The notes beneath the pieces are model-generated. The model did no database searches and was not told the DNA's origin. It saw only the letters and a list, made by a program, of their open reading frames with translations. From assembly GCF_000802305.1 (NCBI RefSeq), contig NZ_JTDK01000006.1:682001-746000 (forward strand): a stretch of 64,000 nt of DNA, given 5' to 3'. This document shows, piece after piece, positions 1 through 64,000 of this stretch; within the stretch, counting starts at the first letter, position 1, and each line of letters starts with the position of its first letter. The stretch is from Microbacterium mangrovi (GTDB lineage Bacteria > Actinomycetota > Actinomycetes > Actinomycetales > Microbacteriaceae). Made by a program: the position numbers and the translations under genes.

Positions 1-216
1 GTCCTCGTGCACCCCGAGGTGTCCGTGCGCCTCGACGAACCCGGGCGTCACCCGGCTCCCGGTGGCATCCACGACCTCCGCACCGGCCGGCACCGGTGTC
101 TCCGGCCCGCCGACCGCGGTGATCACCCCATCGGTGACGACGACCGTGCCGTTCGGGATCGGATCGGAGCTGACGGGAACGACGAGACCGCCGGTGACGG
201 CGAGGATGCGGGCCAT
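1..216 (-). CDS. Amidohydrolase family protein, N-terminal fragment
   Basis: Only the first 72 residues are present; the gene runs off the left edge. The fragment shows the small N-terminal beta domain typical of the amidohydrolase superfamily, followed by the strand GFVEAHGH, whose two histidines (about residues 64 and 66) form the HxH metal-binding motif. The ATG at 216 follows the short 23-base gap after the aldo/keto reductase stop, so the two could share a transcript. The substrate cannot be told because the rest of the barrel is missing. The family includes imidazolonepropionase-like, dihydroorotase-like and cytosine-deaminase-like enzymes. Confidence 0.75.
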   Translation of the reverse strand, partial: MARILAVTGGLVVPVSSDPIPNGTVVVTDGVITAVGGPETPVPAGAEVVDATGSRVTPGFVEAHGHLGVHED

Positions 217-239
217 GCGTCCAACCTACGCCGCAAGGG

Positions 240-1220
240 CTACGCGGCCGGGTCCTCCGGCAGGGGAAAGAGCGCGTCGATGGCGGCCAGGTCGTCGGGG
301 GTCGGCGTCCAGGCTGCCGCCGCCTCGGCGTTCGCCCGCACCTGCTCGGGACGCGTCGCACCGGCGATCACACTGGACAACTCGGGGCGGGCCAGCAGCC
401 ACCCGAAGGTCGCCTGCAGCATCGTGATGCCGCGCTCGTCGCAGAACGCCTGGTACGCCTCGAGGGCATCCCACGGAGCGTTCTGCCAAAGGTGCGGACG
501 CTGGCGCATGATGCGGCTGTCGTCGGGGCCGCCGCTGCGGGTGAACTTGCCCGTGAGCAGGCCGTTGTAGAGCGGGAAGAACGGGAAGAATCCGAGCCCG
601 TACTGCCGCACCGCCGGCAGCACCTCGCGCTCGGCTCCGCGGGCCAGCAGGCTGTAGTGGTTCTGCGCCGACACGAAGCGCGACCCGCCGCGGCCTCGTG
701 CGGTGAACTCGGCTTCCGCGATCTGCCAGCCGGCGAAGTTGGAATGCCCGAAGTACCGGATCTTTCCTTCGCGCACCAGGTCGTCCAACGCGTCGATCGT
801 CTCGTCGATCGGCGTGGTGGCATCGGGCGTGTGCAGCTGATAGAGGTCGATCCAGTCCGTCTGCAGACGGGTCAGGGATGCCTCGACCGCCCGGCGGATG
901 TAGGTGCGCGATGCCATCGCGCCGCCGAGCTGGGCGGTCGCGAACGCGTTGTGCCCGAATTTCGTCGCCACCACGACGCGATCGCGGCGTCCGCGCAGCG
1001 CCTCACCCATCAGGGTCTCGCTGGCGCCCGGCGTCGCACCGTAGATGTCGGCGGTGTCCAGGAACGTCACGCCGGCGTCGATCGCGGCATCCAGCACCGC
1101 CCGCGTGCCCTCGAGCGTCTCGGTGACGGTGCCGGTCCGGCCGAAGTTGTTGCAGCCGAGACCGACCGCAGAAACCATCAGTCCGGAATTTCCCACCACC
1201 CGTGTATCAAGAACGCCCAT
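240..1220 (-). CDS. Aldo/keto reductase
   Basis: This 326-residue protein is an NADPH-dependent aldo/keto reductase of the (beta/alpha)8 barrel superfamily. The catalytic tetrad is visible: Asp55 and Tyr60 in FLDTADIYG, Lys87 in VATKFG and His130 in LYQLHTPD. The C-terminal part carries the cofactor-loop pattern (VIAGATRPEQV). The length is normal for the family. The start at 1220 lies only 18 bases from the oppositely oriented DUF4870 gene, so the two promoters must overlap the coding ends. The true substrate is unknown; the family reduces aldehydes and ketones, and several members act on sugars or methylglyoxal. Confidence 0.9.
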   Translation of the reverse strand: MGVLDTRVVGNSGLMVSAVGLGCNNFGRTGTVTETLEGTRAVLDAAIDAGVTFLDTADIYGATPGASETLMGEALRGRRDRVVVATKFGHNAFATAQLGGAMASRTYIRRAVEASLTRLQTDWIDLYQLHTPDATTPIDETIDALDDLVREGKIRYFGHSNFAGWQIAEAEFTARGRGGSRFVSAQNHYSLLARGAEREVLPAVRQYGLGFFPFFPLYNGLLTGKFTRSGGPDDSRIMRQRPHLWQNAPWDALEAYQAFCDERGITMLQATFGWLLARPELSSVIAGATRPEQVRANAEAAAAWTPTPDDLAAIDALFPLPEDPAA

Positions 1221-1238
1221 TCCGCCACACTAATAGGT

Positions 1239-1643
1239 ATGAGCGACCAAACACCTCCCCCGGCGGCTGCCGCGCAGCCCCTGTCTCCCGAAGCCGACAA
1301 ACAGGCGGCCATGTGGGCCAACATCGGCGGAATCGTGGGCTTCCTGCCCTCGCTGCTGATCTGGCTCATCCTCAAGGACCGCGGCCCGCGGACCAACGTC
1401 GAAGCCAAAGAGGCCCTGAACTGGCAGATCACCTGGACGATCCTGCAGGTGGGACTCTGGATCGTCGTCACCATCCTGACCGGCATCCTCTTCGCCAGCG
1501 GTCTCTGGCCCCTCGCCGCACTGATCGGCTGGCTGCCGTTCCTGTGGTGGGTCGTCAACGTGATCTTCTCGATCATCGCCGGCGTCACCATCAACAACGG
1601 CGGCAGCTACCGCTACCCGCTGAACTTCCGCTTCATCAAGTAA
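1239..1643 (+). CDS. DUF4870 domain membrane protein
   Basis: A 134-residue protein of the DUF4870 (Tic20-like) family. Hydrophilic Pro/Ala-rich N-terminus, then a first membrane segment at about residues 25-45 (GGIVGFLPSLLIWLI), the family signature around VEAKEALNWQITW at about 55-67, two further membrane segments, and the typical NGGSYRYPLNFRFIK end. The frame is open much further upstream, but ATG 1239 is where the family begins. Function is unknown; members are small inner-membrane proteins. It diverges from the aldo/keto reductase with an 18-base gap. Confidence 0.88.
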   Translation: MSDQTPPPAAAAQPLSPEADKQAAMWANIGGIVGFLPSLLIWLILKDRGPRTNVEAKEALNWQITWTILQVGLWIVVTILTGILFASGLWPLAALIGWLPFLWWVVNVIFSIIAGVTINNGGSYRYPLNFRFIK

Positions 1644-1649
1644 CGGCGC

Positions 1650-3089
1650 TCACGCCACGAGGACGCCGTCCTCCCGTCGCGGGATCCCGGCCGGGTTGCC
1701 GTCGCGCAGCTCGGCCGGAAGCACGGCCTGAGGTGCGTCCTGATACGCGATCGGCGCGAGGAACCGGCGGATCGCGGTGGCCCCGACCGAGGTGTGCACG
1801 GAGGCGGTCGACGACGGCCACGGACCGCCGTGGTGCTGCCCCCACGCGATCGCCACGCCGGTCGGCCACCCGTTGAACAGCACTCGCCCGGCCACTCGCC
1901 CGAGGGCGACGGTCGCCTCCGCGACGAGCGCGTCATCGTCGGATGCGGCGGTGCGCACGGTGCCGGTGAGACTTCCCTCCAGTTCGGCGAGGGCACGGGA
2001 CAGGTCGCCCGGGTCGTCGTACCGGACGAGCAGGGTCAGCGGACCGAAGTGCTCCTGCTGGAACACCTCCGGCTCGGCGAGGAACGCCGAAGCGGTGGTG
2101 GCCACGACGATGGGCGCCGAGCCCTCGGCGTCCGCGACCGCGATCACCTCGACGTCGGCGCGTGCGGCCAGCTCGTCGGAACCGGCCGCGAACGCGCCCG
2201 TCATCCCGGCCGTGAGCAGCTGCTGCCCGGGAGCCGCGGCGACCGCGGTCGCCAGCTCCGTCTCGAACGTCGTGCCGGCCGGCACGAACACGAGCCCCGG
2301 CTTGGTGCAGTACTGACCGCCGTCGCGCGTGAACGATCCGGCGAGGCCCGCCGCGAGACCCGCGGGGTCCTCCGCCACGGCGGCGGGGGTCACCACCACC
2401 GGGTTGATCGATCCGAGCTCGCCGTAGAACGGGATCGGAGCCGGCCGCGACACGGCGATGTCGTACAGCGCCCGGCCGCCGCGGGTGGATCCGGTGAAAC
2501 CCACGGCGGTGACGAGCGGATGCCGCACCAGCGCCAGGCCCTCGTCCATCCCCTCGACGAGCACCAGCGCATCGGCCGGGCCGCCGGCATCCCGGATCGC
2601 CCCGCGCACGACGTCGGCCACGCGCCGCGAGAGCTCCGGGTGACCGGGGTGCGCCTTCAGCACGACGGGGCAGCCGGCGGCGAGCGCCGAGGCGGTGTCG
2701 TTGCCGGCCACCGAGAACGCGAACGGGAAGTTGGATGCCGCGAACACCGCGACCACGCCGAGCGGACGCAGCATGCGCCGCAGGTCCGGGCGCGGCGGCA
2801 GCAGCGAGGCGTCCGGGGCGTCGACGGTGGCTTCGAGGTACGAGCCCTCCTCGATGACGTCGGCGAAGAAGCGCAGCTGGGTGGCGGTGCGCACCACCTC
2901 GCCCGACAGGCGCGCCTCGGACAGGTGCGTCTCGGCCTGCGCGATCGGGACGAGCTCCGCGCTCGCGGCCTGCAGCGCGTCGGCCGCGGCGCGCAGCCAG
3001 CGGGCGCGATCCGCGCGGGTCGATGCGGCGAGGCCGGATGCCGCGGCGGCGCGGACGGCGAGGTCGACGGTCTCTTCGGCGGTGGTCAT
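1650..3089 (-). CDS. NADP-dependent aldehyde dehydrogenase, 2,5-dioxovalerate dehydrogenase (KGSADH) type
   Basis: A 479-residue aldehyde dehydrogenase. The general base Glu224 lies in YGELGSINP and the catalytic Cys261 in GGQYCTKPG. The stretch SNFPFAFSVAGNDTASALAAGCPVV belongs to the branch that oxidises alpha-ketoglutaric semialdehyde (2,5-dioxovalerate) to 2-oxoglutarate, or related semialdehydes. It is the last gene of a leftward operon: its ATG lies 11 bases after the acyl-CoA dehydrogenase stop and is preceded by AAGGGGGC. In this context a C5 semialdehyde is the plausible substrate; a role in pentonate breakdown is the alternative, since a dehydratase of that pathway type sits at the other end of the window. 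The subfamily call is firm, the substrate is inferred. Confidence 0.85.
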   Translation of the reverse strand: MTTAEETVDLAVRAAAASGLAASTRADRARWLRAAADALQAASAELVPIAQAETHLSEARLSGEVVRTATQLRFFADVIEEGSYLEATVDAPDASLLPPRPDLRRMLRPLGVVAVFAASNFPFAFSVAGNDTASALAAGCPVVLKAHPGHPELSRRVADVVRGAIRDAGGPADALVLVEGMDEGLALVRHPLVTAVGFTGSTRGGRALYDIAVSRPAPIPFYGELGSINPVVVTPAAVAEDPAGLAAGLAGSFTRDGGQYCTKPGLVFVPAGTTFETELATAVAAAPGQQLLTAGMTGAFAAGSDELAARADVEVIAVADAEGSAPIVVATTASAFLAEPEVFQQEHFGPLTLLVRYDDPGDLSRALAELEGSLTGTVRTAASDDDALVAEATVALGRVAGRVLFNGWPTGVAIAWGQHHGGPWPSSTASVHTSVGATAIRRFLAPIAYQDAPQAVLPAELRDGNPAGIPRREDGVLVA

Positions 3090-3100
3090 CGCGGCCCCCT

Positions 3101-4309
3101 TCAGAACGCGGCCAGCCCCGTGAGGGCGCGGCCGATGACGAGCTGGTGGATCTCGTCGGTGCCCTCGTAGGTGCGCACCGACTCGAGGTTGTTCGCGTGA
3201 CGCATGACCGGGAACGCGTTGGTGATCCCGTCGCCGGCGAGGATCGACCGCGTCTGGTGGGCGATCTCCAGCGCTTCGCGCACGCTGTTGAGCTTACCGA
3301 CCGAGATCTGGGCCGGGGTCAGCGCGCCCCGCTCCTTGAGCCGGCCGAGGTGCAGCGCGAGCAGCATCCCCTTCTCCACCTCGACGAACATGTCGGCGAG
3401 CTTGGCCTGGGTGAGCTGGTTGGCGCCGATCGGCTTGCCGAACACCTCGCGGGTGAGCGAGCGCGACAGGCCGGCCTCAAGGCAGCTGCGCGCGGCACCC
3501 ATGGCGCCCCAGATGATCCCGTAGCGGGCCTCGTTGAGGCAGCCGAAGGGACCCGACAGCCCCTCGGCGCCGGGAAGGATCGCGTCGGCGGGCAGCCGCA
3601 CGTCGTCGAGGTCGATGTCGCACTGCACCGAGGCGCGCATCGACAGCTTGCCGGGGATCGGGGTGGCCGTGAAGCCGGGCGTGCTGGTCGGCACGAGGAA
3701 TCCGCGCACCGCGCGTCCGCCCTCGCCGAACTCGGGGTCATCGACCTTCGCCCAGATGACGGCGACGTCGGCGAGGGATGCCAGGCCGATCCACCGCTTG
3801 GCGCCGCTCAGCACCCAGCCGTCGCCGTCGCGGCGCGCGGTCGTGGTCATGCCGGCCGGGTCGCTGCCGCCCTGCGGCTCGGTGAGGCCGAAGCATCCCA
3901 CCAGTTCGCCCTTGGCCATCCCGGGCAGCCACTGCTGCTTCTGCTCCTCGGAGCCGTACTTGGCGATCGCGCTCATCGCGAGCGACCCCTGCACCGACAC
4001 GAAGGTGCGCCAGCCGCTGTCGGCGGCTTCGAGCTCGAGGCAGACGAGACCGTATGCCACTGCTCCCGCGCCCGCGCAGCCGTATCCCTTGATGTGCATC
4101 CCGAGGAATCCCTCGGCGCCCAGCTGCGGGATGAGCTCGGTGCGGAAGTGGGCGTTCTCGAAGTCGTCCTCGATGACGGGGTTGATCTTCTCCTGCGCGA
4201 ACCGGCGGGCGCGCTGCTGCCAGTCGCGCTCGTCGTCCGAGAGCAGGGCGTCGAAGTCGAAGACGGCGTCGATGCTCGGTGCTTTCGGGGTGAAGAGTGC
4301 GGTCGTCAT
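3101..4309 (-). CDS. Acyl-CoA dehydrogenase, glutaryl-CoA dehydrogenase-like
   Basis: A 402-residue FAD flavoprotein. The central block GCFGLTEPQGGSDP and the end TYEGTDEIHQ, with the likely catalytic base Glu382, resemble glutaryl-CoA dehydrogenases, which oxidise and decarboxylate glutaryl-CoA to crotonyl-CoA. A conserved Arg is seen in LSMRASVQ. The ATG at 4309 overlaps the CoA-transferase stop by 4 bases (ATGA), so translation is probably coupled; the frame is open upstream but that part is inside the CoA-transferase. The partner CoA-transferase would make the thioester. A different short or branched dicarboxyl-CoA substrate remains possible. Confidence 0.87.
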   Translation of the reverse strand: MTTALFTPKAPSIDAVFDFDALLSDDERDWQQRARRFAQEKINPVIEDDFENAHFRTELIPQLGAEGFLGMHIKGYGCAGAGAVAYGLVCLELEAADSGWRTFVSVQGSLAMSAIAKYGSEEQKQQWLPGMAKGELVGCFGLTEPQGGSDPAGMTTTARRDGDGWVLSGAKRWIGLASLADVAVIWAKVDDPEFGEGGRAVRGFLVPTSTPGFTATPIPGKLSMRASVQCDIDLDDVRLPADAILPGAEGLSGPFGCLNEARYGIIWGAMGAARSCLEAGLSRSLTREVFGKPIGANQLTQAKLADMFVEVEKGMLLALHLGRLKERGALTPAQISVGKLNSVREALEIAHQTRSILAGDGITNAFPVMRHANNLESVRTYEGTDEIHQLVIGRALTGLAAF

Positions 4310-5463
4310 GTGTCGCTCCTTTGCGGAAGGGGTCGGTGCCAGGCGGCGCCGTGGTCGGCGTCGAAGGCGGGCGGAGGGGTGTGCGGGACGGCGGGGGTGG
4401 CCGACAGACCGATCGGAGAGGAGATCGTCCGGGTGGCGCCGAGGGTCACCACGGGGTCGAGTCCGAGTCCGGCCGCGAAGTCGATGGCCTCGGCGACGTC
4501 GTTGACGAGTCCGGCCGGGACCCCGGCGGCGGCGAGGCGCGTCGCCCAGTCGGCCGCGGGAGCCGTCGACAGGCCCCGTTCGAGGTCGGCGGCGAGCGCG
4601 TCGCGGTGCGCGACCCGGTCGGTGTTCGACACGTAGCGCGGGTCGGCGGCGAGCTCCGGCAGGCCGAGCGCGCCGCACAGCGCCGCGAACTGCTTGTCGT
4701 TGCCGACGGCGATGACGAGGTCCCGGTCGGCCGCGCGGAAGACGGCGTACGGCGCGATGGACGGGTGCGCGTTTCCGAGCCGGCGCGGAGCGGCGCCGGT
4801 CTGCAGCGTCGACGAGGCCTGGTTGGTGAGGGCGGAGAGCAGGCTGTGCAGCAGGTTCACCTCGACGCGCTGCCCGGCCCCGGTGCGATCGCGTTCGCGC
4901 AGCGCGAGCAGGATGCCGGAGACGGCGTTCTGGCCGCACAGCACGTCGACGAGGGCCACGCCCGCCTTCGCCGGCTCGCCGTCGGGTGCGCCGGTGATCG
5001 ACATCAGCCCACCGACCGCCTGCACGAGCAGGTCGTATCCGGCGAGGGCCGCGCCCTCCCCCGCACCGAAACCGGTGATCGAGCAGTACACGACGGCGGG
5101 GTTCGCCGCCTGCACGCTCGCGTAGTCGAGGCCGAACTTGTCCATCACGCCGGGCCGGAAGTTCTCGACCACCACGTCGGCCGTTGCCGCGAGCTGCTGC
5201 GCCTGGGCGCGCCCCTCGGCACTGCCGAGGTCGATGGCGACCGAGCGCTTGCCCCGGTTGACGCTGTTGAAGTAGGTCGCCTGCCCGTCGGCATCCACGG
5301 GCGGACGCCAGTGCCGCGTGTCGTCGCCGGCGGGCGGCTCGATCTTGATGACGTCGGCGCCGAAATCGGCGAGGGTCATGGTGGCGTAGGGGCCGGCCAG
5401 CACGCGGGAGAAGTCGGCGACGCGGATGCCCGAGAGCACTCCGCCCGATGCGGCTTCAGCCAT
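4306..5463 (-). CDS. CaiB/BaiF (family III) CoA-transferase
   Basis: A 385-residue family III CoA-transferase, which moves CoA between carboxylic acids through an aspartyl-CoA anhydride. The catalytic Asp is probably D173 in ALVDVLCGQ; the N-terminal VADFSRVLAGPYATM and VIKIEPPAGDDTR blocks are diagnostic. It is the first gene of the operon with the glutaryl-CoA-dehydrogenase-like protein, an arrangement expected of succinyl-CoA:glutarate CoA-transferase. It diverges from the GntR gene across 116 bases. Substrate assignment rests on context only, since this family also contains formyl-, carnitine- and methylsuccinate-type enzymes. Confidence 0.87.
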   Translation of the reverse strand: MAEAASGGVLSGIRVADFSRVLAGPYATMTLADFGADVIKIEPPAGDDTRHWRPPVDADGQATYFNSVNRGKRSVAIDLGSAEGRAQAQQLAATADVVVENFRPGVMDKFGLDYASVQAANPAVVYCSITGFGAGEGAALAGYDLLVQAVGGLMSITGAPDGEPAKAGVALVDVLCGQNAVSGILLALRERDRTGAGQRVEVNLLHSLLSALTNQASSTLQTGAAPRRLGNAHPSIAPYAVFRAADRDLVIAVGNDKQFAALCGALGLPELAADPRYVSNTDRVAHRDALAADLERGLSTAPAADWATRLAAAGVPAGLVNDVAEAIDFAAGLGLDPVVTLGATRTISSPIGLSATPAVPHTPPPAFDADHGAAWHRPLPQRSDT

Positions 5464-5579
5464 CGTTCCTCCTTCTGCGCAGGGTGTCCGACGCGGCGAT
5501 GCAGCGTCGCGACGTAATTCATCCTATTCCGAATCTTTATCGTGGCGAAACCCCCGCCTCCCCGAACCGCTCGGCTATC
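5464..5579. promoter_or_regulatory. Divergent promoter region, CoA-transferase / GntR
   Basis: These 116 bases separate two divergent operons. Base composition drops sharply at 5515-5542. Read leftward, TAGGAT at 5526-5521 is a reasonable -10 for the CoA-transferase operon. The same spot carries ATTC (5517-5520) and GAAT (5531-5534) as short inverted arms, a possible GntR site. No convincing -35 was found in either direction. Confidence 0.4.
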
Positions 5580-6362
5580 GTGAAGCACGTGTCCTCCAAG
5601 GTCGGCCCCGGCGCACGCGAAGCGGTGTTCGCGCAGCTCTCCGACGCCGGTCGCGCCCAGCAGGTCGCGCAGCGCCTCGCCGACGGCATCGCGCTCGGCG
5701 TCCTGGCCCCCGGCGAGCGCCTCCCGAGCGAGCCCGAACTGGCCCGCCGGTTCGGCGTCGCCGTCATCACCGTGCGCGAGGGGCTCGGCATCCTGCGCGA
5801 CGCCGGCCTCGTGCAGACCCGGCGCGGACGCGACGGCGGCAGCTTCGTCGCCGTCGACGAGGATGCCGAGCACAACGGCCTCCTCACCACCCGCCTGCGC
5901 GCCCTCAGCCAGGTCGAGATCGACGACATGGGCGTCTACTTCACCGCGATCATCGGCGCGGCCGCCGAGAGATCGGCGGATCGCGCGGCTCCGCTCGACG
6001 CCCCGCGGCTGTCCGCCTGGCTCGAGGACGCCGGATTCGACGACCCCGCCTCGGCGCGCACCACGCAGAGCGGGTTCTTCCTCGAGCTCGCCGTGCTGAG
6101 TCAGTCTCCCCGTCTCGTGCGCGAGCAGATCCGGCTTCAGGCGGACCTCGGACCGGTGCTGCTGCTCGGCCTCGCCTCCGCCGACCTGCGGCAGGACGCG
6201 CTCGCGCAGAACCGCCGGATCGTGCGGGCCATCGCCGAGGGACGCCCGGCCCGGGCGCGGGATGCCGCCGCCACCCTCGTCGGCCTGCTCACCGCGCGCG
6301 TGCTGGTCGCGAAGGCGGCCCTCGAGAAGGGAACCGGCCGTGACGAGCCCCTCAGCGCCTGA
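5580..6362 (+). CDS. GntR family transcriptional regulator (FadR-like)
   Basis: A 260-residue regulator. The winged helix near residues 22-85 has the GntR pattern GERLPSEPELARRFGVA followed by EGLGILRDAGLVQTRRGRDGG. The C-terminal half is helical, as in FadR-type ligand-binding domains. GTG 5580 is chosen because coding above it would run through the divergent promoter; GTG 5589 is an alternative. Its stop lies inside the next gene (23-base overlap), so the Cache protein is translated together with it. It most likely controls the divergent CoA-transferase operon and perhaps the genes to its right. Confidence 0.85.
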   Translation: MKHVSSKVGPGAREAVFAQLSDAGRAQQVAQRLADGIALGVLAPGERLPSEPELARRFGVAVITVREGLGILRDAGLVQTRRGRDGGSFVAVDEDAEHNGLLTTRLRALSQVEIDDMGVYFTAIIGAAAERSADRAAPLDAPRLSAWLEDAGFDDPASARTTQSGFFLELAVLSQSPRLVREQIRLQADLGPVLLLGLASADLRQDALAQNRRIVRAIAEGRPARARDAAATLVGLLTARVLVAKAALEKGTGRDEPLSA

Positions 6363-7047
6363 CCTCGTGACCCTCGTCGACGACACGGTGCGCGGCGTCT
6401 TCGCCCAGCTGGACGACTGGCGCACCCGCATCGAGGAGACCCTGGCGACCGAGCCGCGTGCCGCCGAGCTCGACGAGACCGTCGCCGCGCTCGTGCTCCC
6501 CGCGCTCGCCGCCGACGACGCCCTGCTGACCGGCGCCGGATTCATCGCCGACGCCGACGTGCTCGGCACGCGCGGCGTGCACTTCGCCTGGTGGCTGGGA
6601 CCGCTCGAGGACAACCCGGTGCTCGGCGCCACCACCGAGCCGACCCGTCTGGATCTGTCCACCCGCGGCTACACGGAGTACCTGCGCGACTTCCGGTCGC
6701 TGGAGTGGTTCCGGGTGCCGACGACGACCTTCCAGGCGCACGTCACCGGACCCTTCGTCGACCACCTGTGCACCTGCGAGTACATGCTCACCTTCACCTC
6801 GCCGGTACGGCTTCCCGGTGACGGGGCCGTCGCGGGCGTCGTCGGCGCCGATGTCGCGGTGCGCCGCCTGGAGCGCGAAGTGCTGCCCGCTCTGCTGCGC
6901 GCGGAGCAGCCTGCGGCGCTCGTGGGTGAACACGGCCGGGTCATCGTCTCGACCGCGCCGGGGATGCCGGTGGCATCCCTCGTCCCCGCGGATGCCGCGC
7001 GATTCGCGTGCGCGACCGCTCCGTTCGCGATCGTCCCGGCTCCGTGA
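6340..7047 (+). CDS. Soluble Cache-domain protein
   Basis: A 235-residue protein without signal peptide or membrane segment. The central part (about residues 65-175), with FAWWLGP, TRGYTEYLRDFRSLEWFRVP and a strand reading VVGADVAVRRLE, resembles Cache/PDC sensor domains, which normally bind small ligands outside the membrane. Here it is free-standing and overlaps the GntR gene by 23 bases. GTG 6340 has an AAGGGAA ribosome site 7 bases upstream; GTG 6367 would be an alternative. A role as ligand-binding partner of the GntR protein or as a metabolite-binding accessory is inference. Confidence 0.7.
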   Translation: MTSPSAPDLVTLVDDTVRGVFAQLDDWRTRIEETLATEPRAAELDETVAALVLPALAADDALLTGAGFIADADVLGTRGVHFAWWLGPLEDNPVLGATTEPTRLDLSTRGYTEYLRDFRSLEWFRVPTTTFQAHVTGPFVDHLCTCEYMLTFTSPVRLPGDGAVAGVVGADVAVRRLEREVLPALLRAEQPAALVGEHGRVIVSTAPGMPVASLVPADAARFACATAPFAIVPAP

Positions 7048-7153
7048 GCGGCGGATCCGGAATTCGCACTCCCGCTCAATCATTCGCTGGTATATGTTTT
7101 AGTGAGTTCGCGGTGTGGCGACGCCCGCCGCGTGGAACCGAAGGAGCAACCCC
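7048..7153 (+). promoter_or_regulatory. Probable promoter and leader of the semialdehyde dehydrogenase
   Basis: This 106-base gap contains a low-GC patch at 7076-7108. TATATG at 7091-7096, preceded by TGG, could be an extended -10. The ribosome site GAAGGAG at 7140-7146 is 7 bases before the ATG at 7154. No clear -35 or operator palindrome was identified. Confidence 0.4.
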
Positions 7154-8518
7154 ATGACCTACGCGGTGATCAACCCCGCAACCGGCGAGACCGTCAAGAC
7201 CTACGAAGGGCTCACCGACGAAGGCCTCCAGGCGGCGATCACGGCAGCGTCCGAGGCGCACAGCGGCTGGTCGAAGTCCTCGACCGTCGCCGAGCGCGCT
7301 GCGCTCATCCGCCGTGTCGGCGAGCTGCACAACGAGCGTGTCGACGAGCTCGCCGCCATCATCGTGCGCGAGATGGGCAAGCCGCTCGAGCAGGCCGTCG
7401 GCGAGGTCGAATTCTCCGCCGCGATCTACGAGTACTACGCCGACAACGCCGAGAAGCTCCTCGCGGACGAGAAGATCGAGCTGCTCGCCGGCGAGGGCTC
7501 GGCGTTCGTGCGCCGCTCGTCGCTGGGCGTGCTGCTGGGCATCATGCCGTGGAACTTCCCCTACTACCAGGTCGCCCGGTTCGCCGGCCCGAACCTGATC
7601 ATCGGCAACACGATCCTCCTCAAGCACGCCGAGCAGTGCCCCGAGTCGGCCGCGGCGATCCAGCAGATCTTCCTGGATGCGGGCTTCCCCGAGGGCGCGT
7701 ACGTCAACATCTACGCCTCGCACGACCAGATCGCCACCGTGATCGCCGACCCGCGCGTGCAGGGCGTCTCGCTCACCGGCTCCGAGCGCGCCGGCGCCGC
7801 CGTCGCCGAGATCGCCGGCCGCTACCTCAAGAAGGTCGTGCTGGAGCTGGGCGGCTCGGACCCCTTCATCCTCCTGTCCACCGACGACCTGGACGCGACC
7901 GTGCAGGCCGCCGTCGTGGGCCGCTTCGACAACAACGGGCAGGCCTGCAACGCGGCCAAGCGCTTCATCGTCGCCGACGACCTGTACGACGCGTTCCTGG
8001 AGAAGTTCCGCGCGGCGGTCGACGGCATCACCTTCGGCGACCCGTCGCAGCCGGGTGCCGAGCTCGGTCCGCTGTCGAGCCTCAAGGCCGCCGACATCCT
8101 GACCGACCAGGTCGATCGCGCCGTCGCCCAGGGCGCGACCGTGCACAGCGCCGGCACCCGTGACGGCGCCTGGTACCCCGCGACGATCCTCACCGACGTC
8201 AAGCCCGGCTCGGACGCCTTCCACGAGGAGTTCTTCGGCCCGGTCGCGCAGGTCTTCCGCGTGAAGAACGAGGAGGAGGCGGTGGCCCTGGCCAACGACA
8301 CGCCGTTCGGCCTCGGCTCGTACGTGTTCACGACGGATGCCGACCAGGCCCTGCGCGTGGCGGACGCCATCGAGGCCGGCATGGTCTTCGTGAACGTCGT
8401 CGGCGCGGACGGCGCTGAGCTGCCGTTCGGCGGCGTGAAGCGCAGCGGCTCGGGCCGGGAGCTCGGCCGCTTCGGCGCCGACGAGTTCGTCAACAAGAAG
8501 ATGATCCGCATCGGCTGA
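7154..8518 (+). CDS. NAD(P)-dependent succinate/glutarate-semialdehyde dehydrogenase
   Basis: A 454-residue aldehyde dehydrogenase of the GabD type. Catalytic residues are Glu231 in LELGGSDPF and Cys265 in NNGQACNAAKR; the N-terminal EMGKPLEQAVGEV and the PWNFPYYQ block are typical of succinate-semialdehyde dehydrogenases. ATG 7154 is backed by an excellent ribosome site; earlier in-frame ATGs lack one. With a permease downstream and the CoA-transferase/glutaryl-CoA dehydrogenase pair upstream, it could turn succinate- or glutarate-semialdehyde (from GABA or 5-aminovalerate) into the acid. No aminotransferase is present in the cluster. Confidence 0.88.
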   Translation: MTYAVINPATGETVKTYEGLTDEGLQAAITAASEAHSGWSKSSTVAERAALIRRVGELHNERVDELAAIIVREMGKPLEQAVGEVEFSAAIYEYYADNAEKLLADEKIELLAGEGSAFVRRSSLGVLLGIMPWNFPYYQVARFAGPNLIIGNTILLKHAEQCPESAAAIQQIFLDAGFPEGAYVNIYASHDQIATVIADPRVQGVSLTGSERAGAAVAEIAGRYLKKVVLELGGSDPFILLSTDDLDATVQAAVVGRFDNNGQACNAAKRFIVADDLYDAFLEKFRAAVDGITFGDPSQPGAELGPLSSLKAADILTDQVDRAVAQGATVHSAGTRDGAWYPATILTDVKPGSDAFHEEFFGPVAQVFRVKNEEEAVALANDTPFGLGSYVFTTDADQALRVADAIEAGMVFVNVVGADGAELPFGGVKRSGSGRELGRFGADEFVNKKMIRIG

Positions 8519-8562
8519 GGCTCTCCCTGCCCGAAGCCCGGGATCACCCGAATCCCCCCAAG

Positions 8563-8608
8563 GGGATGCACGGCGCCGCCTCCGTCGCGGGGCGGCGTCG
8601 TGCATCCC
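8563..8608 (+). terminator. Long GC-rich hairpin between dehydrogenase and permease
   Basis: An 18-bp stem with a 10-base loop: 8563-8580 pairs with 8591-8608, including a single G-U wobble. The outer part reads GGGATGCACG against CGTGCATCCC. There is no T tract after it, so it is either a Rho-assisted or pausing terminator that lowers permease expression, or an RNA-stabilising element. It ends 34 bases before the permease ATG. Confidence 0.7.
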
Positions 8609-8642
8609 GCAGCACCACCCACCCGAAAGAGGCAAGACACTG

Positions 8643-10178
8643 ATGTCTTCCGAACCCGCAAAGTCCGCGTCGCTCGATGACACGGCCCACCTCGAAGTCC
8701 TCGGCTACCAGGAGAACTTCAACCGTTCGATGAGCCTGTGGGCGAACTTCGCCCTCGGCTTCACCTACCTCTCCCCGCTCGTCGGCGTGTACTCGCTGTT
8801 CGCCGTCGCGCTGTCGGTCGGCGGCCCCCCGTCGATCTTCTGGATCTTCATCGTCGGCGCCGGGCAGCTGCTCGTCTCGCTGGTCTTCGGCGAAGTCGTC
8901 TCGCAGTACCCCATCCATGGCGGCATCTACCCCTGGGCGCGTCGCCTGTGGGGTCGCCGGTACGCCTGGATGGCCGCCTGGGTCTACATCTGGGCGATGA
9001 TCGTCACGATCACCGCCGTCGCACAGTACGGATCCGGATTCCTCGGCAGCCTGTTCTCGATCCCCTCGACGCCGCTGACCACGCTGGTGCTCACGCTCGC
9101 GCTGCTGCTGGTCGCGCTGGCGCTCAACTTCACCGGCACCAAGACGATGGCGCGCGTCGCGCAGATCGGTCTCGCCGCGGAACTCGTCGGCGTCATCGGC
9201 GTGGGCCTCTACCTGCTGATCTTCCAGCGCAAGCAGCCCTTCAGCATCTTCTTCGACACGATGGGCGTCGAAGGCAATGGGAGCTACGTCACCGCGTTCC
9301 TGGGTGCCGCCCTCGCGGGTCTGTTCCTCTTCTACGGCTTCGAGGCCTGCGGCGACGTCGCCGAAGAGGTCGCCCGCCCGGCGATCCGCATCCCGCGCGC
9401 CATGATGATGACGATCCTCGTCGGCGGCGTGTCGGCGCTGTTCTCCTTCGGCGGCTACGTGCTCGCCGCTCCCGACCTGCCGGCGATCGTCTCCGGCAAG
9501 GACACCGACCCGATCCCCAGCATCCTCGAGTCGACCCTCGGCCCGGTCGGGGCGAAGATCTTCCTCGTCGTGGCCGTCACCGCGTTCATCTCGTGCGTGC
9601 TCAGCCTGCAGGCAGCTGCCAGCCGTCTGCTGTACTCGTTCGCCCGCGACGGGATGATCCCCGGTCACCGCTGGCTGTCGAAGGTCACGCCGAACACGAA
9701 GATCCCCGCCAACGCGCTCATCGTGGCGTGCACGGTGCCGGCGCTGATCTCGGTGCTCGTGTTCTTCAACGAGGCGATCCTCAACTCGGTGACCGCGTTC
9801 GCGGTGCTCGGGATCTACGTCGCCTTCCAGATGGTGGTGCTCGCATCCCTGCGCCAGCGCTTCAAGGGCTGGAAGCCCGCCGGCCCGTTCTCGCTCGGCC
9901 GCGCCGGGATCATCGTCAACATCGTCGCGCTCGCCTATGGCCTCTTCGCGATGTGGCTGCTGATCCAGCCCGGAGCCACCGGCAACTTCTTCACCGACTG
10001 GATCGTGCTCATCGGTCTCGCCGTCGTCCTGGGAACGGGTCTCATCTACCTGTTCAGCGCCCGTCCCGACCGACTGTCGCACGCCCCCGCCGGCGACGCG
10101 ATCGCCGTCGCCGAGGCGATCCGGGCGCGCACCGGTGCGAACCGCACCGTGGAGAGCGAGTCCGCCCCGACCCCGTAG
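8643..10178 (+). CDS. APC-superfamily amino-acid permease
   Basis: A 511-residue membrane protein with about 12 hydrophobic segments. It starts with a hydrophilic N-terminus and LGYQENFNRSMSLWANFALGF, then GGIYPWARRLWG, FYGFEACGDVAEEV and RLLYSFARDGMIPG, signatures of the amino acid/choline/GABA branch of the APC family. It presumably imports an amino acid by proton symport. Placement behind a semialdehyde dehydrogenase suggests GABA, 5-aminovalerate or a related omega-amino acid. The substrate cannot be read from sequence. Confidence 0.9.
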   Translation: MSSEPAKSASLDDTAHLEVLGYQENFNRSMSLWANFALGFTYLSPLVGVYSLFAVALSVGGPPSIFWIFIVGAGQLLVSLVFGEVVSQYPIHGGIYPWARRLWGRRYAWMAAWVYIWAMIVTITAVAQYGSGFLGSLFSIPSTPLTTLVLTLALLLVALALNFTGTKTMARVAQIGLAAELVGVIGVGLYLLIFQRKQPFSIFFDTMGVEGNGSYVTAFLGAALAGLFLFYGFEACGDVAEEVARPAIRIPRAMMMTILVGGVSALFSFGGYVLAAPDLPAIVSGKDTDPIPSILESTLGPVGAKIFLVVAVTAFISCVLSLQAAASRLLYSFARDGMIPGHRWLSKVTPNTKIPANALIVACTVPALISVLVFFNEAILNSVTAFAVLGIYVAFQMVVLASLRQRFKGWKPAGPFSLGRAGIIVNIVALAYGLFAMWLLIQPGATGNFFTDWIVLIGLAVVLGTGLIYLFSARPDRLSHAPAGDAIAVAEAIRARTGANRTVESESAPTP

Positions 10179-10211
10179 GAGGGATCGCACCGGCAGCCGG
10201 GTGGGCCCGAC

Positions 10212-10970
10212 CTAGACGACCAGGTCGAGCTCACCCGGCTTCTGCGTGGCGCTGGCGCGCAGATCGAGGCCGGATGCCGCGGCCCACGCCTGCAGCCCGG
10301 CGATCCCAGAGATCCGCGGCCGGCTGCTGGCGAGCAGACGGACCAGCTCGCCCTTCGCATGCTTGTTGAAGTGGTTGAGGGCCCGCGTGGTGCCGTCCTC
10401 CCCCGCGGTCACCACACGCAGGAACACGCTCGGCACACCCGCGGGGATCGGGCCGAGGGCCGCATACGCCTCGGAGCGCAGATCCAGGACGAACCGCGGC
10501 GCGCGGGCCGCCAGAGCGCTCTCCACTGCCGCCGCCCACACCCGCCGCAGGGCCGGGATGCCCGGCACCGACGTCCCCGCTCCCAGCCGATACGCCGGAA
10601 TCGGGTCGAGCGCCCCGACGGGGCCGAACGGAGCGGACTGGATCATCACGTGGCCGCCCAGCCAGCGGCGGGCGGACGAATCCAGCGTCGCGGCATCCAG
10701 CGCGTCGAAGAGCACGCCCGTGTAGCGGTACACGGCCGGCATCGTGGGACCGGTGCGCAGCGCGGCGTTGTGGGCGATGTCACCGCGCTGCCGGTCGCTG
10801 AGCTTCAGCACGCGCGCGGACGCTTCCTCATCGGCGGCCAGCGCGACCAGCGCATCGATCACGGCGTCGCGCTCGGGAGTGAGCGCCGGCAGCGCGAGCC
10901 GGGACAGATCGAGCGGGCGACCGCGGCCGCCCGGATGCTTGGTCTCGGACGGGGGCAGCAGCACCAGCAT
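10212..10970 (-). CDS. yaaA: YaaA family peroxide-stress protein
   Basis: A 252-residue DUF328/YaaA protein. The N-terminus LVLLPPSETKHPGG is the family signature, and RYTGVLFDAL, FGPVGALDPIPAYRL and LNHFNKHAKGELVR are further conserved blocks. In E. coli YaaA lowers free iron during hydrogen peroxide stress and protects DNA. It lies behind the ATP synthase terminator and converges on the permease with a 33-base gap. It is probably transcribed on its own, because the hairpin at 10996-11044 sits 26 bases before its ATG. Confidence 0.9.
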   Translation of the reverse strand: MLVLLPPSETKHPGGRGRPLDLSRLALPALTPERDAVIDALVALAADEEASARVLKLSDRQRGDIAHNAALRTGPTMPAVYRYTGVLFDALDAATLDSSARRWLGGHVMIQSAPFGPVGALDPIPAYRLGAGTSVPGIPALRRVWAAAVESALAARAPRFVLDLRSEAYAALGPIPAGVPSVFLRVVTAGEDGTTRALNHFNKHAKGELVRLLASSRPRISGIAGLQAWAAASGLDLRASATQKPGELDLVV

Positions 10971-10995
10971 CCGTCGTTCCTCTCTTGCACAGACG

Positions 10996-11044
10996 AAGAC
11001 GCCGGGCAGGCCCGACCTCGCGGTCGGGGCATGCCCGGCGTCTT
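10996..11044 (-). terminator. Bidirectional-looking terminator of the atp operon
   Basis: A two-tier hairpin. Outer arms AAGACGCCGGGCA and TGCCCGGCGTCTT are perfect; an inner stem CCCGACC/GGTCGGG closes on a 4-base loop. It follows atpC by about 50 bases on the leftward strand. The T run is short (TCTTC), so release may need Rho or depend on hairpin strength. It is symmetric enough to work in both directions. Confidence 0.85.
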
Positions 11045-11092
11045 TCGGCCTTCAGCGGCCTCGAGGACCGGCCGAAGGTGAGACGGCCTGAA

Positions 11093-11356
11093 TCAGGCGA
11101 TCAGCGCGGCGGAGCCGGCGACGATCGTCACCTCGTTGTCCGCCATCGACAGGAAGCCGTCCTGTGCGTTGGCGATCACCTTGGTGCCGTCCTCGCGCGT
11201 GATGCGCACCTCGCCCTCGGCGAGGATCGCCAGCACCGGCTCGTGACCGGCCATGAAGCCGATCTCGCCGATCACGGTCCTGGCCACGACGAGGGATGCC
11301 TCACCCGACCAGACCTCCTGCTCGGCCGAGACCAGACTCACGGACAGCGAAGCCAT
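11093..11356 (-). CDS. atpC: F0F1 ATP synthase subunit epsilon
   Basis: An 87-residue epsilon subunit (central stalk of F1). It contains only the N-terminal beta-sandwich (SVSLVSAEQEVWSGEA, GEIGFMAGHEPVLAILAEG, DGFLSMADNEVTIV). The C-terminal two-helix inhibitory domain found in most epsilon subunits is absent, as in several other actinobacteria. The ATG at 11356 is one base beyond the atpD stop, indicating coupled translation. Without the helical arm, ATP-driven inhibition by epsilon is not expected. Confidence 0.95.
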   Translation of the reverse strand: MASLSVSLVSAEQEVWSGEASLVVARTVIGEIGFMAGHEPVLAILAEGEVRITREDGTKVIANAQDGFLSMADNEVTIVAGSAALIA

Positions 11357-11357
11357 G

Positions 11358-12830
<1,473 letters not shown>

Positions 12831-13727
12831 TTACTTGCCCGACGCCAGAGCGTCGGCCCCGCCGACGATCTCGGCGATCTGCTGCGTGATCTCCGCCTGA
12901 CGCGCGTTGTTGCGCAGGCGGGTGTAGTCGGTGATGAGCTTGTCGGCGTTGTCGCTGGCCGACTTCATCGCCTTCTGCGTCGCCGCGTGCTTGGACGCGG
13001 CGGACTGCAGGAGGGCGTTGAAGATGCGGCTCTGGATGTAGATCGGCAGAAGCGCGTCCAGCACCTCGACGCCGTCCGGCTCGAACTCGAAGATCGGGAA
13101 CGCCGTCGCGCTCTCGTGGTCGTCGGGCTCGACGACCTCGAGAGGCAGCAGACGCACAGACTCGGGAGCCTGCGTCATCATGCTGACGAACTTGTTGAAG
13201 ACGAGGTGGATCTCGTCGACCCCGCCGTCCGCGCCGCCCTTGTCGAAGGCCTCGACGAGGACGCGCCCGATCTCTTCCGCGGTGTGGAAGTGCGGGCTGT
13301 CGGTGTCGCCCACCCAGTCCTGCACGTGCGCGACGCGACGGAACTGGAAGTACCCGACGGCCTTGCGGCCGATCAGGTAGAACACCGGCTCGCTGCCGCG
13401 CGAGCGCACCAGCTCGGCCAGTTCCAGCCCCTCGCGGATGATCTGCGAGTTGAACGCACCGGCGAGACCACGATCCGACGAGAAGATGACGATCGCGGAG
13501 CGACGCACCTGCTCGGGCTCGCGGGTCAGCGGGTGGTCCACGTTGGAGTACGTGGACACCGCCGAGACCGCACGGGTCACCGCGCGCTCATACGGACCCG
13601 AGGCGTTGACCCGCCCCAGGGCCTTCTGAATGCGCGAAGCCGCGATGAGCTCCATCGCCTTCGTGATCTTCTTGGTCGTCTGGGCAGAGGCGATCTTCTG
13701 CTTGTAGACCCGGAGTTGCGCTCCCAT
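12831..13727 (-). CDS. atpG: F0F1 ATP synthase subunit gamma
   Basis: A 298-residue rotor subunit. The N-terminal MGAQLRVYKQKIASAQTTKKITKAMELIAASR coiled coil and the C-terminal KSASDNADKLI helix that sits in the alpha3beta3 cavity are clear. The ATG is 5 bases beyond the atpA stop. Length and motifs are normal for actinobacteria. Confidence 0.97.
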   Translation of the reverse strand: MGAQLRVYKQKIASAQTTKKITKAMELIAASRIQKALGRVNASGPYERAVTRAVSAVSTYSNVDHPLTREPEQVRRSAIVIFSSDRGLAGAFNSQIIREGLELAELVRSRGSEPVFYLIGRKAVGYFQFRRVAHVQDWVGDTDSPHFHTAEEIGRVLVEAFDKGGADGGVDEIHLVFNKFVSMMTQAPESVRLLPLEVVEPDDHESATAFPIFEFEPDGVEVLDALLPIYIQSRIFNALLQSAASKHAATQKAMKSASDNADKLITDYTRLRNNARQAEITQQIAEIVGGADALASGK

Positions 13728-13732
13728 GATCC

Positions 13733-15376
13733 TTACTCGCTCGCGCCGGCGCGACGGCCCTTGACGATCTTCTCCTGCGAGACGTCACCGGCATCCGCGG
13801 CGCCGACCTTCTCGGCGCCCACGCCCTCGGACGTGCTGCCCTGGAACTCGAGCAGGAACGCGTCGGTCGCCTTCTCGAGCTCGGCGACGGTGGCGTCGTC
13901 CAGGACGTTGGTGTCACGCAGGGTGTCGAGCACCGTCGTGTTCATGCGCAGGTGATCCAGCAGCTCCTTCTCGAAGCGCAGCACGTCCTCGACCTCGATG
14001 GTGTCGAGCTTGCCGTTGGTGCCGGCCCAGATCGAGACGACCTGCTCCTCCACCGGGTACGGCGAGTACTGCGGCTGCTTGAGCAGCTCGGTCAGACGCG
14101 CGCCGCGGGCGAGCTGGCGCCGCGAGGCGGCATCCAGGTCGGACGCGAACATCGCGAACGCCTCGAGCGAGCGGTACTGGGCCAGCTCGAGCTTGAGCGT
14201 GCCGGAGACCTTCTTGATCGACTTGACCTGAGCGTCACCGCCGACGCGCGAGACCGAGATGCCCACGTCGACCGCGGGACGCTGGTTGGCGTTGAAGAGG
14301 TCGGACTGAAGGAAGATCTGGCCGTCGGTGATCGAGATCACGTTGGTCGGGATGTACGCCGAGACGTCGTTCGCCTTGGTCTCGATGATCGGCAGGCCCG
14401 TCATCGAACCGGCGCCGAGCTCGTCGGACAGCTTCGCGCAGCGCTCGAGCAGACGCGAGTGCAGGTAGAAGACGTCACCCGGGTACGCCTCGCGGCCCGG
14501 CGGGCGGCGCAGGAGGAGCGACACGGCGCGGTACGCCTCGGCCTGCTTCGACAGGTCGTCGAAGATGATGAGGACGTGCTTGCCGCCGTACATCCAGTGC
14601 TGGCCGATGGCCGAACCGGTGTAGGGAGCGAGGTACTTGAAGCCGGCCGGGTCGGAGGCCGGAGCGGCGACGATGGTGGTGTACTCCATCGCGCCGGCGT
14701 CCTCGAGCGCACCCTTGACGGACGCGATCGTGGAGCCCTTCTGACCGATCGCGACGTAGATGCAGCGGACCTGCTTGTTCTCGTCGCCGGACTCCCAGTT
14801 GGCCTTCTGGTTGATGATCGTGTCGATCGCCAGGGCCGTCTTGCCGGTCTGGCGGTCGCCGATGATGAGCTGACGCTGACCGCGGCCGACCGGGATCATC
14901 GCGTCGATCGCCTTGACACCGGTCTGCAGCGGCTCGTGCACGCTCTTGCGCTGCATGACGCCGGGCGCCTGCAGCTCGAGCGCGCGGACGCCCTCGCTGG
15001 CGATGGAGCCGAGGCCGTCGATCGGCTGGCCGAGCGGGTCGACCACACGGCCGAGGTAGGCGTCGCCCACCGGGACCGAGAGCACCTCACCGGTGCGGGT
15101 GACCTGCTGACCGGCCTCGATGCCGGCGAAGTCGCCGAGGACGACGACACCGATCTCGTGCTCGTCGAGGTTCAGGGCCAGGCCCTTGGTGCCGTCCGCG
15201 AACGTCACGAGCTCGTTGGCCATGACGCCCGGCAGGCCCTCGACGTGGGCGATGCCGTCGGCGGCGTCCACGACGGTGCCGACCTCGGTCGCCGCAGCGC
15301 CCGTGGGCTCGTAGGCCGCGACGAAGTCCTTCAGCGCGTCACGGATGACGTCGGGGCTGATGGAGAGTTCTGCCAT
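13733..15376 (-). CDS. atpA: F0F1 ATP synthase subunit alpha
   Basis: A 547-residue regulatory nucleotide-binding subunit. P-loop GDRQTGKT at 173-180 and the [12 protein letters not shown] block are visible. The C-terminal extension after about residue 510 is charged and low in conservation, as usual in actinobacteria. A 62-base gap separates it from atpH; atpG follows after 5 bases. Confidence 0.98.
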
Positions 15377-15438
15377 TGTCTTCCTTCGTTCGTGGGGCCG
15401 CGGCCCCGAAATCTCCGCCGTCGCGGCGGGAAAGTCTG

Positions 15439-16230
15439 TCAGCCGGCCAGTCTCTGGCGCAGCTCGGAGAGCCGGGTCGAGACACTGCCGTCGATGACGT
15501 CGTCGGCGATCTGCACGCGCAGGCCTCCGACGATCGTGGGGTCGACCACGGTGTTCAGCGACACCTGCGTGTCGTAGCGGGATGCCAGCGCGGCGGTGAG
15601 CCGCTGCTGCTGGTCTGCTCCCAGTGCCACCGCGGTGTAGACCGTCGCGACCGTGCGACCGCGCTGGGCTGCGGCGAGCCGCATCCCCCGCGAGAGCAGG
15701 TCGCGCACCCGGCGCTCGCGCGGCTGACGCACGAGGGACGAGGCCACCAGGATGCTCGCGTCGCTCGCGCGCCCCGTGAGCAGCGAGCGGACGAGGTCGC
15801 CTTTCGCGTCGGAGTCGCCGAGGCGGCTGCCGAGCGCGAGCTCGAGCTCCGGGTTCGCGGCGACGACGCGCGAGAAGGCGAACAGCTCGCCCTCCACGTC
15901 GGCCTCCGGGGCGGCCTTCGCCGCCGCCCGGACAGCGAGCTCCTCGACGCCGTCGACCAGGTCGGCCGGAGCGGACCAGGACTGGGTGGCGGCGACGGAG
16001 ATCAGCTGCGTGGCGGTCGACGAGAGCGCGGGGCCGAAGACGTCGGCGACGACCTTCGAGCGTGCCTCGACGGACGCGGCCGAGTCGGCGAGGGCGCCGG
16101 CCAGCTGCGACGAGTCGCCGAGGGCACGCGCGGCTGCGAACAGCTCACGCGCGACCCCGAGGTCGACGCCCCGCGCGGCATCCAGCGCCGCGGTGGACGC
16201 GGCGACGGCCTGAGTGGTCGCGCTGCCCAT
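15439..16230 (-). CDS. atpH: F0F1 ATP synthase subunit delta
   Basis: A 263-residue peripheral-stalk subunit, longer than the ~180 residues of most bacteria, as in other actinobacteria with extended delta. The C-terminal signature [30 protein letters not shown] is diagnostic. Its ATG shares one base with the atpF stop (TAATG), so translation is coupled. The subunit links F1 to the b dimer. Confidence 0.95.
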
Positions 16231-16778
16231 TACGCCTTCCCTGCCGTCTCGGGGACCTCGAGTTCGGCGAGGAAGCGGTCCACGACCGCCTGTGCCTTCG
16301 CGTCGTCGGAGAGCGACTCGCCGATCACGCCGCCAGCGAGATCGATCGCCATGGTGCCGACCTCGCTGCGCAGCGAGACGAACGCGGTCTGGCGCTCGGC
16401 CTCGATCTGAGCGTGGGCGGCGGCGGTGACGCGAGCGGCCTCGGCCTGAGCGTTCTCACGCAGCTCGGCGAGGATCTTCGCGCCGTCGGCACGAGCCTGC
16501 TCGCGGATCGCAGCGGCCTCGCCGCGCGCGTCGGCGAGCTTGGCCGTGTACTCCTCGAGGGCTGCGGTGGCCTTGGCCTGCGCCTCATCGGCGCGCTTGA
16601 TGCCGCCTTCGATCGCGTCGGCACGGGCGTCGAGCGCCTTGTTCATGCTCGGCAGGATCTTCCAGATGACGAAGACCAGAACGATCAAGAACGCGATCGT
16701 GCCCCAGATCAGGTCCGGCAGCGTGGGGATGATCGGGTTCTGGCTCTCCGCGGCCATGAGGACGAATGCGCTGTGCAT
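16230..16778 (-). CDS. atpF: F0F1 ATP synthase subunit b
   Basis: A 182-residue membrane-anchored stator subunit. One membrane segment at about residues 21-42 (LPDLIWGTIAFLIVLVFVIW) is followed by a long, charged, Ala-rich helix (KALDARADAIEGGIKRADEAQ onward) that dimerises. Gap to atpE is 30 bases; the stop overlaps the atpH start by one base. Confidence 0.96.
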   Translation of the reverse strand: MHSAFVLMAAESQNPIIPTLPDLIWGTIAFLIVLVFVIWKILPSMNKALDARADAIEGGIKRADEAQAKATAALEEYTAKLADARGEAAAIREQARADGAKILAELRENAQAEAARVTAAAHAQIEAERQTAFVSLRSEVGTMAIDLAGGVIGESLSDDAKAQAVVDRFLAELEVPETAGKA

Positions 16779-16808
16779 TCAGACTCCCTTGTGCTTAGCG
16801 GGCCGAAA

Positions 16809-17078
<270 letters not shown>

Positions 17079-17924
17079 TCAGTGCTCTTCAGCGACCGAC
17101 AGCTGAATGTAAATGGCGGAGAGGATGGCGAAGACGTATGCCTGCAGCGCGGCGACGAACAGGTCGAGAACCGTGAAGGCGACGCCGAATGCGAACGAGC
17201 CGAATCCGAGCAGGCCCAGCAGGTTGCCGTTCGCGAGCACCGTGAAGAAGAAGAACTGGGTCGCGCTGAAGCAGAGGACGACCAGCATGTGGCCGGAGAC
17301 CATGTTCATCGTGAGTCGCAGTGCCAGCGTGACCGGGCGGACGATGAAGGTCGACAGGAACTCGAGCGGCGTCAGCAGGAAGTAGAGCGGCCACGGCACA
17401 CCCGGAAGGAAGAGCGAGTCCTTGAGGAACCGGAAGCCCTTCTCTTTGAAGCCCGCGTAGATGAACATGACCCACGCGATGATCGCCATGACGACCGGCA
17501 GACCGATGGCCGCTGTTCCCGCGATCTGCAGACCCGGGATCGAACCGACCAGGTTCATGCCGAGGATCGTGAAGAAGAACGTCATGATGATCGGCTCGTA
17601 GCGACGACCGCGCTCCTCGCCGAGGTTGTCGAAGATGACGCCCTTGCGGACGAACATGAAGAGGAACTCGAACGCAGCCTGGCCGCGGCCCGGGACGATC
17701 TTCATGTTGCGCGTGGCGAGCCACATGAGGAGAATCAGCACGACGACCACCAGCAGGCGGATCACCATGATGCGGTTCAGCTCGAAGGGAGTGCCTTCGA
17801 AGAGCAGAGCCGGCGGGAAGAAGTCGTCGATGGACGGGCCGTGAAACCCGGAGTCATCGGTCGCGGCGTTGGCGATCAGTGAAGCGACGTGAGTAAACAG
17901 CGTGAGGCTCCGGCTTCGGGGCAC
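17079..17924 (-). CDS. atpB: F0F1 ATP synthase subunit a
   Basis: A 281-residue membrane subunit with the half channels for protons. The essential arginine is in TLALRLTMNMVSGHM; HPPSI-like HGPSIDDFFPP near the N-terminus and about six hydrophobic segments fit the family. No ATG exists upstream of the first membrane segment in frame, so the start is the GTG at 17924. That GTG lies within a 7-bp hairpin (17921-17938), which may hold back initiation. Gap to the AtpI-like gene is 107 bases. Confidence 0.93.
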   Translation of the reverse strand: MPRSRSLTLFTHVASLIANAATDDSGFHGPSIDDFFPPALLFEGTPFELNRIMVIRLLVVVVLILLMWLATRNMKIVPGRGQAAFEFLFMFVRKGVIFDNLGEERGRRYEPIIMTFFFTILGMNLVGSIPGLQIAGTAAIGLPVVMAIIAWVMFIYAGFKEKGFRFLKDSLFLPGVPWPLYFLLTPLEFLSTFIVRPVTLALRLTMNMVSGHMLVVLCFSATQFFFFTVLANGNLLGLLGFGSFAFGVAFTVLDLFVAALQAYVFAILSAIYIQLSVAEEH

Positions 17925-17938
17925 CGGAAAGCCGGTGC
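17921..17938 (-). promoter_or_regulatory. Hairpin covering the atpB start codon
   Basis: GCACCGG (17921-17927) and CCGGTGC (17932-17938) pair with a 4-base loop. The GTG start of atpB (17924-17922) is inside the stem. Such a structure would limit ribosome access unless melted. It could also be chance in GC-rich DNA. Confidence 0.45.
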
Positions 17939-18026
17939 GACAGCGAGTAGGTTTTCAGCCGGTACCCTGCGCGCACCCGTGGTGCACCCAGTCTCAACGG
18001 CCAAGGCAAGCCTATCAAGAAATCTT

Positions 18027-18042
18027 CAGGTTCACGAACCTG
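18027..18042 (-). promoter_or_regulatory. Palindrome across the stop of the AtpI-like gene
   Basis: CAGGTTC and GAACCTG are perfect 7-base arms with a 2-base centre, covering the TGA at 18034-18032. On the leftward strand it is followed by AAGATTTCTTG. It could be a weak intergenic terminator/attenuator that sets the ratio of the upstream genes to atpB, or a protein site. Confidence 0.4.
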
Positions 18043-18526
18043 GGCGGTCGTCCGAGGAATTCTCCTCGGGGTTCGACGTGGGCAGCGCGACCTCGCCGAC
18101 GTACGGCACGCGGGCTCGCGCGAAGACGACGATGTCCACCACGAGCGACACCAGGACGCCCGCCACGGCGCAGAAGAAGAACACGTACGGGGCGATCCAC
18201 GGCTGCCCGCGCAGGGTCAGCAGCACGACGAAGAAGATCACGACCTTGACGAACCAGCCGCCCAGGACGATCGCGAAGTACGCGGTCGAGAGCAGTTCAC
18301 CGCCGCCCACGCGCTGTCCGATCAGCATGGTCACCGCCGTGAGGCCGAGGAAGACCGCGGCCATGAGCACGCCGACCAGGGCGCTCCATACGCCGTCGGC
18401 GCCGGCCACGGCCCAGCCGATGAGCGCGGCGACCACGGCCAGCGCGCCCTCGATGAGAAGGCTCCAGCGCAGTGTCGAGCGCAGGATCGCATTGACGTTC
18501 GGGTGGGCGTTCGGGTCAGCGGTCAT
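18032..18526 (-). CDS. Small membrane protein at the head of the atp cluster (AtpI-like position)
   Basis: A 164-residue protein with four hydrophobic segments (about residues 22-40, 45-65, 78-100 and 105-130) and a hydrophilic C-terminus (NPEENSSDDRPGS). Its place directly before atpB, with four membrane segments, matches the ATP synthase protein I position in actinobacteria (as in the Rv1303 locus), although sequence similarity to AtpI is weak. ATG 18526 overlaps the wecA stop by 4 bases (ATGA). A role in assembling the c ring or in Mg2+ supply is known for AtpI but only inferred here. Confidence 0.75.
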   Translation of the reverse strand: MTADPNAHPNVNAILRSTLRWSLLIEGALAVVAALIGWAVAGADGVWSALVGVLMAAVFLGLTAVTMLIGQRVGGGELLSTAYFAIVLGGWFVKVVIFFVVLLTLRGQPWIAPYVFFFCAVAGVLVSLVVDIVVFARARVPYVGEVALPTSNPEENSSDDRPGS

Positions 18527-19677
18527 AGCGCGGCCTCCGGTCGGGGAACGCGCTTGCGGCTGCGACGCTTGCGCGGAGAGATCGTCACCACCAGGCAGGC
18601 CGCGGCGCCGACGACGCCGTACGCGACGCCGATCCAATACGCTCCGGGCCAGCCCTGACGGGACGCGAGGTACATGAGCAGCACGGCGAGGCCGATGATG
18701 GCCGTCCATGCGTAGAAGATGAGGACCGCGGCACGATCGCTGTGGCCCATGTCGAGCATCCGGTGGTGCAGGTGCTTGCGGTCGGGCGAGAACGGGGACT
18801 TGCCCGCCCAGAGGCGCCGGACGACCGCGGAGCCGAAGTCGATGAGCGGGAGGATGACCACCGCGATCGGCAGCAGGATCGGGATGAAGGCACCGAGCAG
18901 CTGCGAGCGGCCGAGGTCTTCGCTGGTGACCGTCGGCCACTGCGCGGTGATGGCCAGGGCGGAGGTCGCCATCAGCAGGCCGATCAGCAGTGCGCCGGCA
19001 TCCCCCATGAACATCTTCGCCTTGCTCCAGTTCAAGGGCAGGAACCCGGCGCACGCGCCGACGAGGGTGGCCGCGAGGAAGGAGGCGAGGTTGAAGTAGG
19101 TGCTGGCTCCGATGTCGCGCACCAGCAGATAGGAGTACACGAAGAAGATCGCGTTGGCGATGAGGCAGACGCCGGTGAGGAGTCCGTCGAGGCCGTCGAT
19201 GAAGTTGACCGCGTTCATGACGACGACGATCGCGAGCACGCTGATGGCGAATCCGACGGGACCCGAGATGACCGTCATCCCGCCGATCGGGAGCGCGTAC
19301 AGCTGGAGCTGGCCCCAGCCGACGACGATGCCGGCGGCGAGGAACTGAGCGCCCAGCTTGATGAACCAGTCGAGGTCCCAGATGTCGTCGGCGACGCCGA
19401 CGAGCACCGTCAGGGTCATCGCGGCGAGGATGGCGATCATCTGCTGCGGATCGGACCAGATGATCGAGAAGTACGGATTGCCCGCCGAGACCGCCATCGA
19501 GGCCGCGATGCCGAGGAACACCGCGATGCCGCCCAGGCGCGGGGTCGGCGTGGTGTGCACGTCACGGGCGCGGATGCCCGGGTACAGCTTGAATTTGAGG
19601 GCGATCTGCCAGACCGACCAGGAGAGGACCAGTGTGACGGTGGCCGTCAGCAGGACCGTGAACAGGTACTGCTTCAC
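18523..19677 (-). CDS. wecA: Undecaprenyl-phosphate sugar-1-phosphate transferase (MraY/WecA family)
   Basis: A 384-residue polytopic membrane enzyme with about 11 hydrophobic segments. It carries the family motifs VADDIWDLDW, NFIDGLDGL, MFMGDAGALLIG and the HLHHRM loop that marks WecA rather than MraY. It transfers a sugar 1-phosphate, probably GlcNAc-1-P, to undecaprenyl or decaprenyl phosphate for cell-wall glycopolymers. The start is GTG 19677, overlapping the tsaC stop by 4 bases (GTGA). The basic tail RKRRSRKRVPRP is cytoplasmic. The order tsaC-wecA-atpI-atpB is conserved in actinobacteria. Confidence 0.92.
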   Translation of the reverse strand: MKQYLFTVLLTATVTLVLSWSVWQIALKFKLYPGIRARDVHTTPTPRLGGIAVFLGIAASMAVSAGNPYFSIIWSDPQQMIAILAAMTLTVLVGVADDIWDLDWFIKLGAQFLAAGIVVGWGQLQLYALPIGGMTVISGPVGFAISVLAIVVVMNAVNFIDGLDGLLTGVCLIANAIFFVYSYLLVRDIGASTYFNLASFLAATLVGACAGFLPLNWSKAKMFMGDAGALLIGLLMATSALAITAQWPTVTSEDLGRSQLLGAFIPILLPIAVVILPLIDFGSAVVRRLWAGKSPFSPDRKHLHHRMLDMGHSDRAAVLIFYAWTAIIGLAVLLMYLASRQGWPGAYWIGVAYGVVGAAACLVVTISPRKRRSRKRVPRPEAAL

Positions 19678-20363
19678 GCGGCATCGTCTGCGGGGTCGGG
19701 GTCCGGCTCGAGCAGATCGCCGACGACCTCGCGCAGCTGCTTCCGGCTGATCGCACCCTCGCGGAGCACCCGGACGACCTGCTCCTCGCCCCCGACGAGG
19801 CTTGTCGCATCGACGATCGTCGAGGCGATGCCGGTGAGGCTCGGCCCCGCGTCGAGGTAGACCGACACGCTGTCGCCGAGCATCGCCTCGGCGTCGAACG
19901 CGGTGATCGCCGCCGCCTGCCCCGTGAGGTTGGCGCTGGACACGGCGAGAGGGCCGGTCTCCTCGAGCAGCTCGAGGGCGAGCGGATGCGCCGGCATCCG
20001 CACCGCCACGGTTCCGTGCGTGTCGCCGAGGTCCCACGTCAGGGACGGCTGGGACGGCAGGACGATGGTCAGGCCGCCCGGCCAGAACGCGTCGACGAGG
20101 TCCTCGACGGCGAGGGGCACCTCGGCGACGAGCGCCTGCATCGTGGTGCGACCGGCCACCAGCACCGGCGGCGGCTGCTGCCTGCCGCGGCCCTTCGCTG
20201 CCAGGAGGCGGCCGACGGCGACGGCGTTGAAGGCGTCGGCTCCGATGCCGTAGACGGTGTCGGTGGGAAGCACGATGAGGTCGCCGCGACCGACGGCCTG
20301 CCGCGCCTGGCGCATGCCGGTGAGCAGCTGCGTCTGGTCGGCGCAGTCAAAGAGTGAGGACAT
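19674..20363 (-). CDS. tsaC: L-threonylcarbamoyladenylate synthase (Sua5/YrdC/TsaC)
   Basis: A 229-residue enzyme that makes threonylcarbamoyl-AMP for the t6A37 modification of ANN-decoding tRNAs. The YrdC core shows LPTDTVYGIGADAF, AKGRGRQQPPPVLV and the VSSANLTGQ motif. After about residue 200 the protein ends without the Sua5 domain. ATG 20363 is chosen; GTG 20372 would add three residues. TAGAAT at 20378-20373 could be a -10 giving a very short leader. It lies between prmC and wecA. Confidence 0.9.
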   Translation of the reverse strand: MSSLFDCADQTQLLTGMRQARQAVGRGDLIVLPTDTVYGIGADAFNAVAVGRLLAAKGRGRQQPPPVLVAGRTTMQALVAEVPLAVEDLVDAFWPGGLTIVLPSQPSLTWDLGDTHGTVAVRMPAHPLALELLEETGPLAVSSANLTGQAAAITAFDAEAMLGDSVSVYLDAGPSLTGIASTIVDATSLVGGEEQVVRVLREGAISRKQLREVVGDLLEPDPDPADDAA

Positions 20364-20419
20364 TTCGGTCACATTCTATCGAGAGTGCTTCGGAGCGCCC
20401 TGCGAAGGCGCCGCCGCGG

Positions 20420-21304
20420 TCATGGCCGGATCGCGGTGGTGACGCGGTCGCGCAGAGTCAGGTCGGGGTGGGTGGCGGCGGCACGCCAGCCGTCCGCGGT
20501 CAGGATGCCACGGACCCCCTCCCCCTGCCACTCTCCGTGTTCGATCGCGATGAGCCCACCCGATCGCGCGAGACGCAGGCCGGTGCGGCTGAGGACTCGG
20601 ACGGCGTCGAGGCCGTCCGCGCCCCCGTAGAGAGCCTGCGGCGGATCGAACAGGCGCACCTCCGGATCGCGCGGGATCGCGTCGTCGGGCACGTAGGGCG
20701 GGTTCGAGGCGACGACGTCCACCGTTCCGTCGAGCTCCGGGAACGCATCGGCGAGGTCCGCCTGCACGAGCACGACGTCGGGCGCGATCGCGTCGACGTT
20801 GCGGCGCGTCCAGGCGATCGCCTCGGCGGAGAGCTCGGCGGCGTGCACCCGGGCGTAGGGGACCTCGGTCGCCATCGCCAGCGCGATCGCGCCGCTGCCC
20901 GAGCCCAGGTCGACCGCCACGGGACGGTCGGACGGGACCTGCCGCAGCGCGTCGATCGCGAGTTGCGCGAGCACCTCAGTCTCGGGCCGGGGAACGAAGA
21001 CCCCGGGCCCGACCCGCAGCTCGAGATGCCGGAACGGCGCCGTGCCGGTGAGATGCTGCAGCGGCTCGCGCGCCACGCGCCGCGCGAGAAGGCCGTCGAA
21101 CGCGGTGCGGTCGGGCTCCCCCACTCCGTCTCCGCGGATGGATGCCGCCTGCACCTCGCCGCGGCCGATGCCCAGAACGTGGGCGGCGAGGAGCTCGGCA
21201 TCCACCTGGGGATCGGCGACCCCGGCGGCGGCGAGGGCCTGCGCGGCCTCGCGGAGGAGGTCGGACAGGCGAACGCGGGACGGGGCGTCGGAGGGATGCG
21301 GCAT
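20420..21304 (-). CDS. prmC: Peptide chain release factor N5-glutamine methyltransferase
   Basis: A 294-residue SAM-dependent methyltransferase that modifies the GGQ glutamine of RF1 and RF2. SAM motif [12 protein letters not shown] and catalytic [11 protein letters not shown] are present, with the N-terminal helical domain ([16 protein letters not shown]) and VPRPETEVL. The ATG at 21304 is where family similarity begins; the frame is open to 21388 and its GGAGG lies very close to the ATG, so an upstream GTG start cannot be excluded. Its usual neighbour prfA is here 7.7 kb away, beyond an island of unrelated genes. Confidence 0.92.
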
Positions 21305-21370
21305 CCCTCCATTCTCGCGGGCGCAGGCGTCGCACGACGTCACAATGCCCCGCGCCCGCGAGCCGCGGCC

Positions 21371-21376
21371 TAGGCT
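21371..21376 (+). promoter_or_regulatory. cysK: Probable -10 of cysK
   Basis: TAGGCT lies 40 bases before the cysK ATG and matches the common actinobacterial -10 form TAnnnT. No good -35 was seen. The ribosome site AGGAAAGG (21402-21410) follows. Confidence 0.4.
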
Positions 21377-21416
21377 GGCGCTGTCCACCCGACTTGTGCT
21401 TCAGGAAAGGCCCGCC

Positions 21417-22358
21417 ATGCCCGGCATCCACTCCGACATCACCACCGCATTCGGCAACACGCCGCTCGTCCGCCTCAACCGCGCGACAGACGGCGCGGAA
21501 GGCGAGGTCTACGCGAAGCTGGAGTACTTCAACCCCGGCTCGTCGGTCAAGGACCGCCTCGGCATCGCCATCCTGAATGCGGCAGAGGAGGCCGGAGAGC
21601 TGAAGCCCGGCGGCACCGTCGTGGAGGCGACGTCCGGCAACACCGGCATCGCCCTGGCGCTGGCGGGCGCCGCCCGCGGCTACCGCGTCATCCTCACGAT
21701 GCCGTCCTCCATGTCGGTCGAGCGCCGGCAGCTGCTGGCCCGTTTCGGTGCCGAGCTCGTGCTCACCGACCCGGCCGGCGGCATGAAGCTCGCCGTCGCC
21801 GAGGCCGAGCGCATCGCCGCCGAGACGCCCGGCGCCGTGCTCGCCCACCAGTTCGAGAACGCGGCCAACCCGGCCATCCACCGCAAGACCACCGCCGAGG
21901 AGATCTGGCGCGACACCGACGGCCAGGTCGACATCTTCGTCGCCGGCATCGGCACCGGCGGCACCATCACCGGCGTCGGCCAGGTGCTCAAGGAGCGCAA
22001 GCCCGGCGTGCGGGTGGTCGCGGTCGAGCCCACGGCGTCGCCGCTGCTGTCCACCGGCACCCCGGGGCCGGCGAAGATCCAGGGCATCGGCCCGAACTTC
22101 GTGCCGCCCATCCTCGACACCGACATCTACGACGAGGTCGTCACGGTCGAGTTCGACGACGCCATCAGCACGTCGCGCGCCCTCGCCGCCCAGGAGGGCG
22201 TCCTGGCCGGCATCTCGTCGGGCGCCGCCGCGTGGGCGGCGATCCAGGTCGCCAAGCGCCCGGAGAACGCAGGCAAGAAGATCGTCGTCGTGCTGCCCGA
22301 CACGGGCGAGCGCTACCTGTCCACGGCTCTGTTCGAGGACCTGCGCGAACAGGACTGA
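21417..22358 (+). CDS. cysK: Cysteine synthase A (O-acetylserine sulfhydrylase)
   Basis: A 313-residue PLP enzyme joining O-acetylserine and sulfide to cysteine. The PLP lysine is K45 in [23 protein letters not shown] binds the substrate carboxylate, [10 protein letters not shown] the phosphate, and the C-terminal GISSGAA is present. Start ATG 21417 has the AGGAAAGG ribosome site. cysE follows after two bases, allowing formation of the CysE-CysK complex from one transcript. Confidence 0.97.
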
Positions 22359-22360
22359 GA

Positions 22361-22930
22361 TTGACTGTCGCAGGACGAATGCGGGAGGATCTCGCAGCGG
22401 CGAAGCTGCGGGATCCTGCCGCGCGCGGCTCCCTCGAGCTCGCCCTCCTGTACCCCGGGCTGCACGCCATCTGGGCGCACCGCGTCTGGCATGCCCTGTG
22501 GCTGCGCCGCTGGCGCTTCGTCGCCCGCACCGGGTCGCAGCTCACGCGCTGGCTCACCGGCATCGAGATCCACCCGGGGGCGACGATCGGCCGCCGCTTC
22601 TTCATCGACCACGGCATGGGCGTCGTGATCGGCGAGACGGCGGAGATCGGTGACGACGTGATGCTCTACCACGGCGTCACGCTCGGCGGGCGCACGTGGA
22701 ACAAGGGCAAGAGGCATCCCACGCTCGAAGACGGCGTCGTCGTCGGCTCGGGCGCGAAGGTGCTGGGGCCGATCACCATCGGAGCGCACAGCGCCGTCGG
22801 CTCGAACGCGGTCGTCACGCGGGACGCACCGCCCGACTCGGTCGTGGTCGGCATCCCCGCCAAGGCACGCCCGCGTCATGTCGGCGTGGAGACCCGCGCC
22901 GAGCTGGCCGCCCCCGAGTACTTCATCTGA
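22361..22930 (+). CDS. cysE: Serine O-acetyltransferase (EpsC/CysE)
   Basis: A left-handed beta-helix acetyltransferase supplying O-acetylserine to CysK. The hexapeptide repeats start at [11 protein letters not shown] and include [17 protein letters not shown] and YHGVTLGG; catalytic His are in DHGMG and YHGVT. It is the short form (189 residues from TTG 22361; 183 from ATG 22379, which has its own AGGA). TTG is preferred because it lies 2 bases after the cysK stop and because related proteins extend a few residues before MREDL. The C-terminal end AAPEYFI replaces the usual CysK-binding isoleucine tail but still ends in Ile. Confidence 0.93.
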
Positions 22931-22955
22931 GCAGGTCATCCGGCGGACGGCCCCC

Positions 22956-23070
22956 GTTCAACCGACGACAATGGCACGCTCGCGGCGCACATCTTGTCGG
23001 TTGAACGAGCCGCCTCCGCGCTCAACCGACAAGAACGGCACGCTGGCGGCGCAGATCTTGTCGGTGGAAC
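22956..23070. repeat. Two tandem 64-bp palindromic units
   Basis: Unit 1 (22956-23006) has perfect arms GTTCAACCGAC/GTCGGTTGAAC; unit 2 (23020-23070) has GCTCAACCGACAAGA against TCTTGTCGGTGGAAC with two mismatches. The unit period is 64 bases and the loop GGCACGCT(C/G)GCGGCGCA(C/G)ATCTT is kept. They lie in the 160-base gap between the convergent cysE and SDR genes, where they could act as bidirectional terminators. I recall similar elements as dispersed intergenic repeats of Microbacteriaceae. Confidence 0.85.
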
Positions 23071-23091
23071 GAGGTGCCTCGGCGCGGCAGG

Positions 23092-23886
23092 TCACATGTG
23101 GGTGCCGCCGTCGATGCGCACCTCGGTACCGGTGATGAACCGACCGTCGTCGCTGGCGAGCATCGCCACGACCGACGCGACCGTCTCGGGCCCGGCGAAG
23201 CCCTGGCCGAGGGCGGGCTGCAGCTTCATGAACAGCATCATGTCGGCGTCCTCGGGAAGACCGGGGCCGGCCGACTGGCGACTCTGACCGCTGCCGTCGG
23301 TCATGCCCGACGAGATGGAGCCCGGCTGCACCGCGGTGAAGCGGATGCCGTCCTTGGCGTACTCGACCGCGAGCGCGTGGGTCATGGACTGGATGCCGCC
23401 CTTGCTGGCCGCGTACGCCGCCATGTAGGGGTGCGCGAACATCGCCGAGGTCGAGCTGAAGTTCACGACGGCCGCGCCGTCGCCCGACCGAAGGGCCGGA
23501 ATCGCCTCGCGGATGACGAGGAACGTGCCGACGAGGTTCACCCGGAGCACCTGCTCGAACTGCTCGAGGCTCGTCTCGTGCGTGTGCGAGGACCGCAGGA
23601 TGCCGGCGGCGTTCACCAGCGCGTCCAGGCCTCCCAGCGCGTCGACGGCCGCCGCGACGCCCGCGACCACGGACTGCTCGTCTCCGACGTTCATGACGAC
23701 GGTGGTGAGGCGGGATGCCGCCTCCCCGGCCTTCGCGACGGTGTCGGCCAGGCCGGCTTCGCTGATATCGGCGGCCACGACCCGGCCGCCCTCCGCCAGC
23801 ATCCGCAGCACGGTCGCCTGCCCGATCCCGGAGCCTCCTCCGGTGACCAGCACACGGCGTCCTTCGTAACGGTTCATTCGCGTCAT
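23092..23886 (-). CDS. SDR family NAD(P)-dependent oxidoreductase
   Basis: A 264-residue classical short-chain dehydrogenase. The cofactor motif TGGGSGIG is at residues 15-22, NAAG in the fourth strand, and the catalytic Ser-Tyr-Lys appears in NFSSTSAMF and YAASKGG. The C-terminal FITGTEVRIDGGTHM is typical. ATG 23877 (MNRYEG) is an alternative start. It diverges from a TetR gene across 100 bases containing two palindromes, so it is the probable target of that repressor. Substrate is not predictable. Confidence 0.92.
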   Translation of the reverse strand: MTRMNRYEGRRVLVTGGGSGIGQATVLRMLAEGGRVVAADISEAGLADTVAKAGEAASRLTTVVMNVGDEQSVVAGVAAAVDALGGLDALVNAAGILRSSHTHETSLEQFEQVLRVNLVGTFLVIREAIPALRSGDGAAVVNFSSTSAMFAHPYMAAYAASKGGIQSMTHALAVEYAKDGIRFTAVQPGSISSGMTDGSGQSRQSAGPGLPEDADMMLFMKLQPALGQGFAGPETVASVVAMLASDDGRFITGTEVRIDGGTHM

Positions 23887-23934
23887 CCTCTCTGATCAGC
23901 CTTCCGGCGCGATATCCGACACGATACGCCTGTC

Positions 23935-23980
23935 TGGCACATCGTGCCACTAGTGCACGTTGCGCACTCGGTCGTATCCT
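23935..23980 (+). promoter_or_regulatory. Tandem operator palindromes and -10 before the TetR gene
   Basis: TGGCACATCGTGCCA (23935-23949) is a perfect 15-bp palindrome. Two bases later, 23952-23968 is a near-perfect 17-bp palindrome with arms AGTGC/GCACT. TATCCT at 23975-23980 is a plausible -10 six bases before the ATG at 23987, which would give a leaderless TetR mRNA with the second palindrome over the -35 region. Confidence 0.6.
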
Positions 23981-23986
23981 GGGGAC

Positions 23987-24595
23987 ATGACGGAGAAGCA
24001 GCCGACGCCGACACTGACGCAGCGACGCAAGGCGGAGACCGAACTGATCATCGCCCGCGCCGCGGCCGGCCTGTTCACGGCGAACGGGGCGCATGCCACC
24101 ACTGCGGAGGCGATCGCCGCGGCCTCGGGCATCGCCCTGCGCACGTTCTACCGCTACTTCCGCACCAAGGAGGAGGCCGTCGCACCGCTGCTCACCGTGG
24201 GCGCCGAGGGGTGGCGCGCACTGCTGGCCGCGACGCCCCGCGGCATGTCGCTCGAAGACGCCGTCGCCGACGCCATCCGGCGCACGCTGACCGCGCCCCC
24301 GGGCGACGAGGGGCTGGCACTCACCCGCGGACTCCTGCTCGCGTGCGGCGAGGATGCCGCCCTGGCAGCGGTCTGGTACCGGGTCAACGGGGAGTCCGAG
24401 GCCCGGCTGCTGCCGATCCTCCACGAGCTGTCTCCGCGCACGTCGGCCGTCGACCTGCACCTCATGGCCGCGGCGGCGACGTCCGCCATCCGGATCGCGT
24501 TCGAGCTGTGGGCGCCGTCCGACGACCCCGCACCCCCGGCGGATCTCGCCGTGCGCTGCTTCCGCGCGCTGAGCCCGTCGCCGGCATCCCGCTGA
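23987..24595 (+). CDS. TetR family transcriptional regulator
   Basis: A 202-residue repressor. The N-terminal helix-turn-helix (TTAEAIAAASGIALRTFYRYFRTKEE, about residues 38-63) is canonical; the C-terminal domain is helical and unclassified. Start ATG 23987 is the only one that fits the domain. It probably represses itself and the divergent SDR gene through the two palindromes. The ligand is unknown. Confidence 0.9.
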   Translation: MTEKQPTPTLTQRRKAETELIIARAAAGLFTANGAHATTAEAIAAASGIALRTFYRYFRTKEEAVAPLLTVGAEGWRALLAATPRGMSLEDAVADAIRRTLTAPPGDEGLALTRGLLLACGEDAALAAVWYRVNGESEARLLPILHELSPRTSAVDLHLMAAAATSAIRIAFELWAPSDDPAPPADLAVRCFRALSPSPASR

Positions 24596-24648
24596 TCACG
24601 CCACCGGCCCCGATGCGAGACGCACGCGGGGCCGGTGGCGGGACGCCG

Positions 24649-26013
24649 TCAGACGCGCTGCGGCACCGCGGCGTCGCGTTCCGGTGCGGCGCCGTGCGCA
24701 TCGTCGTCGACGAGGGTGGGCTCGTCGAAGGCCTCCTCGCCGCGCAGGACGCGGCGGGCGCGCTCCGCATCGAACTGGCGCGTCCAGGTGCCGATGAGCA
24801 CCGTCGCCACGGCGTTGCCGGTGAAGTTGGTGACCGCGCGCCCCTCGGACATGAACCGGTCGACCCCGACGATGACCGCCACACCGTTCACCAGGTCCGG
24901 CCGATAGGCCTGGAGTCCGCCGGCGAGCGTTGCAAGCCCGGCACCGGTCACCCCGGCGGCGCCCTTGGACGCGATGATCATGAACACCAGCAGACCGATC
25001 TGCTGCGGAATCGCCATCGGCTCGCCCATTCCCGCCGCGATGAACAGCGACGCCATCGTGAGGTAGATGGCCGTGCCGTCCAGGTTGAACGAGTAGCCGG
25101 TCGGCACCGTGATCCCGACGACGGACTTCGAGACGCCGACGTGCTCCATCTTCGCCATCAGCCGCGGCAGTGCGACCTCCGACGACGACGTGCCGACGAT
25201 CAGCAGGTACTCGCGGGCGAGGTACTTGATCAGTGCGAAGATGTTGATGCGCGCCACGGCGAACAGCACGCCTCCCAGCACGACCGCGATGAACAGGAAG
25301 CACGTCACGTAGAACGCGACCATCAAGAGGCCGAGGTTCCAGATCGCGGCCGCACCGGTGCTGCCGACGACCGCCGCGATCGCGCCGAACGCGCCGAGCG
25401 GCGCCACCCACAGGATCATCCCGAGGATCCGGAACACCAGGTTCTGCAGCTGGGTCACCACCGACAGGATCGGCACGCCCTTGGGCCCCATCTTCTGCAG
25501 CGCGAACCCGACGAGCAGCGCGAGGAACAGCACCTGCAGGATGTTGCCCTCGGTGAACGCCGAGAAGAACGTGGTCGGGATGATGCCCAGGATGAAGTCA
25601 TGGAGGGACTCCGCGCCCCCGGATGCCTCGTAGGTCGCGCCGGTCATGTGGAGCCCGCTGCCGGGCTGGATGATGTTTCCGACGACGAGTCCGATCGCGA
25701 GCGCGACGGTGCTCATCACGAGGAAGTACACCAGGGCGAGCCCTCCGATCTTGCCGACCGTGGCGGCCTTCGCGATGGAACCGACGCCGAGCACGATCGT
25801 GCAGAAGATGATCGGGGCGATCATCAGGTGGATGAGGGCGACGAAGATCTCGCCCAGAGGCTTGAGTGCGATGCCGGCATCCGGCCAGACGAGGCCCACG
25901 ACGCAGCCGAGCACGACCGCGAGGATCACGGAGAGGTAGAGCCACGTGTGCTTGTCCCAGCGCCTGCGCGGCTGCGGGAGCCTGGTCGTCGTCGTGCGGG
26001 GAAAGAGAGTCAT
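24649..26013 (-). CDS. dctA: C4-dicarboxylate:cation symporter (DctA/DAACS family)
   Basis: A 454-residue importer of succinate, fumarate, malate or aspartate with H+ or Na+. Hydrophobic profile of the family, with HLMIAPIIFCTIVLGV, the serine-rich tip GTSSSEVALPRLM, and the NLDGTAIYLTMASLFIA motif. ATG 26013 follows GGAGG by 6 bases; the frame extends upstream but without family similarity. The C-terminus (about 25 residues, acidic) is extended. A DcuS/CitA-like two-component system starts 149 bases away on the other strand and is the likely regulator. Confidence 0.92.
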   Translation of the reverse strand: MTLFPRTTTTRLPQPRRRWDKHTWLYLSVILAVVLGCVVGLVWPDAGIALKPLGEIFVALIHLMIAPIIFCTIVLGVGSIAKAATVGKIGGLALVYFLVMSTVALAIGLVVGNIIQPGSGLHMTGATYEASGGAESLHDFILGIIPTTFFSAFTEGNILQVLFLALLVGFALQKMGPKGVPILSVVTQLQNLVFRILGMILWVAPLGAFGAIAAVVGSTGAAAIWNLGLLMVAFYVTCFLFIAVVLGGVLFAVARINIFALIKYLAREYLLIVGTSSSEVALPRLMAKMEHVGVSKSVVGITVPTGYSFNLDGTAIYLTMASLFIAAGMGEPMAIPQQIGLLVFMIIASKGAAGVTGAGLATLAGGLQAYRPDLVNGVAVIVGVDRFMSEGRAVTNFTGNAVATVLIGTWTRQFDAERARRVLRGEEAFDEPTLVDDDAHGAAPERDAAVPQRV

Positions 26014-26162
26014 CGTCGCCTCCAGGGAACGTCGGTGTTCGGTGCCGGATGCCGCCCCTCGGGGTGGCTCCCCCACTGTGCGCCGGCACCGGCCGCCGAC
26101 CGTCGTTGCGGTCGTATTGGTCTCGGCCGGGAGCCGGCGGTTTCTGGCACGCTGGACGCAGC
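26014..26162. promoter_or_regulatory. Divergent region dctA / two-component system
   Basis: This 149-base stretch must hold the promoters of dctA and of the sensor kinase. Apart from the dctA ribosome site GGAGG I see no convincing -10 or palindromic operator. It has GC-rich complementary segments that could be chance. Confidence 0.3.
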
Positions 26163-27428
26163 ATGACCCGCACCGTCCGCACCCGCAGCGCCGCGACCAC
26201 CGTCTTCACGGACGTCGCGATCGTCGTCGTGTTCGTCGTCGCCGTGCTCGCCACGGCCCTCGTCCTCGATGCGCGGCAGGCGGTGCGCTCGGACGCGGAG
26301 AGCCTCACCCGCAGCACCTCGGCGACGATCGCTCTCGCGCCCGGCGTCGCGTCGGCACTGCAGGCCGATCCCGCGCAGGCGACCGCGCGCCTGGAGCCGA
26401 TGACCGAAGCGATGCGCAAGAGCACGGCGGTGGACTTCATCACGATCATGACGCCGGACGGCATCCGCGTCACCCACCCCGACCCGACGCAGATCGGAAA
26501 GCACTACATCGGCACCATCCCGGCCACCCCGCACCCCCTCACGCAGGAGGTCACCGGAACCCTCGGACCGTCCGTCCGCACGATCGCACCGATCCGGGTC
26601 GATGGCGCCCTCGTCGGCTGGGTCTCGGTCGGCGTGACGGTGCGCAGCATCACGAGCAGCCTCCTTCCTCGGCTGCCGTTCGCGATCGCCGTCGCTCTGG
26701 CGCTCCTGCTCGCCGGCCTCGTGTTCGCGTTCGTCGCCCGCCGCACGACACGCCGGCTCGCCGGAGACCTTCCCCCCGGGGGCATCCGCGACGCCGTCGC
26801 GTCGTACGAGTCCACGCGCACGCTGGGAGAGGCACTGCGCGCGCAGACGCACGAACACGGCAACAGGATGCACACCGCGGTCGCGCTCATCGAACTGGGG
26901 CGCGCCGACGAAGCCGTCGAGATCCTCACCGAGACGGCACGGCAGAGTCAGGAACTCGTCGACCTCGTCAATGCGCGCGGCACCGGCGACCCGGCGATCG
27001 GCGCACTCCTGCTCGGCAAAGCGGCCCAGGCGCGCGAACAGGGCATCGAGTGGACGGCGCAGATCGCACCGGAGACCCCGCCGTCGGGCCTGCCGGCGGT
27101 CGACGCCGTCGCGGTGCTCGGCAATCTCATCGACAACGCGCTCGACGCGGCCGCCGCCGGAGGTGCTCCCCGGTGGGTGCGGGTCGAACTGGCACCCCAC
27201 GATGCGGGACTCGTGCTCCTCGTGTCGGACAGCGGCGACGGCGTCCCCGCGGAGATGCGCGAGCGCATGTTCGAGCACGGCTTCTCCACCAAGCCCGCCG
27301 GCACCGAAGGACGCGGCGTCGGCCTCGCGCTGGCCCGCTCCGTCGTCTCGGGTGCCGGCGGGCGCATCGAGTTCGAGCCGGGACCGCCCACGACGTTCCG
27401 CGTCACGCTCCCGGGGAGCAAGAGGTGA
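26163..27428 (+). CDS. Sensor histidine kinase, DcuS/CitA type without cytoplasmic PAS
   Basis: A 421-residue membrane kinase. Membrane segment 1 is at about 15-35, then an extracytoplasmic PAS-like sensor (about 36-170) with DFITIMTPDGIRVTHPDPTQIG, which holds the ligand in CitA/DcuS, then membrane segment 2 at about 172-193. The phosphoacceptor is His230 in AQTHEHGNRMH, a Spo0B-like H box. N box NLIDNALDAA and G boxes DSGDGV and GRGVGLALAR follow. Only about 36 residues separate the second membrane segment from His230, so the cytoplasmic PAS domain usual in this family is missing. Probably senses C4-dicarboxylates or citrate for dctA. Confidence 0.9.
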   Translation: MTRTVRTRSAATTVFTDVAIVVVFVVAVLATALVLDARQAVRSDAESLTRSTSATIALAPGVASALQADPAQATARLEPMTEAMRKSTAVDFITIMTPDGIRVTHPDPTQIGKHYIGTIPATPHPLTQEVTGTLGPSVRTIAPIRVDGALVGWVSVGVTVRSITSSLLPRLPFAIAVALALLLAGLVFAFVARRTTRRLAGDLPPGGIRDAVASYESTRTLGEALRAQTHEHGNRMHTAVALIELGRADEAVEILTETARQSQELVDLVNARGTGDPAIGALLLGKAAQAREQGIEWTAQIAPETPPSGLPAVDAVAVLGNLIDNALDAAAAGGAPRWVRVELAPHDAGLVLLVSDSGDGVPAEMRERMFEHGFSTKPAGTEGRGVGLALARSVVSGAGGRIEFEPGPPTTFRVTLPGSKR

Positions 27429-28102
27429 TCCGCGTGCTCCTCGTCGACGACGAGGCGCTCACCCTCGAGCTGCACCGCTCGTATGTCGAGCGGATCGAAG
27501 GATTCGAGGTGGTCGCGGAGTGCTCCAGCGCCCGTGCCGCGCTGACGGCGCTCGTGGACCGCGACCTGCAGATCGACCTCGTCCTGCTGGACGTGACGAT
27601 GCCGGGCGGCAGCGGGCTGGATGTGCTTCGGCAGCTGCGGGCGCGGGCGTCGGCGGTGGACGTGATCGCGATCACCGCCATCCGCGACGCCGAGGTCGTG
27701 CGGGCCATGGCGGCCCTGGGCGTCAGCCAGTACCTCGTGAAGCCCTTCGCGTTCCCGCTGTTCCGGGAGCGGATGACGCAGTACCGGGATGCCCGCCGGC
27801 GCGCGCTCGAGTCGGCAGGCGCGGTCACCCAGTCGGAGATCGACGCACTGCTGGGTGCCCTTCATCCGTCCGCGGCACCGCTCCCCCTTCCCAAGGGCCT
27901 GTCCGCGGCGACCCTGGATGCCGTGAGCGAGGTCCTGCGCACGACCGGCGCCCTGTCTGCGCGTGAGGCGGCATCCGCGCTCGGGATGTCACGCGTGGCC
28001 GCACGCCGGTACCTGGAGCACCTCGCCGAGAGCGGTCGGGCGGTGCGGGCCCCGCGCTACGGCACCCCCGGACGCCCGGAGACCGAGTACCGCTGGCGGT
28101 GA
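27425..28102 (+). CDS. Response regulator, CitB/DcuR type
   Basis: A 225-residue regulator. The receiver domain has acidic DDE (8-10), phospho-acceptor Asp56 in VLLDVTMPGG, Thr84 and Lys106 in YLVKPF. The C-terminal part (about 150-225) is a winged/helix-turn-helix domain with SAREAASALGMSRVAARRYLEHL. The GTG start overlaps the kinase stop by 4 bases (GTGA). It is expected to activate dctA transcription on phosphorylation. Confidence 0.92.
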   Translation: MIRVLLVDDEALTLELHRSYVERIEGFEVVAECSSARAALTALVDRDLQIDLVLLDVTMPGGSGLDVLRQLRARASAVDVIAITAIRDAEVVRAMAALGVSQYLVKPFAFPLFRERMTQYRDARRRALESAGAVTQSEIDALLGALHPSAAPLPLPKGLSAATLDAVSEVLRTTGALSAREAASALGMSRVAARRYLEHLAESGRAVRAPRYGTPGRPETEYRWR

Positions 28103-28111
28103 CCCGGCGGC

Positions 28112-29032
28112 TTACTCGCGACTGCTCTCGGCGAAGATGCGACGCGCCTCCGCGAGGGCCTGCTCGGACTGCGCGAGCAGCTCCGCGATGCGGGCGTTCG
28201 CCTGGGCAGAGCCGGTCGTCGCCGTGGGGGCGGGCGCATCGCCGTCTCCGGCGGCTGCACCGGCGGTCACCGCTCCTGCCGCGCCACCCGCGGCGACGCC
28301 CGCGGCCGTGTGGCTCGCATCGGGCTGCGGGAGCAGCGGGGCCTCCCCCTCGGCGGGCACCGGTTCGTCCTTCTTCGACGGACCGAGGAACGCGTTTGCC
28401 AGATAGCCGGTGAAGGTGCCGAAGATGCCGACGCCGATGATGATGATCAGCGTCCCGATCCACTTGCCCGGATTCGTCACCGGGAAGTGGTCGCCGTAGC
28501 CGACCGTCGAGATCGTGACGATCGTGTACCAGAGGGCGTCGGAGGCCGTCGTGATGTTCGCGCCCTCGGCGTACTGCTCCACCCGCAGGATCGCGAGCGA
28601 CCCGAACTGCAGCACCAGGATGCCCATGAGCAGCAGAGTCATCAGCGCGCTGTTGGCCCGATCGCGCGTGATGCTGCGCCAGATCGCGCCGGGGCCGAGC
28701 TTGCGCAGCAGCCGCACCACCCGCAGGACCCGGAACAGGCGCAGGATCTTCAGCTCCTGGAACGGCAGCGAAGCCAGCAGGTCGGCCCAGCCGTACTGCC
28801 GGAAGAAGTATCGCGAGGCGGACGGCGCGGTGGTGATCCGATAGATGAAGTCCGTCAGGAAGATCACGCTGAACAGGCCGTCCATGACGGCCAGCACGAT
28901 CTGCAGCGACTGATCGTTGCGGAAGATGTAATCCAGCGCGATGTTGACGATCGAAAGGATGGAGAGCAGCCCTACGAAGATCTCGTAGACGGTGTTCTTC
29001 ATCTCGCTGCGCGGCGCCCGTCTCCTGGCCAC
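28112..29032 (-). CDS. Voltage-gated-type potassium channel
   Basis: A 306-residue ion channel subunit of the six-segment class. The S4-like helix KILRLFRVLRVVRLLRKLG (about 95-113) carries positive charges at about every third place, and the selectivity filter TVGYGD is at 176-181 between the pore helix and the last membrane segment. The C-terminal 90 residues are Ala/Gly/Pro-rich and end in a charged helix (ARIAELLAQSEQALAEARRIFAES) that may oligomerise. It forms a tetrameric K+ channel. It lies 37 bases after prfA on the same strand and converges on the response regulator. Confidence 0.92.
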   Translation of the reverse strand: MARRRAPRSEMKNTVYEIFVGLLSILSIVNIALDYIFRNDQSLQIVLAVMDGLFSVIFLTDFIYRITTAPSASRYFFRQYGWADLLASLPFQELKILRLFRVLRVVRLLRKLGPGAIWRSITRDRANSALMTLLLMGILVLQFGSLAILRVEQYAEGANITTASDALWYTIVTISTVGYGDHFPVTNPGKWIGTLIIIIGVGIFGTFTGYLANAFLGPSKKDEPVPAEGEAPLLPQPDASHTAAGVAAGGAAGAVTAGAAAGDGDAPAPTATTGSAQANARIAELLAQSEQALAEARRIFAESSRE

Positions 29033-29044
29033 GTGGTCCCCTTC

Positions 29045-29063
29045 CCCCGCCGTCGTCGCGGGG
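29045..29063 (-). terminator. Short hairpin behind prfA
   Basis: CCCCGC (29045-29050) and GCGGGG (29058-29063) pair with a 7-base loop, 7 bases beyond the prfA stop. There is no T run, so it is a weak or Rho-dependent terminator at best. Confidence 0.4.
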
Positions 29064-29069
29064 TGACGC

Positions 29070-30149
29070 TCAGTCTTCGCCGGCGAGGGAGGCCAGGCGT
29101 GCCTCTTCGTCGGCGTGGATCGCCGACTCGATGATGGGCTCGAGTGCGCCGTCCATCACCTGGTCGAGGTTGTAGGCCTTGTATCCCGTCCGGTGATCCG
29201 CGATGCGGTTCTCCGGGAAATTGTAGGTGCGGATGCGTTCCGAGCGGTCCATGCCACGGATCTGCGAGCGTCGCGCGTCGGAGGCGGCGGCATCCCGCTC
29301 CTCCTGCTGCTTGGCCAGCAGCCGCGCGCGCAGCACGCGCATGCCGGCCTCGCGGTTCTGCAGCTGCGACTTCTCGTTCTGCATCGACACCACGATGCCG
29401 GTGGGCACGTGGGTGATCCGCACCGCGGAGTCGGTCGTGTTCACGGACTGACCGCCGGGACCGGAGGAACGGAACACGTCGATCTTGAGGTCGTTCTGGT
29501 TGATCTCGATCTCGTCCGGCTCGTCGACCTCGGGGAAGACCAGGACGCCCGTCGTCGACGTGTGGATGCGCCCCTGCGACTCGGTCGCCGGCACGCGCTG
29601 CACGCGGTGCACACCGCCCTCGTACTTGAGGTGGGCCCACACGCCCTGGGCGGGGTCGCTGGAGGACCCCTTGATGGCGACCTGGACGTCCTTGTAGCCG
29701 CCGAGGTCGGACTCGTTGCGCTCGAGCAGCTCGGTCTTCCATCCCTTGGACGCGGCGTACTGCAGGTACATGCGCAGCAGGTCCGCCGCGAACAGCGCCG
29801 ACTCGGCGCCGCCCTCGCCCTGCTTGATCTCCATGATCACGTCGCGGGCGTCGTCCGGATCCCGCGGGATCAGCAGACGCCGGAGCTTCTCCGCCGCGGC
29901 GGCGAGGCGCTCCTCGAGCGCGGGCACCTCGTCGGCGAACGCCGCATCCTCCCGGGCGAGCTCGCGGGCGGCATCCAGATCATCGGATGCCGCCTGCCAG
30001 TCCTCGTGGGCCTTGACGATGCGCGACAGCTCGGCGTAGCGCCGGTTGACTCGCTTGGCGCGCGCCGGATCGGCGTGCACCGCGGGGTCGTTCAGCTCCT
30101 GCTCGACGGCCCGGTGCTCCTCGAGCAGCGGCCCGACAGCGTCGAACAC
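29070..30149 (-). CDS. prfA: Peptide chain release factor 1
   Basis: A 359-residue class I release factor reading UAA and UAG. The anticodon-like tripeptide PAT is at 187-189 ([14 protein letters not shown]), and the peptidyl-tRNA hydrolysis motif GGQ is at 232-234 ([12 protein letters not shown]). The GGQ glutamine is the target of PrmC. It starts 8 bases after rho and therefore shares its transcript. The ribosomal protein L31 gene (rpmE) often found between rho and prfA in mycobacteria is not here. Confidence 0.97.
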
Positions 30150-30157
30150 GACGGGCC

Positions 30158-32260
30158 TTACCGGATGCTGTTCTCGTGACCGTGGCTGTGACCGCCACCG
30201 CGGCCGTCACGCTCGGGCACCGGGACGGCCTTCTGCATCTGCACGAGGAACTCGACGTTGGACTGCGTCTCCTTGAGCTTGCCCAGCACCACCTCGAGAG
30301 CCTGCTGCGGGTCGAGGCCGGCGAGGGCGCGACGCAGCTTCCAGGTGATCTTGACCTCGTCGCTGGACATCAGCATCTCTTCGCGACGGGTGCTGGACGC
30401 GTTGACGTCCACCGCCGGGAAGATGCGCTTGTCGGCCAGCTGACGCGACAGGCGCAGTTCGCTGTTGCCGGTGCCCTTGAACTCCTCGAAGATGACGTCG
30501 TCCATCTTCGAGCCGGTCTCCACGAGAGCCGTCGCCAGGATCGTGAGGGATCCGCCGTTCTCGATGTTGCGCGCGGCGCCGAAGAAGCGCTTGGGCGGGT
30601 ACAGCGCCGAGGCGTCCACGCCACCGGTCAGGACGCGTCCGGACGTCGGTGCGGACACGTTGTAGGCACGGCCGAGGCGCGTGATCGAGTCCAGCAGCAC
30701 GACGACGTCGCGGCCGAGCTCCACCAGGCGCTTGGCGCGCTCGATGGCGAGCTCGGCGACTGTCGTGTGGTCTTCGGCGGGACGGTCGAACGTGGAGGCG
30801 ATGACCTCGCCGCGCACCGAGCGCTGCATGTCGGTGACCTCTTCGGGGCGCTCGTCGACGAGAACGACCATGAGGTGCACCTCGGGGTTGTTCTTCGCGA
30901 TCGCGTCGGCGATCTGCTGCAGCACGATCGTCTTGCCGGCCTTCGGGGGCGCCACGATGAGGCCGCGCTGACCCTTGCCGATCGGCGCCACGAGGTCGAT
31001 GATGCGCTGCGTCAGCTTCTCGGGCGCGGTCTCCAGGCGCAGGCGCTCCTGCGGGTACAGCGGGGTCAGCTTGCCGAATTCGACGCGCGCGGCGGCGTCG
31101 TCGACCGAAAGGCCGTTGACGGCGTCGACCTTGACCAGCGCGTTGTACTTCTGGCGGCTGGACTGCTCGCCCTCGCGCGGCTGCTTGATGGCGCCCACGA
31201 CCGCGTCGCCCTTGCGCAGGTTGTACTTCTTGACCTGGCCGAGCGACACGTAGACGTCGCTCGGACCGGGCAGGTAGCCGGTGGTGCGCACGAAGGCGTA
31301 GTTGTCGAGCACGTCGAGGATGCCGGCGATCGGGATGAGGACGTCGTCCTCGCCGATCTCGGTCTCGAACTCGTCGGCGTTCTGGTTGGCCGCGCCGCGG
31401 CGCTTGTTGCGCTGCCGGCTGCGGGCGCTCTGACCCTGCTGGTTCTGCTGGCCGCCGTTCTGGCCGCCCTGCTGGTTCTGCTGACCGCCCTGCTGGTTCT
31501 GCTGCGGGGCCGCCTGCGGCTCGTCGGCAGTCTCGGACGCGTCGGCGTCGGCCTGCGCCGCGTCCTTCGCGTTGCGGTTGCGGCTGCGGTTGCGGTTGCG
31601 GTTGCGACCGCGCGCAGGCTGCTCGCCCTCGGCGGTCTCGGCGGCGTCGGCCTCGACGTTCTCGGCTTCGGGCGCCTCCGCAGGAGCCTCGGTCGCGTCC
31701 GCCGAAGCGTCGGCGGCGGGCGCCTCGGCGGCGGGCTCGGCCTCGGCGGGCTCGGCGGCCGGCGCGGCCTTGCGGCGACGCGGGGCGCGCGCGGGCTTCG
31801 TCGGCGCCTCGGCCACAGCGGCCTCAGCCGGTGCGGCGTCCTCGGACGATTCGGCCGGCGCGTCCGTCGACGCGGCATCCGCCACGGCGGCGGGCTCTTC
31901 GGCGGCGGGCGCCTCGGACGGCGTGATGACGTCGGTCTTCGCGCGGCGCGGGGCGCGCTTGCGCGGCGCCTTCTTGACCGGCTCCTCGAGTTCGAGGACC
32001 TGCTCGGCGTCGACGGCCGGCGTCTCTTCGGCCGCGGGGGCGGCCTCGGTCACGGGCTCGGCGGGCTGCTCGAGCTCGGCCTCGACCTCGGCGAGGGGCT
32101 CGGCGACCTCGGCATCCTGCTCGGTCGCCTCCTCGGCCGCGGCGGCCTCGTCGGCGGCATCCGCCTCGGCGACGGCCTGGTCGGCGGTCAGCTCTTCGTT
32201 GGTGTCGACGCTCTCATCAGCGGGCGCGTCGGCGTTGTGGATCTCGGAGATGGACTCCAC
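30158..32260 (-). CDS. rho: Transcription termination factor Rho
   Basis: A 700-residue hexameric RNA helicase. The core has the primary RNA-binding domain from about residue 304 ([28 protein letters not shown]), P-loop PPKAGKT near 437, [11 protein letters not shown] and the [11 protein letters not shown] block. Before it are about 300 residues of low-complexity sequence: acidic Ala/Glu-rich, then short basic patches ([22 protein letters not shown]), an Arg-Asn repeat coded at 31570-31615 and a Gln/Gly/Asn repeat coded at 31434-31505. The usual Rho_N helical domain is not recognisable at the N-terminus. The insert probably adds RNA affinity, as known for some actinobacterial Rho proteins. 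Confidence 0.96.
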
Positions 32261-32466
32261 GAGTTCTCCCTTGTGAAATGTGTGAATTCAGGCACGCCCG
32301 TCCGTGCGCCAGACGGCGCGAATTCCGCTCGATGGGAGCGGTGGCACCGGGGTGGTCACACCGCTCGCGTCGTTCACGGAAGCTGTACGGGAGGCTTTCG
32401 CAGATTGCGATGGAGGTCAGAATCCGCTCGCCTTGCGGCTTCGCGGCATCCTCCGTGTACTCCGAT

Positions 32467-32475
32467 ACTTTACCA
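32467..32475 (-). promoter_or_regulatory. rho: Extended -10 for rho
   Basis: On the leftward strand TGGTAAAGT is an extended -10 (TGnTAnnnT). It would start transcription near 32460 and give a ~200-base leader before the rho ATG at 32260. A long leader fits known autoregulation of rho by premature termination in other bacteria. No consensus -35 is present. Confidence 0.45.
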
Positions 32476-32479
32476 CTGT

Positions 32480-32495
32480 CCGGTCCGCAGACCGG
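32480..32495 (-). terminator. Small hairpin at the thrB 3' end
   Basis: CCGGTC (32480-32485) and GACCGG (32490-32495) pair with a 4-base loop directly after the thrB stop at 32499. No T run follows; it overlaps the spacer of the rho promoter candidate, so read-through from thrB into rho is likely. Confidence 0.4.
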
Positions 32496-32498
32496 CAT

Positions 32499-33427
<929 letters not shown>

Positions 33428-33431
<4 letters not shown>

Positions 33432-34498
33432 GCCAGGTCCAGCACGGAGGCCACCTCGGTGGTCACGGCGTCCACGACGATCGGCTCGGCGGTGGTGCCG
33501 TCGGTCTGGCGCAGGCCCCACTGCGGGTCCTTGAGGCCGTGACCGGTGACGGTGAGCACCACGCGGGACCCGGCCGGGATCACGCCGGCCTCGGCGCGGT
33601 CGAGAAGACCGGCGACGCTGGCCGCCGAGCCGGGCTCGACGAAGATGCCGACCTCGCCGGCGAGGATCTTCTGCGCCGCCAGGATGCGGTCGTCCTCGAC
33701 GGCGCCGAACCAGCCGTTCGTGGCATCCCGCGCCTCCAGGGCGAGGTTCCACGATGCCGGGTTGCCGATCCGGATGGCGGTGGCGATGGTCTCGGGGTTC
33801 TTCACGACCTCGCCGCGCACGAGCGGCGCGGAACCGGCGGCCTGGAAGCCGAACATGCGCGGGATGCGCGTGGACACGCCGCGCTCGGCCTCCTCGCGGT
33901 ATCCGCGGGTGTACGCGGTGTAGTTGCCGGCGTTGCCGACGGGGATGAAGTGGAAGTCGGGCGCATCGCCGAGCTGCTCGACGACCTCGTACGCGGCCGT
34001 CTTCTGCCCCTCGATGCGGTCGGGGTTGACCGAGTTCACGAGGTGCACGGGGTAGCGCTCGGCGAGCTCGCGCGCGATCTCGAGGCAGTCGTCGAAGTTT
34101 CCGCGCAGCTGGATGAGCTTGCCGTTGTGCGCGACGGCCTGGCTGAGCTTGCCCATCGCGATCTTGCCTTCGGGCACCAGGACTGCGGCCGTGATGCCGG
34201 CGTGCGCGGCGTAGGCCGCGGCGGAGGCCGAGGTGTTGCCGGTCGAGGCGCAGATGACGGCCTTCGCGCCGTGCTCGACGGCCCGCGACAGCGCCACGGT
34301 CATGCCGCGGTCCTTGAACGACCCGGTCGGGTTCATGCCCTCGAACTTCACCCAGACGTCGGCGCCGGTGCGACGCGAGAGCGCGGGCGCGGGCAGGAGC
34401 GGCGTGCCGCCCTCCCCCAGGGTCACGACGGTGGACGACTCGGTCACGCCGAGACGGTCGGCGTACTCGCGCAGGACTCCCTGCCAGACATGGGCCAT
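33428..34498 (-). CDS. thrC: Threonine synthase
   Basis: A 356-residue PLP enzyme converting phosphohomoserine to threonine. The PLP lysine is K62 in [30 protein letters not shown] binds substrate and [10 protein letters not shown] the phosphate. ATG 34498 follows AAGGAG by 6 bases and the hom stop by one base; the upstream in-frame extension is rejected. It belongs to the short class similar to mycobacterial ThrC. Confidence 0.96.
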
Positions 34499-34499
34499 T

Positions 34500-35801
34500 T
34501 CAATCTCCTTCAACACGCAGGACGGAAACCACGCGCTCGACGACTCCGCTCGTGGCGAGTCGGCCGACGGTCTCGTTCAGATCCTGTTCGACAGCTTGGT
34601 GGGTACCGATGACGAGCCGCGCACGGCCCTCCTCGGTGACGGTCTGCTCGACGGTGGCGATCGACACGCGCCCGTCGCTCAGGATGCCGGCGACGGTCGC
34701 CAGCACCCCGGCCTGGTCGTCGACCTCGAGCGTCACCTGGTAGCGGGTGACGATCTCGCCGATGGCGACGACCGGAAGATGTGCCCGCGCGGATTCGCCG
34801 ACGCCGACTCCGCCGGCGATGTGGCGGCGGGCGGCTGAGACGACGTCGCCCAGCACGGCCGACGCGGTCTGCAGGCCGCCGGCTCCGGCGCCGTAGAACA
34901 TCAGGTTCCCGGCGGCGGCCGCCTCGACGAACACGGCGTTGTTGACGCCGTGGACGCTGGCGAGCGGGTGCTCACGGGGCACCAGGGCCGGGTAGACACG
35001 CACCGAGACGGCTTCGCCGTCGGCGCGGTCGGCGAGGCGTTCGCACACGGCGAGGAGCTTGATGACGTAGCCGGCATGGCGCGCGGCATCCATCATGCCC
35101 TTCGTGATGCCGGTGATTCCCTCGCGGTGCACGGCCTCGAGGGGCACCGTGGTGTGGAAGGCGAGGGAGGCGAGGATCGCGGCCTTCTGCGCGGCGTCGT
35201 ACGCCTCGACGTCGGCGGTCGGGTCGGCCTCCGCGTACCCGAGGCGCTGGGCGTCGGCGAGCACCTCGCCGAAGTCGGCGCCCTCGCGGTCCATGCGGTC
35301 CAGGATGTAGTTGGTCGTGCCGTTGACGATGCCCATGATGCGGTTGACGCGGTCGCCGGCCAGCGAGTCGCGCAGCGGGCGGATGATCGGGATCGCGGCG
35401 GCGACGGCGGCCTCGTAGGAGACGGAGGCCCCGACCTGGTCGGCGGCGTCGAAGATCTCGGCGCCGTGCGTGGCGAGCATCGCCTTGTTGGCGGTGACGA
35501 TGTCGGCGCCGGAGTTGATGGCCTGCAGCACGTACGAGCGCGCCGGCTCGAGGCCGCCCATGACCTCGATGACGATGTCGGAGCCGACGATGAGCGTCTC
35601 GGCGTCCGTGGTCATCAGCTCCCGCGGCAGCTCCGCGTTGCGGGGGGCGTCCGGGTTGCGGACCGCGATGCCGGCCAGTTCGAGTTCGGCGCCGGAGCGC
35701 TCGGCCAGCTCGTCGGCGTGCTCGCGCAGGAGCGCCGCGACCTGGGATCCCACCGAGCCTGCTCCGAGCAGGGCCACGCGCAGTCGTCGTTTGTCGGTCA
35801 C
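34500..35801 (-). CDS. hom: Homoserine dehydrogenase
   Basis: A 433-residue NAD(P)-dependent enzyme. Rossmann motif GAGSVG at 13-18, the [15 protein letters not shown] and [14 protein letters not shown] blocks, and a C-terminal ACT domain (about 352-430, [20 protein letters not shown]) that usually gives threonine feedback inhibition. It overlaps the lysA stop by 4 bases. It commits aspartate semialdehyde to threonine/methionine. Confidence 0.97.
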
Positions 35802-37234
35802 TTCGTCGTGCTCCGCTCGCTCTGTTCAGGCATTCGTGTTCCTTCCGGGAGGATGCCCGCATCGCGCGACAGCAGGTCGGCGAGGGTCTCGCCGCGCACG
35901 ATCACGCGCGCTCTGCCGTCTGCGACCGCGACGACCGCGGGGCGGGTGACGTAGTTGTAGTTGCTGGCCAGGGAGAAGCAGTAGGCGCCGGTCGCGGGCA
36001 CCGCGACGAGGTCGCCGGGGGCGATGTCGGCGGGCAGGTAGCCGCGGTCGACGACGATGTCGCCGGACTCGCAGTGCTTGCCGACCACGCGCACCAGCAC
36101 GGGCTCGTCGTCGCCGTCGCGCGAGGCGAGCGTCACGGTGTAGTCGGCGCCGTAGAGGGCCGGACGTGCGTTGTCGCTCATCCCGCCGTCGACGCTCACG
36201 TAGGTGCGCGTCGCCTCACCGCCCTCGAGGAGCACCGGCTTGACGGTGCCCACCTCGTAGAGGGTGACCCCGGCCTGGCCGACGATGGCCCGGCCGGGCT
36301 CGACGGCGAGTTCGGGAACGCGGATGCCGCGCACCTCGCACTCCTGCGCCACCGCGTTCGCGATGCCCGCGGCGAGCTCCTCGATCGTGTTCGGGTCGTC
36401 GGCGGACGTGTACGCGATGCCGAAGCCGCCGCCGACGTTGAGGAGCGGAACCGGGCCGTCCGCGAGGAGTTCGGCGTGCAGGTCGACCAGGCGCGACGCC
36501 GACTCGGCGAAGCCGGCGACGCCGAAGATCTGGGAGCCGATGTGGCAGTGCAGGCCGAGGAACCGCAGACCTTCGATCTCGCGGATGCGGGCGACGACCG
36601 CCGGCGCGTCCTCCATCGCGATCCCGAACTTCTGGTCTTCGTGCGCGGTCGCGAGGAACTCGTGCGTCTCGGCGTGGACTCCGCTGCGCACCCGCAGCAG
36701 CACGTCCTGGGTGTAGCCGTGGCGCTGCACGATCGCGGCGAGGCGCTCGAGTTCGATGATGCTGTCGAGCACGATCGTGCCCACGCCCACCTCGACGGCG
36801 CGCTCGAGTTCGGCCGTGCTCTTGTTGTTGCCGTGGAAGCCGATGTGGGCGGGCTCCATGCCGGCGGCCAGCGCGATCTCCAGCTCGCCGCCCGAGCACA
36901 CGTCGACCGACATGCCCTCGGAGGTCACCCAGCGCACGACCTCGGTCGACAGGAACGCCTTGCCGGCGTAGTAGACGCGGGCCAGGGCGCCGTGGCGTGC
37001 GGCCGCGGTGCGGAACGCGGCGACCGTGCGCCGTGCGTGCTCGCGCACCTCGGTCTCGTCGAGCACGTAGAGCGGTGTGCCGAAGCGCTCCGCGAGCTCG
37101 GTGGCATCCACTCCCCCGACCTGGAGGACCCCCCGGGCGTCGCGCCTGGCGGACGCGGGCCAGACGGCGGGGTCGAGAGCAGCGATGTCTTCCGGAACCG
37201 GCAGGGGCGCCGGTCGGGAGGCGGGTGCGGACAA
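35798..37234 (-). CDS. lysA: Diaminopimelate decarboxylase
   Basis: A 478-residue PLP enzyme of the alanine-racemase fold making lysine from meso-diaminopimelate. PLP lysine K92 in VYYAGKAFLS, HIGSQIFG and the C-terminal CESGDIV motif with the active-site cysteine are seen. The ~45-residue N-terminal extension is actinobacterial. TAGACT at 37326-37321 may be its -10, giving an 80-base leader. First gene of the overlapping lysA-hom-thrC-thrB set. Confidence 0.96.
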   Translation of the reverse strand: MSAPASRPAPLPVPEDIAALDPAVWPASARRDARGVLQVGGVDATELAERFGTPLYVLDETEVREHARRTVAAFRTAAARHGALARVYYAGKAFLSTEVVRWVTSEGMSVDVCSGGELEIALAAGMEPAHIGFHGNNKSTAELERAVEVGVGTIVLDSIIELERLAAIVQRHGYTQDVLLRVRSGVHAETHEFLATAHEDQKFGIAMEDAPAVVARIREIEGLRFLGLHCHIGSQIFGVAGFAESASRLVDLHAELLADGPVPLLNVGGGFGIAYTSADDPNTIEELAAGIANAVAQECEVRGIRVPELAVEPGRAIVGQAGVTLYEVGTVKPVLLEGGEATRTYVSVDGGMSDNARPALYGADYTVTLASRDGDDEPVLVRVVGKHCESGDIVVDRGYLPADIAPGDLVAVPATGAYCFSLASNYNYVTRPAVVAVADGRARVIVRGETLADLLSRDAGILPEGTRMPEQSERSTTK

Positions 37235-37380
37235 CGAGGAACCAATCGGTGGGATGCGGCAGCGCGGTGCCCGGGACGCTGCGCTGCGGATGCGGCGGCG
37301 GATGCGCGTCGGGCGGTGTCAGTCTATCGAATCGCCGGGTCGGGCCCCATTCGTGCGACTCCGCCCGCCCGGCGGCCTGC

Positions 37381-38760
37381 TCACTTGCAGGTGCCCTTGG
37401 CCTGCAGGGCCGGGTCGGTGAGGATGCCGGGCTGCACGTCGAAGTCGGCCACGACGGCATCCTTCTTCACGTCCAGCCCCTTGAGCGTCATGCCCGCCGG
37501 ATGCGTGTCGGCGAGACAGATCGTGCGGGACGCGAGGATCCCCTGCGCGAGTCCGCCGAAGCGCGCCCGCACCGTGTCGGCCGACATCGGCAGGCCGCCG
37601 ACGATGAACTCCTCGGGGGTGAGCACCAGGTTGCCGCCTTCGATGCTCGCCTTCAGCACCTCGGTGAACGAGACGCCGCTGAGGAACTGCGCCGGATTGA
37701 GCGACACGGTCACCCGGTTCCCGTCGACCTTCACGGTCTCCGGCAGGATCTGCCCGAGCGTCGTCCGGTTCGCCGAGACGAGGGACTGCAGCGCATCGGG
37801 CTTGAGCCGCACCTTGGCCTCCGCGGTCGCGGGCACGCCCGTGCCGTTCGTGGGCACGTCGGTGGCGTGGATCGTGATCGTGCCGGTCGTGCCGACGAGC
37901 GGCACGCCCGCCACCGTGAACGTGAGGGTGTCGAGCTTGCCCGCCCAGGTCTGGGGCAGCACCGGCTCGTCGAAGGTCACGGCGACCGGGTGGGATGCCG
38001 GCAGGCCGAGCGCCTTGTCGACCTTCTGCTGCACGGTCTGCTTGACGACCGACGACGCGTGGGTCTCGGCGACCTGCCAGCCGATCGCGGCCGCGACCCC
38101 GACGAGGACGAGCACCACGGCGGTCGTGGCGAGCGTGACGATGACGGCCCGGCGGCGGCGACGCTTCTTCGCCGCCGGGGACGGTGGCGCGTCCGGCTCG
38201 GAGGTCTCGGGGGTCTCGGCGGCCGGCGACGCGGCGGGGGCGGTCGCCGTCGGCGCGGTCATCGCGCCGGTCGCAGCGGCCGCGATCGCCGCCGTATAGG
38301 AGGAGACCGGCGGAAGCGTCGGATGGGTCCCGGTCACGTCGAACCCGCCGGCGACCGCACCGAGCGGGATGGGCTCCGAGTTCGGCAGGTTCGACCACGC
38401 CAGCTGCTTCGGCCGGGTGCTCGTCGGTCGCTTCTGAGCCGGCAGCGCGGTCGCCGGCCCGATGGGCGAGATCGCCTGCGTCGGGGCATCCAGGCTGGAG
38501 GGCGCCGCCGGCTCCTCGGCCGCGGGAGCACTCTCCGGCGCAGGCGTCGCGTCCGGCGCAGGCGTGTCGTCCGCCGCGGGCGTCTCACCCGCCCCGTCCC
38601 CCGTCGCGTCCGCACCAGGGCGGACGCTGCCGGGCCGAGGCGGCACGTTCGCCGGCAGGGGCATCGTGACCGGCAGCGGGGCGAACTGCTCGGTGGGCGT
38701 CGCATCCCCGGAAGACGGCAGCGGCTGCGTCTTCGGGTTCTCGTCGTCGCCGATCCTCAA
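37381..38760 (-). CDS. LmeA-like/DUF2993 lipid-binding protein with long disordered N-terminus
   Basis: A 459-residue protein. The first ~220 residues are Pro/Ala/Thr-rich and hydrophilic, then KKRRRRRAVIV and one membrane segment (about residues 225-250), then the DUF2993 domain (about 260-459) ending in QPGILTDPALQAKGTCK. LmeA of mycobacteria binds phosphoinositides and acts in mannan elongation on the outer side of the membrane. TTG 38760 overlaps the stop of the preceding paralog (TTGA); GTG 38766 is an alternative. A disordered cytoplasmic tail plus an extracytoplasmic domain is the predicted topology. Confidence 0.8.
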   Translation of the reverse strand: MRIGDDENPKTQPLPSSGDATPTEQFAPLPVTMPLPANVPPRPGSVRPGADATGDGAGETPAADDTPAPDATPAPESAPAAEEPAAPSSLDAPTQAISPIGPATALPAQKRPTSTRPKQLAWSNLPNSEPIPLGAVAGGFDVTGTHPTLPPVSSYTAAIAAAATGAMTAPTATAPAASPAAETPETSEPDAPPSPAAKKRRRRRAVIVTLATTAVVLVLVGVAAAIGWQVAETHASSVVKQTVQQKVDKALGLPASHPVAVTFDEPVLPQTWAGKLDTLTFTVAGVPLVGTTGTITIHATDVPTNGTGVPATAEAKVRLKPDALQSLVSANRTTLGQILPETVKVDGNRVTVSLNPAQFLSGVSFTEVLKASIEGGNLVLTPEEFIVGGLPMSADTVRARFGGLAQGILASRTICLADTHPAGMTLKGLDVKKDAVVADFDVQPGILTDPALQAKGTCK

Positions 38761-39536
38761 GAGCACGAGCCCTTCTGCTGGAGCGCGGCGTCCACCGCCA
38801 GGTCGCCGTCGATGGCGAAGTCCGCGACCAGGGTGGCGCCGGAGACCCGGACGCCGGTGAGCGTCACGCCGGCCGGGATCTTGTCGGCGATGCAGATGCT
38901 GCGCGGCTGGGTGATCGGGTCGGCGAGGGATCCGAACCGGCCGGCCAGGTCGGAGGCGTTCAGTGTCGCGCTCCCGACCGTGAACGAGGCGGGCGTGAGC
39001 ACGAGCGCACCCGACTTCGCCGACGGCTTCAGCCCGATCCCGACCTCGATCGAAGCCCCGAACAGGCTCAGCCGGGTGGATGCCGTGACATCCGGCTCCT
39101 TCAGGCCGATCGATGACGGGTCGATCCCGTGGATGCCGGTGGCGAGGCTGCGCAGCTGCGCTTCGGTGAGGGTGACGGTGGCGTTTCCGGCGCTCATCTT
39201 GCCGGGGGTGGCGCCGCGGTACTCGACATCCTTCAGCTGCACCGCGACATCGGCCGCCGTGTCGCCGATGGGCACGTCGTCGCTCGCGACCCGCACGTCG
39301 TGGAACGTGCCGCCGATGAGCTGCGGGATCACCATGCCTTCGATGTCGACGTCGACCGGCTGGTCGGCGGGCAGGTGCAGCTTCTGGATCACCGCGGTGC
39401 GCACCGCCGTGGTCACCAGGCCCCGCGCGAGCGAGTCCGCGATGAACCACGCGGCCACGAGGAGGCCGATCACGACGAGGAGCGCGACGGCCCAGGGCCA
39501 CCGGCGCCGGCGGGGCGACGTGTCCGTCGTCATCAT
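38757..39536 (-). CDS. LmeA-like/DUF2993 lipid-binding protein, short paralog
   Basis: A 259-residue protein with a short basic N-terminus (PRRRRWPW), one membrane segment (about 14-38) and a DUF2993 domain. It shares the pattern of its downstream neighbour: VTTAVRTAVIQKLHLPADQPVDVDIEG at the start and the AALQQKGSCS ending, so the two are a tandem duplication. ATG 39536 and 39533 are both possible. It starts 14 bases after argS and ends in a 4-base overlap with the paralog. Confidence 0.82.
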   Translation of the reverse strand: MMTTDTSPRRRRWPWAVALLVVIGLLVAAWFIADSLARGLVTTAVRTAVIQKLHLPADQPVDVDIEGMVIPQLIGGTFHDVRVASDDVPIGDTAADVAVQLKDVEYRGATPGKMSAGNATVTLTEAQLRSLATGIHGIDPSSIGLKEPDVTASTRLSLFGASIEVGIGLKPSAKSGALVLTPASFTVGSATLNASDLAGRFGSLADPITQPRSICIADKIPAGVTLTGVRVSGATLVADFAIDGDLAVDAALQQKGSCS

Positions 39537-39550
39537 GTGGTCCTCTCCCC

Positions 39551-41215
39551 CTACATGCGCTCCGGAGCGCTCACCCCGAGCATCGTGAGCCCGTTGCGCA
39601 GCACCTGACCTGTCGCGTCGTTCAGCCACAGGCGGGTGCGGTGCACGGCCTCGACCGGTGCATCGCCCAGTGGGATGACCCGGCAGTTGTCGTACCAGCG
39701 GTGGAAGAGTCCCGCCAGTTCTTCCAGGTACCGCGCGATGCGGTGCGGCTCGCGCACCTCGGCCGCATAGGCGACGATGCGCGGGAACTCCTGCAGCGCG
39801 CCCAGGAGCGCCGACTCGGTCGCGTGGGTGAGCAGCTCGGGGGCGAACTCGGAGCGGTCGACCCCGGACGCCGCGGCGTTGCGCGCCACGTTGTGCGTGC
39901 GGGCGTGGGCGTACTGCACGTAGAAGACCGGGTTGTCGTTGGTGCGCTTCTGCAGCACGTCCAGGTCGATGTCGAGGTTGGAGTCGGTGGAGCTGCGCAC
40001 CAGCGCGTAGCGGGCGGCATCCACCCCGACGATCTCGACGAGGTCGTCGAGCGTCACCACGGTGCCCGCGCGCTTGGACATGCGCACGGGCTGGCCGTCC
40101 TTGACGAGGTTGACCATCTGGCCGATGAGGATCTGCAGGTTCACGTTCGGCTGGTCGCCGAAGGCCGCGCACATCGCCTGCAGGCGCCCGACGTACCCGT
40201 GGTGGTCGGCGCCGAGCATGATGATGCAGCGGTTGAAGCCGCGCTCGCGCTTGTTCAGGTAGTAGGCCAGGTCGCCGGAGAAGTAGGCCGGCTCTCCGTT
40301 GGACCGGATGATGACACGGTCGCGGTCGTCGCCGAGATCGGTCGAGCGCAGCCAGATCGCGCCGTCCTGCTCGAAGATGTGGCCGAGCTCGCGCAGCCGG
40401 TCGACGGCGTGCTCGACGGCACCGGACGTGTGCAGGTCGTTCTCATGGAAGTACACGTCGAAGTCGACGCCGAACGCGTGCAGGGTCTGCTTGATCTCGT
40501 CGAACATGAGCTCGACGCCGATCTCGCGGAACACCTCCTGGCGGTCTTCGGCGCTCAGCGCATCCAGGTCGCCGTCGTACGTCGCCGCGACCCGCGCGGC
40601 GATCTCGGCGATGTACGCCCCGCCGTAGCCGTCCTCGGGCGTGGGCTGCCCCTCGTACGCGGCGACGAGGCTGCGCGCGTACCGATCGATCTGGGCGCCG
40701 TGGTCGTTGAAGTAGTACTCCTTGGTGACCTGCGCGCCCTGCGAGGCGAGGATGCGGGCCAGCGAGTCGCCGACTGCCGCCCAGCGCGTGCCGCCGAGGT
40801 GGATCGGGCCGGTCGGGTTGGCGCTCACGAACTCGAGGTTGATGACGTTGTCGGAGAGCGACTCGTTCGTGCCGAAGGCGGCACCGGCATCCACGATGGT
40901 CTTGGCGAGCGCGCCGGCGGCCGCCGCATCCAGCCGGATGTTGATGAAGCCGGGGCCGGCCACCTCGACGCTCGCGATGCCCGGGGTCTCGGCAAGGGCC
41001 GCCGCGATGTCGCCGGCGAGCTCGCGCGGGTTGGCGCCGAGCTGCTTGGCGAGCTTCAACGCCGCGTTGGAGGCCCAGTCGCCGTGGTCGCGGTTCTTCG
41101 GCCGGTCCAGCGGCAGGTCGGATGCCGCGAGGCCCTCGATCGCGCCGGGTCGTCGCTGCTCCGCAAGCGGGCGGATGACGTCGAGCAGGGCTGCGGAGAG
41201 GGCTTCAGGATCCAT
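39551..41215 (-). CDS. argS: Arginyl-tRNA synthetase
   Basis: A 554-residue class I synthetase. The HIGH motif appears as HLGG in [15 protein letters not shown], and the second signature as [15 protein letters not shown]. The N-terminal Add-1 domain and C-terminal anticodon domain (DALV-like, ending [17 protein letters not shown]) are complete. It heads the leftward series to lysA and rho, as in mycobacteria. Confidence 0.97.
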
Positions 41216-41242
41216 AGACCGTCCAGTCTATGGGAGCCGGAT

Positions 41243-42040
41243 TCACGCGATCTGGACGAGACCCGAATGATCATCGAACGGCAGCTCGATATCGCTGGAG
41301 GCGTTCACCCAGAGGTACTGCAGCGACACGGCGCCGCCGTGGTAGCTCAGCCACGCGCAGTCCGAGGCATCCGCGCCGGTCGCGATCCGCACCAGGCCGT
41401 GCCGGTTCGAGAGGTGGGTCGCGTCGACGACGTGCCAGGCCCCGTCGAGGTACGCCTCGGCCACCGCGTGGAAGTCCATCGGGCTGAGCCCGGGCGCGTA
41501 GCACGCGGCGTAGCGCGCCGGGACGTCCATCGCCCGCAGCAGCGCGATGACCGCGTGCGCGAAATCCCGGCAGACGCCCTGGCCCTTCGCGAGCACGGTG
41601 ACGGCGCTGTCGGTGCCGGTCGAGCTTCCCCACGTGTACGTGAGCGAGTCGTGCACGTAGTCGGACACCGCCTGCACGAGATCGGCCTCGCCGAGCCCGC
41701 GGAACTGCCGCCGCGCCTGGGCGAACAGCGCGTCGGACTCGCTGTACCGGCTGGGGCGCACGTAGTCGATGAGCTCCAGCTCGTCGACCGCCGCGGCCGA
41801 CGGGCTGGGCTCGATGTCGGCGGCGTAGCGCACCTGCAGCAGGCCCTCCTCGCTGCGCAGCCGGTGGAACCGCGTGCCGTCCGGCGCGGTGAGCACGGTG
41901 GGATGCCGCACCTGCCCGTTCTGCGTGAACGTGAGCGTCTCGTTGCGCAGCGCCGTGTCCGAGCGCACGGCGATCTGGAAGATGAGGTCGACGGACGCCG
42001 CTGTCTGCAGGTCGATGTCGGCCGTCGCGATGCGCGTCAC
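41243..42040 (-). CDS. Transglutaminase-like cysteine protease-fold protein
   Basis: A 265-residue protein. The catalytic triad of the transglutaminase core is visible as Cys157 in GQGVCRDFAH, His191 in SPMDFHAVAEAYL and Asp206 in WHVVDATHL. An N-terminal beta domain of about 100 residues precedes it. There is no signal peptide, so it is cytoplasmic. Such proteins are thought to be proteases or amidases, but function is unknown. It lies 27 bases upstream of argS, on the same strand, and could be co-transcribed with it. Confidence 0.85.
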   Translation of the reverse strand: MTRIATADIDLQTAASVDLIFQIAVRSDTALRNETLTFTQNGQVRHPTVLTAPDGTRFHRLRSEEGLLQVRYAADIEPSPSAAAVDELELIDYVRPSRYSESDALFAQARRQFRGLGEADLVQAVSDYVHDSLTYTWGSSTGTDSAVTVLAKGQGVCRDFAHAVIALLRAMDVPARYAACYAPGLSPMDFHAVAEAYLDGAWHVVDATHLSNRHGLVRIATGADASDCAWLSYHGGAVSLQYLWVNASSDIELPFDDHSGLVQIA

Positions 42041-42098
42041 CGAAGCATCCTACGGGGTCGGCACCCCGGCATCCGTCCGCGCGCGGCGGCCGGGCCGC

Positions 42099-44486
42099 TC
42101 ACCCGGTCTGCCAGGACCAGTCGGCGACCTCCGGGATGTCCTCGCCGTGCGCGCGCGTGTAGTCGCGCGCACGAACCCGGGCATCCTGCATCCGCTGCCG
42201 GAGCCCCGCGCACCGCGCGGCGAGGCCGGGAACCCGGTCGATGGCGTCGATCACCAGCGCGTACCGGTCGAGGTCGTTGAGCATCACCATGTCGAACGGC
42301 GTGGTCGTGGTCCCGTTCTCCCGATAGCCGTGCGCATGGATGTTGTCGTGCCCATGACGGCGGTAGGTGAGCCGGTGGATGAGCCACGGATAGCCGTGGT
42401 ACGCGAAGATGATCGGCCGGTCCGCGGTGAAGATCGCATCGAACTCGCGGTCGGGCAACCCGTGCGGGTGCTCGGACTCCGACTGCAGCCGCATCAGATC
42501 GACGACGTTCACGACCCGGACCTTCAGGTCCGGGATCTCGGTGCGCAGCAGCTGCGCGGCGGCGAGCACTTCGAGCGTCGGGACGTCGCCCGCGGCCGCG
42601 AGCACGACGTCGGGCAGCTGTCCTTCGACCTCGGTCCCCGCCCACTCGAGGATGCCGAGGCCGCGCGTGCAATGCAGCACCGCCTCGTCCATGGTGAGCC
42701 AGTTCGCCGCCGGCTGCTTGCCCGCCACGACCACGTTGACGTAGTCCACGGTGCGCAGGCAGTGATCGTAGGTCGACAGCAGCGTGTTCGCGTCGAAGGG
42801 CAGGTAGACCCGCACGACGTCGGCGCTCTTGTTCACGACGTGGTCGATGAATCCGGGATCCTGATGGCTGAACCCGTTGTGGTCCTGGCGCCACACATGA
42901 CTGGACAGCAGGTAGTTGAGACTCGAGATCGGCCGCCGCCACGGGATGTCGCGGGTCCCCTTGAGCCACTTCGCATGCTGGTTGAACATCGAGTCGACGA
43001 TGTGGATGAACGCCTCGTAGCAGTTGAACAGGCCGTGGCGACCGGTCAGCAGGTACCCCTCCAGCCACCCCTCGCACTGGTGCTCGCTGAGCACCTCCAT
43101 CACGCGCCCGGCCCGGGCGAGGTGCTCGTCGTCGGCCTCGATCACCGCGTTCCACTGCTTGTCGGTCGCGGCGTACACCGCCGGCGCCAGCCGGTTGGAT
43201 GCCGTCTCGTCGGGACCGAAGATGCGGAAGGTGGTCGGATTGTCCTCGATCACCGTCGCCAGCCACGAGCCCAGCACCGCGGTCGCCTCGGACGTGGTGG
43301 CCCCGGGTGCGGGGACGTCCACCGCGAACTCCCGGAAGTCGCGGAGGGCGAGCTCGGTGCGAAGCACGCCGCCGTTGGCCACCGGGTTGGCGCTCATCCG
43401 CCGGGGCCCGGCCGGGGCGAGCTCCCGGACGAACGCGGCCGGCGATCCGTCGGCCTCGAACAGCTCGTCGGGCCGGTAGGACCGCATCCACTCCTCCAGC
43501 ACGTGGAGATGGTCTGCGCTGTCCCGAGCGCTCGGCAGCGGGACCTGGTGGGAATGGAAGGTGCCCTCGATCCGGACCCCGTCGATCAGTTCCGGGCACG
43601 TCCACCCCTTCGGCGTGCGCAGGATGATCATCGGCCACGCGGGGGTCGCGGTCTCCGGGTCGCCCTGTGCGTACCGGCCGGCCCGGGCATCCTCCTTGAT
43701 CCGGGCGATGTCGTCGAGCACGCCGTCCAGGAGCTGCGCGAAGCGGCGGTGCGTCTCGAGCGGGTCCTCGTCGTCGAAGCCGCCGGTGAACAGGACGGGT
43801 TCGTACCCGTAGCCGCGGAACAGGGCGAGCAGACGGTCCTCGGGGATGCGCGCGAGCACGGTCGGGTTGGCGATCTTGTACCCGTTCAGATGCAGGATCG
43901 GCAGGACGACGCCGTCCTGCACCGGGTCGAGGAACTTGTTCGAATGCCACCCGGTGGCCGCCGGCCCGGTCTCGGCCTCGCCGTCGCCGACGACGCACGC
44001 GACCAGCAGCTCCGGGTTGTCGAACGCCGCGCCGTACGCGTGACTGAGCGAGTAGCCGAGTTCGCCGCCCTCGTGGATCGACCCGGGCGTCTCGGGGGCG
44101 ACGTGGCTCGGGATGCCGCCGGGGAACGAGAACTGGCGGAAGAGGCGGCGCACGCCGTCTTCGTCGCGGCCGACGTGCGGGTACGTCTCCGAATAGGTTC
44201 CGTCGAGGTACGCGTTCGCGACCATTCCGGGGCCGCCGTGGCCGGGTCCGGTGACGAAGATCGTGTCGAGGTCGCGTTCGCCGATCGCGCGGTTGAGGTG
44301 CGCGTACAGGAAGTTGAGTCCCGGCGTCGTGCCCCAGTGACCGAGGAGTCGAGGCTTGACGTCGTCCCGGGTGAGGGGCCGGCGCAGCAGGGGGTCGTCG
44401 AGCAGGTAGATCTGCCCGACGCTCAGGTAGTTGGCCGCCCGCCACCAGCCGTCGATCTCACGGAGGACTTTCTCGTCAGTGGACAT
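42099..44486 (-). CDS. Xylulose-5-phosphate/fructose-6-phosphate phosphoketolase
   Basis: A 795-residue thiamine diphosphate enzyme splitting xylulose-5-P (and/or fructose-6-P) with phosphate to acetyl phosphate and glyceraldehyde-3-P (or erythrose-4-P). The N-terminal [15 protein letters not shown], the [11 protein letters not shown] and GPGHGG blocks, GDGEAETGP and the central [12 protein letters not shown] are family signatures. ATG 44486 has AGGAGA eight bases upstream; the TTG at 44504 is rejected. No transketolase bypass or acetate kinase gene lies nearby, so it appears as a single gene. Confidence 0.97.
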
Positions 44487-44521
44487 GGGGCGATTCTCCT
44501 GCAACGCGCGCCTCGGCGCAG

Positions 44522-44539
44522 CGGGGTTGCGGAACCCCG
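44522..44539 (-). terminator. Hairpin between ABC permease and phosphoketolase
   Basis: CGGGGTT (44522-44528) and AACCCCG (44533-44539) form a perfect 7-bp stem with a GCGG loop. It lies next to the larger inverted repeat and behind the leftward ABC permease gene. No T run. Confidence 0.5.
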
Positions 44540-44541
44540 GT

Positions 44542-44613
44542 CGTTGAGCGAGCGAAGCGAGACGAAACGCATGGATGTGCGTTTCGTCTCGTCGCTTCGC
44601 TCCTCGCTCAACG
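44542..44613. repeat. 72-bp imperfect palindrome, dispersed-repeat type
   Basis: The left arm 44542-44571 (CGTTGAGCGAGCGAAGCGAG followed by ACGAAACGCA) matches the reverse complement of 44578-44613 except for two 3-base insertions in the right arm. Only 6 bases separate the arms. It sits between the stop of the ABC permease and the start of the phosphoketolase and can serve as a terminator. I recall the sequence as a common intergenic repeat in Microbacteriaceae. Confidence 0.85.
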
Positions 44614-44627
44614 AACGGGGGCTGGTT

Positions 44628-45416
44628 TCACGAGAACCGCTTGCGGTAGATCGCCATCGACACGACGTACGCGATCACGAGGAGGCCCACGCACCAGGCC
44701 AGGGCGATCCAGAGGTCGCCGCCGACCGGCTGCTGGGTGAGCAGGCTCCGGATCGAGTCCACGATCGAGGTGACCGGCTGGTACTCGGCGAACCAGCGGA
44801 CCGGACCCGGCATGGTCGACGTCGGCACGAAGGCGGAGCTGATGAACGGCAGGAAGATCAGCGGGTAGGCGAAGGCGCCCGCACCGTCGACCGACTTGGC
44901 CGACAGCCCCGCGATCACCGCGATCCAGGTCAGTGCCAGGGTGAAGACGGTGAGGATGCCGCCGATCGCCAGCCACGCCCCCACGCTCGCCCCGGACCGG
45001 AAGCCCATCAGCAGCGCCACGAGGATCACCACGACCACCGAGACGAGGTTGGCGATCACCGAGGTCAGCACGTGCGCCCAGAGCACCGAGGACCGCGCGA
45101 TCGGCATCGACTGGAACCGCTCGAAGATGCCGCCCTGCAGGTCCATGAACAGTCGGTACGAGGTGTAGGCGACGCCGGAGGCGACGGTGATGAGCATGAT
45201 GCCCGGCAGCAGGTACGTCGTGTAGTTGCTCGATCCGGACTTGATCGCGCCGCCGAAGACGAACACGAACAGCAGCAGGAACGCGATCGGCATGATCGTG
45301 GTCGTGATGATCGTGTCGAGACTGCGCGTGATGTGCTTGAGCGAGCGGCCGGTGAGGACGGCCGTGTCGGCGAAGAAGTGCGTCCGGGCGGATGCCGGTG
45401 CGACTGCGGTGCTCAT
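44628..45416 (-). CDS. ABC-2 type transporter permease (DrrB-like)
   Basis: A 262-residue membrane protein with six hydrophobic segments. The pattern LLLFVFVFGGAI, YLLPGIMLITVASG, ERFQSMPIARSSVLWAHV and FLPFISSAFVPTSTMP is that of the DrrB/daunorubicin resistance family. ATG 45416 overlaps the ATPase stop by 4 bases. It forms the membrane part of an efflux pump with the ATPase upstream. Substrate is unknown. Confidence 0.93.
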   Translation of the reverse strand: MSTAVAPASARTHFFADTAVLTGRSLKHITRSLDTIITTTIMPIAFLLLFVFVFGGAIKSGSSNYTTYLLPGIMLITVASGVAYTSYRLFMDLQGGIFERFQSMPIARSSVLWAHVLTSVIANLVSVVVVILVALLMGFRSGASVGAWLAIGGILTVFTLALTWIAVIAGLSAKSVDGAGAFAYPLIFLPFISSAFVPTSTMPGPVRWFAEYQPVTSIVDSIRSLLTQQPVGGDLWIALAWCVGLLVIAYVVSMAIYRKRFS

Positions 45417-46213
45417 GATTCCTCCACTTTCTCGGTGTTCTCCTGCTCGGTGCCGTCGTCGCCGACGAGCGTCAGGAAGACGTCTTCGAGGGTCGGCTGC
45501 TTCTCGACGTACTCGACCTTGGCCGGCGGCAGCAGGGCCTTGAGCTCGGCGAGCGTGCCGTTCTGGATGATGCGACCCCGGTGCAGGATCGCGATGCGGT
45601 CGGCGAGCTGCTCCGCCTCGTCGAGGTACTGCGTGGTCAGCAGCACGGTGGTGCCGGCGGCGGCGAGCTTCTTCACCGTGTCCCACACCTCGAGACGGGC
45701 CTGCGGGTCCAGGCCCGTGGTCGGCTCGTCGAGGAACACGACGGACGGTTCGCCGATGAGGCTCATGGCGATGTCGAGGCGGCGCCGCATCCCCCCGGAG
45801 TAGGTGGAGGTCCTGCGTCCGCCCGCCTCGGTGAGATCGAATCGCGCGAGGAGGTCGTCCGCGATGCGGGCGGCATCCTTCTGGTGGCGCAGCTTCGCCA
45901 CCAGGATGAGGTTCTCGCGTCCGGTGAGGATCTCGTCGACCGCGGCGAACTGGCCGGTGAGGCTGATCGCCGCACGCACCTGGCCGGACTGGGCGGCGAC
46001 GTCGAACCCTTCGATCGTGACGTCGCCGGCATCCGCGTGGAGCAGCGTCGCCATGATGCGCACGGCGGTGGTCTTGCCGGCTCCGTTGGAGCCGAGGAGG
46101 GCGAAGATGCTGCCGCGGTCGACGTCGAAGTCGACGCCGCGCAGCACCTTCACCTCCTTGAAGGACTTCTCCAGTCCCCGCACACTGATGGCGGGGTTCG
46201 TGAGGGTGGTCAT
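45413..46213 (-). CDS. ABC transporter ATP-binding protein (DrrA-like)
   Basis: A 266-residue ATPase. Walker A GSNGAGKT (about 38-45), signature YSGGMRRRLDIAMSL and Walker B VVFLDEPTTGLDP are intact; the C-terminal DrrA domain ends EKQPTLEDVFLTLVGDDG. It powers export through the adjacent permease. The gene lies 28 bases after the DUF1048 gene in a PadR-controlled operon, the usual setting of drug or lipid efflux pumps. Confidence 0.95.
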   Translation of the reverse strand: MTTLTNPAISVRGLEKSFKEVKVLRGVDFDVDRGSIFALLGSNGAGKTTAVRIMATLLHADAGDVTIEGFDVAAQSGQVRAAISLTGQFAAVDEILTGRENLILVAKLRHQKDAARIADDLLARFDLTEAGGRRTSTYSGGMRRRLDIAMSLIGEPSVVFLDEPTTGLDPQARLEVWDTVKKLAAAGTTVLLTTQYLDEAEQLADRIAILHRGRIIQNGTLAELKALLPPAKVEYVEKQPTLEDVFLTLVGDDGTEQENTEKVEES

Positions 46214-46241
46214 GGTGGTCTCCCGTTCGATGGTGGTGGAA

Positions 46242-46592
46242 TCACGCGATGCCGTCGATCGCCTTGGTCAGGCGGGCACGCTCCTTGTCGATCCACTGCT
46301 TGGAGTTGTAGGCACGGGCGAACGACTCGGCGAACTCGACCGGGTCGTCGCCGACGATCTCGCGCACCGGGGTGCGGTCGGCGGCGGCGCGTTCCCACAG
46401 CTCGACGTGGTCTTCGCCCATCTGCAGCAGCGTCTCGCCGTCGGTGACGCCGCCGTAGTACATGAAGTACCGCTGGAAGGCCTTCGCCGCCGTGCGGTAG
46501 GGCTCGGCGAGCGCCTCGATGCGCGCCTGCTGCTGCTTGTACTGCTTCTTCTGCTCCAGAGATCCGGTGAGGGTCTCGATCCAGTTGGCCAT
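46242..46592 (-). CDS. DUF1048 family protein
   Basis: A 116-residue soluble helical protein with the family start MANWIETLTGSLEQKKQYKQ and the block LAEPYRTAAKAFQRYFMYYGG. Genes of this family are found between PadR regulators and ABC transporters; the function is not known. ATG 46592 lies one base beyond the PadR stop. Confidence 0.85.
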   Translation of the reverse strand: MANWIETLTGSLEQKKQYKQQQARIEALAEPYRTAAKAFQRYFMYYGGVTDGETLLQMGEDHVELWERAAADRTPVREIVGDDPVEFAESFARAYNSKQWIDKERARLTKAIDGIA

Positions 46593-46593
46593 G

Positions 46594-46923
46594 TCACTGC
46601 CCTTTCGGTTGAAGTGTGTTGATGCGGTCGGTGAGGAAGTTCCACGTGGTCCAGAACTCCCCGAGCTGGTCGTAGCCGTCGCGGTTGACGGTGTAGACCT
46701 TGCGCGGCGGGCCCTTCTCGCTCGGCACCTTCTCGATGTCGACGAGCCCGCGCTGCTCGATGCGCACGAGCAGCGCGTAGACGGTTCCCTCGACGATGTC
46801 GGTGAATCCGAGGTCACGCAGACGGGACGTGATCTCGTACCCGTAGGCGGGATGCTCCGCGAGGATCGCGAGGACCATGCCCTCGAGAACGCCCTTGAGC
46901 ATCTCGGTCTGCTGCTTTCCCAT
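46594..46923 (-). CDS. PadR family transcriptional regulator
   Basis: A 109-residue winged-helix repressor. The segment LEGMVLAILAEHPAYGYEITSRLRDLGF and GTVYALLVRIEQRGLVDIEK, then the wing GPPRKVYTVNRDG, are typical of PadR-s1 proteins such as LmrR. First gene of the leftward PadR-DUF1048-ABC operon and presumably its ligand-released repressor. Start ATG 46923 fits the family; the upstream extension is rejected because it runs through a repeat and the promoter. Confidence 0.93.
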   Translation of the reverse strand: MGKQQTEMLKGVLEGMVLAILAEHPAYGYEITSRLRDLGFTDIVEGTVYALLVRIEQRGLVDIEKVPSEKGPPRKVYTVNRDGYDQLGEFWTTWNFLTDRINTLQPKGQ

Positions 46924-46938
46924 GTCGCCCCCTTTCGG

Positions 46939-47003
46939 TACTTGGTGATGCTGACTACCACTACATAGTGACACAGAGCACCAGTACTTGGCAACACCAA
47001 GTA
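46939..47003 (-). promoter_or_regulatory. PadR promoter/operator region
   Basis: TACTTGG (46985-46991) and CCAAGTA (46997-47003) form a perfect inverted repeat with a 5-base spacer. A third copy of the half site, TACTTGGTG, lies at 46939-46947, and CACTA/TAGTG (46959-46963/46966-46970) is another small palindrome. The region is AT-rich and holds the promoter of the operon, so autoregulation is likely. Confidence 0.6.
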
Positions 47004-47030
47004 GCAAACTTTTTCCGGGCGCGCCGGAAC

Positions 47031-47051
47031 AGCGCTTCGACAGGCTCAGCG
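47031..47051. repeat. Short dispersed repeat (CTTCGACAGGCTCAGCG type)
   Basis: The sequence CTTCGACAGGCTCAGCG with GC flanks lies between the methyltransferase stop and the PadR promoter. I recall it as one of the commonest intergenic repeats in Microbacteriaceae. Only one arm is seen here. Confidence 0.6.
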
Positions 47052-47068
47052 CGCGGGGCGATCCGGCG

Positions 47069-47812
47069 TCAGGCTCGGCGGTAGACGAGGACTTCGGTGG
47101 CCGTGGGCAGCTGCAGCGACGTGCGGCCGCGCGTGGTCGGGTCGGCATCCAGCACGGCGTCCATCCGCGCGAGCCGCTCGGCGCGCTCGGACTCCGACGC
47201 GATCATCATCGAGCTGACGGTGGCCCAGCGGTGCAGGTAGTCGGCGCGGGCGAGGTCCTCGCTCCAGCGCACCCAGCCGGAATCGACCGGCGCGAAGCCG
47301 GGCAGGTCGTCGTGGGCGGGGTCGGCATCCTGGCTGGGCTCGTCGCCCTCGAGGTGCGGGTGCGCGATCCGGCCGCACGCGACATCCCAGGCGCAATCGG
47401 CATCCGTCGTGTTCCAGACCAGGGCGAGGATGCCGCCCGGCCGCAGCACCCGGTGGATCTCGGCGCACGCGGCGTCGCGGTCGAACCAGTGGAACGCCTG
47501 CGCCACCGTGACGAGATCGACCGAGGCGTCCGGCAGCGGGATCTGTTCGGCCGTTCCCAGGCGCGCATCGACCGTCGGACTGATCCGCCGGAGCTGGGCG
47601 AGCATCGGCTCGGACGGATCCACGGCGTACACGGTGTCGGCGAGACCGGTCAGCTCCCGGGTGAGCTTTCCGGTTCCGGCGCCGAGATCGAGGATGCCGG
47701 CCACCGGCGACGGCGCGATGAGGGCGACCGCGCCGGCAGGGAATCCGGGACGATAGCGCTCGTACTCCTCCCCCGCATCGAGGAACGAGCGGGCGTACGG
47801 CGCCTTGTCCAC
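47069..47812 (-). CDS. Class I SAM-dependent methyltransferase
   Basis: A 247-residue methyltransferase of the type-11 class. SAM-binding motif ILDLGAGTGKLT at about 40-51, AVDPSEPML (motif II), VAQAFHWF and RVLRPGGILALVWN follow in order. The substrate is unknown; close relatives are annotated as small-molecule methyltransferases. No operon partner: the MarR gene ends 28 bases upstream on the same strand. Confidence 0.9.
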   Translation of the reverse strand: MDKAPYARSFLDAGEEYERYRPGFPAGAVALIAPSPVAGILDLGAGTGKLTRELTGLADTVYAVDPSEPMLAQLRRISPTVDARLGTAEQIPLPDASVDLVTVAQAFHWFDRDAACAEIHRVLRPGGILALVWNTTDADCAWDVACGRIAHPHLEGDEPSQDADPAHDDLPGFAPVDSGWVRWSEDLARADYLHRWATVSSMMIASESERAERLARMDAVLDADPTTRGRTSLQLPTATEVLVYRRA

Positions 47813-47840
47813 GGTCTCACCGTAGCGCCGCCCGGCGCTC

Positions 47841-48428
47841 TCACCCGTGCGCGTCGCCCGCCCAGTCGACGCCGGTCAGCGACATCTCGCGGGCCATGTC
47901 TTCGAGGAACCGGATCACGACCTCCCGCTCGTCGTGCGTGAGACGTGCGGCCGCGAAGAAGCGCCGCGACTGCTGGCGCCCGACGGTCTCCATCGCCGAG
48001 GCCTCGGTCTCGGGCGTCACCTCGATCGCGAACGCCCGCCGATCGAGCGGATGGACGGCGCGCACGATGTGCCCGCCGTTCTCGAGCCGGTTGAGGAGCT
48101 TGGTCGTCGAGGCTGCCGAGATCCCCAGGTGACCGGCCAGCATCCCCGGCGACACGACATCGCCCTGATGCTTGGCGATGATCAGGTAGTGGAGGGCGCG
48201 CATGTCCACCGCACTGAGCCGCATGTACCGCTGGGACGCCTCGGCGACCGCCTTCTCGGTCTCGCGCAGGGCGGCGATGGCCTTCATGAGGCGTCCGATC
48301 TGGGCGACCTCCTCGGGCTTCAGGCCCGATCGGTCGACGAGCTGACTTCGGGGGTCGGCGGAATCGACCTCGTACAGGTTCTCGGAGATCGAGTCCTGCC
48401 GGGCCGCCCGAGCGCCCTTTTCCGCCAT
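47841..48428 (-). CDS. MarR family regulator, CrtR-like by position
   Basis: A 195-residue regulator with a ~50-residue charged N-terminal extension. The winged helix spans about residues 75-145 (DMRALHYLIIAKHQGDVVSPGMLAGHLGISAASTTKLLNRLENGGH, then DRRAF). It is divergent from the carotenoid operon, as is CrtR in Corynebacterium glutamicum, which represses crtE and is released by geranylgeranyl diphosphate. The same role is inferred here. A palindrome lies over the crt promoter. Confidence 0.88.
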   Translation of the reverse strand: MAEKGARAARQDSISENLYEVDSADPRSQLVDRSGLKPEEVAQIGRLMKAIAALRETEKAVAEASQRYMRLSAVDMRALHYLIIAKHQGDVVSPGMLAGHLGISAASTTKLLNRLENGGHIVRAVHPLDRRAFAIEVTPETEASAMETVGRQQSRRFFAAARLTHDEREVVIRFLEDMAREMSLTGVDWAGDAHG

Positions 48429-48498
48429 GTCACGATCCTACGTTTCGGGGGAAGGAGGCGACGGATGACGCGGACGAGCACCGCCGCGAAAATCCCCC

Positions 48499-48526
48499 TT
48501 GCATTTATTAACTCTAGGGTTACTAT
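48499..48526 (+). promoter_or_regulatory. crt operon promoter with overlapping operator
   Basis: TTGCAT (48499-48504) and TACTAT (48521-48526), spaced by 16 bases, form a good sigma-A-type promoter in an AT-rich patch. The spacer contains TAACTCTAGGGTTA (48509-48522), a 14-bp palindrome with one mismatch pair, exactly where a repressor would block polymerase. The leader to the idi ATG is about 57 bases. Confidence 0.65.
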
Positions 48527-48590
48527 ACCCCGTAAGCGATAATATTCCAGGATGAATTACAAGCCAGAATGAATGTTGAGAGGGGCAGCG

Positions 48591-49142
48591 ATGCCGGACC
48601 CGATTCCCGAGCTCGTGGTGCTGACGGACGACGACGGCAACCCGATCGGCGCGGCGGCCAAAGACACCGTGCACGGTGCTCGCACCCCACTCCATCTCGC
48701 GTTCTCCTGCTACCTGCGCAACGCCTCCGGGGAGGTGCTGATCACCCGCCGCGCCCTCGAGAAGGCGACCTGGCCGGGCGTCTGGACGAACAGCTTCTGC
48801 GGGCACCCGGCGCCCGGCGAACAGCAGGAGGCGGCGGTGCATCGGCGCGCAGGGCAGGAGCTCGGCGCCGAGATCACGCGGCTGCGGCTGGTGCTCCCCC
48901 GCTTCCGGTACGTCGCCGTGGACGCACGCGGTGTCATGGAGAACGAGATCTGCCCGGTCTACGTGGCGGACCTCGACGGCCCCTTCACCCCGTCGCCGAA
49001 CGAGGTGTCCGAGTGGGCCTGGATCTCGCCCGCGGACCTCCGGGCGGCGATCGCCTCCACTCCCTTCGTCTTCAGTCCGTGGATGCGGGAACAGGTCGTC
49101 CAGCTGTCCGCGGCGGGAGTCCTGGAAGGAGTGCTCCGATGA
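48591..49142 (+). CDS. idi: Isopentenyl-diphosphate delta-isomerase, type 1
   Basis: A 183-residue Nudix-fold enzyme converting IPP to DMAPP. The active-site cysteine is in TNSFCGHPAPGE and the metal/catalytic glutamates in ENEICPVY and NEVSEWAW. ATG 48591 follows GAGAGGGG; the TTG at 48573 is rejected. It heads the carotenoid operon and raises the DMAPP supply for CrtE. It overlaps crtE by 4 bases. Confidence 0.96.
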   Translation: MPDPIPELVVLTDDDGNPIGAAAKDTVHGARTPLHLAFSCYLRNASGEVLITRRALEKATWPGVWTNSFCGHPAPGEQQEAAVHRRAGQELGAEITRLRLVLPRFRYVAVDARGVMENEICPVYVADLDGPFTPSPNEVSEWAWISPADLRAAIASTPFVFSPWMREQVVQLSAAGVLEGVLR

Positions 49143-50233
49143 CGATCACGACCGACACCCCCGTGCGTCCCTCTCCGACGGCGGAACTGGAGGCCGAGCT
49201 CGCCCGGCTGATGGCGGCGCGCACCTTCGACGCCGTCGCCTCCGGCTCCCCGCTCGCCGAGCTCTGGGAGACCGCTGCCGACTGCGTGCGCGGCGGAAAG
49301 CTGCTGCGACCACGGATCCTCCTGGGCGCGTTCGACGCGCTGGCGGACGGGATCGGGACGCCCCCGGTGCCGCGCCGGTCCGCGGTGCGGATCGCCGCCG
49401 GCATCGAGCTGCTGCACTTCGCCTTCCTGCTTCACGACGACGTTCTCGACGGCGATCTCATCCGGCGCGGGCGACCGAACCTGATCGGCCGGATCCTCGC
49501 CGAACGCCAAGCCGCGGCAGGCGGCGCCGTGCGTGCGCGGCACTGGGCGGAGGCGAACGGCATCCTGATGGGCGACCTGATGCTCAGCGCCGCGCACCAG
49601 GTGTTCGCCGCCGAGCCGCTCCCCGATCCGGTGCGCAGGAGCCTCCTCGCCCTCGTCGACCGGACCGTGTCGGACTCGATGCTCGGCGAGCTCCTCGACG
49701 TCGCCTTCAGCGACCGCGTGCGCGAGGCGGACCTGCCCGCGGTGCTGACGATGAGCCGGCTGAAGACGGCGACGTACACGGTCGAGTTCCCGCTGCGCGC
49801 CGCGGCGATCCTGGCGGGCGCCGATGCCCCGGTCGAAGACGCGATCGGCCGGATCGGCGGCCACCTCGGTCTCGCGTTCCAGCTGCAGGACGACCTGCTC
49901 TCGACGTTCGGCCACCCGCAGGAGCACGGCAAGGATGCCGTATCCGACCTGCGCGAGGGGAAGGAGACCGCGATCATCGCGAGCGCGCGGGCGATGAACG
50001 CGTGGCCGCAGATCTCCGATGGATTCGGCGACCCGCAGCTCAGCCCCGAGCGTGCGGATGCCCTGCGGCGGCGGCTGCGGGACTGCGGGGCCGAGACCGC
50101 GGTGCGTGCTCTCATCGGCGACGAGATGCACGCGGCGCGCGAACTCATGGCGGCACCCTCGTCCGGCATCCCCGCACCGCTCGCCGGCTTCCTGGACGGG
50201 CTCGCGGCCTCGCTCGAAGGACGCCGCTCATGA
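49139..50233 (+). CDS. crtE: Geranylgeranyl diphosphate synthase
   Basis: A 364-residue trans-prenyltransferase. The first Asp-rich motif DDVLD is at 100-104 (LLHDDVLDGDLIRRG) and the second, DDLLS, at 251-255 (QLQDDLLSTFG), with Ser in place of the last Asp, as in several actinobacterial enzymes. Product C20-PP feeds CrtB and the elongase. ATG 49139 overlaps the idi stop by 4 bases. Confidence 0.94.
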   Translation: MTITTDTPVRPSPTAELEAELARLMAARTFDAVASGSPLAELWETAADCVRGGKLLRPRILLGAFDALADGIGTPPVPRRSAVRIAAGIELLHFAFLLHDDVLDGDLIRRGRPNLIGRILAERQAAAGGAVRARHWAEANGILMGDLMLSAAHQVFAAEPLPDPVRRSLLALVDRTVSDSMLGELLDVAFSDRVREADLPAVLTMSRLKTATYTVEFPLRAAAILAGADAPVEDAIGRIGGHLGLAFQLQDDLLSTFGHPQEHGKDAVSDLREGKETAIIASARAMNAWPQISDGFGDPQLSPERADALRRRLRDCGAETAVRALIGDEMHAARELMAAPSSGIPAPLAGFLDGLAASLEGRRS

Positions 50234-51144
50234 CCGGCGCCGCGCACGACGCCGGCGCCCTGGATCGGTACACCGCCGCGTCGGAACGGGCGGCCGGGCG
50301 GATCATCGACGCCTATTCGACCTCGTTCGGGGCCGCGTGCCGGCTCCTGGGCCCGCGCCACCGCACCCACGTGCGCAACGTCTACGCGCTCGTGCGGGTG
50401 GCCGACGAACTCGTCGACGGCGCGACCGATGAGGCCGGGATCCCGCCGGAGCAGCAGCATCTCGCGCTCAGCCGCCTGGAGGCGGAGACCGGCGACGCGA
50501 TCGCGTCGGGGTACAGCAGCAACCCGATCGTGCACGCGTTCGCGCACACCGCCCGCGCCGCAGGGATCGACGCCGGCCTGGTGCGCCCGTTCTTCGCCTC
50601 GATGCGCGCCGACCTGCCGCCGGCGGAATGCGCGGATGCCGACCCCGTGGTGCGGTTCGACGAGCGGGCGCACCGCACCTACGTGTACGGATCCGCCGAG
50701 GTCGTCGGCCTCATGTGCCTGCGGGTCTTCCTCCGCGACGCGACCCGGACGCCCGACGAGCTCACGACCCTCGAGCACGGCGCCCGGCGCCTGGGCGCAG
50801 CGTTCCAGAACGTGAACTTCCTGCGCGACCTGGCCGACGACACCGAGCGTCTCGGCCGCAGCTACCTCAGCGCGAACGGTCGGATCGACGCCGAGGAGCA
50901 GCAGCGCTGGGTCGCGGTCATCCGCGCGCAGCTGGCGGACGCCGAGGCGGCGATCCCGCTGCTTCCCCGTGACGCGCGCCTTGCGGTCACCAGCGCCCTG
51001 CTGCTGTTCTCCCGGCTCACCGACCGGCTCGCGCGCACCCCCGCCGCCGAGCTGTACGAGCGGCGCATCCGGGTCCCCGCCGCGCAGAAGGCGTGGCTGT
51101 TCACCCGGGCGGCCCTCGATGTCGGGCGGGAGCGCGTGTCATGA
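50230..51144 (+). CDS. crtB: Phytoene synthase
   Basis: A 304-residue head-to-head prenyl synthase that condenses two GGPP. The two Asp-rich motifs are DELVD (in RVADELVDGA) and DLADD (in NFLRDLADDTERLGRSYL). Start ATG 50230 and stop both lie in 4-base overlaps with neighbours. Confidence 0.95.
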   Translation: MTGAAHDAGALDRYTAASERAAGRIIDAYSTSFGAACRLLGPRHRTHVRNVYALVRVADELVDGATDEAGIPPEQQHLALSRLEAETGDAIASGYSSNPIVHAFAHTARAAGIDAGLVRPFFASMRADLPPAECADADPVVRFDERAHRTYVYGSAEVVGLMCLRVFLRDATRTPDELTTLEHGARRLGAAFQNVNFLRDLADDTERLGRSYLSANGRIDAEEQQRWVAVIRAQLADAEAAIPLLPRDARLAVTSALLLFSRLTDRLARTPAAELYERRIRVPAAQKAWLFTRAALDVGRERVS

Positions 51145-52739
51145 CCTGGACGAGCGTCATCGGCGGCGGCGTGGCGGGCCTGGCCACCGCCGCACTGCTG
51201 GCCCACGAAGGACACCACGTCAAGCTGTTCGAACGCGGCGAGCGCCTCGGCGGCCGGGCCGGCATCCTCGAACGCGACGGCTTCCGCTTCGACACCGGGC
51301 CCTCCTGGTTCCTCATGCCGCGCGTGTACGACCACTTCTTCGAGCTTCTCGGCACGTCATCGGCGGAGCAGCTGGATCTGCGTCTCCTCGACCCCGGGTA
51401 CACCGTGTTCGCCGAACCCGGAGCGGGCGGCCGGCGACCCGCGGTGACGATCCCGTTCGGCACCGACCGGATCGCCGCCGTGTTCGACGGACTCGAACCG
51501 GGCACCGCCGGCATCCTCCGCGACCACGTCGCCTCCGCCGCGCACGCCTCCCGGCTCGCCGAAGAGCGCTTCCTCTACAACCCGTTCACCGCGCCCGGCT
51601 CCCTGCTGAGCGCCGACGTGCTCCGGGCGATGCCGCGCCTGCTCTCTCTGCTGGGTACGTCGCTGGACGCCTTCGTGTCGCGGCGCTTCGCGCACCCGGT
51701 GCTGCGGCAGGTGCTCGAGTACCCCGCGGTGTTCCTCGGCACCGATCCGCGCCGCGCGCCGGCGATGTACCACCTGATGAGCGCGCTCGACCTCGACGAC
51801 GGGGTCCGCTACCCGATGGGCGGGTTCTGGGGCCTCGTCGAACGGCTCACCGCACTCGCCGTCGACGCCGGCGTGCAGATCGTCACCGAGGCGGAGGTGA
51901 CGGCGATCCTGACGCAGGAGGAGCACGGCCGTCGCGCCGTCGCCGGGGTGCGGTGGCGGGATGCGTCCGGCACCGAGCATCTGCAGCACGCGAACAACGT
52001 CGTGTCGGCGGCCGACCTGCATCACACCGAGACGGTGCTGCTCGAGCAGGATGCCCGCACCTACCCGGAGCGGTGGTGGCGCGCCCGCGAGAGCGGACCC
52101 GGTGCGGTGATCGCGCTCCTCGGAGTCCGCGGTGAGCTCCCCGAGCTGGGTCACCACAGCCTGTTCTTCGCCCGCGACTGGGACGCCGGGTTCGACGCGA
52201 TCTTCGGCCTCCCGGGGTCCGTCCCGGATCCGGCGTCCCTCTACGTCTGCAAACCGAGCGCCACCGAGCCCGGCGTCGCCCCACCCGGTCACGAGAACCT
52301 CTTCGTGCTGATCCCCGTGCCCGCCGACCCGGGACTCGGCGCGGGCGGTGCGGACGGGCAGGGCGATCCGGCGATCGAGAGCGCGGTGGATGCCGCCATC
52401 GACCGGATCGCGGCGTGGGCGGGCATCCCCGACCTGCGGCAGCGGATCGTCGTGCGCGAGACGCTCGGACCCGCGGACTTCGCGAACGACTACCACTCCT
52501 GGCGGGGCGGGATGCTCGGGCCGTCGCACATCCTCCGGCAGAGCGCGATGTTCCGCGCCCGCAACCAGTCGTCCCGCGTCGATCGCCTCTACTACGCGGG
52601 GGCCACGACCGCGCCCGGGGTCGGGGTGCCGATGTGCCTGATCAGCGCGGAACTCGTGCTGAAGCGGATCCGCGGGGACTCCTCCGCCGGGCCGACGCAG
52701 CCGGTGCCGCGCAGGGTCCCGGCGGGGAGGGCCGGATGA
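51141..52739 (+). CDS. crtI: Phytoene desaturase
   Basis: A 532-residue FAD enzyme turning phytoene into lycopene. The dinucleotide motif VIGGGVAGLATAALLAHEGH is at the N-terminus; DTGPSWFLMP and C-terminal YYAGATTAPGVGVPMCLISAELV are CrtI signatures. ATG 51141 overlaps the crtB stop. The last 25 residues (Pro/Arg-rich) are not conserved. Confidence 0.95.
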   Translation: MTWTSVIGGGVAGLATAALLAHEGHHVKLFERGERLGGRAGILERDGFRFDTGPSWFLMPRVYDHFFELLGTSSAEQLDLRLLDPGYTVFAEPGAGGRRPAVTIPFGTDRIAAVFDGLEPGTAGILRDHVASAAHASRLAEERFLYNPFTAPGSLLSADVLRAMPRLLSLLGTSLDAFVSRRFAHPVLRQVLEYPAVFLGTDPRRAPAMYHLMSALDLDDGVRYPMGGFWGLVERLTALAVDAGVQIVTEAEVTAILTQEEHGRRAVAGVRWRDASGTEHLQHANNVVSAADLHHTETVLLEQDARTYPERWWRARESGPGAVIALLGVRGELPELGHHSLFFARDWDAGFDAIFGLPGSVPDPASLYVCKPSATEPGVAPPGHENLFVLIPVPADPGLGAGGADGQGDPAIESAVDAAIDRIAAWAGIPDLRQRIVVRETLGPADFANDYHSWRGGMLGPSHILRQSAMFRARNQSSRVDRLYYAGATTAPGVGVPMCLISAELVLKRIRGDSSAGPTQPVPRRVPAGRAG

Positions 52740-53110
52740 CGTCGCCCGTGTACCTGCTGTGCCTCGTGCTCGCAATGGGAGGGATGCTGCTGATCGATCG
52801 GCGGTTCCGCCTGTTCTTCTGGCGGGACGCCGCCGCGGCGGCGCTCGTGACCGCTGCGGGCACCGGATTCCTGCTGCTGTGGGATGCGGCCGGAATCGCG
52901 ACGGGGATCTTCCGGCACGGATCGGCGGCGATCTCGACGGGGATCCTGCTCGCCCCCGCGCTGCCGCTCGAGGAACCGGTGTTCCTGGTGTTCCTGGTGC
53001 AGACCACGATGGTCCTGTACACCGGCGCCGATCGTCTGCTCGCCGCACGCGAGCGGCGGATGCGGGAGCGACGCGGGCTGCCGGCGCGAGAGCGGCAGGT
53101 GCGCCGGTGA
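52736..53110 (+). CDS. crtYe: Lycopene cyclase subunit CrtYe-like
   Basis: A 124-residue membrane protein with three hydrophobic segments. The PLEEPVFLVF motif near residue 75 is the family signature of the heterodimeric lycopene cyclases CrtYe/CrtYf (or CrtYc/CrtYd). It works with the cyclase half fused to the next gene's product. Both ends overlap neighbours by 4 bases. Confidence 0.9.
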   Translation: MTSPVYLLCLVLAMGGMLLIDRRFRLFFWRDAAAAALVTAAGTGFLLLWDAAGIATGIFRHGSAAISTGILLAPALPLEEPVFLVFLVQTTMVLYTGADRLLAARERRMRERRGLPARERQVRR

Positions 53111-54291
53111 CCGATGCGGCCCTCACCGTGGGCTTTCTGGCGTGCGCGGCGGTGCTCGCCGCGGTGGTGCGGCGCGCGACGGGTCCGGGAGGAGTGCGCT
53201 GGGCGGCGGTGGGGGTCGCCGGGCTCGGACTCGGTGTCCTCACCGCGGCGTTCGACAGCCTGATGATCGGCGCCGGGCTCTTCGACTACGCGCCCGCGCT
53301 GATCTCCGGCATCCGCATCGGCGCGGCGCCGGTCGAGGACTTCGGCTACCCGGTCGCCGCCGTCGTGCTGCTGCCGCCCCTGTGGGCGCTCCTGACGAAG
53401 ACCGACGGCATCCGTGCGGGCGACCTGCTGCGGCACGCCTTCGTCGCCTCGCGGCCGGTGAGCTGGATCAACACGGCCTTCCCGTTCGGCGCGGCCATGC
53501 TGCTCACGACCGGCCGGGTGGACTGGGTGCTCGCGGTCGGCGCCCTCTACTACCTCATCCCCTACAACCTGGCCATGTACGGGATCAACGATGTCTTCGA
53601 CTACGCGTCCGACCTCGCCAACCCGCGCAAGGGCGGCATCGAGGGCGCCCTGCTTCCCCCGCGGCTGCACCGGCCGCTGCTCTGGCTGGTGGCAGCGGTC
53701 AACGTGCCGTTCCTCATCGTCCTGGTCGCGGTCGGCGGCCCCGCCTCCTGGGCGGCGATCGCCGTGAGCACCTTCGCGGTCGTCGCCTATTCGGTGCCGG
53801 GGCTGCGCTTCAAGGAGCGTCCTGTGCTCGACTCGATCACCTCCAGCACGCACTTCGTCAGTCCCGCGGTCGTCGGGCTCACCCTCGCCGGGGCATCGTT
53901 CGATGCGGCCACGGTGACGGTGCTCGCGGCGTTCTTCCTGTGGGGAATGGCGGCGCACGCGTTCGGGGCCGTGCAGGACATCCAGCCGGACCGGGATGCC
54001 GGGATCGGGTCGATCGCGACGTTCTTCGGCGCCGCGCGCACCGTCCGCCTCGCTCTCGTGCTGTGGGTCGCCAGCGGCCTGCTGATGCTGACGACCCCCT
54101 GGCCGGGCCCGCTGGCCGCGATCCTCGCCGTCCCGTACATCGTCAACTGCGCGCCGTACTTCCGGGTGTCCGAGGCTGCGGCCGAGACCACGAACCGCGC
54201 CTGGCGCCGGTTCCTCTGGATCAACTACGTCACAGGTTTTCTCGCCACCATGATCATGATCCTGGCCTGGGCGTCATCCCGAGGCATGTGA
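53107..54291 (+). CDS. crtYf-crtEb: Fused lycopene cyclase subunit (CrtYf-like) and prenyltransferase (CrtEb-like elongase)
   Basis: A 394-residue fusion. Residues 1-~100 are a second lycopene cyclase half with PVEDFGYP at 75-82 in three membrane segments. Residues ~110-394 are a UbiA-type prenyltransferase with NDVFDYASD at 161-169 and DIQPDRDAG, as in lycopene elongase CrtEb, which adds two C5 units to lycopene. In Corynebacterium the two are separate genes; a comparable fusion (LbtBC) is known from Dietzia. Together with CrtYe this predicts a C50 carotenoid (decaprenoxanthin or C.p.450 type). The GTG start overlaps crtYe by 4 bases. No break or stop lies at the junction. Confidence 0.9.
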   Translation: MTDAALTVGFLACAAVLAAVVRRATGPGGVRWAAVGVAGLGLGVLTAAFDSLMIGAGLFDYAPALISGIRIGAAPVEDFGYPVAAVVLLPPLWALLTKTDGIRAGDLLRHAFVASRPVSWINTAFPFGAAMLLTTGRVDWVLAVGALYYLIPYNLAMYGINDVFDYASDLANPRKGGIEGALLPPRLHRPLLWLVAAVNVPFLIVLVAVGGPASWAAIAVSTFAVVAYSVPGLRFKERPVLDSITSSTHFVSPAVVGLTLAGASFDAATVTVLAAFFLWGMAAHAFGAVQDIQPDRDAGIGSIATFFGAARTVRLALVLWVASGLLMLTTPWPGPLAAILAVPYIVNCAPYFRVSEAAAETTNRAWRRFLWINYVTGFLATMIMILAWASSRGM

Positions 54292-54339
54292 GTGTCCACG
54301 CCCGTCGCCGGACGGGCCCGAAGCGGAAGGAGGAGGGCG

Positions 54340-55233
54340 ATGTCGACGGACCGAATCGTGGTGTCGGGGGCATCCGGCCTGATCGGGAGCGCCCTGGTCG
54401 CGTCGCTGCGCGCAGACGGGGTCCCGGTCACGACGCTCGTGCGGCGTGCGCCGCGGGCGGCCGACGAGGTCGAGTGGGCTCCCGGAGCGGAGGAGCTCGA
54501 CCCGGCCGTGCTCGCCGGGGCGCGGGCCGTGGTCGGCCTCAACGGGGCCAGCGTCGGGCGGCTGCCGTGGACGCCCCGCTACCGTGAGCTGCTGCGCTCG
54601 TCGCGGATCGACCCGACCCGGACCCTCGCCACGGCGATCCGCGGTCTCGGGCCGGATGCCCCGATGCTCGTGTCGGCCTCCGCGGTGGGCTACTACGGCG
54701 ACCGGCCGGGTGCGCGGCTGACCGAGGCGAGCGGTGCGGGCACGACGTTCCTCGCTCGTCTCAGCGCCGCCTGGGAGGCCGAGGCGGCGCTGACGGGCGA
54801 ACGCGTCGCCCTGCTGCGCACCGCTCCGCTGATGGACCGCGACGGCATGCTGAAGCCCCTCATCACCCTCACCCAGTGGGGCGTGAGCGGTCCGGTGGGC
54901 ACGGGCCGGCAGATCTGGCCGTGGATCTCCCTCGCCGACGAGGTGCGCGGCATCCGCCACATCATCGACCGCGGACTCACCGGTCCGGTGAACCTGGCCG
55001 GCCCCCAGGCGACGACCGCGTTCGAGATCGGTCACGAGCTGGCCCACCGCCTGCACCGCCCGTTCGTCGTCCCCGCACCGAGCTGGGCGCTGCGGATCGC
55101 CCTGGGCCCGGGAGCCGCGGACTCGCTGCTGCTCCCGGACGCGCACGTCGTGCCCGACGTCCTGACCCGATCGGGGTTCGCCTTCACCCATGCGACCGCG
55201 GCGTCGGCGATCGCGGAGGCGCTGTCGGACTGA
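54340..55233 (+). CDS. TIGR01777-type NAD-dependent epimerase/dehydratase-like protein
   Basis: A 297-residue SDR-superfamily protein of the YfcH/SDR39U1 type. The N-terminal VVSGASGLIGSALV binds the cofactor, SASAVGYYGDRPG and WPWISLADEVRGIRHII are diagnostic. ATG 54340 has a strong AAGGAGGAGGG site; the GTG at 54292 is rejected. It follows the carotenoid fusion gene by 48 bases on the same strand and may be co-transcribed, but family function is unknown. Confidence 0.92.
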   Translation: MSTDRIVVSGASGLIGSALVASLRADGVPVTTLVRRAPRAADEVEWAPGAEELDPAVLAGARAVVGLNGASVGRLPWTPRYRELLRSSRIDPTRTLATAIRGLGPDAPMLVSASAVGYYGDRPGARLTEASGAGTTFLARLSAAWEAEAALTGERVALLRTAPLMDRDGMLKPLITLTQWGVSGPVGTGRQIWPWISLADEVRGIRHIIDRGLTGPVNLAGPQATTAFEIGHELAHRLHRPFVVPAPSWALRIALGPGAADSLLLPDAHVVPDVLTRSGFAFTHATAASAIAEALSD

Positions 55234-55237
55234 CCCG

Positions 55238-56089
55238 TCAGCCGCGCGGGCTCGCCGCAGCCGGTTCGGCCGGCGCTGCGGCGAAGGCGACGACGGCGTC
55301 GAGCACGTCGGGAGCGGCCAGGATGCCGTTGTGCCCGCGCCCCGTGGTGCGCAGCAGCGCGGAGGGACCGGGCCAGTGGGCGACCACGGCGTCGGCCGCG
55401 ACCGGGGGAACCGCCCGATCGGCGTCGTCGTGGACGACCAGGAGCGCTGCCGCGGTTCCGGCGGCCGGACGGGAGCGGTCCATCGCGATGGACGCCATCA
55501 CCGGGCCGAGGCGACGGGCCAGCGCATCGTTCGTCCCGGAGGCGACGGCATCCGGCAGTCCGGCCTGTGCGGCATACGCCTTCATCACGGCATCCGTCGA
55601 CGGTGGTGCGGCGATCGACACGATCCGCCCGTGCACGAGGCCCGCGAGGCTCGCGCGGCGCACGGCCAGTCCCCCGAAGGAGTGGCCCACCACCAGATCG
55701 AAGCCGCCCACGGCCTCGTCGAGCACGCGGATCGCCTCGATCCACATCCCGATGTCGGCGGTCATCCCGCGCGAGGCCCCGTGGGCCGGAGCGTCGAAGG
55801 CGATGACGGTGGCGCCGGGCTGGAGGCGAGACACCAGTGCAGCGAACTGCGCGGCCCGCCCGCTCCAGCCGTGCACGAGCAGCACACGACGCTCGCCGTC
55901 GCCCCAGCGGTGGACGCGGATGCGGTGGCGCCCCGCGTCGACCGTCGTGGTGCGGGCGCGGTCCATCACCGGCCGCTCCTCCGGCCGCACGGCCATGCGT
56001 CGGCCGGGAAGCAGCATCAGCCCCGCCGCGACGCGGGCCGTGACCTCGGGCATCGTCCGGAAGGCGATATCGAGCAAACGTGTGCGCAT
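55238..56089 (-). CDS. Alpha/beta hydrolase
   Basis: A 283-residue hydrolase. The nucleophile elbow GHSFGG and oxyanion region LLVHGWSGRAAQF are clear; the catalytic Asp and His lie in LLVVHDDADRAV and TGRGHNGI. The N-terminal ~45 residues are basic and hydrophobic and may bind the membrane. The start ATG 56089 is seven bases beyond a -10 (leaderless). It is divergent from a TetR gene and shares a 28-bp palindrome with it. Substrate unknown. Confidence 0.9.
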   Translation of the reverse strand: MRTRLLDIAFRTMPEVTARVAAGLMLLPGRRMAVRPEERPVMDRARTTTVDAGRHRIRVHRWGDGERRVLLVHGWSGRAAQFAALVSRLQPGATVIAFDAPAHGASRGMTADIGMWIEAIRVLDEAVGGFDLVVGHSFGGLAVRRASLAGLVHGRIVSIAAPPSTDAVMKAYAAQAGLPDAVASGTNDALARRLGPVMASIAMDRSRPAAGTAAALLVVHDDADRAVPPVAADAVVAHWPGPSALLRTTGRGHNGILAAPDVLDAVVAFAAAPAEPAAASPRG

Positions 56090-56095
56090 GATCCA

Positions 56096-56123
56096 AACTA
56101 TACATACGATCGTGCGTATAGTT
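56096..56123. promoter_or_regulatory. 28-bp operator with two divergent -10 elements
   Basis: The 28 bases are palindromic except for two symmetric positions: arms AACTATAC and GTATAGTT, core ACGATCGT. Each arm contains TATAGT, one on each strand, seven bases before the respective ATG (56130 rightward, 56089 leftward). So both promoters overlap one operator, and both mRNAs would be leaderless. Confidence 0.8.
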
Positions 56124-56129
56124 AATCCC

Positions 56130-56777
56130 ATGAGCACGATCGAGACCGACGGACGCCGCGCGCGCGGCGAGGCCTCCCGCCGCCGCATCCTCGCCGAATC
56201 GACCGACCTCGCCACCACCGTCGGGCTCGACGGGGTCACGATCGGCCTCCTCGCCGAGACCACCGGCCGCAGCAAGAGCAGCATCTCGACGCTGTTCGGC
56301 ACCAAGGAGGCTCTGCAGCTGGCGACCGTGGACGAGGCGGCCGACGTGTTCCGGCGTGAGGTCGTCGAACCGGCGGGCGGAGTGCCCCGCGGCCTGCCGC
56401 GCGTCGCCGCCCTCCTCGCGGCGCTGCTGGCGTACTCGCGCGGGCGGGTGTTCTCCGGCGGGTGCTTCTTCCAGGCGTGCGTGGCCGACATGGGCTCCAA
56501 GCCCGGCCCCGTCCGCACGGCGCTCCAGACGCACATCGCGCAGTGGGAGGGCTATCTCCAGGGTCAGGTCGCCGTCGCGTTCGAGCGGGGCGAGCTCCGC
56601 CACGGCGATGCGCAGACCGTCGCGTTCACCCTCCTCGCGCTGTATGAGCTGTCCAACGCCCGCTCGGTTCTCACCGGGTCGGACGCGCCGTACCGCGTCG
56701 CCGCGGCCGGGATGACGGCGGTGCTCGACGCGGCCGGTGCCGACCCCGTGCCGCCGACGCTGAGCGCCTACGAATAG
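56130..56777 (+). CDS. TetR family transcriptional regulator
   Basis: A 215-residue repressor. The helix-turn-helix spans about 30-58 (LDGVTIGLLAETTGRSKSSISTLFGTKE); the C-terminal domain has the TetR_C type GGCFFQACVADMGSKPGPVR pattern. ATG 56130 follows the -10 by seven bases. It is expected to bind the adjacent palindrome and control itself and the hydrolase. Confidence 0.92.
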   Translation: MSTIETDGRRARGEASRRRILAESTDLATTVGLDGVTIGLLAETTGRSKSSISTLFGTKEALQLATVDEAADVFRREVVEPAGGVPRGLPRVAALLAALLAYSRGRVFSGGCFFQACVADMGSKPGPVRTALQTHIAQWEGYLQGQVAVAFERGELRHGDAQTVAFTLLALYELSNARSVLTGSDAPYRVAAAGMTAVLDAAGADPVPPTLSAYE

Positions 56778-56851
56778 TCCGAGCGCGGCGAGCGCGGCGT
56801 GTCGGCCTCTCCGGTGTCGATCGCGCCTACGATCGGCTGAGGAGGGATGCC

Positions 56852-57676
56852 ATGGCACAACCCGATGCCGGCGGCCCACTCGACTGGGAAGACGTTCCGG
56901 CCTTCACGGTGAGTTCGACCGCGCACGAGATATCTGCGGGGCGCGGCGGTGCGACCCCCGGGCGATTCCGCGCCCGATACGTGGTCGGCGCGATTCTCAC
57001 GACGGTCGTGTGCACCGTCACGGTGTTCGCGTTCCTGCTGGCACTGACCCGGCAGGATGCGGGAGTCCTCTGGACCACCGTCGCCATGATCGCGGGCAGC
57101 ATCCTGTCGCTCATCGCCCTCTACGCCCTCGGCGCGACCGTCGCCGACGAGTTCCATCGCACGATCGTCGGCGTCTGGCTCTGCCTCGCCGTGTTCGGCG
57201 CGGGCCTGTTCCTGGCCGGCTGGTGGCTGCTGGTCGGCACGGACCTCGTCCAGGACGAGACCGCCGGCGCCGCCCTGCCGTACGTCGTCGAACCGACCGC
57301 GGTCGGTGCCGCGGCGGCCGCGACCGGCATCGTGGGGCTGGTCCTGTCGATCCGGCGATCCCGCCGCGAGGCGCGCACTGCGCCCGCCGCCCGCAGCGTC
57401 CCGGGCACGATCGTGTCCGTTCCCGCCCCCCACGGGTGGGATGCCGGCAATCCGCTCTTCACCGACGTGATGGTGACGTATCCGGACGGCGACCGCCGCG
57501 AGACGCTTGTGGTCACGATGCAGACCACTCCGCGGCGGGTGCCCGTGGAGGGATCGGCCGTGGTCGTCGAACGCGATGCGGAGGGCCGGATGCGGGTGCG
57601 CAGCGACCCGGATCACCCGATGGTCTTCGACGCGGAGACCGCCGAGTACGAGGATCCGGCCGGGTCCGCGGGCTGA
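56852..57676 (+). CDS. Membrane protein of unknown function
   Basis: A 274-residue protein I do not recognise. A hydrophilic N-terminus of ~40 residues is followed by four membrane segments (about 45-67, 74-95, 105-127 and 150-170), then a cytosolic or external tail of ~100 residues with HGWDAGNPLFTDVMVTYPDGDRRE, which looks like a DUF3592-type beta domain. A good ribosome site (GGAGGG) precedes ATG 56852, and TACGAT at 56828-56833 is a likely -10. It converges on the patatin gene. Confidence 0.7.
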   Translation: MAQPDAGGPLDWEDVPAFTVSSTAHEISAGRGGATPGRFRARYVVGAILTTVVCTVTVFAFLLALTRQDAGVLWTTVAMIAGSILSLIALYALGATVADEFHRTIVGVWLCLAVFGAGLFLAGWWLLVGTDLVQDETAGAALPYVVEPTAVGAAAAATGIVGLVLSIRRSRREARTAPAARSVPGTIVSVPAPHGWDAGNPLFTDVMVTYPDGDRRETLVVTMQTTPRRVPVEGSAVVVERDAEGRMRVRSDPDHPMVFDAETAEYEDPAGSAG

Positions 57677-57681
57677 TCCGC

Positions 57682-58440
57682 TCAGGCGGCGGTCAGCGTG
57701 GAGTCCCGCTCCGCAGCGGCATCCAGCGCGGTCGTCGCCGCGCGACGCCCTTCGGCGATGAGCCGCGGCACGTCGGACATCGTCCACTGCGCCATGCGCT
57801 CCATCTCCGGCTGGATCAGCACGACCGACGGGTCGGCGGTGAGTTCGGCGGTCTGGGTGACGGTGCGCATCATGCGCACGTTCTCCCACTTGGCGTGCAG
57901 GCGCACGACGATCGTGCGGGAAGCGCCCAGGGTGCGGGCCGCACCCACCGGGACGTTGTCGATCATCCCGCCGTCGGCGAGGAGGAGTCCGTCCCGGCGC
58001 ACGGGCGGGAGGAGGCCCGGCACGGCGATGGTCGAGCGCAGCGCCGAACTGAGCGGACCCCGGTCGAGGACGACGCCCCGACGGGCGCGCAGGTCGGTCG
58101 CGAAGGCGCCGAAACGCCGATCGAACTCCTCGATGAGGGGGTCGGACCCGAACATGCCGTGCACGGCGTCCGTGACGGCGTGCGTGTCGAGCAGACCCCA
58201 GCGGGGACGGAACGACCAGCGCGCGATCGAACTCCAGCGAAAGGCGCGGGCCGCCTTCTCGATCGCCGGGTGATCGACGCGCGCCGCGTAGGCCGCGGCG
58301 ACCAGCGCGCCCGAACTCGTCCCGGTGACGATGCCGGGCCGGATGCCGCGCTCTTCGAGAACCTGGAGCACGCCGACGTGCGCCGCGCCGAATGCGCCGC
58401 CACCGCCGAGCACCAGTCCGAGGGTGGGGTCATCCGTCAT
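57682..58440 (-). CDS. Patatin-like phospholipase
   Basis: A 252-residue lipid acyl hydrolase. The oxyanion motif GGGGAFG is at 12-18, nucleophile Ser42 in GTSSG, and the catalytic Asp in LADGGMIDNVPV. Complete dyad, no signal peptide or transmembrane segment. ATG 58440 has CAGGAGA upstream. A bacterial patatin (PNPLA/RssA-type) acting on membrane lipids; single gene. Confidence 0.93.
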   Translation of the reverse strand: MTDDPTLGLVLGGGGAFGAAHVGVLQVLEERGIRPGIVTGTSSGALVAAAYAARVDHPAIEKAARAFRWSSIARWSFRPRWGLLDTHAVTDAVHGMFGSDPLIEEFDRRFGAFATDLRARRGVVLDRGPLSSALRSTIAVPGLLPPVRRDGLLLADGGMIDNVPVGAARTLGASRTIVVRLHAKWENVRMMRTVTQTAELTADPSVVLIQPEMERMAQWTMSDVPRLIAEGRRAATTALDAAAERDSTLTAA

Positions 58441-58727
58441 CGCGTCTCCTGTTTGTCCGTGTGCTCTTTCTATGAAGCTAGTGTGGCGCCCTCGGACGAC
58501 CTTCTGGGCCGGCGGGGAGTATCCGGAGCGGCACCTGGGACTTCGCCCTGTGCCGACGGGGCCGTGTCCGCCCAGACCGTCATGCGGCCAATCCTTCCCG
58601 CGCTCTTTCGGGAAGCCACGCGCGGGGATAAAATTCGCCCTGGGGACCACACCCGCGCGCCCGAATCGCCCGTGGAACTCTGCTGGGCCGGCGTGCGCGT
58701 GACAACGCCCCCGGACTGGGGATCATC

Positions 58728-59156
58728 ATGTTCGAGAACCTGATGGCGACGGCCGTCCTTCCGGCGGCCGACATCGGCCGAGCGCAGAAGTGGTGGCACG
58801 ATGTTCTCGGCCGCGATCCGGTGTACACCGACACCGAGTCCGGCAACGTGTTCTACGAGATCGGCGGCACGGTCGTGCTGGTGTACGAGACCACCTTCGC
58901 CGGGACCGCGCAGAACACCGCGTTCAACCTCGTGACCGACGACCTCGACCGCGACATGACCGCACTGCGCACCAACGGGGTCGTCTTCCACGACTACGAC
59001 CTGCCCGGGCTGAAGACCGTCGACGGCGTCGCCGACCTCGGCGGCGAGCGCGGCGCCTGGTTCAGCGACAGCGAGGGGAACATCATCGCCATCGGCCAAG
59101 TGTCGGCCGAGATGATGGAGATGGCGAAGAAGATGCGCGCCGGCATGGCCGGCTGA
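58728..59156 (+). CDS. VOC superfamily protein
   Basis: A 142-residue glyoxalase/bleomycin-resistance fold protein with two beta-alpha-beta-beta-beta modules (TAVLPAADIGRAQKWWHDVLG and GAWFSDSEGNIIAIG). Metal ligands cannot all be confirmed, so it may bind a substrate without metal. The substrate is unknown. The 287 bases before it hold no recognisable gene. Confidence 0.88.
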   Translation: MFENLMATAVLPAADIGRAQKWWHDVLGRDPVYTDTESGNVFYEIGGTVVLVYETTFAGTAQNTAFNLVTDDLDRDMTALRTNGVVFHDYDLPGLKTVDGVADLGGERGAWFSDSEGNIIAIGQVSAEMMEMAKKMRAGMAG

Positions 59157-59277
59157 ATCCGCTCCGCCTCGCCTCGTGCCTGCGCGAGGGCGTGCATGAC
59201 GGAGGTGCACCGCATGCCGAGCCGGTACTTCGTGCCGGCCGGCACCGCGGCCGGACGATTGTCCGTAGGATGCGGGA

Positions 59278-59631
59278 ATGGATCCTCTCGACTCGACGGG
59301 CGGCGGACTCTTCGACGGCGCCTTCGGCGTCTTCTTCGCGCTCTTCGGCATCGTGTTCGTCGCCATCCTCATCTTCACGGTGGTCGTCGCGGTGAAGCGG
59401 TACAGCGCGGTGAAGCGCGCCGGTTACGACCCGTTGACCGTCGATGCACAGCTCGTGACGCGGGCCATGGACAGCGAACTGCTCCGGCCCGCCGATGCCG
59501 CGACGCCCGCAGCCGGCCCGGCGCCGCGGACGATCGAGTCGCGCCTGGCCGAACTCGACGACCTCTTCGCCCGCGGGGTGATCTCCGCCGACGAGCGCGC
59601 GGCCGCGCGGGCCGACATCCTCAAGGGCTGA
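59278..59631 (+). CDS. SHOCT-domain membrane protein
   Basis: A 117-residue protein: one membrane segment at about residues 15-40, a basic stop-transfer stretch (VKRYSAVKRAGYDP), a Pro/Ala linker, and a C-terminal SHOCT motif (ESRLAELDDLFARGVISADERAAARADILKG). SHOCT domains are thought to mediate oligomerisation. TAGGAT at 59266-59271, six bases before ATG 59278, suggests a leaderless mRNA. Confidence 0.85.
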   Translation: MDPLDSTGGGLFDGAFGVFFALFGIVFVAILIFTVVVAVKRYSAVKRAGYDPLTVDAQLVTRAMDSELLRPADAATPAAGPAPRTIESRLAELDDLFARGVISADERAAARADILKG

Positions 59632-59640
59632 CGAGCGTCT

Positions 59641-60138
59641 TCAGCGGGAATCCCGCTTCGCCTGCTTGCGTGCGCCCTCCGCCTGCCAGGATGCGTCCCG
59701 CTTGCGGCTGCGCGGGCTCTCTTCGTGCGAGCGGGTGCGACCACTGTCGGACACCTTGCCGTCGCCTGAGCTGGATGAATCGGGGCCGCTGTTCTGATTC
59801 GCCGCCGCGCGGGCGAGCCGCTCCTGCTTGAGCGCCTCGGCGCGGGCGTGCGCCACCTCCGCGAGCCGTGCCGAGACGACCGCGAGCGCCTCTTCGAACG
59901 CTTCCGCACGCACCCGGCTCTTCGCACCCTTCTTGCGGGCGAGTCCGCGGTCGCCCTGCGCGGCGATCTCCGCCGCCGCCTTGCGCCGGGCATTCTTCAC
60001 GTGCTTGTTGCGGGCCTTGCGCACCCGCTTGTGGAGTGCGAGCAGTTCCTCTTCGTCGAGTGCGTTCAGGCGCTCCGGTTCGACCTCCCGCATGAGGTCC
60101 TTCTCGGCGCTCTTGAGCACCCACAGGTAGTCGTCCAT
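59641..60138 (-). CDS. Highly charged small protein, function unknown
   Basis: A 165-residue soluble protein I do not recognise. The first ~110 residues form a charged helix bundle (DDYLWVLKSAEKDLMREVEPERL, VRKARNKHVKNARRKAAAEIAAQGDRG, then EAFEEALAVVSARLAEVA); the tail is Ser/Arg/Lys-rich and disordered. Net charge is strongly basic, so nucleic-acid or ribosome contact is possible but not shown. ATG 60138 lies 14 bases after the epimerase stop, so it may be in the same transcript. Confidence 0.7.
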   Translation of the reverse strand: MDDYLWVLKSAEKDLMREVEPERLNALDEEELLALHKRVRKARNKHVKNARRKAAAEIAAQGDRGLARKKGAKSRVRAEAFEEALAVVSARLAEVAHARAEALKQERLARAAANQNSGPDSSSSGDGKVSDSGRTRSHEESPRSRKRDASWQAEGARKQAKRDSR

Positions 60139-60152
60139 GGCGCCATGGTAGG

Positions 60153-61220
60153 TCAGGAGGCGCCCTCCTGCGCGGCGGGCGCCCGGTCGGCGAAGACCTG
60201 GCGCGCCGCCCGTGCGGCATCCACCACGCGATCCAGCACCTCTTCGGTGGACAGGTCGCCGCGGGCGAGCTCGGGGTGGGCGCACCGCCACTCGAGCATG
60301 CGCCGCACCGAACGCTCGAAGGTCAGCCGAGGGGCGAATCCGGGGACGAACCGCCGGATCTTCGTGTTGTCGAACACCGCGGAGTGACCGAGGTCGCCGA
60401 CGAACTCGCCCGACCAGAACCATTCGGGCGCGACCACCGGGAACAGCTCGCTCGCGACGTGCACGAGACGGGGCTCGACGCCGAGCGCGGCCGCGAACAG
60501 GCCGTAGATCTGATCCCACGTGAGCACGTCGTCGCCGGTGATGTGGAAGGTCTCCCCCACCGCCCGCGCACTGCCCAGCAGACCGACCAGGCCCTGCGCG
60601 AAGTCCTCCGCGTGGGTCAGGGTCCACAGCGAGGTGCCGTCGCCGTGCACGGGGATCACGGCACCGCGCGCGATCCGGTCGATCACGGTCCAGCCGCCCG
60701 GCAGCGGCGGGTTCGCGTCGTCGTACGTGTGGGACGGGCGGATCACGGTGACCGGGAACCCCTGCTCGCGATACGCCCGCGCCAGGGCGAGCTCAGCCCG
60801 CCACTTCGCCGTCGCGTAGGGCAGCGGCGGGTTCGGCCCGACCGGCGTCGATTCGGTGATCGGGGTCACCCGCACGGGCTTCGCATAGATCGAGGCAGAG
60901 CTGATGTGCACGTATTGCGCCGTGCGCGCGGAGAACAGGTCGACCCACCGGTCGACGTCGTCCTCGTCGTAGGACAGGAAGTTGACCACCGCGTCGAACG
61001 ACCGCTCGCCGAGGGCGCTGCGCACCGACGCCGGGTCGGAGACGTCGGCGCGCAGTTGCTCGACCTCCGGCGGCAGGATGCGGGTCGTGGTCGCACCGCG
61101 GTTGAGCACGGTCACGGTCATGCCGGTCGCGACGGCGAGCCGAACGCACGACGCGCTGATCGTGCCGCTGCCGCCCAAAAAGAGCACCTGCAGCGGGGCG
61201 GCGTCATGAACAAGTGGCAC
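60153..61220 (-). CDS. NAD-dependent epimerase/dehydratase
   Basis: A 355-residue extended SDR. Cofactor motif LFLGGSGTISASCVRLA, catalytic HISSASIY and YATAKWRAEL, and a C-terminal substrate domain are present. The GTG start at 61220 is 2 bases beyond the LacI stop and has GGAGA seven bases upstream. Last functional member of the sugar-acid operon; probably oxidises or epimerises a sugar derivative. Confidence 0.88.
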   Translation of the reverse strand: MPLVHDAAPLQVLFLGGSGTISASCVRLAVATGMTVTVLNRGATTTRILPPEVEQLRADVSDPASVRSALGERSFDAVVNFLSYDEDDVDRWVDLFSARTAQYVHISSASIYAKPVRVTPITESTPVGPNPPLPYATAKWRAELALARAYREQGFPVTVIRPSHTYDDANPPLPGGWTVIDRIARGAVIPVHGDGTSLWTLTHAEDFAQGLVGLLGSARAVGETFHITGDDVLTWDQIYGLFAAALGVEPRLVHVASELFPVVAPEWFWSGEFVGDLGHSAVFDNTKIRRFVPGFAPRLTFERSVRRMLEWRCAHPELARGDLSTEEVLDRVVDAARAARQVFADRAPAAQEGAS

Positions 61221-61222
61221 TT

Positions 61223-62269
61223 TCAGTCTCCTCGGGGTCGGGGTGGGGCAGTGCTCTCGCGGACGACGAGCGAGGTGGCCAGGTCGACCCGGGTGAACGC
61301 GAGCTCGGGCTCATCGTGGAGCCGGGTCACCAGCTGGAACGCCTGCTCGGCCATCTCGGCGAGCGGAACCCGCACGGTCGTGAGTGGCGGGCCCGCCCAC
61401 TGCGCGATCGACAGATCGTCGTAGCCGACGATCGAGACGTCCTCGGGGATCCGCAGACCCAGCACGCGAGCTGCTTCGTAGACGCCGAGGGCCTGGATGT
61501 CGCTCGACGCGAAGATCGCGGTCGGCGGGTCGTCGCCCGACAGCAGCGCACGGCCTTCGACGAATCCGTCCTGGCGGTGGAACTCGCCGTACCGGACGTG
61601 GTCCGGTGAGACCGGGATGCCGGCCGCGTCGAGCGCCGCGCGGTAGCCGGACAGCCGGGCCGTCGAGGCGAGCATGCTGTCGGGACCGGTGATGATGGCG
61701 ATGCGGCGGTGCCCCAATCCGATCAGGTGCTGGGTGGCATGGAACCCGCCGTTCCAATCGGCCGAGCCGATCGACGGCGTATCCGTCGCGGGAGCGCCGT
61801 ACGGATCGATCGCCACGACCGGGATGCTGCGGCTGCGCAGTCGCGCCCTGTCGTCGTCGGGCAGCAAGGCCGCGACCAGGATGATCCCGCGGGGTTGCCG
61901 GCGCAGCACGGCATCCGCCCACCCGGGGCCGGGCAGGTGGGAGTCCTGCGCCGCGGACACGACCAGGCCGATCCCGTGCTCGCTCGCCACGCGTTCGATG
62001 CCGGCGATCGCCGCGCCGCCGAACGGGCTGTCGATCTCGAAGCAGAGCACCTCGATGAGCGGGGCGGTGCTCGACGCACTCGCACGCCGGTTGTAGTTGC
62101 GCTCGCCGAGCAGCGACTCGACACGGCTCCGCGTCTCGTCGGAGACCCCGGTGCGACCGTTGAGGACTTTCGAGACCGTCGCCACCGACACGTTCGCGAG
62201 CGCGGCGACCTCCGAAAGCGTGGCCCGGCTCGCCGGCGCGACGGCCGCGTCCTCGCTCGTCGGGCTCAT
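61223..62269 (-). CDS. LacI family transcriptional regulator
   Basis: A 348-residue repressor. The helix-turn-helix and hinge ([22 protein letters not shown], about 17-38) is followed by a periplasmic-binding-protein-like ligand domain with [24 protein letters not shown] and [14 protein letters not shown]. It is encoded inside the operon, with a 4-base overlap with the FAH gene, so it is made with its targets. Ligand is probably a sugar acid or sugar. Confidence 0.94.
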
Positions 62270-63144
62270 GCGCGCCGCGCGGGACGGCCCACCTGCTTCA
62301 CCCCGTTCACCAGCCGGCCGATCCCGGCGATGTCCACGGCGACCTGGTCTCCGGGCAGCAGGGTGAAGTCGGCATCCGGAACGATGCCCGTGCCCGTGAG
62401 CAGGACGACGCCGTCGGGGAAGTCGAGCCCTCGGAACAGCCAGTCGGCGAGGTCGCCGAGGCGGCGGGCCAGCCGATCGGTGGACGTGGAGCCCTGGAAC
62501 GCGAGGGCGTCGTCCCGGCGGATCTCGAGCGCGATCGCGAAGGGAGGCTCGGCCAGCCAGGCCGGCACGATCTCGGGGCCGAGACCGCACGCCGCGGTGT
62601 AGACCTTCGCCTGCGGCAGGTAGAGGAGGTTCTCCCCCTCGATCGACCGGCTCGATGCATCGTTGCCCGCGACGTAGCCGAACACGGCGCCGGTGGCATC
62701 CAGAACGAGGCCGAGCTCCGGCTCCGGCACGTTCCAGGCGGAGTCCGCGCGCACCCCGACGTCCTCCCCGGGGCCGGCCACGCGCGTTCCGGTCGCCTTG
62801 AAGAACAGTTCCGGTCGTTCGGCCTCGTAGACGCGGTCGTACGGCGTCCCGTCGGTGGCCTCTTCGATACGACCGTCGCGGCTGCGTGCGTAGGTGACCC
62901 CGGCCGCCCACACCTCCTGCGGCGGATCGATGGGCGCGAGCACCCGGTCTGGCCGGACGAGCGCGCCCCGTGCCCGCTCCACCCGGTCGCGGGCCTCGTG
63001 TGCGGGCAGCCGCAGGAGTTCCGACAGGGTCGAACCGAGCGGCGAGTACTCGTCGTCGCGGCGGACCGTCCAGAGGATCCGACCGGCCGACTCGATGCGC
63101 GCCAGGGCGGTGTGCGGCCGTGCGCCGCCGGTCGTGGTGCTCAA
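62266..63144 (-). CDS. Fumarylacetoacetate hydrolase family protein, AraD1-like
   Basis: A 292-residue FAH-fold enzyme. The block [37 protein letters not shown] and the C-terminal [16 protein letters not shown] match the AraD1-type branch, whose members act as 2-keto-3-deoxypentonate dehydratases in L-arabinose/D-xylose breakdown. Acidic metal ligands are in the PEPE segment. The start is TTG 63144, overlapping the upstream dehydratase stop (TTGA); the in-frame ATG at 63246 lies inside that gene and is rejected. Confidence 0.88.
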
Positions 63145-64000
63145 TGCGACTCCCTCGTGACGTCGGATCCGCTCGACCCCACCAGGAAGTCGAGGTCGGC
63201 GCCGCTGTCGGCGCCCTGGACGTGCTCGATGTACAGCTTCTGCCACCCGCGATCCGCCACGGCGAACGCGTCGACCTGTCGCTGCGATGGGGTCCGTGCC
63301 GCCAACTCGTCCGGATCGACGAGCAGGTCCAGGCGCCGCGCCGGCACGTCGAGCGTGATGAGGTCGCCGTCCTGCACCAGGGCGAGCGGTCCGCCTGCGG
63401 CGGCCTCCGGCGCGACGTGCAGCACCACCGTGCCGTAGGCCGTCCCCGACATCCGTCCGTCGCTGATGCGCACGACGTCGCGCACGCCCTGCGCGAGCAG
63501 CTTCTGCGGCAGCGGCATGTTGCCGACCTCGGGCATCCCCGGGTATCCCTTCGGCCCGCAGCCGCGCAGCACGAACACCGAGTCGGCATCCACGTCGAGG
63601 TCGGGGTCGTCCAGGCGGGCGTGGACGTCTTCGATCGAGTCGAAGACGACGGCACGACCGGTGTGGACGAGCAGTTCGGGCGTCGCCGCCGCCGGCTTGA
63701 TGATCGCCCCGCGCGGAGCGAGATTGCCGCGCAGGACCGCGATGCCCGCGTCATCCTGCAGCGGCTCCCCGCGCGGAGCGATGACGTCCTGGTCCCACAC
63801 CTGCTGGATGCCGAGATAGTCGGTCAGCGCCCGGCCCGTGACGGTCGTGGCCGACGGATCCAGGAGGTCACGCAGCTGGTCGAGCACGGCGAGGAATCCT
63901 CCCGCGCGGAAGAGGTCCTCCATCAGGTACGTTCCCGCGGGCTGGAGGTTGACCAGCAGCGGCACCTGGGCGCCGATCCGGTCGAAGTCCTCCAGCGTCA
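63141..64000 (-). CDS. IlvD/EDD-family sugar-acid dehydratase, C-terminal part
   Basis: About 287 residues of the C-terminal part of a [Fe-S] dehydratase; the gene extends beyond the right edge. [21 protein letters not shown] and [21 protein letters not shown] are typical of the arabonate/xylonate branch rather than the dihydroxyacid dehydratase of valine synthesis. It would make the 2-keto-3-deoxy acid used by the AraD1-like protein. First visible gene of the leftward operon. Confidence 0.9.

Follow-up and report, generated by a model that had tools for sequence, protein, structure and literature searches.

A palindrome between divergent TetR-family and hydrolase genes of Microbacterium mangrovi: a probable single operator for two leaderless promoters

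The 40-bp spacer between a TetR-family regulator gene and a divergent α/β-hydrolase gene of Microbacterium mangrovi holds a 28-bp palindrome, which is likely to serve the neighbouring TetR protein as its only operator. Both -10 boxes lie in its arms, both genes would be repressed from it and both mRNAs would be leaderless, the arrangement being derived from a two-operator unit; in this reading as a whole our confidence is fairly high. The window analysed here is the whole 64,000-nucleotide stretch of DNA, and all positions refer to it (Table 1).

Table 1 Features of the divergent locus (window positions).
Feature	Position	Strand	Remarks
α/β-Hydrolase gene	55238-56089	-	Pfam PF12697 (Abhydrolase_6), E=2.5e-10, above its cut-off
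Weak -35-like CAAACT (2/6), TetR promoter	56094-56099	+	17-bp spacer
28-bp palindrome, putative sole operator for the TetR regulator	56096-56123		halves AACTATACATACGA and TCGTGCGTATAGTT; 12/14 half-positions paired
-10 box TATAGT, hydrolase gene	56097-56102	-	7 nt, then ATG at 56089
18-bp operator core TACATACGATCGTGCGTA	56101-56118		3 mismatches to family consensus
-10 box TATAGT, TetR gene	56117-56122	+	7 nt, then ATG at 56130
-35-like TTAACT (4/6), hydrolase promoter	56120-56125	-	17-bp spacer; overlaps TetR -10 box
TetR-family regulator gene (TetR_C_13)	56130-56777	+	Pfam PF16925, E=2.1e-25

The two start codons are 41 bases apart (56089 and 56130), and the spacer has 40% G+C, the window 70.6%. 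The regulator is assigned by its carboxy-terminal domain, its amino-terminal match to PF00440 (TetR_N, 21.6 bits) lying below the Pfam cut-off of 24. The closest solved structures by sequence are 2hyj for the TetR protein (E=1.3e-28) and 6qe2 for the hydrolase (E=6e-7); neither match from this sequence search indicates a ligand. Genus loci that hold this TetR gene have it beside a divergent target, the divergent hydrolase gene being located in 107/108 of them (the remaining one, L095, ends before it). Each start codon is surrounded by CATG (56087-56090 and 56129-56132), so an ATG is present on the other strand too at each end of the spacer; these opposite-strand ATGs lie 14 codons upstream of the opposite gene, in frame with it. 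Adjoining the switch, the plus strand at 51093-54288 encodes a flavin amine oxidoreductase, which we take to be phytoene-desaturase-like, and a UbiA-type prenyltransferase; a membrane-type ORF that matched nothing separates the two, and these genes look like part of a carotenoid gene cluster. A patatin-like phospholipase gene (Pfam E=1.5e-30) is found nearby, at 57763-58428 on the minus strand.

The initial annotation had described a 28-bp palindrome with one TATAGT per arm, each seven bases from an ATG, and this is correct to the base. The two boxes face outwards and are 14 bp apart. Its further statement that the promoters are nearly identical is overstated: they share TATAGT and the 7-nt spacing, but only 28/39 positions agree (counted back from the start codons) and the -35 matches differ. 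That asymmetry recurs in the three species with this arrangement (see below), where the hydrolase -35 scores 4/6 at a 17-bp spacer in each (TTAACT, TTAACT and TTGAGT) and the TetR -35 scores 2/6, 3/6 and 2/6.

Pairing at 12/14 half-positions arose in 17 of 200,000 mononucleotide shuffles of the spacer. By itself, palindromy is weak evidence, because three other 28-mers in the 64-kb window pair equally well. TATANT followed by ATG or GTG at 6-7 nt occurs twice in the window, both times at this spacer. Allowing up to 3 mismatches, the 4.4-Mb genome contains no second match to the 28-bp site and no other match to the 18-bp consensus, so the system looks like a local switch. A palindrome formed by chance was also considered; the palindrome count alone is insufficient to dismiss it, and it is ruled out by conservation.

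Searching 366 genomes of the genus, the window's own included, recovered the TetR protein in 108 (E up to 1e-35, one locus per genome), from which an 18-bp operator family consensus, TACGAACGATCGTTCGTA, was drawn. The initial annotation had assigned the palindrome to the adjacent TetR protein, and the comparison bears this out: every one of the 108 loci carries a site upstream of the orthologue at up to 6 mismatches, 105 carrying two and three carrying one. At up to 4 mismatches, 102 loci retain two sites and 106 at least one. Paired operators are spaced 23 bp centre to centre in 63 loci, 22 bp in 30 and 19-40 bp in the other 12. As a control, 100 mirrored scrambles of the consensus were scored on the same loci, giving at 4 mismatches a mean of 0.02 loci with two sites (largest 2) and 0.23 with at least one (largest 21), and at 6 mismatches means of 1.04 and 3.62; scrambles near the consensus reached 97 loci with two sites and 105 with at least one at the looser threshold.

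Since the consensus was built from the loci that were scored, an outside check on distant relatives matters. A site with no more than 4 mismatches lies in the 400 bp upstream in 21 of 77 such loci (34-44% identity), 13 of them in Nocardia; scrambles averaged 0.065 loci, with a largest value of 3. Ten of the 21, all Nocardia, possess two sites 25-27 bp apart. A palindromic operator in the shared spacer is thus conserved with its regulator, and this conservation is the strongest support for a predicted operator. The conserved part is the 18-bp core, from which the three single-operator species deviate by 3-4 mismatches relative to consensus, and the region around the recognition helix is common to single-operator and two-operator TetR orthologues. 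Left out of the counts were a second copy of the window's own locus (L081), two rows whose hydrolase match is not the divergent partner (L033 and L019), one row that contains L098 (L002) and one from the same place as L085 (L126). For L120, two operators were found in a wider upstream search, the narrower region having shown one.

Spacing supports the leaderless starts proposed in the initial annotation. Upstream of the TetR gene, the gap between TANNNT and the start codon is 6 nt in 105/108 genus loci and 7 nt in the window and L098; for L094, where the script had picked an earlier GTG, inspection by eye gives TAACAT 6 nt before an ATG. For the hydrolase, the first ATG (taken as the start in single-operator loci) follows TATAGT by 6-7 nt in all three single-operator species; it is 10-11 nt away from the operator core, which is also the distance for the TetR gene. 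None of the listed hydrolase starts in these loci is preceded by GGAG, GAGG or AGGA, the strict Shine-Dalgarno motif applied here; a looser search chose internal starts in two of the three. The actinobacterial leaderless pattern, with TANNNT about 6-7 nt from the start and no room for a Shine-Dalgarno sequence, is therefore present at both genes and in all three species. In 400 kb of the window's own chromosome, 85 starts have TANNNT at 5-8 nt, versus 13-24 at six control spacings.

The two-operator loci differ on the hydrolase side. One of the three motifs precedes an in-frame hydrolase start in 98/104 of them, these starts lying 14-41 nt beyond the operator core, and TANNNT at the position equivalent to the window's hydrolase TATAGT is present in only 62/104, so that the hydrolase promoter is less uniform. 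From these patterns, the TetR gene of a two-operator locus looks leaderless and its hydrolase gene leadered. Leaderless mRNAs are common in actinobacteria, a share of 33% being given for Corynebacterium glutamicum in the cited part of PMC5401885. A pattern scan of 400 kb of the window's own genome (C52:280001-680000), which includes some false starts, listed nine further divergent pairs (among L217-L236) in which both starts look leaderless, none exceeding 10/14 pairing. A divergent leaderless pair is accordingly not rare in this genome, and the shared palindrome is the unusual part. One of the nine pairs has starts 24 bases apart and apparently a single shared -10.

Where did the single-operator form come from? 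Within the genus it is restricted to the window's genome and two sister species (L098, lying wholly within L002, Microbacterium sp. ASV49, and L099), each with one site in place of a tandem pair serving one promoter each. Their TetR proteins form one clade (support 100/100), nested in a 72-row group (100/99) whose other 69 rows are two-operator, in a tree of 131 rows, of which only 18 represent other genera of the order and five are distant. The single-operator state is thus confined to one clade of three species, and its position among two-operator relatives indicates that the compact form is probably derived from the two-operator unit. Because a long stem (1.01 changes per column) leads to the clade, its exact place in the 72-row group is less sure.

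Loci elsewhere in the order (L193-L215, with L203 repeating L183) were inspected outside the 108 count. All nine loci from another genus of the same family carry at least two sites (L195, L196, L198-L202, L204 and L205), and L003 and L197 carry two each, both weak (6 mismatches each). With up to 6 mismatches allowed, the search picked up just one site in 7/23 same-order loci (L206, L208, L210, L211, L212, L214 and L215), and likewise in L097. In L208, L210, L212, L214 and L215 that site is well away from the TetR start and not over the TetR -10 box, and some one-site loci of the order still show what by eye looks like a decayed second site. In L211, from another family, the one site has 5 mismatches and the hydrolase leader carries GGAG; perhaps this is an independent collapse that kept its leader. 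L211 and the other six one-site loci call into question compaction as a unique event.

Could the direction be reversed, with one operator ancestral and the two-operator form produced by duplication? Direction rests on parsimony, the one-site loci just described can be read this way and L211 looks like a real single site. Yet the single-operator clade is nested in the tree, the nine same-family loci from another genus have at least two sites each, two sites are present in ten of the 21 site-bearing distant loci, and L003 and L197 add two weak sites each; we therefore give duplication hardly any credence. Scarcely more probable is a site bound by some other regulator, or a merely symmetric promoter lacking an operator role. 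The -10 boxes alone would yield part of the symmetry, but the conserved core (ACGAACGATCGTTCG) lies between them, occurs in two copies in 105/108 orthologous loci, is also doubled at 25-27 bp in the ten Nocardia loci and accompanies this TetR gene, with no further match in the genome at up to 3 mismatches.

More deserving of attention is the number of dimers. QacR places two dimers on its 28-bp operator, and the length of the present site and its core of repeated CG-NN steps would suit a palindrome that, although single, still acts as a double site. The conserved part is only an 18-bp core, the usual site size for one TetR-type dimer, and binding of two dimers is accordingly unlikely, if the most serious of the alternatives. 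It is doubtful, to a greater degree, that the hydrolase has a leader and starts instead at codon 13, an internal ATG, leaving only the TetR gene leaderless. All three single-operator species do have an in-frame ATG 46-47 nt past the operator core, and the hydrolase is leadered in most relatives. Against this, the codon-13 ATG has no preceding GGAG, GAGG or AGGA, the spacing from TATAGT to the first ATG is kept at 6-7 nt in all three, and counting from the first ATG puts the HGW-type motif at residue index 71 in each. That index is near the 75-77 seen in 52/64 loci where the motif was found (43/107 had none); codon 13 would give 59.

With one operator shared by two leaderless genes as the preferred reading, the switch would work as follows. 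The TetR protein on the palindrome would cover both -10 boxes, and as each arm holds the -10 of one promoter, a repressor on this one site should block the hydrolase gene and its own gene together. A ligand, perhaps related to the hydrolase substrate, may release it. Both transcripts would then have their 5' ends at the start codon or directly beside it, and translation would proceed without a Shine-Dalgarno sequence. Since both promoters occupy the same 40 bp, two polymerases should be unable to use them at once; given its better -35, which overlaps the TetR -10, versus the weaker TetR -35, the hydrolase side may win once repression lifts. In the older ancestor, two tandem operators would have served one promoter each, and the compact form would follow from the common one if a 23-bp operator unit and part of the hydrolase leader were lost. 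A fuller scenario, in which a tandem two-operator switch, one gene leaderless and the other leadered, shrank to a 41-bp element, has roughly an even chance of being right. In that scenario, one operator and two leaderless promoters that exclude each other would link repression and polymerase competition to leaderless translation of both the repressor and its target, and the regulator would have evolved fast thereafter, in keeping with the long stem of its clade.

Parts of this design have precedents. At the Escherichia coli acrR-acrA bidirectional promoter, the TetR-family auto-repressor AcrR represses both directions from overlapping divergent promoters whose polymerases can compete, as far as the cited part of PMC12825309 describes it. 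One -10 element serves both directions there, a type that the two separate boxes in the operator arms exclude for the present spacer; both mRNAs here look leaderless, and the word does not occur in the main text of PMC12825309. AcuR of Rhodobacter sphaeroides is likewise a TetR-family repressor made from a leaderless mRNA, with an inverted-repeat operator overlapping its own promoter (PMC3017554, in part), but it belongs to one operon read in one direction, whose downstream genes have Shine-Dalgarno sites. The classical leaderless repressors, cI of lambda and tetR of Tn1721, share this mode of repressor synthesis, and the gene opposite is not described as leaderless in the portions of PMC3848588 and PMC3017554 used here. 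Overlapping divergent promoters and leaderless C genes make the cited part of PMC5333194 a general parallel only. The genus's own two-operator unit (105/108 loci) has orthologous genes, the same operator core and an apparently leaderless TetR gene; unlike the window's locus, it has two operators, usually a Shine-Dalgarno-like hydrolase leader and about 65-97 bases from start to start, compared with 41.

Our searches of the open literature turned up no report on this gene pair, on one palindrome serving two leaderless divergent genes or on the origin of such a palindrome from a two-operator unit. Taken singly, a leaderless TetR gene, a shared operator and a divergent leaderless pair are known or common features; their combination in one palindrome would be the new part. 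The initial annotation is right in substance and its interpretation is supported by the comparative sequence data, while the two operators of 105/108 relatives and the -35 difference go beyond what it could see. At the sequence level, it is well supported that the locus is a compacted version of a familiar switch whose evolutionary background is clear. One genus thus appears to hold both designs among orthologous proteins, two operators with a leadered target or one operator with a leaderless target, which allows a direct test of how operator number and leader loss bear on tightness, noise and the balance of repressor and target. If the reading is true, the compaction would be a natural experiment in promoter design.
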